Translations under genes and position numbers: made by a program
In this document: piece after piece, positions 1 through 33,717 of the stretch
Numbering within the stretch: the stretch's first letter is position 1
How the letters are laid out: every line of letters begins with the position of its first letter
Notes under the pieces: model-generated
Databases searched by the model: none
Told to the model about the DNA's origin: nothing
Seen by the model: only the letters and a program-made list of their open reading frames with translations
Assembly (NCBI RefSeq): GCF_001517915.1
Contig: NZ_LOQI01000012.1
Location: 1 to 33,717 of the forward strand
From: Oceanivirga salmonicida
GTDB lineage: Bacteria; Fusobacteriota; Fusobacteriia; Fusobacteriales; Leptotrichiaceae
DNA length: 33,717 bases
Direction: 5' to 3'

Positions 1-68
1 TTATCTACGTGTCCTATTGTTCCCACGTTTACGTGTGGTTTACTTCTGTCAAATTTTTGTTTTGCCAT
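1..68 (-). CDS. tuf: Elongation factor Tu, N-terminal fragment (cut by window edge)
   Basis: Only the first 22 codons are inside the window. They read MAKQKFDRSKPHVNVGTIGH followed by VD, which is the hallmark start of bacterial EF-Tu and leads into the GTP-binding P-loop just outside. EF-Tu carries aminoacyl-tRNA to the ribosomal A site with GTP in the cytoplasm. A strong ribosome binding site (AGGAGGAG on the minus strand, about 73-83) precedes the ATG at 68. The gene has its own promoter (128-156) and is divergent from rpsF. Identification from 22 residues is safe because this stretch is nearly invariant; the rest of the gene cannot be judged. Confidence 0.95.
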   Translation of the reverse strand, partial: MAKQKFDRSKPHVNVGTIGHVD

Positions 69-127
69 TTTATTCTCCTCCTATTATTTTCTTTTATCTT
101 TAATTTTAAAATAATATATATACGAGA

Positions 128-156
128 ATTATATCACTAATTTATTTTTTTGTCTA
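128..156 (-). promoter_or_regulatory. Promoter for tuf
   Basis: On the minus strand a TAGACA -35 box (151-156) is followed after 17 bases by TATAAT (128-133), preceded by TG one base upstream (extended -10). It lies about 60 bases upstream of the tuf start, so tuf has its own promoter here and does not depend on an upstream fusA-type operon. Seen by eye; not tested. Confidence 0.7.
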
Positions 157-187
157 GTCATGCAACTTTAATTCATATAGATTTCAC

Positions 188-217
188 TTGACACTTTCCC
201 CTTAAATTTGCTACAAT
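188..217 (+). promoter_or_regulatory. Promoter for the rpsF-ssb-rpsR operon
   Basis: A perfect TTGACA (188-193) is followed after 18 bases by TACAAT (212-217), about 60 bases before the rpsF start. It is the only good sigma-70-type match on the plus strand in this divergent intergenic region. Confidence 0.7.
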
Positions 218-278
218 GTAGTTACCTTGCTCTAAATATATTTTAGGGCTATAAACCAAGAGGAAAGGAGATAAGAAT

Positions 279-566
279 ATGACTAAATATGAAATTATGT
301 TTATCGTGTCAACTCAATTAACTGATGAAGAAAAAAAAGAAGTTGTTGAAAAAGTTGAAAAAACTTTAACTCGTTATGAAGCAGTTGAAATTACTACTGA
401 AATATTGGGCGATAAAAAATTAGCTTATCCAATTAATAAAAAAGAAAATGGATACTACGTTTTAACTAAATTCACTATTGACGGAACTAAACTAAATGAA
501 GTTGAAGCTAAATTAAATATAACGGAAGCTATATTAAAATACATGATTGTTAGAAACGAAAAGTAA
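279..566 (+). CDS. rpsF: 30S ribosomal protein S6
   Basis: The 95-residue product has the typical S6 opening (MTKYEIMFIVSTQLTDEE), the central block around LGDKKLAYPINKKENGYY and the end ILKYMIVRNEK. S6 binds the central domain of 16S rRNA together with S18 in the 30S platform. Length matches the family core; the acidic C-terminal tail of some Proteobacteria is missing, which is normal here. The ribosome binding site GGAAAGGAG lies at about 262-270. It is first in the conserved order rpsF-ssb-rpsR, which couples a ribosomal protein pair with the single-stranded DNA binding protein. Confidence 0.96.
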   Translation: MTKYEIMFIVSTQLTDEEKKEVVEKVEKTLTRYEAVEITTEILGDKKLAYPINKKENGYYVLTKFTIDGTKLNEVEAKLNITEAILKYMIVRNEK

Positions 567-590
567 CCAAAAAATAAAGAGGTGAAAGAA

Positions 591-986
591 ATGAATTATG
601 TAGGACTAATGGGTAGATTAACAAGAGACCCGGAATTAAAACAAACATCATCAGGTAAATCTTATTGTAGATTTTCCATAGCAGTTAGAAAAGAATTTGT
701 TAAAGATGGAGTAGATTTCATTAATTGTGTTGCTTGGGAAAAAACTGCTGAAAATATCAGTAACTTTTTTTCAAAAGGACAAAGAATTCTAATTCAAGGT
801 AGAATAAATACAGGAACTTATGAAGTTAATGGAGAAAAAAGAACTTCATTTGATATTATGGTTCAAAAATTTGACTTTATTGAAAACAGTGCAAACTCTT
901 CAAGCCAAGGTCAAACTTATACTTCTACTAATGATAATAATAATATGGAAGATGATACACTAGATGACGATGAATTTCCATTCTAA
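591..986 (+). CDS. ssb: Single-stranded DNA-binding protein
   Basis: The product of 131 residues has an N-terminal OB fold ([17 protein letters not shown], then [31 protein letters not shown]), a low-complexity Ser/Asn linker and the acidic tip DDDEFPF. SSB coats single-stranded DNA during replication and repair, and the tip recruits partner proteins. I place the start at ATG 591: the frame also opens with a GTG at 582, but that GTG sits inside the ribosome binding site AGAGGTG (578-584), correctly spaced for 591. The family starts at this methionine. It lies 24 bases after rpsF and 14 before rpsR, in the same operon. Confidence 0.95.
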
Positions 987-1000
987 ATAGGAGGTGTAAA

Positions 1001-1234
1001 ATGAAACCAGTAACAGAGTTTAAAAAGAAAAAAAGAAGACCAAAAGTTAAATTTAAACTAGAAGATATCGATTACAAAAATGTTGATTTATTAAAAAACT
1101 TTATGAATGATAAAGGAAAAATATCACCAGCAAGAGTAACAGGTCTTGACGCAAAAATTCAAAGAAAAATAGCTAAGGCAATAAAAAGAGCTAGACAAAT
1201 AGCATTATTACCTTATACAAAGATAGAAAAATAA
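1001..1234 (+). CDS. rpsR: 30S ribosomal protein S18
   Basis: This short basic protein (77 residues) has a Lys/Arg-rich N-terminus and the S18 core, with [21 protein letters not shown] followed by the [21 protein letters not shown] signature. S18 binds 16S rRNA as a partner of S6 in the 30S platform. A near-perfect anti-16S ribosome binding site (AGGAGGTG) stands just before the ATG. It is the last gene of the rpsF operon and is followed after two bases by an intrinsic terminator. The N-terminal segment lacks the zinc-binding cysteines seen in some S18 paralogues, so this is the zinc-independent form. Confidence 0.96.
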
Positions 1235-1236
1235 AG

Positions 1237-1267
1237 ATAAGCTGAGTCCAATCTCAGCTTATTTTTT
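1237..1267. terminator. Bidirectional terminator shared by rpsR and the MORN gene
   Basis: A perfect 10-base stem (ATAAGCTGAG 1237-1246, CTCAGCTTAT 1253-1262) with a 6-base loop is followed by a T-run on the plus strand. On the minus strand it is also followed by a T-rich run, TTATCTTTATTTTT. It separates the convergent rpsR and the gene at 1259-1888. The stop codon of the minus-strand gene (1259-1261) lies inside the stem. Confidence 0.88.
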
Positions 1268-1888
1268 ATTATTCAATTCATTTTTTAACATAATCCTTCC
1301 AATTTCTGTATGATAAATATCAAATACTATATCCACTAATTTACCATCTTTATAATACAATACTGCACTTCCTTGCTCTACTCCATGATTATATGAAAAC
1401 TCCTCTCTAAAATCTCCAAAATAAATTACTGCCTTACCATGTTTTATCCCATTTAAATATGCAAATTCTTGTCTTGAACCATCTTTATTATATTGTACAG
1501 CCTTGCCATTCAATTCGCCATTTTTGTCATAAGTAAATTCTTGTTTATCTCCGTTTTCAAAATATTGGGTTATCTTACCTGAAAATTCCCCTTTATTAAA
1601 AGTTGTTTCTTGCCTTTTTGACCCATCAGCATTATATTTTATAGCAATTCCGTCTTTTTCACCATTTTTATAATTAAATTTAATAATAATACCATCATTC
1701 CAATATCTTGTAACTAAACCTTCTTTTTTGCCCCTTACATATATACCTTCCTCTTTACTATCATCATATGTAATAATATATTTCCCTTCTTTTACTCCAT
1801 TTTTTAATTTAACATCTTCTGATATCACTTTACTTGAAAAACTTAATATGCTTAAAACTGTAATTAGTAACAATATAATTTTTTTCAT
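1259..1888 (-). CDS. Exported MORN-repeat (YwqK-like) protein
   Basis: The 209-residue product starts with a signal peptide (positive MKK, then a hydrophobic run to about residue 20). It then carries about seven tandem repeats of roughly 22 residues with the MORN-variant pattern (for example KNGEKDGIAIKYNADGS and KNGELNGKAVQYNKDGS). Such beta-hairpin repeat proteins are common in Fusobacteriota and are often listed as YwqK-type antitoxins, but no toxin gene adjoins this one. An envelope or periplasmic location is inferred from the signal peptide. The precise role is unknown. The ribosome binding site AAGGAG precedes the ATG. It has its own promoter (1918-1946) and is convergent with rpsR. Confidence 0.72.
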   Translation of the reverse strand: MKKIILLLITVLSILSFSSKVISEDVKLKNGVKEGKYIITYDDSKEEGIYVRGKKEGLVTRYWNDGIIIKFNYKNGEKDGIAIKYNADGSKRQETTFNKGEFSGKITQYFENGDKQEFTYDKNGELNGKAVQYNKDGSRQEFAYLNGIKHGKAVIYFGDFREEFSYNHGVEQGSAVLYYKDGKLVDIVFDIYHTEIGRIMLKNELNNKK

Positions 1889-1917
1889 AGTTAATCTCCT
1901 TAATTATTATTTATAAT

Positions 1918-1946
1918 ATTCTAATATTTTTTACACTTATTGTTAA
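1918..1946 (-). promoter_or_regulatory. Putative promoter for the MORN-repeat gene
   Basis: On the minus strand TTAACA (1941-1946) is followed after 17 bases by TAGAAT (1918-1923), about 30 bases before the start codon and downstream of the terminator that ends the TPR gene. A match of this quality in AT-rich DNA is suggestive only. Confidence 0.45.
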
Positions 1947-1953
1947 AGCATAT

Positions 1954-1988
1954 AAAAAAAACTCCAAAGAGATTATTCTCCTTAAAGT
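1954..1988 (-). terminator. Terminator of the TPR-protein gene
   Basis: Read on the minus strand, a 12-base-pair stem with some G-U pairs (1977-1988 with 1961-1972), a 4-base loop and a run of seven to eight T follow 22 bases after the stop codon of the gene at 2011-2946. It isolates that gene from the MORN gene downstream. Confidence 0.8.
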
Positions 1989-2010
1989 CTTTAAATCAAT
2001 ATATTTTAAT

Positions 2011-2946
2011 TTATTTTCTCTTTGATTCTAATTGTCTTAATATATCAGCACCATCTTTTTCTCTATATCTAACTGCTAATCTAGCATATGATTTTGCTTT
2101 TTCAAGCAATGAATTATCGTTATTATATAGATAAATGGCCATTTGAGTATAGGTAATCTTTTCTTTCAATAATTCTTTTAAATATTTTGCTTCTTTATTA
2201 ACGTCATTTAATTTAACTGAAACTAAAAATAATTTTCCTAATATCAATGCTTTATTTTCTTTTGTTAATTTGATTGCTTCTAAATATCTAGATGCATATC
2301 CCAATATTTTTTTATCATCTTTTGAATATTTTGCTAATGCTATATATAAATCTGCCATATACTGATAATCTCTACTATCTAATTTTACAGCTTTATTAAA
2401 TAATAAAACAGCAGGTGTTGTTTTATTTTCAGTATAAAGAGCATTCATCAAGTCATAATAATATGCTTTTTTATTATCTAATGTTCCTTTTTCATCAATA
2501 TATTTATTTAATCTTTCTGCTTCACTATCTCTACCTAATAAATATAGTATATAAGTCTCTCTTTCAACAAAAACTAAATTACCATAATTTGTTCTTTGAT
2601 TTAATTCTCTTAATAATGCTAACTTTTTATTTAAATTTTCTTCTGAATTTGCTAAAATTTCATTAGCAGAAACAGCAAATTGGTCATCAGTATTTTTATC
2701 ACTAGAAGCTAATTTTAAGTATTTAATTTTGTCTTCTAAACTATCAGACAATTCAAATAAAGCGTAGTATACTCTTGGCATTTCTTTTAATTCTGACCTT
2801 TTTGGTCTTATTTTTTTTAAGATTGCTATTGCTTCATTTCTTTTATTAGCTTGTAATAAACTACTTGCTTTTTCTAAATCTTCTTTAACTCCAGCAACCG
2901 ATATAATAGAAATTATCATCGCAAATGTTGCTATTATTTTTTTCAT
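2011..2946 (-). CDS. Exported tetratricopeptide-repeat protein
   Basis: This 311-residue protein has an N-terminal signal peptide (MKKIIATFAMIISIISVAG) and is otherwise alpha-helical, with TPR-like helical pairs. Examples are EKASSLLQANKRNEAIAILKK near the start, LLFNKAVKLDSRDYQYMADL in the middle and KAKSYARLAVRYREKDG at the end. TPR proteins are scaffolds for protein-protein contacts, and the signal peptide places this one outside the cytoplasmic membrane. No enzyme motif is visible and I cannot assign a partner. It stands alone between a good promoter (2978-3006) and its own terminator. The ribosome binding site GGGAGTGAT precedes ATG 2946. Confidence 0.68.
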   Translation of the reverse strand: MKKIIATFAMIISIISVAGVKEDLEKASSLLQANKRNEAIAILKKIRPKRSELKEMPRVYYALFELSDSLEDKIKYLKLASSDKNTDDQFAVSANEILANSEENLNKKLALLRELNQRTNYGNLVFVERETYILYLLGRDSEAERLNKYIDEKGTLDNKKAYYYDLMNALYTENKTTPAVLLFNKAVKLDSRDYQYMADLYIALAKYSKDDKKILGYASRYLEAIKLTKENKALILGKLFLVSVKLNDVNKEAKYLKELLKEKITYTQMAIYLYNNDNSLLEKAKSYARLAVRYREKDGADILRQLESKRK

Positions 2947-2977
2947 TCTCTATCACTCCCTATTTTTGTATATCTTT

Positions 2978-3006
2978 ATTTTAACCTTTTAATTTTTTTT
3001 TGTCAA
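2978..3006 (-). promoter_or_regulatory. Promoter for the TPR-protein gene
   Basis: On the minus strand a perfect TTGACA (3001-3006) is separated by exactly 17 bases from TAAAAT (2978-2983). It lies about 30 bases upstream of the start codon at 2946. Confidence 0.75.
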
Positions 3007-3076
3007 AGAAATTTGATATAATTTCAATTTTTTTATATATATTCTCTTTTTTTTCCTATTCTATTCTTTATTTTTA

Positions 3077-3085
3077 TGATATAAT
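3077..3085 (+). promoter_or_regulatory. Putative extended -10 promoter for the pcrA operon
   Basis: TGATATAAT (3077-3085) is a perfect extended -10 element about 30 bases before the pcrA start codon; no convincing -35 box precedes it. A second identical element stands at 3014-3022 on the same strand and could be an additional start site. Both lie in the divergent region between the TPR gene and pcrA. Confidence 0.5.
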
Positions 3086-3115
3086 TATTAGGTAAAAAAA
3101 AATAGGAGCGTTTAC

Positions 3116-5227
3116 ATGAGCATATTAAATAATTTAAATCCAAAACAAAAAAAGGCTGCACTGAAAATTGAAGGTGCTAGTTTAATATTAGCAGGTGCTG
3201 GTAGTGGTAAAACAAGAACAATAACATATAAAATAGCGTATATGGTAAAAGAAAAGGGTATAAATCCTAATAATGTACTAGCTCTTACATTTACTAATAA
3301 AGCAGCAAATGAAATGAAAGAAAGAGTAAATTCTTTGATAGGTGTAAATAGTGCTTATATGAATATATCAACATTTCATTCTTTTGCAGTTAGATTGTTA
3401 AGACAATACGGGGAAAATATAGGTTTTAATTCTAAATTTAATATCTATGATACTGATGACAGTCAATCGTTGATTAGAAAAATTATGAAAAAATTAATAT
3501 TAAGATATGATTTAACACCTAAAACTTATTTAAATAAAATTTCTAAATTAAAAGAAGATGAAATTTTACCCAATGATTTATCTAAGCATATTAATTTAAA
3601 TATGCCAGAAAACAAAGAGTTTTATGATGTATATAAACTTTATCAAGATGAACTTATAAAAAATAATAGTATGGATTTTTCAGACATACTGTACTATTGT
3701 AAAAAATTACTTCTTAATGATAGAGTTTTAAGTTTAGTACAAGATAAGTATAAATACATATTAGTAGATGAATATCAAGATACTAATAAATTACAATACG
3801 ATATAATTAATTTAATATCTAAAAAATACGGTAATATATGTGTAGTTGGAGATGAAGATCAAAGTATATATGCGTTTAGGGGAGCAGATATAAACAATAT
3901 ATTAAACTTTGAAAAAGATTACCCTGATGCACTAATTATAAAATTAGAGCAAAATTATAGATCTACACCTAATATTTTAGGGTTAGCTAATTCAGTTATA
4001 GTAAAAAATACTACTTCACTTGGTAAAAAATTATGGACTAAAAATCCTGAAGGTAAAAAAATATTATTTTTTGATGCTGAAGATGCTTATCAAGAAGCAA
4101 AATATATATGTAGTACTATAAAGAATTCTGGTAAGAAATATAATAATTTTGCAATACTTTATAGGACAAATTTTCAATCAAGAATACTAGAACAAGAATT
4201 AACAAGAAATAATATACCCAATATGGTATATGGCGGAATTTCATTCTATCAAAGAAAAGAAATTAAAGATTTATTAGCATACTTAGTATTAATAAATAAT
4301 CCTAATGATACAATAAATTTTGAAAGAGCTATTACTAATCCTAAACGAAAAATAGGTGCAGTTACTATAAGCAAAATAATTGATTATGGAGCAAAAAATA
4401 ATTTAAATTGCGTAGATGCTTTGATTTGTGATACTTCTCAAAAAGTAAAAGATTTTTATGAATTAATGATATATTTAAGAAAGTTTAGTGAAGTTAATAA
4501 AGTAAGTGATTTAATAAAAGAAATTTTAGATAAAACTAATTATACACTATCACTTGAAAAATTAGAAAACTATAACGACAAACTTTTAAATATTCAAGAA
4601 TTATATAATGCTATTATTGAAATAGAAAAAATTGATGAAAATATCACACTAGATGAATACTTAACTACTGTTTCACTATCATCAAATATAGATAATTTAG
4701 ATTCTAGTAATGTAGTTAAACTTATGACTATACATAATTCTAAGGGATTAGAATTTGATACAGTATTTTTAACAGGGTTTGAATATGGCTTATTTCCTAG
4801 TTTTAAATCAACGTTTGATAATAACGAACTAGAGGAAGAAAGAAGACTTTGCTATGTTGCAATTACTCGTGCAAAAAAAGAATTGCACATTACTTATGCT
4901 AAAAGTAGAATGATAAATGGTGTAACTAAATACGGGCAAGTTCCATCTGATTTTTATTCTGATATGGACAAGAAATTTTTATATATGGTTAATAAACAAA
5001 AAAACTTTGTTGAAAATAAACAAGAAAAAGTTAGAACTAATATTGAAAACTTTAATCCTTTCAAAATAAAAACAAACAATAGTAAATATAATATAGGTGA
5101 TATAGTAAATCACACTATATTTGGAAAAGGTAAAATAAAACATATTGATGAAAGAGCTTTAACAATAGAATTTATAGTCGGTGAGAAAAAGATTGCTCTT
5201 TTATTAGCAGACAAATTTTTAAAATAG
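3116..5227 (+). CDS. pcrA: ATP-dependent DNA helicase, PcrA/UvrD type (superfamily 1A)
   Basis: The 703-residue protein has the full SF1A helicase set: Walker A AGAGSGKT at residues 26-33, LALTFTNKAA, the Walker B LVDEYQDTN, GDEDQSIYAFRGAD, QNYRSTPNI, LMTIHNSKGLEFD and YVAITRAKKEL. It unwinds DNA 3' to 5' in mismatch and nucleotide excision repair and clears stalled complexes. The last 45 residues (GDIVNHTIFGKGKIKHID...) form the Tudor-like tail that contacts RNA polymerase in PcrA/UvrD, which argues for these rather than Rep. The ribosome binding site is TAGGAG at 3103-3108. It heads a seven-gene rightward operon; the next gene starts 9 bases after it. Confidence 0.93.
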   Translation: MSILNNLNPKQKKAALKIEGASLILAGAGSGKTRTITYKIAYMVKEKGINPNNVLALTFTNKAANEMKERVNSLIGVNSAYMNISTFHSFAVRLLRQYGENIGFNSKFNIYDTDDSQSLIRKIMKKLILRYDLTPKTYLNKISKLKEDEILPNDLSKHINLNMPENKEFYDVYKLYQDELIKNNSMDFSDILYYCKKLLLNDRVLSLVQDKYKYILVDEYQDTNKLQYDIINLISKKYGNICVVGDEDQSIYAFRGADINNILNFEKDYPDALIIKLEQNYRSTPNILGLANSVIVKNTTSLGKKLWTKNPEGKKILFFDAEDAYQEAKYICSTIKNSGKKYNNFAILYRTNFQSRILEQELTRNNIPNMVYGGISFYQRKEIKDLLAYLVLINNPNDTINFERAITNPKRKIGAVTISKIIDYGAKNNLNCVDALICDTSQKVKDFYELMIYLRKFSEVNKVSDLIKEILDKTNYTLSLEKLENYNDKLLNIQELYNAIIEIEKIDENITLDEYLTTVSLSSNIDNLDSSNVVKLMTIHNSKGLEFDTVFLTGFEYGLFPSFKSTFDNNELEEERRLCYVAITRAKKELHITYAKSRMINGVTKYGQVPSDFYSDMDKKFLYMVNKQKNFVENKQEKVRTNIENFNPFKIKTNNSKYNIGDIVNHTIFGKGKIKHIDERALTIEFIVGEKKIALLLADKFLK

Positions 5228-5236
5228 GAGTTTTAT

Positions 5237-5797
5237 ATGAAAAAAATTTTTATAATTTTATTATTTATTACAAATTTTACTTTTGCCGCAGGATTTAGAG
5301 ACGTACAAAAATGGTACCCTATAACTATGCTACCAGAAGTTAAAAATAAATTACAAGAAGGTGATATAATAATATTTAAACCTTTAAATTCATCATTAAC
5401 AGGCCGTTTTGGTCATATTGCACTTATTGGAGAAGATAAAAAAATAATCGATTTTCCTAACCCATCTGTTGGATTTAGAGAAACTCCAGTTGATATTTTA
5501 GCACTTGGAGAATATAGAGATATTTTAGTATTAAGATATAGAAATAGTACTAAAAAATTTAGAAAACAACTTATGAAAGAAGCATATTCTTATCTAAAAA
5601 AAAGTTACTCTATACTAAGTTTTCAAAATATAGAGCAAAATTCAACATATTGTTCATTATTTATTCATGATATATATGAAAAAATTAATGATAAAGATAA
5701 GACAGTATTCCCAGCTAGTACACTTTTTGTATTTCCAGAAGAATTTATAAATGCTGGCGAAAATTTTTATATTTTAGATTTAGATAAATTATTATAA
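5237..5797 (+). CDS. Exported permuted NlpC/P60 (YiiX-like) cysteine hydrolase, copy 1
   Basis: This 186-residue product has a cleavable signal peptide (MKKIFIILLFITNFTFA). It then follows the plan of circularly permuted papain-like hydrolases: EGDIIIF, then the catalytic histidine in RFGHIALIG (His60), and later the nucleophile in TYCSLFIHD (Cys139). Histidine preceding cysteine is the permuted order of the YiiX/YebB/LRAT-like group. Members cleave amide or ester bonds in peptidoglycan peptides or lipids; the substrate here is unknown. The signal peptide suggests periplasmic action. It shares about two thirds of its residues, without gaps, with the next gene, so the pair arose by tandem duplication. 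It sits between pcrA and pth. Confidence 0.78.
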   Translation: MKKIFIILLFITNFTFAAGFRDVQKWYPITMLPEVKNKLQEGDIIIFKPLNSSLTGRFGHIALIGEDKKIIDFPNPSVGFRETPVDILALGEYRDILVLRYRNSTKKFRKQLMKEAYSYLKKSYSILSFQNIEQNSTYCSLFIHDIYEKINDKDKTVFPASTLFVFPEEFINAGENFYILDLDKLL

Positions 5798-5820
5798 TTA
5801 TAATAAAATAGGAGTTTAAC

Positions 5821-6372
5821 ATGAAAAAAATACTAATATGTTTATTATTTATTACGAATTTAACCTTTGCAGCAGGTTTTAATGATATACAAATGTGGTA
5901 TCCTATAACTATGTTACCAGAAATTAAAGACAAATTACAAGAAGGCGATATTATAATATTTAAACCATTAACAACAAAATTTACATCTCGTTTTGGTCAT
6001 ATTGCAATAGTTGGTAAAGATAAAAAAATAGTTGATTTTCCTGATGGACATGTTGGTTTTAGAGAAATGCCCATCGAAATTGTTACAACACAAGAATATA
6101 GAGACGTTATAGTTATAAGATATAAGAATAGTACCAAAGAATTTAGGGAAAAACTTATGGAGAAAGTCTATTCTTACATAGATAAAAATTACTTTATACT
6201 AAGTTTTCATAATTTAAGTAAAAACACAACATACTGTTCATTATTTATTCGTGATGTTTATGAATTGGCTAATGATACAGATAAAACTATATTCCCAGAA
6301 AGTAATATTTTAGTATTACCAGAAGAATTTATAAATGCTGGTGAAAATTTCTATATACTAGAATTGGAATAA
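5821..6372 (+). CDS. Exported permuted NlpC/P60 (YiiX-like) cysteine hydrolase, copy 2
   Basis: The 183-residue product is collinear with the upstream gene, about 124 of 182 positions being identical by hand count. It keeps the signal peptide (ending TFAAG), EGDIIIF, RFGHIAIVG (His60) and TYCSLFIRD (Cys139). The C-terminal block PEEFINAGENFYIL is nearly unchanged between copies, while the stretch around residues 81-100 diverges most. Conservation of both catalytic residues implies both copies are active enzymes. It starts 23 bases after copy 1 with its own ribosome binding site (TAGGAG). Substrate unknown; cell-wall peptide or lipid amide cleavage are the likely options. Confidence 0.78.
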   Translation: MKKILICLLFITNLTFAAGFNDIQMWYPITMLPEIKDKLQEGDIIIFKPLTTKFTSRFGHIAIVGKDKKIVDFPDGHVGFREMPIEIVTTQEYRDVIVIRYKNSTKEFREKLMEKVYSYIDKNYFILSFHNLSKNTTYCSLFIRDVYELANDTDKTIFPESNILVLPEEFINAGENFYILELE

Positions 6373-6394
6373 TATAAACTTAGAAAGGTTATTT

Positions 6395-6943
6395 ATGAAA
6401 TTAATAGTAGGATTAGGTAATCCAGGAACTAACTATAAAAATACAAGACATAATATTGGATTTATCTTTTTAGATAATTATTTAGAAAAATTAAATCTAA
6501 TTAATTATACAAAAAAAGGCTTTAAGTCAGAATATATAAAAAAAGATGAGGTGTTCTTTCAAAAACCTTTAACATATATGAATAATAGTGGTCAAGCCAT
6601 ATCAGAATTAGCAAATTATTATAAAATAAAGCCTAATAATATCTATGTTATATATGATGACATGGACATGGAAATTGGTAAAATTAGAATTAGAGATCAA
6701 GGTAGTTCAGGTGGACATAATGGTATTAAATCTATTTTATCACATGTAGGAAATGATTTTATAAGAATCAAAATAGGTATTGGTAAAAAGAAAAATGATA
6801 CTATTGAACATGTTTTAGGCTCATTTAGTTTAGATGAATTTGAAATAATAAATTCAAAAAAAGAAGTAATCAATAATTTAATAGATGATATAATAAATGA
6901 CATTGATTTAGAAAAATTAAAAACAAAATATAATAATAAATGA
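6395..6943 (+). CDS. pth: Peptidyl-tRNA hydrolase
   Basis: The 182-residue cytoplasmic enzyme releases tRNA from peptidyl-tRNA that falls off ribosomes. Recognition is from GLGNPG (Asn9), TRHNIGF (catalytic His19), KPLTYMNNSGQAI, YDDMDMEIGKIRIR and GSSGGHNGIKSI, all in the standard order and spacing. Length is normal for bacterial Pth. The ATG is preceded by AGAAAGG. It lies 22 bases after the second hydrolase gene and 19 before the transporter, in the pcrA operon. Confidence 0.96.
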   Translation: MKLIVGLGNPGTNYKNTRHNIGFIFLDNYLEKLNLINYTKKGFKSEYIKKDEVFFQKPLTYMNNSGQAISELANYYKIKPNNIYVIYDDMDMEIGKIRIRDQGSSGGHNGIKSILSHVGNDFIRIKIGIGKKKNDTIEHVLGSFSLDEFEIINSKKEVINNLIDDIINDIDLEKLKTKYNNK

Positions 6944-6962
6944 GAATGGAGGAAATACTTTT

Positions 6963-8591
6963 ATGGATTATAGAGCCATATTATTTCAATTTTTAGGTGG
7001 ATTAGGGTTATTTTTATTCAGTATTAAATATATGGGAGAAGGTCTACAACTATCAGCAGGTGATAGATTAAGATATGTCCTAGATAAATATACAACAAAT
7101 CCATTTTTAGGAGTATTAACAGGGGTATTTGTAACTGCTCTTATACAATCTAGTTCAGGTACTACAGTTATAACAGTGGGTCTAGTTGCAGCAGGTCTAC
7201 TTAATTTAAAACAAGCAATAGGTATTATTATGGGTGCTAATGTTGGGACTACAATTACCAGTTTTATTATAGGTTTTAATTTATCAACTTATTCATTACC
7301 CATTATATTTGTAGGTTCAGTGCTATTATTTTTCGTAAAAAAAGAAAAGTTTAATAATATAGGTAGAGTTCTATTTGGATTTGGAGGTGTATTTTTTGCT
7401 TTAAAACTTATGTCTTCTTCATTTATTCCTTTAAGAACTGCACCAGCATTTATTGATTTAACAGTTGCACTTAGCCATAATTCTTTACTAGGGGCTTTTG
7501 TTGGAGCATTTTTAACAGTAATTATACAATCATCTTCTGCAACAATAGGTATATTACAAGGTCTATATGCAGAAAATATGATAAGTCTTAATGCAACCCT
7601 ACCAATCTTATTTGGTAATAATATAGGTACTACAATTACAGCAATACTAGCTTGTTTAGGTTCAACAAATTCTGCTAAAAGGGTTGCAATATCACATGTA
7701 TTATTTAATGTTATTGGAACAATAATATTTGTAATATTCCTTACACCATTTACAACTTTTATTGTAACTATGCAAGAATATTTACACTTAACACCAAAAT
7801 TTACAATAGCTTTTGCACATGGAACATTTAATATTGCTAATGTAATAATACAATTTCCATTTATATCAGCTCTTGCTTATTTAGTAACAAAAATAATACC
7901 TGAAACAGAAGATGAAATTGCATACAAACCTGAACATTTAGATGATTTATTAATAGCTAGTGCACCTATTGTGGCACTTAACCAAGCTAAAAAAGAAATT
8001 TTAGTTATGTTCAAAAAATCAATAGAAAATGTAAAAAGAGCAACAGATTTTTTTGAAACTAATAATGAAAAATTAGGTGAAAAAGTTGCAGTTAAAGAAG
8101 AAGAAATCAATCATATTGATCATGAGGTTACCCGTTATCTTACATTAGTTTTCAAAGAAACCTTAGCTGAAAAACAAGGAGAAATAGGTTCTTCATTATT
8201 AGACACAACTCGTGATATAGAGCGTATTGCAGATCATGCTATGGGATTAGTTAATGATGTTAAATATCAAATAAAAAAAGGATTAGTCTTTTCTGACTAT
8301 GCAAAAGAAGAAATACTAATACTAAATAATATTTGTATAGAAATGCTATATAAATCAATTTACGCTTTTGAAAATGATGATAAAAATAGTGCCATTGAAG
8401 CACTTGATATACATAATAGAATATATGCTTTTGAAAAAAAAGTTAGGAAAAAACATGTTAGCAGAATGAATAATGGTGAATGTCAAATTAAGGCTGGTCT
8501 ATATTATGTAGATATTATAAGCCATTTCACAAGAATTTGTGACCATTCTAGAAACATTGCAGAAAAAGTTATTAATAATAATCACATATAG
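6963..8591 (+). CDS. Na+/phosphate cotransporter family protein with C-terminal PhoU-like domain
   Basis: This 542-residue membrane protein has two inverted transport repeats, each with the QSSS signature: ALIQSSSGTTVITVG near residue 61 and VIIQSSSATIGILQG near residue 189. They are surrounded by eight or so hydrophobic segments up to about residue 310. The remaining 230 residues are helical and resemble two PhoU-type bundles (for example DTTRDIERIADHAMGL and DIISHFTRICDHSRNIAEK). This is the NptA/YjbB type, which moves phosphate with sodium across the cytoplasmic membrane, and the PhoU-like part probably gates it. Direction (uptake or export) cannot be decided from sequence. The ribosome binding site GGAGGA stands 8-10 bases upstream. 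Confidence 0.88.
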   Translation: MDYRAILFQFLGGLGLFLFSIKYMGEGLQLSAGDRLRYVLDKYTTNPFLGVLTGVFVTALIQSSSGTTVITVGLVAAGLLNLKQAIGIIMGANVGTTITSFIIGFNLSTYSLPIIFVGSVLLFFVKKEKFNNIGRVLFGFGGVFFALKLMSSSFIPLRTAPAFIDLTVALSHNSLLGAFVGAFLTVIIQSSSATIGILQGLYAENMISLNATLPILFGNNIGTTITAILACLGSTNSAKRVAISHVLFNVIGTIIFVIFLTPFTTFIVTMQEYLHLTPKFTIAFAHGTFNIANVIIQFPFISALAYLVTKIIPETEDEIAYKPEHLDDLLIASAPIVALNQAKKEILVMFKKSIENVKRATDFFETNNEKLGEKVAVKEEEINHIDHEVTRYLTLVFKETLAEKQGEIGSSLLDTTRDIERIADHAMGLVNDVKYQIKKGLVFSDYAKEEILILNNICIEMLYKSIYAFENDDKNSAIEALDIHNRIYAFEKKVRKKHVSRMNNGECQIKAGLYYVDIISHFTRICDHSRNIAEKVINNNHI

Positions 8592-8603
8592 GAGGGATAA
8601 TAT

Positions 8604-10022
8604 ATGAAATTTATTTTAAATGGAAAAGGTGGATTAAAAGTTGATTTAGTTTTTGAAAATACTAATTTAGATAATAAAGTTTTTAATCACTTGAAAGAAA
8701 AAGAATTATTTACAGGAAAATTAAAACAAATCTATGTAAACACATACGAAGAAGTAGCATTTGTTGGTTTAGGAAATTCAGAAACTATAACTTTAAATGA
8801 AATTAGAGAAGTTTTCTTTGATTTAGCAAAAGAATTAGATTCAAAAAAGGTTAGTGAAATTACATTAGAAGTTCCTAAATTTGAAAAATTCTGTTGCAAA
8901 GGTGTAGCTGGTGCTATATCTGAAGGTTTATTACAATCTGAATATAATTTCAATAAATTTACAGTAGATAAAAAAGAAAGAACTGAATTAACTGTAAATT
9001 ATGTTACTTGCTCTGAAAATGCTGCTAAAGGTATAGAAGAATCTGAAACCTTAATGAAATCAGTATTTATTACTAGAGATTTAGTAAATTTACCATCTAA
9101 CTATATTTACCCAGAAACACTTGCAAATAAGGCAAAAGAAATATTAAGTCCATTAGGTGTTAAAGTTACAATTTATGATAAAAAACAAATTAAAGAAATG
9201 GGTATGGAAGCATTCTATTCAGTTGGAAAAGGTTCAGACAATGAACCAAGACTTATAGTTATGGAATATGAAAATAACCCTGAAAGTAATGAAAGATTAG
9301 GTTTAGTAGGTAAAGGTATTACTTATGATTCAGGTGGTTATTCACTTAAGCCAAACGATGGTATGAAAACTATGTTCTGTGATATGGGTGGTGCTGCTAC
9401 TGTTATAGGTTCTATACATGCTATGGCCTCATCAAAAGTTAAGGCTAATGTAGTTGGAGTTGTTGCTGCTTGTGAAAATGCTGTATCAGGTCATTCATAT
9501 AAACCAGGAGATATTATTGGTTCATTATCAGGTAAAACTATTGAAGTAGACAATACTGATGCTGAAGGTAGAGTAACACTAGCAGATTCAGTTTACTATA
9601 CTGCAACTACTATGAAAGCAACTAAGATTATTGACCTTGCAACATTAACTGGTGCTTGCTTAGTAGCATTAGGTGAAGTTTATTCAGGTTCAGTTACTAA
9701 TAATCAAGAATTCTTTAATCAAGTAAAAGAAGCCGCTGATAAGTCAGGAGAAAAAATATGGCAATTACCAACAGATCCTATGTTTGCTAAACAAAATAAA
9801 TCAAAAGTAGCAGATATCAAAAATACTGGTGGTAGATTAGCAGGAACTATAACTGCTGGTATGTTTGTTGGAGAATTTAACAATAACTTACCATGGGTAC
9901 ATTTAGACATTGCAGGAACTGCATATTTATCATCACCTTATAGTTATTTACCACATGGTGCTACAGGAATACATGTTAAAACACTTTATAGATTAGTAGC
10001 AAAAGGTTTAAACTGTAAATAA
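8604..10022 (+). CDS. pepA: Leucyl aminopeptidase, M17 family
   Basis: The 472-residue product has the M17 catalytic domain: VGKGITYDSGGYSLKP with the metal-binding Lys and Asp, CDMGGAATV, and the family signature NTDAEGRVTLADS, which supplies further metal ligands and the bicarbonate-site Arg. The less conserved N-terminal 160 residues are the usual alpha/beta regulatory domain. The enzyme is a hexameric two-metal aminopeptidase in the cytoplasm that trims N-terminal residues from peptides, useful in an organism that ferments or recycles amino acids. The ribosome binding site GGAGGGAT precedes ATG 8604. It follows the transporter by 12 bases and ends 3 bases before ttcA. Confidence 0.94.
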   Translation: MKFILNGKGGLKVDLVFENTNLDNKVFNHLKEKELFTGKLKQIYVNTYEEVAFVGLGNSETITLNEIREVFFDLAKELDSKKVSEITLEVPKFEKFCCKGVAGAISEGLLQSEYNFNKFTVDKKERTELTVNYVTCSENAAKGIEESETLMKSVFITRDLVNLPSNYIYPETLANKAKEILSPLGVKVTIYDKKQIKEMGMEAFYSVGKGSDNEPRLIVMEYENNPESNERLGLVGKGITYDSGGYSLKPNDGMKTMFCDMGGAATVIGSIHAMASSKVKANVVGVVAACENAVSGHSYKPGDIIGSLSGKTIEVDNTDAEGRVTLADSVYYTATTMKATKIIDLATLTGACLVALGEVYSGSVTNNQEFFNQVKEAADKSGEKIWQLPTDPMFAKQNKSKVADIKNTGGRLAGTITAGMFVGEFNNNLPWVHLDIAGTAYLSSPYSYLPHGATGIHVKTLYRLVAKGLNCK

Positions 10023-10025
10023 TAT

Positions 10026-10850
10026 ATGAAAACTATAAATGAAATTGAAAAATCTATACAAAAAAAGTTTAGAAAATATCTTTGGTCTCCTTTCATACAT
10101 GCATTAAAAGAATTTAACCTTGTTGAAGAAGGAGACAAAATTGCTGTTGCTATATCAGGTGGTAAAGATTCACTATTACTTGCTAAACTTTTTCAAGAAC
10201 TTAAAAGAGCAAGTGATGTTAATTTTGAAATAGTATTTATATCAATGAATCCAGGTTTTTCTAATTTTAATCTTATAAATTTAAAAAAGAATTTAGAAAG
10301 TCTAGAAATACCTTGTGAAATATATGATGACAATGTATTTGAAATTGCAAAGAAAATGACTAAACTAAGAAATTCAAATAAGCCTTGCTATATGTGTGCT
10401 AGACTTAGGCGTGGTAGCCTTTATACAAAGGCAACAAGTTTAGGGTGTAATAAATTAGCATTAGGACACCATATGGACGACGTTGTAGAGACTAGCTTAA
10501 TGAGTATGCTTTACATGGGTAAATTTGAAACTATGCTACCTAAATTGGAGTCTGACAACTTTGATATCACACTTATAAGACCATTATTTTACATTGAAGA
10601 AAAATATATAAAGAAATTTATGAAATATAATGAAATATTGGCTATGGATTGTGGTTGTGAAGTTACTCAAAAACTTATAGATAGCAAAAGAAGAGATACC
10701 AAAGAATTATTAGAAAAACTTTGTACAGATGATAAGGATATAAAAAAAAGAATTATGCAATCTGTATTTAATGTAAATATAGAGAAAATTCTTGGTTTTA
10801 AATATAAAGGAAAAAAATTCAGTGTTTATGATGACTATACTATACTTTAG
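10026..10850 (+). CDS. ttcA: TtcA-type tRNA 2-thiocytidine synthetase
   Basis: The 274-residue product has the PP-loop ATP-binding motif SGGKDS at residues 44-49, the CxxC pair in CYMCARLRRG (Cys121, Cys124), LGHHMDDVVETS and a third cysteine in DCGC (Cys209/Cys211). These match the three-cysteine [4Fe-4S] site of TtcA, which adds sulfur to cytidine 32 of tRNA. The pattern favours TtcA over TilS or TtuA. Only three bases separate it from the pepA stop and no Shine-Dalgarno sequence is visible, so translation probably depends on coupling to pepA. The stop codon lies inside the terminator stem. Confidence 0.86.
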   Translation: MKTINEIEKSIQKKFRKYLWSPFIHALKEFNLVEEGDKIAVAISGGKDSLLLAKLFQELKRASDVNFEIVFISMNPGFSNFNLINLKKNLESLEIPCEIYDDNVFEIAKKMTKLRNSNKPCYMCARLRRGSLYTKATSLGCNKLALGHHMDDVVETSLMSMLYMGKFETMLPKLESDNFDITLIRPLFYIEEKYIKKFMKYNEILAMDCGCEVTQKLIDSKRRDTKELLEKLCTDDKDIKKRIMQSVFNVNIEKILGFKYKGKKFSVYDDYTIL

Positions 10851-10865
10851 TATGGTCATTTTTTA
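10831..10865 (+). terminator. Terminator of the pcrA-ttcA operon
   Basis: A 12-base-pair stem (ATGACTATACTA 10831-10842 with TAGTATGGTCAT 10848-10859, one G-U pair) encloses a 5-base loop and runs into TTTTTT. The ttcA stop codon TAG (10848-10850) is part of the stem. Confidence 0.88.
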
Positions 10866-10867
10866 TA

Positions 10868-10895
10868 TAAAAATAGAGTAGATTTTTTTCTACTC
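10868..10895 (-). terminator. Terminator of the long leftward cluster
   Basis: On the minus strand GGAGTAG and CTACTC pair (10890-10895 with 10876-10881) around an A-rich loop, followed by TATTTTTATA. It lies 30 bases beyond the stop of the CPBP gene and faces the ttcA terminator, so the two convergent transcripts each have a hairpin. Confidence 0.65.
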
Positions 10896-10924
10896 CATAT
10901 ATTATTTTTATTTTAAATTTATTT

Positions 10925-11704
10925 TCAAATTATTAGCATTGTAATACCTAGAATTGTAAAAAGAAAATTTATTATTAAATGTGCAACTAAGGCAGGTAAA
11001 ATACTTTTACTTCTATATATTATAAATGCAAAGACAAGACTTCCTGTTATAAGTGTTGGTAATAGCCAAAGTTGAAAAGTATGGTACAAAGCAAATAATA
11101 TTCCATTAGCAATCCAACCAATATTTCCATATTTTGTTATTTTTGGAAGAATCCAAGCTCTAAAATAAAGTTCTTCCGCTAATATATTTAGTGAAAGAGT
11201 AACGACAATAAGTGGCAACAAAATAATTTGTCCTTTTAATGGAAATCCTGGTGAAAGAACTGATATATCGGTAGTTGCTAAATTAATGGTTGGATTTAGA
11301 AAAAAAGGCATATAATCTGGAATATTTATACCAGTAATTTTAATAAATGGCTCAACAAATTGTGTTGATAACATTATAATACCTATTCCTACAACTATAA
11401 TCACTATATAGATTAACCATTGTTTTAAAGAAAGTTTCTTTAAACACATACGAGCCATAACTGAAATATTAAGTTGTTTTGCTTCTAATATAAGTAATAT
11501 AACTGCTATAATTACTAAGAATAATAGCATAATAAAAGCAACAAAATGCTATGCGATTATTACTGGAATACCATTTTTTACAAATATTGGCAAAACTATT
11601 CTAAAACCCACAAATCCAAGTAAACTTGGAATTATAAATGATAATAATAACTGTAAAACCGAAAATTGCTTGGTACTTTCCCAGTTAAAATTTTGTGTTT
11701 TCAT
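10925..11704 (-). pseudogene. CPBP-family intramembrane metalloprotease, interrupted by an in-frame amber codon
   Basis: Reading from ATG 11704 gives 51 residues of a membrane protein (MKTQNFNWESTKQFSVLQLL...), then a TAG at 11549-11551. The same frame then continues for another 207 residues to the stop at 10925. The second part has the CPBP (Abi/CAAX-protease-like) motifs: EELYFRAW with the two glutamates and Arg, FALYHTF and AHLIINF. It also has several transmembrane segments. Such proteases cleave within membranes, for instance in prenyl-protein processing or bacteriocin immunity. TGG (Trp) to TAG is the simplest origin of the stop. A residual open frame from ATG 11530 (201 residues) keeps the motifs but has no ribosome binding site. 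The gene follows the lysozyme gene by 35 bases. Confidence 0.75.
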
Positions 11705-11739
11705 TTCTTTTTATTTTTTTTTACTCCTTTTACTCTTTA

Positions 11740-12456
11740 TTATTTTATACCTTGTTCATTTATATACCAATTAATGTCATTTTTTCTTAAAACATTTTTA
11801 TCAGTAAACCCACTTATACCATCTACAAGACCCCTATTAGAATATTGCCAGATTATCCATCTGTCATTTTCTTCTATATAAGGTGTTTTTCTTATATCTC
11901 TAAACCATAAATAATTATCTACTAAATTATTTTTTATATAATTTGTATATGACTTATAATCAGTATAAATTATTACCTTTTTTTTATAATGCTTTTCTAC
12001 TATTTTTATAAAATCTACTAATTCTTTTATAACTTTTTCTTTTTCATATTTACTAGATAATTCAACATCTATTATAGGTGGAAAACTATTTTTAATTCTA
12101 GGAACTTTTGAAATATAATATTTAGCCTGATCTTTTCCACTACTAGTCATAGAAAAAAAATGATATGCTCCAACTGCAAAACCATTAAGTCTTGCTTTAT
12201 TCCAGTTATATAAAAAATCTTTATCTGAAAAATCTTTTCCTTCTGTTGCTTTAATTAGTACAAATTTATAATTTTTATCTACTTTCTGCCAGTTAATTCT
12301 AATTTGGTGATGCGATATATCTATACCATGTATTTCATATTTACTTGCATTTATATCATTATGGTAAAAATATCCACTAAATTCTATATTTAACAATATT
12401 AAAAATAGATTTATTAATACTAATATAATAATTAAAATTTTATTTATTTTTTTCAT
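11740..12456 (-). CDS. Glycoside hydrolase family 25 lysozyme (N-acetylmuramidase), membrane-anchored or exported
   Basis: The 238-residue product has an N-terminal hydrophobic segment (about residues 7-25), a signal peptide or anchor. A GH25 barrel follows: GIDISHHQ with the conserved Asp, FVLIKATEGKDFSD, GAYHFFS, PPIIDVELSS with the catalytic Asp/Glu pair, VIIYTDY and RWIIWQYSNRG. GH25 enzymes cut the beta-1,4 bond between N-acetylmuramic acid and N-acetylglucosamine. In this chromosomal place it is more likely a cell-wall remodelling enzyme than a phage endolysin, since no phage genes are near. The start codon overlaps the serS stop as ATGA, so it is translationally coupled to serS. Confidence 0.9.
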   Translation of the reverse strand: MKKINKILIIILVLINLFLILLNIEFSGYFYHNDINASKYEIHGIDISHHQIRINWQKVDKNYKFVLIKATEGKDFSDKDFLYNWNKARLNGFAVGAYHFFSMTSSGKDQAKYYISKVPRIKNSFPPIIDVELSSKYEKEKVIKELVDFIKIVEKHYKKKVIIYTDYKSYTNYIKNNLVDNYLWFRDIRKTPYIEENDRWIIWQYSNRGLVDGISGFTDKNVLRKNDINWYINEQGIK

Positions 12457-13727
12457 TTAGTTATAAGTTTTAATCCTCCCATGTAAGGTACTAATGCATC
12501 AGGTACTATTATATTACCTTCTTTAGTTTGATAATTTTCCATTATAGCAACTACTGTTCTACCAACTGCTAAACCTGATCCATTTAATGTATGTACATAA
12601 TAACTTTTTTTATTTTCTTTATCTCTATACTTTATCATTGCTCTTCTTGCTTGAAAATCTTCTGTATTTGAACAAGAAGATATCTCTCTATATTTATTTT
12701 GACTTGGAACCCATACTTCTATATCATAAGTTTTTGCAGCAGAAAAACCTATATCTCCACTACAAAGTGATATTACTCTATACGGTAATCCCAATTTTTT
12801 CAAGATATTTTCAGCAGAATTTACCATATGTTCTAATTCTTCATATGAATTTTTAGGGTGTGCTATTTTTACCATTTCAACTTTGTTAAATTGATGTTGT
12901 CTTATTAAACCTTTTAAATCTTTACCACCTGAACCTGCTTCTTTTCTAAAACAAGCAGTAAATCCACACATATATTTAGGCAATTCTTCTTCATCTAATA
13001 TTTCTTGATTGTATAAGTTAGTAAGTGTTACTTCTGCAGTAGGTATTAAATACATTTCTTCATCATTAATTTTATACATGTCTTCTTCAAATTTAGGAAG
13101 TTGACCTGTACCTATCATCATTTCTTTTTTTACTAATTGTGGAGTTAATATTTCAGTAAATCCATGTTCAGTTGTGTGTGTATCTAACATAAAGTTTATT
13201 AATGCTCTTTCAAGTCTTGCTGCTGCTTTTTTATATACTGTAAATCTTGAACCTCCTAATTTAGAACCACGCTCAAAGTCTAATATATCTAAATCTACAC
13301 CTAATTCATCGTGAGTTTTAACTTCAAAATCAAATTTTTTAGGTTCTCCCCATTTTCTAATTTCTACGTTATCATCTTCACTATCTCCAAATGGTGTTGA
13401 AGAGTGTAATTTATTAGGTATAGTATAAATTAATTCATTAAATTTTTGCTCTACTTCCAATAATTCTGCATCTAATGATTTTATTTTTTCTCCTACAACT
13501 TGCATTTTTTCTAATAATTCACTAGAATCTTTTCCTTCTCTTTTATATTTCCCTATTAATGTACTTGATTCATTTCTTTCTTTTTTCAGTTGTTCTACTT
13601 CTACTAATATTTCTCTTCTTTTTTTATCAAGATTTAATAATAAATCTAAATCAAAATCACTTTTTCTAGCATCTAAACTTTTTCTAATTTCATCAGCATT
13701 ATCTCTAATATATCTAATATCTAACAT
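12453..13727 (-). CDS. serS: Seryl-tRNA synthetase
   Basis: The product, about 424 residues, begins MLDIRYIRDNADEIRKSLDARK and has the long antiparallel coiled-coil arm (about residues 27-100) that grips tRNA(Ser). The class II core follows, with TACFRKEAGSGGKDLKGLIRQHQFNKVE (motif 2, in two parts here: FRKEAGSGGKD and LIRQHQFNKVE) and the final NGSGLAVGRTVVAIMENYQ motif 3 region. It charges tRNA(Ser) and tRNA(Sec) with serine. A GTG four codons upstream (13739) is in frame, but the family starts at this ATG and GTGGGGA just upstream can serve as the ribosome binding site. Its start overlaps the end of the upstream unknown gene by 14 bases. Confidence 0.95.
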   Translation of the reverse strand: MLDIRYIRDNADEIRKSLDARKSDFDLDLLLNLDKKRREILVEVEQLKKERNESSTLIGKYKREGKDSSELLEKMQVVGEKIKSLDAELLEVEQKFNELIYTIPNKLHSSTPFGDSEDDNVEIRKWGEPKKFDFEVKTHDELGVDLDILDFERGSKLGGSRFTVYKKAAARLERALINFMLDTHTTEHGFTEILTPQLVKKEMMIGTGQLPKFEEDMYKINDEEMYLIPTAEVTLTNLYNQEILDEEELPKYMCGFTACFRKEAGSGGKDLKGLIRQHQFNKVEMVKIAHPKNSYEELEHMVNSAENILKKLGLPYRVISLCSGDIGFSAAKTYDIEVWVPSQNKYREISSCSNTEDFQARRAMIKYRDKENKKSYYVHTLNGSGLAVGRTVVAIMENYQTKEGNIIVPDALVPYMGGLKLITK

Positions 13728-14370
13728 CACAATCCCCACTTTCTAACTTGCTTAATATATATTTTTTTGTTTTTGTCATTTCTTTATTAGTTTCCAAATC
13801 TAATTCTTTTAAGTTATATATTTTTAATAAATCCTTTTTTTTATTATACACATATTTATATAATTTTGAAACATTTTTTCTAAAATATTCTAAATTATTT
13901 TTATTTTCCATATCTATATATTTAGGACAGGACTTAATAAAGTAAATTATTACATTTTTTAATATGTATGGATTATATATTTTATTACACATTATCTCAA
14001 ATAAATATGTCTTTATCAATTTATTTTCATCTTCTGATATATATGAAAGTTTATATAATAACTCCAATAACTTAGATTTATCTTTTAAATATAGTTCATT
14101 GGCTAAATCTACACTATGATATTTATCTCTATTTATAAGCGATCTAAATAATCTAGAATAAATTTCTTCTATTTTTAAATTTGAATACCTATTAATCTTT
14201 TTTTCTTTTTCAATTACTACTTCTTTTAATTCTTCTTCTAAAAGATTATTGTTATTAAAATATATCATTTCAAATACAAATGATGGTTCTATATATTCTA
14301 CTTTTAAATTTTCTTTTATTCTATAATACGTAGCTTTATTATTCCTAAAAATGTACTTCTCTATATTCAT
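13714..14370 (-). CDS. Hypothetical protein, helical and Lys/Asn/Ile-rich
   Basis: I do not recognise this 218-residue product. It has no signal peptide, no membrane segment and no catalytic motif. The sequence is highly charged (many Lys and Glu), predicted largely helical, with a possible short coiled coil near residues 43-58 and evenly spaced Leu/Ile/Tyr through the rest. Two cysteines stand near residues 130 and 152 and a Cys-Asp pair near the end. It lies between cls and serS in the leftward cluster and overlaps the serS start by 14 bases, so it is probably expressed with them. The compositional bias looks like the local genome rather than foreign DNA. A lineage-specific cytoplasmic protein is all that can be said. 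Confidence 0.6.
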   Translation of the reverse strand: MNIEKYIFRNNKATYYRIKENLKVEYIEPSFVFEMIYFNNNNLLEEELKEVVIEKEKKINRYSNLKIEEIYSRLFRSLINRDKYHSVDLANELYLKDKSKLLELLYKLSYISEDENKLIKTYLFEIMCNKIYNPYILKNVIIYFIKSCPKYIDMENKNNLEYFRKNVSKLYKYVYNKKKDLLKIYNLKELDLETNKEMTKTKKYILSKLESGDCDVRY

Positions 14371-14385
14371 TTCATCTCCATTATC

Positions 14386-15888
14386 TTAAAAAAGTGGTGC
14401 AAAGGCACGAAATATTGGTAATAATATCACTTCAATTATTATTGACCATTTTTTATTTTTTAACTCAACTTCTTTACTTTTTTCTTGTATATCTAAAAAA
14501 TCTTTTTTTATTTCTAATACACTTTTATCATTTAGTAACCACACTGCATTTTCTATATTATGCGTTAAAGATCTATAATCTAAATTTATTGTTCCTATTA
14601 TTGCTGATTTATTATCACTTACAAATTGCTTACAGTGAATAAATCCAGGTGTATACTCAAATATACGAACTCCTGCATTTATCAAAGGTGGATAAAATGA
14701 TTTTGTTAGCATATATATTAACTTTTTATCAGGTATGCCTGGAACTATTATTCTAACATCTACACCTGCTTTTGAAGCCATTACTAACTCATTTATCATA
14801 TTATAGTTTAGTATCAAGTATGGAGTTGTAATATATACATAATCGCTTGCTCCCTTAACTATCTCACTATACATAGTTTCTCCAACATTTTCAGCATCTC
14901 CTGGATAATCTGTATATGGTGATATTATTCCATCATTTTCAAAAATTTCATAATCCTTTACTAAACGATTAGTATAATTTGGTATTTTATCTTCACATAT
15001 TCCCCATAAAGTTAAAAACATTATTGTAAAAAAGTTTACACTGCTACCTTTTACTCTTATTCCAGTATCTTTCCAATGTCCAAATAAATTAACCTCATTT
15101 ATATACTCATCTGCTAAATTTAATCCACCAGTAAAAGCAACCTTACCATCTATTATTGTAATTTTTCTATGATCTCTATTGTTAAAATGCATATCAAATA
15201 TTCTTACTTTACTATTATATGGATAACACTTTATACCATGTTTTCTCAATTTTTTAGCAAAATGATTAGGGGCTTTAAATATACTTCCAAAACTATCAAA
15301 AGTAAATCTAACATCTACACCTTCACTTGCTTTTCTTTTAAGTATTTCTAATATTTTATCTAACATTATTCCATTTTGTACTATGAAATACTCCATGAAT
15401 ATGAACTTTTTTGCCTTATCTAACTCTATGAGCATATCCTCCCACATTGATTCTCCGGAAGAATAATATTTAATATCATTATTTTTATATATTCCTGCAT
15501 TAGCATGTTTTTTTAGATAATAAGCTTGCCTTTTATTTGAAGTTTTCAAATTATCTATCAAGTAACTATCATCATCAATATTTTTAGATATTTCAGTACT
15601 AGCTTCTAAATTAAGACTATACTCATTTGCACTTGACCTTTTAGATAATAAAAATAATATACTACCTAAAATTGGTGTTAAAAAAATTAAAAACATCCAA
15701 GATAATTTGTAGTCAGGATTTATGTCTGATTTTATAATATATAAAGTTACAACAATAGAAATAGCTGTTAATATATATATTATTACTGTTTTTGCTTCTG
15801 GAAAAATGTTAAATAACCACCATAAAATTCCGAATTGGAACATCACTGAAAACAATATTAACATTATTCTTTTTAATCCTACTACCAT
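14386..15888 (-). CDS. cls: Cardiolipin synthase (phospholipase D superfamily)
   Basis: The 500-residue protein starts with two or three membrane segments (residues about 8-50 and 60-82, including the SWMFLIFLTPILGSILFLL type PLD N-terminal domain). Two HKD motifs follow, HRKITIIDG and HCKQFVSDNKSAIIGT-LDYRS, the paired catalytic sites of the PLD superfamily. It joins two phosphatidylglycerol molecules to form cardiolipin at the cytoplasmic membrane. FIMEYFIVQNG and GHWKDTGIRVKG are further family landmarks. The length is typical for Gram-positive-style ClsA. Its start has the ribosome binding site AAGGAAG. It follows an alpha/beta hydrolase gene by 12 bases. Confidence 0.93.
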   Translation of the reverse strand: MVVGLKRIMLILFSVMFQFGILWWLFNIFPEAKTVIIYILTAISIVVTLYIIKSDINPDYKLSWMFLIFLTPILGSILFLLSKRSSANEYSLNLEASTEISKNIDDDSYLIDNLKTSNKRQAYYLKKHANAGIYKNNDIKYYSSGESMWEDMLIELDKAKKFIFMEYFIVQNGIMLDKILEILKRKASEGVDVRFTFDSFGSIFKAPNHFAKKLRKHGIKCYPYNSKVRIFDMHFNNRDHRKITIIDGKVAFTGGLNLADEYINEVNLFGHWKDTGIRVKGSSVNFFTIMFLTLWGICEDKIPNYTNRLVKDYEIFENDGIISPYTDYPGDAENVGETMYSEIVKGASDYVYITTPYLILNYNMINELVMASKAGVDVRIIVPGIPDKKLIYMLTKSFYPPLINAGVRIFEYTPGFIHCKQFVSDNKSAIIGTINLDYRSLTHNIENAVWLLNDKSVLEIKKDFLDIQEKSKEVELKNKKWSIIIEVILLPIFRAFAPLF

Positions 15889-15900
15889 ATTATAACTTCC

Positions 15901-16824
15901 TTACCTTAAATTTTCTTTTAAAAATTTCTTTATTATCTCCCTATATTCATCATTATATTTTCTTATTGCTTGAACATGCTTAGTATCTTTAAATACATGC
16001 ATTTCTTTGTTTTTTAGTAACTCATATACTCTTTCAGAGTTTTTAATTGGAACAAAACTATCAATATCTCCATGTAATATTAATCCTTTTAAATTAGTAT
16101 TTTTTAATCCTTCTCTTGCATCTACATAAGAAATAAAATAGCCTCCTCTAATTCTTGTAACTAAACTTGCAAAATCTAATATTGGGAAAGAAGGTAACTT
16201 AAATAATTTTTTTAATTGATAAGCCATTTGTTCTTTTAATACCAAATAACCACTATCATCTATGAAAGCCTTAACATTATCCGGCAAATTCTTATTAAGT
16301 GAATTTAATACTGTTGCTGCCCCCATACTCATTCCCGATATTACAATTTTAGCATTAGGATCTTCTTCTACTATTCTATTAGCCCACATAGCCAAATCAA
16401 CACTATCAAATCCACCCATTGATATTACATCGCCTTCACTATCTCCAAAACCTAGTAAATCAGGTGCTAACACATTGTAACCTAAGTCATAAAATAATTT
16501 AATATATATTGATACATAATATGCACTGCTTCCATAACCATGTACCATTATTACATATTTATCCGTCTTTTCTTTTTGCATAAATCTATGTGCTACTATT
16601 TTAGCACCAGTAACACTTGTTCCATATATTTTTTCATCATTTTCTAAAAACCATTTTTTATTTTCTTCTTCTTTTTCATATTTTACTGTATCGTCATCAT
16701 CTTGTGCTAATACTTCTGATGATATATTTTTAGGATTCAATGAATAATCATATAAATAATTTCCTATTCCTAAAAACACTAGTAATACAACCGTTACTAT
16801 TCCTAATAATACTTTTTTTAACAT
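15901..16824 (-). CDS. Membrane-anchored alpha/beta hydrolase
   Basis: The 307-residue product has an N-terminal hydrophobic anchor (about residues 5-27) followed by an alpha/beta hydrolase fold. Visible are MVHGYGSSAYY (oxyanion region), the nucleophile elbow GMSMGAA with serine, HGDIDSFVP supplying the acid and KHVQA supplying the histidine. All catalytic residues are in place, so it should be an active esterase, lipase or peptidase facing the outside of the cytoplasmic membrane. It resembles the YqkD/BAAT-like hydrolases of Firmicutes; the substrate is unknown. Placed between whiA (2 bases) and cls, it may take part in lipid or envelope turnover. Confidence 0.85.
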   Translation of the reverse strand: MLKKVLLGIVTVVLLVFLGIGNYLYDYSLNPKNISSEVLAQDDDDTVKYEKEEENKKWFLENDEKIYGTSVTGAKIVAHRFMQKEKTDKYVIMVHGYGSSAYYVSIYIKLFYDLGYNVLAPDLLGFGDSEGDVISMGGFDSVDLAMWANRIVEEDPNAKIVISGMSMGAATVLNSLNKNLPDNVKAFIDDSGYLVLKEQMAYQLKKLFKLPSFPILDFASLVTRIRGGYFISYVDAREGLKNTNLKGLILHGDIDSFVPIKNSERVYELLKNKEMHVFKDTKHVQAIRKYNDEYREIIKKFLKENLR

Positions 16825-16826
16825 TA

Positions 16827-17660
16827 CTACTCTCCTATTTTTTCATAAACTTCTTGTAATCTTCTAAATCTGCTTCTTACACCTGACTTAGTTATATTAA
16901 GTTTAGTTGCTAATTCCTGTAATGATATTTCTTGATACTTTAATCTTAATTTTGCTAATTCTTGTAATGGATGACTAAGTTTTGATATACCTACGTGTTT
17001 ATCAATTTGTTCTATCATTTTTACCTGCTTATTTGAAGTATTTAATTTTTTCATTTCATTTGCTATTTCATAATTAATACTTCTACTTATTTTTAAATTT
17101 ATTTCTTTGTTTATTGTAATTTCTTCATATTCAAAAAATGTATTTATAGCATCTAATTTAATTACAACATCAAGTATATTTTCACTGTTTCTAACATATA
17201 CTATTTCCGTATTTTTTTTGTTAGACATTAATACTTTAATTCCCATATCTTTTAAAATTTCATATAATTTTAATGCTGAATTTTCATAATCTACAAAGAA
17301 ATCTAACGAATGTCCTTTATTAGGATTTTTTATATATCCAGAACTTATAAAAAAACCTCTTAAAACCCATTTGTTATTTAAATCATTAAAATTATCTTTA
17401 AAATTTTTTATACTTACTATATTTATATTATTATGCTTAGTTATAGTATAATCTATACTATCTATTATTTTCAAATTTTCTTTAATTCTATTAATTATAT
17501 AGATTAATTCTGTTTTAAAAACTATATTTTCATTATTTAAATCATTTTTAGAATATACTATGCCATATAACTCAGAAAGTGCTTCTACCTTATTTTTGGC
17601 TTTTATAGAAAGCATTTCTCTTTTTAATTTCATACTAAATGATACTTTATTTTTTTCCAT
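16827..17660 (-). CDS. whiA: WhiA-family DNA-binding protein
   Basis: The 277-residue product has the WhiA layout: an N-terminal SFSMKLKREML start, a degenerate LAGLIDADG-homing-endonuclease-like domain (about residues 20-190, with WVLRGFFISSGYIKNP) and a C-terminal helix-turn-helix (LQELATKLNITKSGVRSRFRRLQEV). WhiA controls sporulation in Streptomyces and influences division and chromosome segregation in Bacillus. In the classical Gram-positive context it adjoins yvcJ/yvcK, but here it does not. It starts inside the 3' end of the MATE gene (14-base overlap) with AGGA upstream, so it is coupled to it. Confidence 0.9.
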   Translation of the reverse strand: MEKNKVSFSMKLKREMLSIKAKNKVEALSELYGIVYSKNDLNNENIVFKTELIYIINRIKENLKIIDSIDYTITKHNNINIVSIKNFKDNFNDLNNKWVLRGFFISSGYIKNPNKGHSLDFFVDYENSALKLYEILKDMGIKVLMSNKKNTEIVYVRNSENILDVVIKLDAINTFFEYEEITINKEINLKISRSINYEIANEMKKLNTSNKQVKMIEQIDKHVGISKLSHPLQELAKLRLKYQEISLQELATKLNITKSGVRSRFRRLQEVYEKIGE

Positions 17661-19008
17661 AATTTATTCCTGATTCCCATTTTATTCTAAATACTATTAC
17701 TATGAATATTAATGCTGCCAAGACATTTGAAAATAGGTTTCCATAAAAGAAAGAATAATATGATAAACTATTTTCTGTTAAAATTATAAATATATATCTA
17801 AATAGCCATATTCTCATAAATCCCATAATTAATGGTATAGTTGTTCTACCCAATCCGTTTAAAGCAGATTGACATATTGTAAATATTCCAAAAGGGATTA
17901 TAGCATATGTAAATATAGCTAATGATTCTTTGGCGATAAATAAAATATCTAATTCTTTTTTTGAAAATAATTTAGTATAAAAATCTAAAAACGGCAATAT
18001 AAGCAATAGTGTTATAACTGATATACTTAAACAAAATAACATTCCTATTAAAAAAGATTCTTTTGCTTTTTTCTTATTTCCTACACCAATATTTAAACTT
18101 ATCATCGTAGTTACTGCTACACCTATACTTGCAGGGACTTGAAAACTTATACCATTTATATAACCCGCTATTCCTATTCCACCTAATAATGTACTTCCAT
18201 ATTTTTTCATTTCCATATTTATCATTAAAAAGCCTAGACTAACCATCATATAATTAAGCATGGATGGAAATCCTACCCTTACTAATTCTTTAATTATCTT
18301 AATATTAATATAATATTTTCTTATATCTAATTTATATAAGTAATCTTTAATGAATAAGTCATAATACATCCATATTCCTGTAAGGAAATACGCAAAAAAT
18401 GAGGCTATTACTGCTCCTTTTATATCCATTTTTAAAGTACTTAAAAATATATAATTGAAGAATATTTTTAATAATAACAAAACCACCATTCTATAAAATG
18501 GCGATTCAGGATTACCCGTTGCATTTTTTAATGCATTAAATATAGCCGCCAAGAATTGAAAAGGTAATACAACAGAATATAAAGAAACATAGATAAATAC
18601 GTCATTACTCATAGATATATCTACAGTTGAAGACATATATAGAGCAACTAATATACTAATGGGTATCGTAAATATTCCACAAAATATACTAAACACCAAT
18701 ATTTGAAGTGATACATTTTTAACTTCTTCTACATCTCCTCTACCTACAATTTGTCCTATCATTGCCATAGCAGCAACTCCAAGACCAGCAGATAGACCTA
18801 GCATTATATCTATTGCGGGCTTAACATAAGTTATTGCGGCTACTCTTTTGGCCCCTATAATATTATTTAAAAATAATCCATCTGTAAATGGTATCATAGC
18901 TCCAACAAGAGCCATTACAATTATAGGAATAGAAAGAAATAATAATGTTTTAAATGTATTCCCATTTAAAATTAATTCTCTTCTTTCTTTCATATTAAGT
19001 TTAATCAA
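17647..19008 (-). CDS. MATE-family multidrug efflux transporter
   Basis: The 453-residue integral membrane protein has about twelve hydrophobic segments in two halves. The N-terminal half carries IPIIVMALVGAMIPFTDGLFLNNIIGA, the usual MATE opening, and AMAMIGQIVGRGD; the second half carries AVTTMISLNIGVGNKKKA and ALNGLGRTTIPLIMG. It should export cationic compounds using a sodium or proton gradient. The best start is the TTG at 19006-19008: AAGGAG lies six bases upstream of it, whereas the next ATG (18993) would be about 21 bases from that site. It lies 18 bases after the EIIA gene and overlaps whiA. Confidence 0.88.
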   Translation of the reverse strand: MIKLNMKERRELILNGNTFKTLLFLSIPIIVMALVGAMIPFTDGLFLNNIIGAKRVAAITYVKPAIDIMLGLSAGLGVAAMAMIGQIVGRGDVEEVKNVSLQILVFSIFCGIFTIPISILVALYMSSTVDISMSNDVFIYVSLYSVVLPFQFLAAIFNALKNATGNPESPFYRMVVLLLLKIFFNYIFLSTLKMDIKGAVIASFFAYFLTGIWMYYDLFIKDYLYKLDIRKYYINIKIIKELVRVGFPSMLNYMMVSLGFLMINMEMKKYGSTLLGGIGIAGYINGISFQVPASIGVAVTTMISLNIGVGNKKKAKESFLIGMLFCLSISVITLLLILPFLDFYTKLFSKKELDILFIAKESLAIFTYAIIPFGIFTICQSALNGLGRTTIPLIMGFMRIWLFRYIFIILTENSLSYYSFFYGNLFSNVLAALIFIVIVFRIKWESGINYGKK

Positions 19009-19026
19009 CTTTTTCTCCTTTTAGAA

Positions 19027-19539
19027 CTATTTTGTTATTTCTAATACAGTATCTCTACCTTCAATTACATCTTTGCCTATAAATGTTTCTATATTTAAAT
19101 AATCTTCTGAGTCTAAAACTATTATTGGAGTTATAACAGATGGAACATTTTCTTTTAAATATTCTAAATCATATTTTATTACTACGTCTCCTGCTTCCAC
19201 TTTATCGCCTTCACTAGCTACCTTAGTAAATCCATTACCTTTTAATTCTACTGTGTTTAAACCAAAATGAACTAAAATATTAACTCCATCTTCTGTTTCA
19301 ACAGTAAATGCATGTAAAGTTTCAAATAACTGTGTTATAGTTCCCTTTACAGGTGATACAATATTTCCTGATTTTTCAGGTATTATTGCTATACCATCTC
19401 CTAATAATTTTTTAGCAAAAGTTTCGTCAGGAACTTCTTTAATGTCTACAACTTTTCCAGTTATAGCAGCTTTGATTATTGTTTTCTTTATTTCTTTTTT
19501 TTCTTCTTTTTTTCCAAATAATTTATCAAAAAAACCCAT
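19027..19539 (-). CDS. crr: PTS glucose-type EIIA component
   Basis: The 170-residue cytoplasmic protein has the EIIA(Glc) fold: GDGIAIIP, then SPVKGTI, TLHAFTV with His76, and ILVHFGLNTVELKG with His91, the two histidines that match the active-site pair of EIIA(Glc) (His91 is phosphorylated by HPr). It passes phosphate to a sugar permease EIICB and may act in carbon signalling. It is a free-standing single-domain protein with no permease beside it, so it probably serves an EIICB elsewhere in the genome. A lysine-rich tract (residues 10-23) leads into the fold. It lies between dut and the MATE gene. Confidence 0.92.
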   Translation of the reverse strand: MGFFDKLFGKKEEKKEIKKTIIKAAITGKVVDIKEVPDETFAKKLLGDGIAIIPEKSGNIVSPVKGTITQLFETLHAFTVETEDGVNILVHFGLNTVELKGNGFTKVASEGDKVEAGDVVIKYDLEYLKENVPSVITPIIVLDSEDYLNIETFIGKDVIEGRDTVLEITK

Positions 19540-19551
19540 ATCATTTCTCCC

Positions 19552-19983
19552 TTATTTTGTGCCTGTACTTCCATAGCCACCAACACCTCTAACGGTATCA
19601 CTTAATTCATCAACTAATTCAAAATCAAATTTTTCATATTTTGTAAATACTATTTGTGCTATTCTTTCACCTATTTCAACAGTTCTAACTTCATTAGAAT
19701 GATTATGAAGTGCAACCATAATTTCACCCCTATAATCACAATCTATAACCCCAACTTTATTAGCAGGTGCTAAACCTTTTTTTAAAGCTGTTCCACTTCT
19801 AGCATATACTAATCCTACATACCCTTTTGGTATTTCCATGCATATTCCTGTATGTAATAAATGTGTTTCCCCTGGTTTAATAACTATATTTTCATCTAAT
19901 AAGGCATATAAATCTGCTCCTGCTGAAAATTCAGTTCCATAACTTGGTATTATTGCTTTTTCATTTATTTTTTTTATTTTCAT
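19552..19983 (-). CDS. dut: Deoxyuridine 5'-triphosphate nucleotidohydrolase
   Basis: The 143-residue trimeric dUTPase hydrolyses dUTP to dUMP and pyrophosphate, keeping uracil out of DNA and supplying dTMP synthesis. All five motifs are seen: AGADLYAL (I), YARSGTALKKG (II), GVIDCDYRGEIMVALHNH (III), GERIAQIVF (IV) and the glycine-rich tail RGVGGYGSTG (V). The length is typical. It begins one base after the mreB stop, with which it is cotranscribed. Confidence 0.96.
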   Translation of the reverse strand: MKIKKINEKAIIPSYGTEFSAGADLYALLDENIVIKPGETHLLHTGICMEIPKGYVGLVYARSGTALKKGLAPANKVGVIDCDYRGEIMVALHNHSNEVRTVEIGERIAQIVFTKYEKFDFELVDELSDTVRGVGGYGSTGTK

Positions 19984-19984
19984 T

Positions 19985-21019
19985 TTAATTTTCCCTCATT
20001 AATAATGTTTTTAATAATGCTCTATTATCAAATGCAAGTCCCGCTCCTATTACAACTGATTCTAATGGTTTTTCAGGTTTTATAACGGGAACATTAATAT
20101 TATTTTCTATATATTCATCTAAATATTTAATATATGCTCCACCACCTGTTAATACAATTCCATTATCTAATATATCAGTCGCTATTTCAGGAGGACATTT
20201 ACTTAAAACTTCTTTTACACTATCAAGTATTTTTTGTAATGATGGCATTATAGCTTCTCTTACCTGATTTGCAGTTATATTCAATTCACATGGAATATTA
20301 GTTATTAAATGTCTTCCTTTTATAGTCATACTATTATTTTGACTTGTATTTAATTCTATAGCAGTTCCTATTTCTTTTTTTATTTTTTCAGCAGTTCTAT
20401 CACCAATGGCTAAATTTAAATTTTCTTTTACATATCTTATAATATCTTTATCTAAACTATTACCTGCTATTCTTATAGATCTACTTACTACTATTTCATT
20501 CAAAGATAATACTGCAACATCAGTAGAACCTCCACCTATATCAATAACCATACTTCCTGTTGGAAGTGATATATTGGTTCCACTACCAATAATTGCTGCT
20601 CTTCCTTCTTCTATAAGATATATTTTTTTAGCTCCTGTTACAGATTCAAATAAAGCCCTTTTTTCAACTGTTGTAACTTCTATTGGAACGCACAACATTA
20701 TATCTGGCTTAAAAGGAGATAATCCATATACCCTTTTTATAAATGTATATAACATATCTCTTGCTGCATCTAAATCAGATATAACTCCTTCTTTTAATGG
20801 CTTTATTACTTCTAATGTATCAGGATTTTTACCTATCATTTGTCTTGCTTCACTACCTACTGCGACAATAGTTCTAGTTTTTTTATCTCTTACTATAACT
20901 GATGGCTCATTAAGTACAATCGCTTTTTTTTGCTTGTCGTATATAAGTACATTAGATGTTCCTAAATCTATCGCCAAACTTTTATTAACTTTAAAAAAGT
21001 TAAATATATTTGATATCAT
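19985..21019 (-). CDS. mreB: Rod-shape protein MreB/Mbl family
   Basis: The 344-residue actin-like ATPase has the phosphate loops LAIDLGTSNVLIYDK and MVIDIGGGSTDVAVLSL, the connect motif TVEKRALFESVTGAKKIYLIEEGRAAIIG and the adenosine motif LTGGGAYIKYLDEYI. MreB polymers under the membrane guide elongation-type cell-wall synthesis. The usual partners mreC and mreD are not in this window. MreB and Mbl cannot be separated by eye. The ribosome binding site TAGGAGA lies 10 bases from the ATG. It sits between frr and dut in the rpsB cluster, an arrangement that joins growth, shape and nucleotide supply. Confidence 0.93.
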   Translation of the reverse strand: MISNIFNFFKVNKSLAIDLGTSNVLIYDKQKKAIVLNEPSVIVRDKKTRTIVAVGSEARQMIGKNPDTLEVIKPLKEGVISDLDAARDMLYTFIKRVYGLSPFKPDIMLCVPIEVTTVEKRALFESVTGAKKIYLIEEGRAAIIGSGTNISLPTGSMVIDIGGGSTDVAVLSLNEIVVSRSIRIAGNSLDKDIIRYVKENLNLAIGDRTAEKIKKEIGTAIELNTSQNNSMTIKGRHLITNIPCELNITANQVREAIMPSLQKILDSVKEVLSKCPPEIATDILDNGIVLTGGGAYIKYLDEYIENNINVPVIKPEKPLESVVIGAGLAFDNRALLKTLLMREN

Positions 21020-21033
21020 ATTTATTTAGTCTC

Positions 21034-21591
21034 CTATATACTCATTAATTCTTTTTCTTTTTTACTTAATACCTCATCTATAAGTCCTACATATTTATCT
21101 GTTAATTTTTGTATTGAATCTTCATTAGATTTTAATTCATCTTCACTTATTTCACTATCTTTTTCCATCTTTTTAATTTTAGTATTAGCATCTTTTCTTA
21201 TGCTTCTTATTGCTATTTTACCATCTTCTGCTTCTTTTTTTACCACCTTAACATACTCTTTTCTTCTTTCTTCTGTTAATTCAGGCAATACTAACCTAAT
21301 AATTTTACCATCATTTGATGGATTAAATCCTAAGTTAGCTTTTAATATTTCTTTTTCAATAGCAGGTATTAAAGATTTATCCCATGGGTCTATAACTATT
21401 AATCTGCTTTCAGGCGCTGATAATGAAGCTACTTGATTTAATGGACTCATTTGTCCAAAATAATCAACACTAACACCATCTATCATTGATACATTTGCTC
21501 TACCTGCTCTTACATGTGCAAATTTTTCCTTAGTAACATCTAAAGTTTTTTTCATTTTTTCTTCTACTTCTATCATTAATTCTTCTAACAT
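21034..21591 (-). CDS. frr: Ribosome-recycling factor
   Basis: The 185-residue protein has the RRF core: RAGRANVSMIDGVSVDYFGQMSPLNQVA, then SRLIVIDPWDKSLIPAIEKEI, NPSNDGKIIRLVLPELTEERRKEY and the C-terminal helix ending in KKEKELM (shown in pieces). With EF-G it splits the post-termination ribosome. Start ATG 21591 is preceded by AAGGAG at the right distance. It follows pyrH by 4 bases, the order pyrH-frr being conserved in most bacteria. Confidence 0.96.
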   Translation of the reverse strand: MLEELMIEVEEKMKKTLDVTKEKFAHVRAGRANVSMIDGVSVDYFGQMSPLNQVASLSAPESRLIVIDPWDKSLIPAIEKEILKANLGFNPSNDGKIIRLVLPELTEERRKEYVKVVKKEAEDGKIAIRSIRKDANTKIKKMEKDSEISEDELKSNEDSIQKLTDKYVGLIDEVLSKKEKELMSI

Positions 21592-21595
21592 TTTT

Positions 21596-22303
21596 TTACT
21601 CCTTTACTAGTGTTCCTATTTTTTCACCTTTTACTAATCTTAAAATATTTCCATTTTCAGTTGCATTAAATACTAATATAGGCATTTTATTTTCACGGCA
21701 TAACGATAAAGCTGTTGAATCCATAACTCTTAAATTTTTAATTATGGCTTCTTGATATGATAATTCATCATATTTAATAGCATCTGAATACTTAACTGGG
21801 TCTTTATCATATATTCCATCAACCTTAGTCCCTTTTGCTAATATATCTGCATGTATTTCAATTGCTCTTATGGCTCCTCCTGAATCTGTTGTAAAATATG
21901 GCATTCCCGTTCCTCCAGAAAATATAACCACTCTACCTTTTTCTAAGTGTCTTATAGCTCTTCTTCTGATATATGGTTCTGCTACTTCTGGCATAGCAAT
22001 AGATGTTAAAACCCTAGTTGGTACACCTAAACTTTCTATAAAATTTTGAAGTGCTAACCCATTCATTATAGTTGCAAGCATACCCATAGTATCTCCTGTT
22101 GCTCTATCAACTCCTGTTTTAGTTCCAGATAGTCCTCTAAATAGATTTCCACCACCTATAACTATTGCTACTTGCACTCCCAATGAATGTATTTCTTTAA
22201 TTTGAGTAGCTAAATCAATTAATATTTCTTCATCATAGCCAAATTTTTTATTTCCTGCTAATGCTTCTCCACTTAATTTTAATAGTATTCTTTTATACTT
22301 CAT
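21596..22303 (-). CDS. pyrH: Uridylate kinase (UMP kinase)
   Basis: The product of about 235 residues is the bacterial hexameric UMP kinase of the amino-acid kinase fold: YKRILLKLSGEALAG, VIGGGNLFRGL, SGGTGMPYFTTDSGGAI and VDGIYDKDP. It phosphorylates UMP to UDP and feeds RNA and dTTP synthesis. Of the possible starts (22315, 22306, 22303) I choose ATG 22303, which lies five to six bases after GGGAG (22310-22314). A terminator-like hairpin stands between tsf and this gene (22322-22348), so expression may be lower than that of rpsB-tsf. Confidence 0.95.
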   Translation of the reverse strand: MKYKRILLKLSGEALAGNKKFGYDEEILIDLATQIKEIHSLGVQVAIVIGGGNLFRGLSGTKTGVDRATGDTMGMLATIMNGLALQNFIESLGVPTRVLTSIAMPEVAEPYIRRRAIRHLEKGRVVIFSGGTGMPYFTTDSGGAIRAIEIHADILAKGTKVDGIYDKDPVKYSDAIKYDELSYQEAIIKNLRVMDSTALSLCRENKMPILVFNATENGNILRLVKGEKIGTLVKE

Positions 22304-22321
22304 CATTACTCCCATTTTTCT

Positions 22322-22348
22322 AAAAAAGGGGATTTATCAACCCCCTTT
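22322..22348 (-). terminator. Terminator-like hairpin (attenuator) between tsf and pyrH
   Basis: On the minus strand AAAGGGG (22342-22348) pairs with CCCCTTT (22325-22331) across a 10-base loop, and six T (22322-22327) follow. It stands 7 bases after the tsf stop, with the pyrH ribosome binding site starting 8 bases beyond its T-run. Without a clear new promoter in between, it should act as a partial terminator or mRNA-processing block within the operon. Confidence 0.75.
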
Positions 22349-22354
22349 ATATGT

Positions 22355-23260
22355 CTATTTTCCTGCTATTTGAGCCGCAACTTCTGCTGCAAAATCTTCT
22401 TCTTTTTTCTCTATTCCATCTCCAACTTTGTATCTAACAAATGATACTAATTCTAATGGTTTTAAGAAATCTTCAACTTTTTTATCATCTCTAACATATT
22501 TTTGTTGATTTAGACAATTTTCTTCATAATATTTTCTTAATTTACCTTCTATTATTTTTTCTATTACTTCTGGTTTAAGATTTTTTCCAGTTTCTTTCAT
22601 TTCTTCTTCAAACTGAATTCTTAATATATGTTCTTCTCTTTCTAAATCTTCTGGTGTAACATTAGATTTATCTAAAAATTTAGGATCCATAGCCGCTATA
22701 TGCATAGCAACTCCTCTTAAATTCTCAGCATTTGCTTCTGTTAATTCTCCTTTTGCTTTAACTACTACTCCTATTTTACCACCCATATGTAGATAATCTA
22801 CTACGAATGATTCAGGACATGCTTCTAATACTTCTAATCTTCTAATATTCATGTTTTCACCAATTTTAGCGATTAATTCTGTTAATAAAGTATCTATTGT
22901 TTTCCCATCCATTTCTAATGCTTTTAACTCTTCTACTGTTTTAACTGATTTTTCTAAAATTGTATTTACTAATTTCTTACCAAAAACTTTGAAATCGTCA
23001 TTTTTAGCAACAAAGTCTGTTTCAGAGTTAAATTCTAAAACTACTCCTTTTTTATGATCTGAACTTACAACTGTAAATACTAATCCTTCTGCTGCTACTC
23101 TTCCTGATTTTTTTGCTGCCTTAGATATACCTTTTTCTCTTAACCAATCTATTGCTGCATCTATATTTCCATCATTTTCAGTTAAAGCCTTTTTACAATC
23201 AAGCATTCCTGCTCCTGTTCTATCTCTTAATTCTTTAACTAAAGCTGCTGTTATTGTCAT
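22355..23260 (-). CDS. tsf: Elongation factor Ts
   Basis: The 301-residue product has the EF-Ts start [20 protein letters not shown], the UBA-like first domain with [16 protein letters not shown], and the core [12 protein letters not shown] that contacts EF-Tu. Then come the two dimerisation subdomains, ending in [12 protein letters not shown]. It exchanges GDP for GTP on EF-Tu. The length is that of full-sized EF-Ts. The ribosome binding site is GGGGGAA. It starts 3 bases after the rpsB stop, in the conserved rpsB-tsf pair, and the distal pyrH and frr follow. Confidence 0.96.
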
Positions 23261-23263
23261 ATT

Positions 23264-24022
23264 TTATTCCCCCACTACTACTTCTTCATTTAATACTACT
23301 TCTTCAGTTTCAGTTTTTTCTACCGCAACTTCTTCTAAGCCACCTTGACCTTCTATAACTGCATTACCAATTACTGTTGTAAATAATTTTAATGATCTTA
23401 TAGCATCATCATTAGCTGGTATTCTATATGTTACTAAATCAGGGTCTACATTTGTATCTACTAATGCTATAACTGGTATTCCTAATTTAGCTGCTTCTTC
23501 TAGTGCTAAAAATTCTTTTTTTATGTCTAATACAAATAATGCAGCAGGTAATTTATGCATTTCTTTAATTCCACCAACATTTTTTTCTAATTTTGACATT
23601 TCTTTTCTTAGTAATGTTGCTTCTTTTTTAGTGTATGAATTATCTAATTCTCCACTTGCATCCATTTCTTCAAGTTCTTTTAATCTCTTTACTCTACCTT
23701 TTATTGTTTGTAAGTTAGTCAATAATCCACCTAACCATCTTTGGTTAACATAGAATCCACCACATCTTAATGCTTCTTCTTTAATTGCATCTTGTGCTTG
23801 TTTTTTTGTTCCTACAAATAATACTTTTCCACCTTCTGCTGAAATTTCTCTTACAAATTCGTAAGCCTTTTCAGTTGCAGTTAATGTTTGTCTTAAATCT
23901 AAAATGTGTATACCGTTTCTTTCTGCGTAAATATACGGTTTCATTTTAGGGTTCCATCTTTTTGCTTGGTGTCCAAAATGTACACCTGCTTCTAATAATT
24001 GTGTCATGCTTATTACAGCCAT
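23264..24022 (-). CDS. rpsB: 30S ribosomal protein S2
   Basis: From ATG 24022 the product has 252 residues and the S2 features [57 protein letters not shown] and IVDTNVDP-like [20 protein letters not shown]2 is assembled late at the head-body junction of the 30S subunit. The frame is open for 31 codons farther upstream (to 24115), but that part is a structured leader and AGGAGG stands just upstream of 24022. The acidic C-terminal tail (about 25 residues) is usual. It is the first gene of the long leftward cluster, driven by the promoter at 24119-24148. Confidence 0.96.
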
Positions 24023-24035
24023 TCTAATTCCTCCT

Positions 24036-24118
24036 ATTTGGTTATTTCTTCTGTCATAATTTAGTGCAAACCTAAGTTCACCATGCACTAAAAAAATACA
24101 GACATGTTTATTCAAGAT
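24036..24118 (-). promoter_or_regulatory. Structured 5' leader of the rpsB operon (possible S2 autoregulation site)
   Basis: The transcript leader holds a perfect 9-base-pair stem (TTTAGTGCA 24084-24092 with TGCACTAAA 24060-24068) closing a 15-base region. That region contains AACTTAGGTT, able to form a small inner hairpin. Further pairing between GGTT and AACC near the ribosome binding site is possible. Ribosomal operons often have such leaders bound by one of their own products (S2 in this case), but I could not match this one to a named family. Confidence 0.45.
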
Positions 24119-24148
24119 ATATTACCATATTTTTAGTCTAATTGTCAA
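24119..24148 (-). promoter_or_regulatory. Promoter for the rpsB-tsf operon
   Basis: On the minus strand a perfect TTGACA (24143-24148) is followed after 18 bases by TAATAT (24119-24124). It lies about 100 bases upstream of the rpsB start, leaving room for the structured leader. Confidence 0.72.
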
Positions 24149-24183
24149 ACAAAAATGTATGATTTTCTTAGGGTTTTTATTAT

Positions 24184-24225
24184 AAAAATGTACCAATAAT
24201 GAAATTAAAATCATTTATTGGTACA
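24184..24225 (-). terminator. Terminator of nox-trxA
   Basis: On the minus strand a 14-base-pair stem with one bulge (24211-24225 with 24189-24202) and an 8-base loop is followed by TTTTT (24184-24188). It stands 20 bases after the trxA stop and ahead of the rpsB promoter. Confidence 0.85.
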
Positions 24226-24244
24226 TATTATGTTTATATTCTTA

Positions 24245-24574
24245 TTATCCTATTATTTTTGCTACTTCATTTTTTAAAGTGTTTTTATCTCTTCCACCAA
24301 CTAATGTAGTTAAAACTTCTCCATTTTTAAATACTACTATTGTAGGTATACTTCTAACACCGTATTCAACTGCAAAACTTTGGTATTGATCTATGTCAAC
24401 TTTTATTACATTATAGTCTACTTCTCCTACTAGTTCTTCTAATACTGGTCCTAATGCACGACAAGGTCCACACCAAGTAGCAAAGAAATCAACTAATGTA
24501 ACTTCACTTTCCTTAACAACTTCTAATAAATCTTTTAATTCTTTTCCACCTTCATAATGAATTAATTTTGCCAT
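24245..24574 (-). CDS. trxA: Thioredoxin
   Basis: The 109-residue product is a classical thioredoxin with the redox centre WCGPC (Cys35, Cys38), the preceding LVDFFATW strand, the buried VDIDQYQ region and the cis-proline loop VRSIPTIVVFKNGE. It reduces protein disulfides with electrons from a thioredoxin reductase that is not seen in the window. The ribosome binding site is AAGGAGG. It lies 12 bases after the nox-like gene, and the two are probably cotranscribed and jointly handle oxygen and thiol stress. Confidence 0.95.
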   Translation of the reverse strand: MAKLIHYEGGKELKDLLEVVKESEVTLVDFFATWCGPCRALGPVLEELVGEVDYNVIKVDIDQYQSFAVEYGVRSIPTIVVFKNGEVLTTLVGGRDKNTLKNEVAKIIG

Positions 24575-24586
24575 TTTTTTCCTCCT

Positions 24587-25918
24587 TTATTTAGCACCTA
24601 ACGCTGCCATTGTAATATAATTATAAGGTTTATTAAAATGAGGTAAGAAGAATATATCTAACAATTTAAGTTTATCTATTGTTAACTTTTCTTGTATAGC
24701 TAATGAAAATAAATGTATTCCCATAGACACATCGTGTTTAGAAGCTATTTGAGCTCCAACTATTCTTCTACTTCCTTTTTCATAAACAATTTTTATTTTA
24801 ACTTTTTCATTTGGCGAATTTTCTATAAAGTCCGCTTTTTGTACATCTTCAAAACTAGTTGATAAAACTTCCATTCCTAGTCTTTTTGCTGCTTCTTCTG
24901 TTAATCCTGTTGAAACCATATTGTAATCATATATAGATATACCATTAGATCCTTGTACTCCTGGTGATACTAATTCTGTTCCACAAGCATTATGTGCTGC
25001 TAATATACCTGATCTTACTGCATTTGTTGCTAATGCTATGTAGTTTATATCATCAATAGAATTATCATATACAGTTGCACAATCTCCTATTGCATAAACA
25101 TCTTTTATATTAGTTTCTTGTTTTCTGTTTACTTTATAAGCATTTTGATGTAATTCTAATTTATCTTTTAATAAATCAGTATTTGGTCTAAATCCTATAC
25201 ATAAAACTACCATATCTGTTTTAAACTCACTTTTATCAGTTTTTACACCTTCTACTTTTTGATTTCCTAATATTGTTTCTACTTTTTGATTAAATAGTAA
25301 TTCTACTCCATTAGATGATAATACATTACCCATCTCATTTCTAAATTCTTCGTCATAGTATGAACAAAGAACTGAATCTGATGAATCTATTAATGAAACA
25401 TCTTTACCATTTCTCTTAAACGCTTCTGCTAATTCAACACCTATATATCCTGCTCCAACTACTGTTACATGTTTAATATCTTTTGATTCAATTTTTTCTA
25501 TAACTTCTTTTGCATCTTGGAATAATTTAACAAATTGTACATTTTCTAAATCTTTTCCAGGTATAGGTGGATTTAATGGAAGTGAACCAGTAGATAAAAT
25601 TAATTTATCATATTTCTCTTCATATTTTTTACCATCTAAACTTTGTGCATATACTATTTTATTATCTGTATCTATTTTAGTTACTTCTGTTTCCATATAT
25701 ACTTTTGCACCTTTTGATTCTAATGTTGGTTTATCTGAATAAAATAAACCATCAGATGTACTTATTTGATTACCTATCCATAATGCCATTCCGCAACCCA
25801 AAAAACTAATATTACTATTTTTATCAAATACTGTAACTTCTATTCCTTTATAATTGTCAAGTATAGTGTTTATTGCAGCTGTTCCTGCATGATTTGCTCC
25901 TACTAAAACTACTTTCAT
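24587..25918 (-). CDS. nox: FAD-dependent NADH oxidase / CoA-disulfide reductase family
   Basis: From ATG 25918 the product has 443 residues. It shows the FAD-binding start [18 protein letters not shown] with His10, the single redox cysteine Cys42 in [12 protein letters not shown], the NAD(P)H-binding [15 protein letters not shown] and the second FAD motif [10 protein letters not shown]. His10 and Cys42 are the residues used by water-forming NADH oxidase of lactic acid bacteria; CoA-disulfide reductases share the fold. It would reoxidise NADH with oxygen and so protect an anaerobe. The frame opens five codons earlier, but GGGAG is placed for 25918. An extended -10 promoter stands upstream. 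Confidence 0.87.
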
Positions 25919-25949
25919 ATTTTCAACTCCCATTTCTTATGCTGATACC

Positions 25950-25958
25950 ATTATATCA
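25950..25958 (-). promoter_or_regulatory. Putative extended -10 promoter for nox-trxA
   Basis: On the minus strand TGATATAAT (25950-25958) lies about 30 bases upstream of the nox start codon. A -35 box is weak, as expected for an extended -10 promoter. The region from 25970 to 26057 is AT-rich and I see nothing else in it. Confidence 0.5.
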
Positions 25959-26057
25959 TATTTTATGTATTTTTGGTAAATTAAATTGATAAAACATGTT
26001 TTTATTATCATATATTTTAATTTTTTTCATTTTTTTTCACTATATGTAACATTTCAC

Positions 26058-26080
26058 AAAAAGGAGAGTAAACTCCCCCT
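26058..26080 (-). terminator. Terminator of the gapN-malQ-dusA operon
   Basis: On the minus strand AGGGGGAG (26073-26080) pairs with CTCTCCTT (26061-26068) through two G-U pairs, with a TTTA loop and a following TTTTT. It starts 6 bases after the dusA stop. Confidence 0.85.
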
Positions 26081-26086
26081 ATAATT

Positions 26087-27025
26087 TTAGTTAAATTCTT
26101 TTAAAAATTCCTTAAGTTCTCTACTACTAACATTAGTATTAGCAGCTACATTTTTCCATATTTTACTATACTTAGTTCCATAAAATAGTCCTAGTGTATG
26201 CATAGTTGTATGATATGGTTTACTACCTTTATTTTCTTCTACATATTTTATTAATTTTTCTATTATTTCAAATCTTGAAATATTATATTCATTAAGCAAC
26301 ATAGGGTTATCATAAGCTGCTCTCCCTATCATTACTCTATCAACATATTGTAAATGTTCATTTACTTCTTCTATGGTTTTTATCCCACCATTTATTTCTA
26401 TATTAAGATTAGGTCTATCTTTTTTTAATTTATATACCATATCATAATCTAATGGTGGTATAGTCCTATTTTCATGTGGACTAAGCCCTTTTAATATTGC
26501 AATTCTAGCATGTACTGTAAAATCTTTTATACCTACACTTGATATTTCATCAACAAACTCTAATAATTCAGAATAGCTATTCATTAATCTATCATCTTTT
26601 AATATACCCTTACCATCTATACCTATTCTATGTTTAAGTGTTATTGGTTTATCAGTAACTTCTTTAATACTATTTATTATTTTTTTAAGTAACTTAATAT
26701 CAGACATAAGATAAGCACCCATCATATTATCAGAAACCCTATTAGATGGACAACCTGCATTAATATTTATGCTATCATAGTTATATTTATTTGCTTTATT
26801 AATAGCAATTTGTGCTAATTTCTCATCGTGAGTTGCAATCTGTAATGCTATAGGATGTTCTATTTCATTAAAATCTAATAATTTATCTAAATCTCCATTA
26901 ATTATTGCCTGTGCTGTTATCATTTCAGTATACAAATAAGAACTTTTATTAAACATTCTTAAAAAGTTTCTAAAATGTTTTGTAGTTCTATCAACCATAG
27001 GAGCTATACTAATTTTATTCATCAT
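26087..27025 (-). CDS. dusA: tRNA-dihydrouridine synthase, DusA-like
   Basis: The 312-residue FMN enzyme reduces uridines in the tRNA D-loop to dihydrouridine using NADPH. It opens KISIAPMVDRTTKHFRNFLR, then has YTEMITAQAI, the catalytic cysteine in NINAGCPSNRVSDNMMGAYLM, KHRIGID, FTVHARIAILKGLSP and INGGI with DRVMIGRAAYDNP. MVDRT, GCPSNRV and the LxxL-rich order are those of DusA (positions 20/20a) rather than DusB. The length is slightly below E. coli DusA. Its ATG overlaps the upstream stop as ATGA. It is the last gene of its operon. Confidence 0.87.
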   Translation of the reverse strand: MMNKISIAPMVDRTTKHFRNFLRMFNKSSYLYTEMITAQAIINGDLDKLLDFNEIEHPIALQIATHDEKLAQIAINKANKYNYDSININAGCPSNRVSDNMMGAYLMSDIKLLKKIINSIKEVTDKPITLKHRIGIDGKGILKDDRLMNSYSELLEFVDEISSVGIKDFTVHARIAILKGLSPHENRTIPPLDYDMVYKLKKDRPNLNIEINGGIKTIEEVNEHLQYVDRVMIGRAAYDNPMLLNEYNISRFEIIEKLIKYVEENKGSKPYHTTMHTLGLFYGTKYSKIWKNVAANTNVSSRELKEFLKEFN

Positions 27026-27468
27026 TTGCTTATTAACAATACCCCTCCTGTCATTAAAAATACTCCTATTAATTTAATGAAAGTAAATGATTTAACTTTC
27101 AAACCTACAAGACCAAAATGATCTAGTATAAGAGCTGTTATTATTTGAGATAATATTATTAAAACTGTTGCAGTTCCTGCACCTAAATGTGGAATTATTA
27201 CTATTAATAATGTTACAAATATAAGTCCTAAAAAAGCACCCATAAAACACCATAAAGGTACTGTTTTTAAAGTTTCTATACTAGGTAATTTTATTCCTTT
27301 AATTAAAAAGTAAATCGCTATAACTACTGTCCCTGCTAAAAATGTCCAAAATGTTGCAACTTCTACCCCTAAAACTTTTCCTAATGCTGAATTTACAGGG
27401 CTTTGTACTGTAACCGCTATTCCTGCAACTAATGCTAATATCATATATATTAATTTACCTTCTATCAT
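27022..27468 (-). CDS. YdcZ-like small membrane protein (DMT superfamily, DUF606)
   Basis: The 148-residue product has five hydrophobic segments and the DUF606 pattern: start IYMILALVAGIAVTVQSPVNSALGK, then the FWTFLAGTVV segment, LGAGTATVLIILSQIITALILDHFG and the final IGVFLMTGGVLLISK (given in pieces). These half-size drug/metabolite-type proteins often work as dimers. The substrate is unknown. The ATG overlaps the rarA stop by one base with AAGGAG in front, and the gene overlaps dusA by four bases, so the trio is tightly coupled. Confidence 0.8.
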   Translation of the reverse strand: MIEGKLIYMILALVAGIAVTVQSPVNSALGKVLGVEVATFWTFLAGTVVIAIYFLIKGIKLPSIETLKTVPLWCFMGAFLGLIFVTLLIVIIPHLGAGTATVLIILSQIITALILDHFGLVGLKVKSFTFIKLIGVFLMTGGVLLISK

Positions 27469-28673
27469 TATTGTTCTCCTTTAATTTTTTTCCAATATTC
27501 TTTTATTTTACTTTCATATTTATTATTCCCATAAACATATAGGTTTAAATATTTATTCATATAATTTTGCTTAACATAATTATTGTTATAATTATGAGGA
27601 TATAAATATTTTGATGCTCCTTGCTTTGTTAAATGGAAAGGTATATCTTGTACACCATTATCGTATATTATTTGCATCGCCTTATTAACAGCATTATATG
27701 CAGTATTACTCTTAGGTGACGTCGCTAAATATATCGCACATTCGGCTAATATTATTCTAGCTTCAGGCATACCAATTTTTTCTACTGCATTCATAGCAGA
27801 AACTGCTAAATTAAGTGCAGTAGGATTAGCTAGACCTATATCTTCACTAGCAGATATTACTAATCTTCTAGCTATATACATTAAATCTTCTCCACCAACC
27901 AAAAGTGAACTAAGCCAATAAACAGCAGCGTCAGGATCACTCCCTCTTATACTTTTTATCATTGCTGATATTCTATCATACTTAGCACCTGTATCATATT
28001 CTTTTTTTATATTTATTCCATTTTTTACCGTCTCTAAGTCAGTTTTTGCTATTAATTCTAATATATTTAAAGCATATCTTGCATCACCTTGACTAATAGA
28101 TAATATATATTTTAAAGCGTTCTTATCTATTTCTATATCATTTTTTTTAGCAACAGACAACACTATTTTTTCTATATCTTCATCACTTAATTTCTTAAAT
28201 TCTAAAACTACACATCTAGAAATTATGGCTCTATTCAAGTTATAATAAGGGTTTTCAGTTGTAGACCCTATTAATATTAAATTACCATCTTCTAAATCTT
28301 GCAATAAAGAATCTTGTTGTGCCTTATTAAATCTATGTATTTCATCAAATAAAAGTATTGTTTTTTCACCAGTCATTTGATTATGTGCCTTTGCCCTATT
28401 AGAAGTTTCTTTTACATTAGCTACTCCTGAATTTATTGCATTTAAATATTCAAAATTATAGCCTAATTTTTTTGCTATTATCTTAGAAATAGTAGTTTTA
28501 CCTGTCCCTGGTGGTCCAAATATTATTAAATTTACTAATTCTTTTTTATCTAACATTTTTTTTATTATTTTCATAGCCTCTTCTTGACCATAAAAATCAT
28601 CTAAATCTATTGGTCTACTCTCAAATGCTAGTGGACGCTTAGATTTATTTTCATATATTCCTAATTGTTCCAT
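27468..28673 (-). CDS. rarA: Replication-associated recombination protein A (AAA+ ATPase)
   Basis: The product of 401 residues from ATG 28673 is the RarA/MgsA/WRNIP1 type of clamp-loader-like AAA+ ATPase: RPIDLDDFYGQEE, Walker A IIFGPPGTGKTT, Walker B ILLFDEIHRFNKAQQD, sensor 1 LIGSTTENPYYNLNRAIISRC and the C-terminal tetramer domain. It acts at stalled replication forks with SSB and RecA. The frame is open 13 codons farther up, but 28673 lies one base after the malQ stop with GGAAGA just before it and gives the family start MEQLG. Confidence 0.93.
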   Translation of the reverse strand: MEQLGIYENKSKRPLAFESRPIDLDDFYGQEEAMKIIKKMLDKKELVNLIIFGPPGTGKTTISKIIAKKLGYNFEYLNAINSGVANVKETSNRAKAHNQMTGEKTILLFDEIHRFNKAQQDSLLQDLEDGNLILIGSTTENPYYNLNRAIISRCVVLEFKKLSDEDIEKIVLSVAKKNDIEIDKNALKYILSISQGDARYALNILELIAKTDLETVKNGINIKKEYDTGAKYDRISAMIKSIRGSDPDAAVYWLSSLLVGGEDLMYIARRLVISASEDIGLANPTALNLAVSAMNAVEKIGMPEARIILAECAIYLATSPKSNTAYNAVNKAMQIIYDNGVQDIPFHLTKQGASKYLYPHNYNNNYVKQNYMNKYLNLYVYGNNKYESKIKEYWKKIKGEQ

Positions 28674-28674
28674 A

Positions 28675-30267
28675 TTATCTTCCATACAACTTAGTAATAT
28701 GTGATATAGCATTAGCTAAATCATCATTTAAAACAAACTCACCTATTCTCCATTGCCAATTTCCAACTGCAACTCCTGGAGTATTTATTCTTGCATCTTC
28801 TCCGTAACATAAATAATCTTGTATAGGTATTATACACATATTAGATACACTTCTTTGAGCAAGTCTTATTAAATGCCAACATATATCATCATCGTTAACA
28901 TCTAAATAATCTCTTATTTGAGCTCTTTCTACATCACTTAAATTATTATACCAACCCAATGTAGTATTATTATCATGAGTTCCAGTATAAACTACTGAAT
29001 TTTTCTCATAATTATGTACTAAATATAGGTTATCAGGGTCATTATTAAATGCAAATTGTAATATTTTCATACCTGGTAAATCAAAATCATTTTTTAATTT
29101 AATAACTTCATCAGTAAGTACTCCTAAATCCTCTGCTATTAAATTTATATTAGGAAATTCTTCAAATATTTCTTTAAAAAGGTCTTCGCCAGGCCCTTTT
29201 ATCCATTTACCATTTATAGCAGTTTTTTCTTCTGCTGGTATTTCCCAATAAGATTCAAACCCTCTAAAATGATCAAGTCTTATTATGTTATAAAGTTCTA
29301 AATTAGATTTTATTCTTAATTTCCACCATTCATATGAATTATTTTTCATTTCTTCCCAATTATATACTGGATTCCCCCATAATTGTCCTGTTGAACTGAA
29401 ATAATCAGGTGGAACTCCTGTAACTTTATCAAATACAAATAAATTAGAATTTGACCATGCATCTGCTGAATCCGTAGATACAAATATTGGTATATCTCCT
29501 ATTATTTCAATATTTTTACTATTTGCATATTTTTTTATTTTTGACCATTGTCTAAAAAATAGAAATTGCATAAATTTTTGTACATCAATATCGTGAGATA
29601 ATAATTTACTATATTTATCAATAGCTTCTTCATTTCTAAATCTAATATCATCATCCCAATTATGCCAAGATGAACCTTTAAAGTGTTTTTTTATTGACAT
29701 AAATAGCGAAAAATCATTTAACCAATATGAATGCTTAATTTTAAATTCTTCAAATTCAACATTTAACTTCTCTTTATTATTATATGCTTTTTCTAAAATC
29801 ATATTTTTAGCATAATATAGTTTCCCATAATCTACTAAATAAGGGTTATCATTTTTTAAAATTTCTATATCTTCATAAGTTAATAATTGCTCATTAACCA
29901 ATTCTTCAACATCTACTAAATACGGATTACCTGCAAATGCTGAAAAACATTGGTAAGGAGAATCATTAAACCCAGTAGGCCCTAATGGAAATATTTGCCA
30001 TAGAGTTTGACCTGCTTTTTCTAAAAAATCTATAAATTCATATGCTTTTTTACCTAATGTCCCTATTGTATATTCCCCAGAAAAAGAACTAGGGTGCATT
30101 AATATACCTGCTTTTCTTTCTCTTTTATCTCTAATTCTTTCTAATAACTCATCCAATTTACTATTATCTTTTTCTTCAATAGTAATTTCAACCTTTTTCT
30201 TAAAATCACCTAATAAAGACTTCATAGTTTTTTCAAATAAATCATCAGTTTTTTGCTTTTTTATCAT
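28675..30267 (-). CDS. malQ: 4-alpha-glucanotransferase (amylomaltase, GH77) with N-terminal extension
   Basis: The 530-residue enzyme transfers maltodextrin segments between chains and releases glucose. GH77 motifs are clear: GILMHPSSFSG, GNPYLVD, the nucleophile in IIRLDHFRGFESYWEIPA, the acid/base in IAEDLGVLT and TGTHDNNTTLGW. The usual N-terminus (GILLHP-type) begins only at about residue 53. The first 50 residues are a highly charged, probably helical stretch not found in standard amylomaltases. The start is well supported by GAGGAG and by the ATGA overlap with the ROK gene. Neighbours (ROK kinase, GapN) point to maltodextrin use. Confidence 0.93.
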   Translation of the reverse strand: MIKKQKTDDLFEKTMKSLLGDFKKKVEITIEEKDNSKLDELLERIRDKRERKAGILMHPSSFSGEYTIGTLGKKAYEFIDFLEKAGQTLWQIFPLGPTGFNDSPYQCFSAFAGNPYLVDVEELVNEQLLTYEDIEILKNDNPYLVDYGKLYYAKNMILEKAYNNKEKLNVEFEEFKIKHSYWLNDFSLFMSIKKHFKGSSWHNWDDDIRFRNEEAIDKYSKLLSHDIDVQKFMQFLFFRQWSKIKKYANSKNIEIIGDIPIFVSTDSADAWSNSNLFVFDKVTGVPPDYFSSTGQLWGNPVYNWEEMKNNSYEWWKLRIKSNLELYNIIRLDHFRGFESYWEIPAEEKTAINGKWIKGPGEDLFKEIFEEFPNINLIAEDLGVLTDEVIKLKNDFDLPGMKILQFAFNNDPDNLYLVHNYEKNSVVYTGTHDNNTTLGWYNNLSDVERAQIRDYLDVNDDDICWHLIRLAQRSVSNMCIIPIQDYLCYGEDARINTPGVAVGNWQWRIGEFVLNDDLANAISHITKLYGR

Positions 30268-31220
30268 TTTTTCTCCTCTGTCATTGCAAGATATACCGCA
30301 CCATATATACCTGCATCATTTCCTAATTTTGCTTGTTTTATTTTAAGATTTTCTAATATTGGAGGTAATGTATATGCTTTTAATTTTTCTTTTACTTTAT
30401 CAAACAGAAAATCCCCTGCTAAGGCTACTCCTCCACCTACAACTATGACATCAGGATCTAAAATATTTAAAACATATGATAATCCTAATGCTAAATAATT
30501 GGCTTCATCATCAACTATATCAATAGCCATTGCATCGCCTGCTTTTGCTGCATCAAATACATCTTTGGCTTCTATAGGTCTTTTAGTATATATTTCATAT
30601 AGGCTTGTTTTTTTATTTACTCTTAATCTTGATTCTGCTTCTCTTTCTATACCAGTTGCTGAAGCATATGCTTCAAAACATCCTCTTTGTCCACAACCAC
30701 ATAAAAGTCCATTTGGAACGATAGTTACATGCCCTAATTCTCCAGCTCCACCTATTTTACCAGAAATTATTTTGCCTGAATTAACTACACCTGCTCCTAT
30801 ACCTGTCCCTATTGCTACTCCAATTACATCTTTATAGCCTTTACCTGCTCCTACAAATACTTCTCCTAATGTTATTACATTAACATCATTATCTATATAT
30901 ACTGGTACTTCTAAAAGTTTTCTAAATTCATCTGCGACTTTTAATTCTTTTGGCCATGGAAAATTACTAAACATTTTAACTTTACTTTTTGCAATAACTG
31001 GACCTGGAACTCCTACTCCTACACAACTTAAATCTTTTATACTCAAATCTTTTTTTTCTAATTCTGATTTAAGAGTATCACATATTCTTTTTATAGTTTT
31101 TTCATAACCATATTCAGATGAAGTTTTAATGCTTGTTTTTAAAATTATATTAGCATTTTCATCTAAAACACCTATTTTAGTATTAGTTCCTCCTAAGTCA
31201 ATTCCGCCATAATATTTCAT
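30264..31220 (-). CDS. glk: ROK-family glucokinase
   Basis: The 318-residue product has the ROK ATP site GIDLGGTNTKIGV (about residues 6-18), the sugar-binding loop IDNDVNVITLGE, the GTGIGAGVV segment, the histidine in AGELGHVTI and the zinc cluster CGCGQRGCFEAYAS with three or four cysteines. It phosphorylates glucose to glucose-6-phosphate. It has no N-terminal helix-turn-helix, so it is an enzyme rather than a ROK repressor. It precedes malQ with a four-base ATGA overlap, so the glucose freed by MalQ would be phosphorylated by its neighbour. Confidence 0.93.
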   Translation of the reverse strand: MKYYGGIDLGGTNTKIGVLDENANIILKTSIKTSSEYGYEKTIKRICDTLKSELEKKDLSIKDLSCVGVGVPGPVIAKSKVKMFSNFPWPKELKVADEFRKLLEVPVYIDNDVNVITLGEVFVGAGKGYKDVIGVAIGTGIGAGVVNSGKIISGKIGGAGELGHVTIVPNGLLCGCGQRGCFEAYASATGIEREAESRLRVNKKTSLYEIYTKRPIEAKDVFDAAKAGDAMAIDIVDDEANYLALGLSYVLNILDPDVIVVGGGVALAGDFLFDKVKEKLKAYTLPPILENLKIKQAKLGNDAGIYGAVYLAMTEEKK

Positions 31221-31237
31221 TAATAAACCTCCAAATT

Positions 31238-32605
31238 TTATATATCTACTACTATACTTTTTAATTTTGTCATACTTAATATACTATGTTTTATACCTTG
31301 TACTCCCATTCCACTATCTTTTATTCCAAAGAAAGGAAAATTATCTGGTCCTCTTTGTGTTTTATTATTTATATGTACTGTACCTACTTCTAATTTTCTT
31401 GCTATATCAAATGCCATTTTAATGTTTTGTGTAAATACTGAACTTTGCAGACCATAATTAGACATATTTGCTATTTTTATAGCTTCTTCAACACTTGAAA
31501 CTCTAATTATTGGAAGTACTGGACCAAAAGGTTCTTCAAAAGCTACTTCCATATCTAAACTTACATTATCTAATAAAGTTGGGTATATTATGTTCCCTTC
31601 TCTTTTATTACTTAATACTAATTTAGCACCTTTATCTATTGCATCTTTTATTAAATTTTCTACAAAATCTGCACTTTTACTATCTATTAACGGTGTTATA
31701 TAAACACCTTCTTCCATAGGATTTCCTACTTTTAATTTAGTTACTTTTTCTTTTATTTTCTCTACTAATCTATCTGCAATTTTATCTATAACTAAAACTC
31801 TTTTTATAGCTGTACATCTTTGTCCTGAATAACTATATGCTCCTTTTACTATTTCGCTAGAAGCCTTTTCTAAATCAGCATCTTCTAATACTATGGCAGC
31901 ATCTTTTCCACCTAATTCTAACATAAGACCTTTCATTTCTGACTTATTTGATATGCCTTTTCCTACATTAGTACTACCTGTAAAATTAATAAACTTAATT
32001 GATTTATGAGTTATTATATGATCTCCTATAACTCTACCATAACCTGTTACTATTTCTAGCACATTTTTAGGTAATGCTTTATTTAATATTTTCACCATTT
32101 CATTACATACAATAGAACCCTGTGTAGGTGGTTTAAATAGGACTACATTTCCCATAATTAATGCTGGTATTATTTTTGATATAGATAAATTTATAGGGTA
32201 ATTAAATGGTGCAATACATAAGACCACTCCTAATGGTTCTCTATGTACTAAAGCCCTTTTATTAACTCCTAATCCTCTACCATCATATATTTCATCACTA
32301 ATACGAAGTGCTTCTTCAATAGTATAATATATCATTTCTATACTTCTATCTATCTCAGACAACGCATCTTTATATGGTTTAGAGATTTCCATAGCCATTA
32401 TTTTGGCTAATTTTTCTTTATCATTTTCTAATAAAACTGCACATTCTTTTAACATAGTTGCTCTTTTAATAATTTCTATATTTTTAAAATCCTCAAAAGA
32501 TTTTTCTAAATCCATGATTATACTATCAATTTTTTGAGTATTCATAGCTTCTACATAACCTAAACTCTCCTTATTTACAGGAGAAAAAATTTCTATCTTT
32601 TCCAT
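31238..32605 (-). CDS. gapN: NADP-dependent non-phosphorylating glyceraldehyde-3-phosphate dehydrogenase
   Basis: The 455-residue aldehyde dehydrogenase has IAPFNYPINLSISKI, KPPTQGS, FTGSTNVGK, the general base in LELGGKDAAI, the nucleophile in YSGQRCTAIKR and EEPFGPVLPIIRV. The stretches HINNKTQRGPDNFPFFG and SGQRCTAIKRV are close to those I recall from streptococcal GapN, which oxidises glyceraldehyde-3-phosphate to 3-phosphoglycerate with NADP, giving NADPH but no ATP. That makes GapN the best call over other aldehyde dehydrogenases. It is slightly shorter at the N-terminus than streptococcal GapN. It is part of the malQ-glk operon. Confidence 0.88.
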   Translation of the reverse strand: MEKIEIFSPVNKESLGYVEAMNTQKIDSIIMDLEKSFEDFKNIEIIKRATMLKECAVLLENDKEKLAKIMAMEISKPYKDALSEIDRSIEMIYYTIEEALRISDEIYDGRGLGVNKRALVHREPLGVVLCIAPFNYPINLSISKIIPALIMGNVVLFKPPTQGSIVCNEMVKILNKALPKNVLEIVTGYGRVIGDHIITHKSIKFINFTGSTNVGKGISNKSEMKGLMLELGGKDAAIVLEDADLEKASSEIVKGAYSYSGQRCTAIKRVLVIDKIADRLVEKIKEKVTKLKVGNPMEEGVYITPLIDSKSADFVENLIKDAIDKGAKLVLSNKREGNIIYPTLLDNVSLDMEVAFEEPFGPVLPIIRVSSVEEAIKIANMSNYGLQSSVFTQNIKMAFDIARKLEVGTVHINNKTQRGPDNFPFFGIKDSGMGVQGIKHSILSMTKLKSIVVDI

Positions 32606-32612
32606 ATAACTC

Positions 32613-33473
32613 CTACTTTAATTTATTTATCCACATTATTAATTCATCATATATTTTAAATTTATTTATTTCGTGTAAATTATCGTGTCTTCCGCCCTCA
32701 TTTTTTATTAATTTAATATTTCTTATCTTATTATTTATTTTAACCATATATTTTTTTGCTTTTTCCTGATTTATACTATAATCTTCACTTCCAAAAATTA
32801 TTAATACATTAGCATCTTCTCTAATTTTATTCAATGATTTCTTAACTTTTTTCATAAGTTTTAATTGTTCATAAAAATATATAGGTTTGGCATTAAATCC
32901 ACAATTTATATCTTTCTCATATTTTTTCAATTCTTCTTTATCTCTAGTTAAATAAGCATATTTCCCTTCTTCTTTAAAATTTTTATTGTATAAAGTTCTA
33001 TATGAATTTAAACTGCTTTCATTTAAATCAAATTGATCTTCTATCATTGTTTTTAATAACAATAAATTTATAGATATTGTCTTTTCAAAAGGTAGAGCTG
33101 ATAAAATTAGATTTTTATAATCTTTTCTAATTGCCAAATCAGATACTATTAAACTACCTAAACCATGCCCAAATAAAATTAAATCATTATGGTTTAATTT
33201 ATTAAATTTGAATAATAAAAAATTATCTATATTTTCAATTATTTTCTCTAAACCGCCTTCTCCAAAATCACTAACTTCTTTGGTTTGTAATTTACCATGT
33301 CCATTCAACTCCAAAACATATACATTAAAGCCTTTGTCATAGAAATATTTAGCAAAATGTTCGTATCTATCTATATGTTCAAATGCATCATGTATAAATA
33401 CTATATTTTTACATTTTTTTTCAATATGTTCATAACTTAGATATGGGATATCATTAAAAAATTCAAAATCCAT
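32613..33473 (-). CDS. Alpha/beta hydrolase (lysophospholipase-like) with glycine at the nucleophile position
   Basis: The 286-residue product follows the monoglyceride lipase / lysophospholipase pattern: HDAFEHIDRYEHFA near residue 28 (usually HGxxEHxxRY), LELNGHGKL, the nucleophile elbow, IIFGSEDYSIN (Asp231) and GGRHDNLHE (His263). The elbow reads LFGHGLGSL instead of GHSxG: residue 104 is Gly (GGT, 33162-33164) in place of the serine. The oxyanion HG is also changed to HD. Asp and His remain. It may be a non-catalytic relative, or use another route. There is no signal peptide. It is first in the operon before gapN (7 bases), with a clear promoter. Confidence 0.8.
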   Translation of the reverse strand: MDFEFFNDIPYLSYEHIEKKCKNIVFIHDAFEHIDRYEHFAKYFYDKGFNVYVLELNGHGKLQTKEVSDFGEGGLEKIIENIDNFLLFKFNKLNHNDLILFGHGLGSLIVSDLAIRKDYKNLILSALPFEKTISINLLLLKTMIEDQFDLNESSLNSYRTLYNKNFKEEGKYAYLTRDKEELKKYEKDINCGFNAKPIYFYEQLKLMKKVKKSLNKIREDANVLIIFGSEDYSINQEKAKKYMVKINNKIRNIKLIKNEGGRHDNLHEINKFKIYDELIMWINKLK

Positions 33474-33499
33474 AAAAACTCCCTTCTTTCATAGTTTAT

Positions 33500-33527
33500 A
33501 TTATATCATAAAAAAATGCATTTTCAA
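33500..33527 (-). promoter_or_regulatory. Promoter for the hydrolase-gapN-glk-malQ operon
   Basis: On the minus strand TTGAAA (33522-33527) is followed after 16 bases by TATAAT (33500-33505), preceded by TG one base upstream. It lies about 30 bases before the ATG at 33473, which has the ribosome binding site GAAGGGAG. Confidence 0.72.
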
Positions 33528-33654
33528 ACTGAAATAAAAATTTAAATTATGGAAAAATAACCTTTATTTATAATAATACTTATAGAAAATTATTATCCAG
33601 TATTTTTGCTAAACCAATTAGACTTTTTATAAAACACTAATTTAAATTGGGGCT

Positions 33655-33706
33655 GTTGCAAATAGGTAGTTTTTAAACTACTTATTGCAACTCTCTTTTT
33701 TTTTTT
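33655..33706 (+). terminator. Strong hairpin with T-tract at the window edge, possibly an insertion-sequence end
   Basis: GTTGCAAATAGGTAGTTT and AAACTACTTATTGCAAC form a stem of about 16 pairs (33655-33691, one bulged A, one G-U), followed by eleven consecutive T (33696-33706). It would terminate rightward transcription, but no rightward gene precedes it: 33528-33654 is AT-rich with no ORF that I trust. The preceding GGGGCTGTTGCAAA (33649-33662) resembles terminal inverted repeats of some insertion sequences, so this may be the edge of an element continuing past the window. The family cannot be named from this. Confidence 0.55.
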
Positions 33707-33717
33707 AGAAAAAAAAA

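What the first reader, a model, noticed from the sequence alone, without database searches (positions are those of the whole stretch)
32613..33473. Hydrolase-like first gene of a sugar operon lacks the nucleophile serine
The nucleophile elbow of this lysophospholipase-like protein is GHGLG instead of GHSxG (Gly104, codon GGT, one change from AGT), and the oxyanion HG is HD. Asp231 and His263 are retained. As the promoter-proximal gene of the gapN-glk-malQ operon it is unlikely to be decaying unnoticed; it could be a pseudoenzyme with a binding or regulatory role, or an enzyme in early decay.
Basis: partly seen in the sequence, partly recalled or inferred. Interest (0 to 1): 0.5.

Follow-up and report, generated by a model that had tools for sequence, protein, structure and literature searches.

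The report
Conserved inactive lipase-like protein beside gapN
A lipase-like protein lost its catalytic serine in the common ancestor of several related bacterial genera and has been kept ever since, next to a sugar-breakdown enzyme that is missing its first strand, so it probably works without being an enzyme.

Summary
In detail: the 286-aa ORF at 32613-33473(-) is a monoacylglycerol-lipase-like alpha/beta hydrolase (Pfam Hydrolase_4) with GHGLG in place of GHSxG. It is neither a read error nor a strain mutation. Ser->Gly is present in all 8 readable orthologues of one clade (two Oceanivirga-type, two g4 and four Streptobacillus-type genomes); Ser is kept in all 21 other orthologues of the family and in all 8 order relatives checked. 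Gly104 is written with three different codons across the clade. His263 is also lost in 3 of 8. dN/dS is about 0.16, and the protein evolves more slowly relative to rpoB and GapN than serine-bearing orthologues do. This is a maintained pseudoenzyme, not decay. Two changes coincide with the Ser loss: the gene abuts or overlaps gapN in 8 of 8, with glk next, and GapN lacks its N-terminal strand in exactly those 8 (0 of 23 others). All of this maps to one stem branch, so the GapN link is suggestive only. Best reading: a conserved non-hydrolytic partner or ligand sensor, most likely acting on GapN, the probable NADPH source in a family without G6PD (0 of 33). The GapN step is inferred and untested.

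The parts
32613..33473 (-). Hydrolase_4 / monoacylglycerol-lipase-like pseudoenzyme, 286 aa
   Evidence: ORF; Pfam; AF2 model pLDDT 89, pTM 0.91; Z 31.9 to a Bacillus coagulans carboxylesterase 5o7g and about 29-30 to human MGL
33162..33164 (-). Gly104 codon GGT at the nucleophile position of the elbow (GHGLG)
33387..33392 (-). His28-Asp29, oxyanion-loop position (HG in most relatives)
   Evidence: His28 invariant in 6 Ser-less and 8 Ser-bearing representatives
32781..32783 (-). Asp231, acid position, kept in all 8 Ser-less orthologues
32685..32687 (-). His263, base position; kept here and in 4 g5 genomes, Lys or Arg in G001, G004, G013
33500..33527 (-). promoter-like site TTGAAA-16-TATAAT with TG, 11 of 12 matches, upstream of the ORF
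   Evidence: best of 13; shuffles mean 12.7, so weak as statistics
31238..32605 (-). gapN, 455 aa, Streptococcus-type GapN with catalytic motifs kept and the N-terminal strand missing
30264..31220 (-). ROK glucokinase glk
   Evidence: TIGR00744 above cut-off
28675..30267 (-). malQ, 4-alpha-glucanotransferase, 530 aa

Best explanation
Shown: Ser->Gly in 8 of 8, ancestral Ser outside, purifying selection, open frame in all, fixed linkage to gapN-glk, and loss of GapN's N-terminal strand in the same genomes. Inferred, my most likely mechanism at about 0.3: it is made in step with GapN through the abutting or overlapping genes, binds GapN (perhaps where the N-terminal strand was lost), and stabilises or tunes it, possibly with a lipid or acyl ligand in the old pocket. 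The confidence given is for the maintained-pseudoenzyme claim, not for the GapN step.
For: Alignment of 29 family orthologues plus an outgroup: Gly in 8 of 8 of g1, g4, g5, Ser in the 21 others, and GHSMG in 8 of 8 order members fetched. The clade is monophyletic in rpoB (support 0.999), hydrolase (0.997) and GapN (0.999) trees. Gly104 is spelled GGT, GGG and GGA within the clade. NG86 dN/dS in g5: hydrolase 0.163, gapN 0.107, glk 0.130 (6 pairs each); Ser-bearing hydrolase 0.135 (g3, 45 pairs), 0.111 (g6, 2 of 3 pairs usable), 0.112 (g9, 3 of 6 usable). Rate ratio hydrolase/rpoB: Ser-less 4.9, rest 6.4, stem 9.7 (60 bootstraps; Ser-less below rest in 60 of 60, stem above rest in 56 of 60). 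gapN starts -11 to +11 of the hydrolase stop in 8 of 8 Ser-less genomes, but +33 or more in the 6 Ser-bearing same-strand pairs examined. GapN N-terminal strand absent in 8 of 8 Ser-less, present in 23 of 23 others examined.
Against: No biochemical data. All coincident changes sit on one stem branch (n = 1), so they may be unrelated; genome compaction alone could fuse the genes and trim GapN. The hydrolase-gapN pairing is older than the Ser loss (7 of 21 Ser-bearing genomes have gapN directly downstream), so linkage does not by itself imply a complex. Asp231 is kept in 8 of 8 and His263 in 5 of 8, so some chemistry is not excluded in those five. Relative to GapN the stem rate is not raised (above rest in 40% of bootstraps). 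NG86 ignores AT bias, and YN00 failed for many pairs. No complex could be modelled.
Confidence: 0.8

Rival explanations
1. A maintained pseudoenzyme that binds a lipid, acyl or sugar-derived ligand, or another protein, with no physical tie to GapN; the linkage is ordinary operon inheritance.
For: MGL fold with cap helices kept in the model; pairing with gapN predates the Ser loss and is loose in Ser-bearing genomes; the C-terminal motif L-x-E-x-N-K stays invariant in the clade.
Against: Does not by itself explain the GapN truncation in the same 8 genomes or the abutting genes in 8 of 8.
Confidence: 0.3
2. Early decay: an enzyme that has lost its active site and is on the way to a pseudogene.
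For: Ser lost in 8 of 8, His lost in 3 of 8, cap deletions in G001 and G013; three Ser-lineage g3 genomes have no orthologue at all, so the enzyme can be dispensed with.
Against: Open frame in 8 of 8 across three genera, dN/dS about 0.16, rate relative to rpoB lower than in Ser-bearing lineages, Gly104 kept through synonymous change.
Confidence: 0.04
3. The ORF is kept mainly as a translational leader: ribosomes finishing it start gapN, whose ribosome-binding site lies in or near its 3' end; the protein itself is unimportant.
For: gapN start codon lies -11 to +11 of the stop in 8 of 8 Ser-less genomes.
Against: Would need only an open frame, not a low dN/dS and an invariant set of residues over 286 codons.
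Confidence: 0.08
4. Still an enzyme, using other chemistry than a serine nucleophile (for example the Asp-His pair or a moved nucleophile).
For: Asp231 kept in 8 of 8; His263 kept in the window and 4 g5 genomes.
Against: His263 is Lys or Arg in 3 of 8; no new Ser, Cys or Asp invariant near the elbow in the clade (Ser107 of the window is Ala or Gly in six of the others).
Confidence: 0.1

Closest known systems
Bacterial monoacylglycerol lipase / carboxylesterase group of Hydrolase_4 (B. coagulans 5o7g, 6khk lipase, M. tuberculosis and human MGL)
   Same: Fold, cap helices, His of the oxyanion loop, Asp and in part His of the triad
   Different: Ser nucleophile replaced by Gly throughout the clade
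NDRG proteins (NDRG3, PMC7022630: passages read)
   Same: alpha/beta-hydrolase fold proteins with the catalytic triad substituted by non-reactive residues, judged non-enzymatic
   Different: Human protein studied there; closer relationship not tested; here Asp is kept and His is kept in part
HisZ-HisGS (PMC10795190: passages read)
   Different: No homology claimed; here the complex is only proposed, and the GapN truncation is about 16 residues
Streptococcal GapN (1euh)
   Same: The downstream enzyme aligns over residues 3-455 with the YSGQRCTA, LELGGKD and TQRGPDNFPF stretches kept or nearly so
   Different: N-terminal strand missing in the Ser-less clade

Membership tests
Hydrolase_4 / MGL-like alpha/beta hydrolase (by descent) | Profile match and fold | tested here: met
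   PF12146 96.8 bits, cut-off 27; 25 of 25 members of A2 match; Z 31.9, rmsd 2.7, 284 aligned to 5o7g
Hydrolase_4 / MGL-like serine hydrolase (as enzyme) | GxSxG nucleophile serine | tested here: not met
   GHGLG here; GQGLG, GQGIG, GKGLG in the other 7
Hydrolase_4 / MGL-like serine hydrolase (as enzyme) | Catalytic Asp | tested here: met
   Asp231 in 8 of 8
Hydrolase_4 / MGL-like serine hydrolase (as enzyme) | Catalytic His | tested here: inconclusive
   Present in the window and 4 others, Lys or Arg in 3 of 8
Hydrolase_4 / MGL-like serine hydrolase (as enzyme) | Ester hydrolysis | not testable with these tools
   needs an assay
Pseudoenzyme (maintained) | Catalytic residue missing in a protein under purifying selection | tested here: met
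HisZ-like regulatory partner (works like) | Dead protein encoded beside the enzyme it is proposed to serve | tested here: met
   adjacent to gapN in 8 of 8
HisZ-like regulatory partner (works like) | Physical complex and change of the enzyme's activity | not testable with these tools
   no complex modelling on hand; needs co-purification
GapN (downstream gene) | GapN catalytic and substrate motifs | tested here: met
   alignment to 1euh and 9dla
GapN (downstream gene) | N-terminal strand K-N-L-V-N-G-E-W | tested here: not met
   absent in 8 of 8 Ser-less, present in 23 of 23 others examined
NDRG family | Sequence relationship to NDRG | not tested
   named as an analogue only

The most novel reading that the evidence does not exclude
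In one ancestor a lipase beside gapN was turned into a dedicated non-catalytic subunit of GapN: the serine was lost, GapN shed its N-terminal strand, the genes became an abutting pair, and since then a heteromeric GapN controlled by a lipase-shaped sensor has supplied NADPH in bacteria without G6PD. It would be a HisZ-HisGS-like arrangement built from quite different folds.
Probability: 0.2. Interest if true: 0.7.

Novelty: new variant of a known kind. Interest (0 to 1): 0.5.

Why it matters
Catalytically dead alpha/beta hydrolases are best known from animals and plants (recalled; for a human case see PMC7022630, passages read). A bacterial case with a placeable loss, living serine-bearing orthologues and a candidate partner in the same gene block would let the birth of a pseudoenzyme be studied step by step. 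If the GapN link is real, it would show a lipase-type fold controlling a glycolytic NADPH source in host-associated Leptotrichiaceae. Annotation pipelines are likely to label these eight proteins as lysophospholipases or alpha/beta hydrolases (not checked here), which the sequence does not support as an activity.

Tried and rejected
Read error or strain mutation: rejected. Decay: rejected. HD at the oxyanion loop as a second inactivating lesion: not clade-wide (3 of 8). Compensation by a second close copy: a PF12146 search finds further, mostly weaker alpha/beta hydrolases in most genomes; none was examined as a replacement.

Co-loss of the pair in G007 (inside the clade by rpoB): no orthologue or GapN was found there, but part of that genome seems not readable (an implausibly long open frame at its glk match), and the pair might lie there. 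I therefore do not count it as a loss. Its PF12146 match L034 is a different subfamily (GISMG).

The search for related loci with the single protein found nothing; with A1 it named Oceanivirga miroungae and Streptobacillus notomytis. Two further loci (L057, L058) were distant and were not used. The pocket could not be inspected, since no coordinates are given. The second structure job was not used. Literature: no paper on this protein or pair turned up in searches (open-licence PMC only; listings seen).

dN/dS by YN00 returned no value for many pairs, so NG86 is reported; pairs with NG86 dS of 1.5 or more, or undefined, were dropped (g6 1 of 3, g9 3 of 6). G002 (cut by the contig end) was left out of the rate and dN/dS work but kept in the Ser count. 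The rate work used the 25 genomes that had all three genes among the fetched loci, 7 of the 8 Ser-less ones among them (G004 left out: its rpoB was not fetched).

Full report
What is there. The minus-strand ORF 32613-33473 is intact and encodes 286 aa. Residues 101-106 read FGHGLG, with Gly104 = GGT at 33162-33164. It matches Pfam Hydrolase_4 (96.8 bits, cut-off 27). An AlphaFold2 model from 25 homologues is confident (pLDDT 89, pTM 0.91) and lies closest to a B. coagulans carboxylesterase and to monoacylglycerol lipases (Z 31.9 and about 29-30). The window is a whole contig of a 1,768,580-base genome. Its genus-mate is Oceanivirga miroungae (the contig of L055 has the same length as that of G001), and its size is close to the 1,769,081 bases printed for O. 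salmonicida (PMC5093955, passages read). So the source is very probably O. salmonicida, though this is not proven.

The loss is old and clade-wide. Of 33 held genomes of the family, 29 have an orthologue (three g3 genomes lack it, and G007 shows only another subfamily). In all 8 orthologues of g1, g4 and g5 the nucleophile position is Gly (GHGLG, GQGLG, GQGIG, GKGLG); in the other 21 it is Ser (G002, cut by its contig end). Eight order members fetched, of 12 order genomes whose matches had no locus, all have GHSMG, as has the outgroup L033, so Ser is ancestral. g1, g4, g5 and g7 form one clade in the rpoB tree (0.999), and the Ser-less proteins form one clade in the hydrolase tree (0.997). One Ser->Gly change on the stem is the simplest account.

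It is not decaying. Gly104 is spelled GGT (2), GGG (1) and GGA (5) in the eight genomes: the codon drifts and the residue stays. In the representative alignment, column 104 is the only one invariant in both groups but with a different residue in each (6 Ser-less, 8 Ser-bearing rows). dN/dS (NG86) among the four g5 genomes is 0.163, against 0.107 for gapN, 0.130 for glk, and 0.11-0.135 for the Ser-bearing hydrolase. On a fixed rpoB topology of 25 genomes the hydrolase/rpoB length ratio is 9.7 on the stem (95% 5.9-16.5), 4.9 within the Ser-less clade (4.0-6.4) and 6.4 elsewhere (5.2-8.0). Ser-less was below the rest in 60 of 60 bootstraps, and the stem was above the rest in 56 of 60 (point values). 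A burst followed by slower change fits a change of function rather than relaxed constraint. The ratios rest on long branches and are approximate. Against GapN the stem is not raised (above rest in 40% of bootstraps).

Is it inactive? Without the nucleophile a classical serine hydrolase cannot work (established knowledge of the fold). His263 is also gone in G001, G004 and G013, and no replacement nucleophile is conserved in the clade. Asp231 is kept in 8 of 8 and His263 in 5 of 8, which I count against full certainty. Activity has not been assayed.

The neighbour. The next gene is a GapN of the streptococcal type (522 bits to 1euh), with the catalytic motifs kept. The pairing is older than the Ser loss: gapN lies directly downstream in 7 of 21 Ser-bearing genomes, beside it on the other strand in 4, and elsewhere in 10. 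In the Ser-less clade it is directly downstream in 8 of 8, its start codon -11 to +11 from the hydrolase stop, against +33 or more in the six same-strand Ser-bearing pairs examined; glk follows in 8 of 8, while genes further out differ between genera. GapN also lacks its N-terminal strand in exactly these 8 genomes (the open frame upstream of the start is too short or unrelated), while 23 of 23 other GapN sequences have it (the 24th, G010, was not fetched). GapN itself runs faster in this clade (2.8 against 2.1 relative to rpoB). N-terminal deletions accompany changes of oligomeric state in other aldehyde dehydrogenases (PMC8160307, passages read), though those deletions are larger (56 residues).

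Most likely working. The anatomy points to a protein kept for its shape or ligand pocket and produced in step with GapN. GapN may be the main glycolytic NADPH source here: no genome of the family has a G6PD match (0 of 33), while phosphorylating GAPDH is over cut-off in 32 of 33. GapN is reported as an important NADPH source in S. mutans (PMC4518329, passages read). I propose a GapN partner (about 0.3) and, equally likely on present evidence, a ligand or protein binder unrelated to GapN. The link rests on one stem branch, so it is a coincidence of events and not a statistical association.

Known relatives. It is a member of Hydrolase_4 by descent but fails the defining test of a serine hydrolase. 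NDRG3 is the nearest described analogue that I read of a triad-less alpha/beta hydrolase (PMC7022630, passages read). HisZ-HisGS is the nearest functional analogue for a dead protein serving an enzyme (PMC10795190, passages read). Pseudoenzymes acting as allosteric partners are reviewed in PMC10211241 (passages read). I found no paper on this protein in searches.

Noticed in passing
31238-32605 (gapN) and GapN of G001, G004, G005, G013, G014, G018, G022: GapN lacks the N-terminal strand present in 23 of 23 other family members examined.
   Followed up: partly
28675-30267 (malQ): MalQ is 530 aa in both g1 genomes but 488-492 aa where seen in g4 and g5, an N-terminal extension of about 40 residues of unknown role.
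   Followed up: no
L006 (G001) and L007 (G013): Deletions of about 13 and 9 residues in the cap region of the Ser-less hydrolase.
   Followed up: no
all 33 family genomes: No G6PD C-domain match in any genome, so the oxidative pentose phosphate route seems absent.
   Followed up: no
15901-16824 (-): A second, more distant Hydrolase_4 match in the same window (G000:C12:16204-16569, 52 bits).
   Followed up: no
L038-L041 (g5 genomes): A P-type ATPase gene with an HMA domain ends at or close to the start of the Ser-less hydrolase gene, so in these species the block may be read together with a metal pump.
   Followed up: no
G003, G029, G031 (g3): These three genomes have GapN but no orthologue of the hydrolase, so the hydrolase is dispensable there.
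   Followed up: partly
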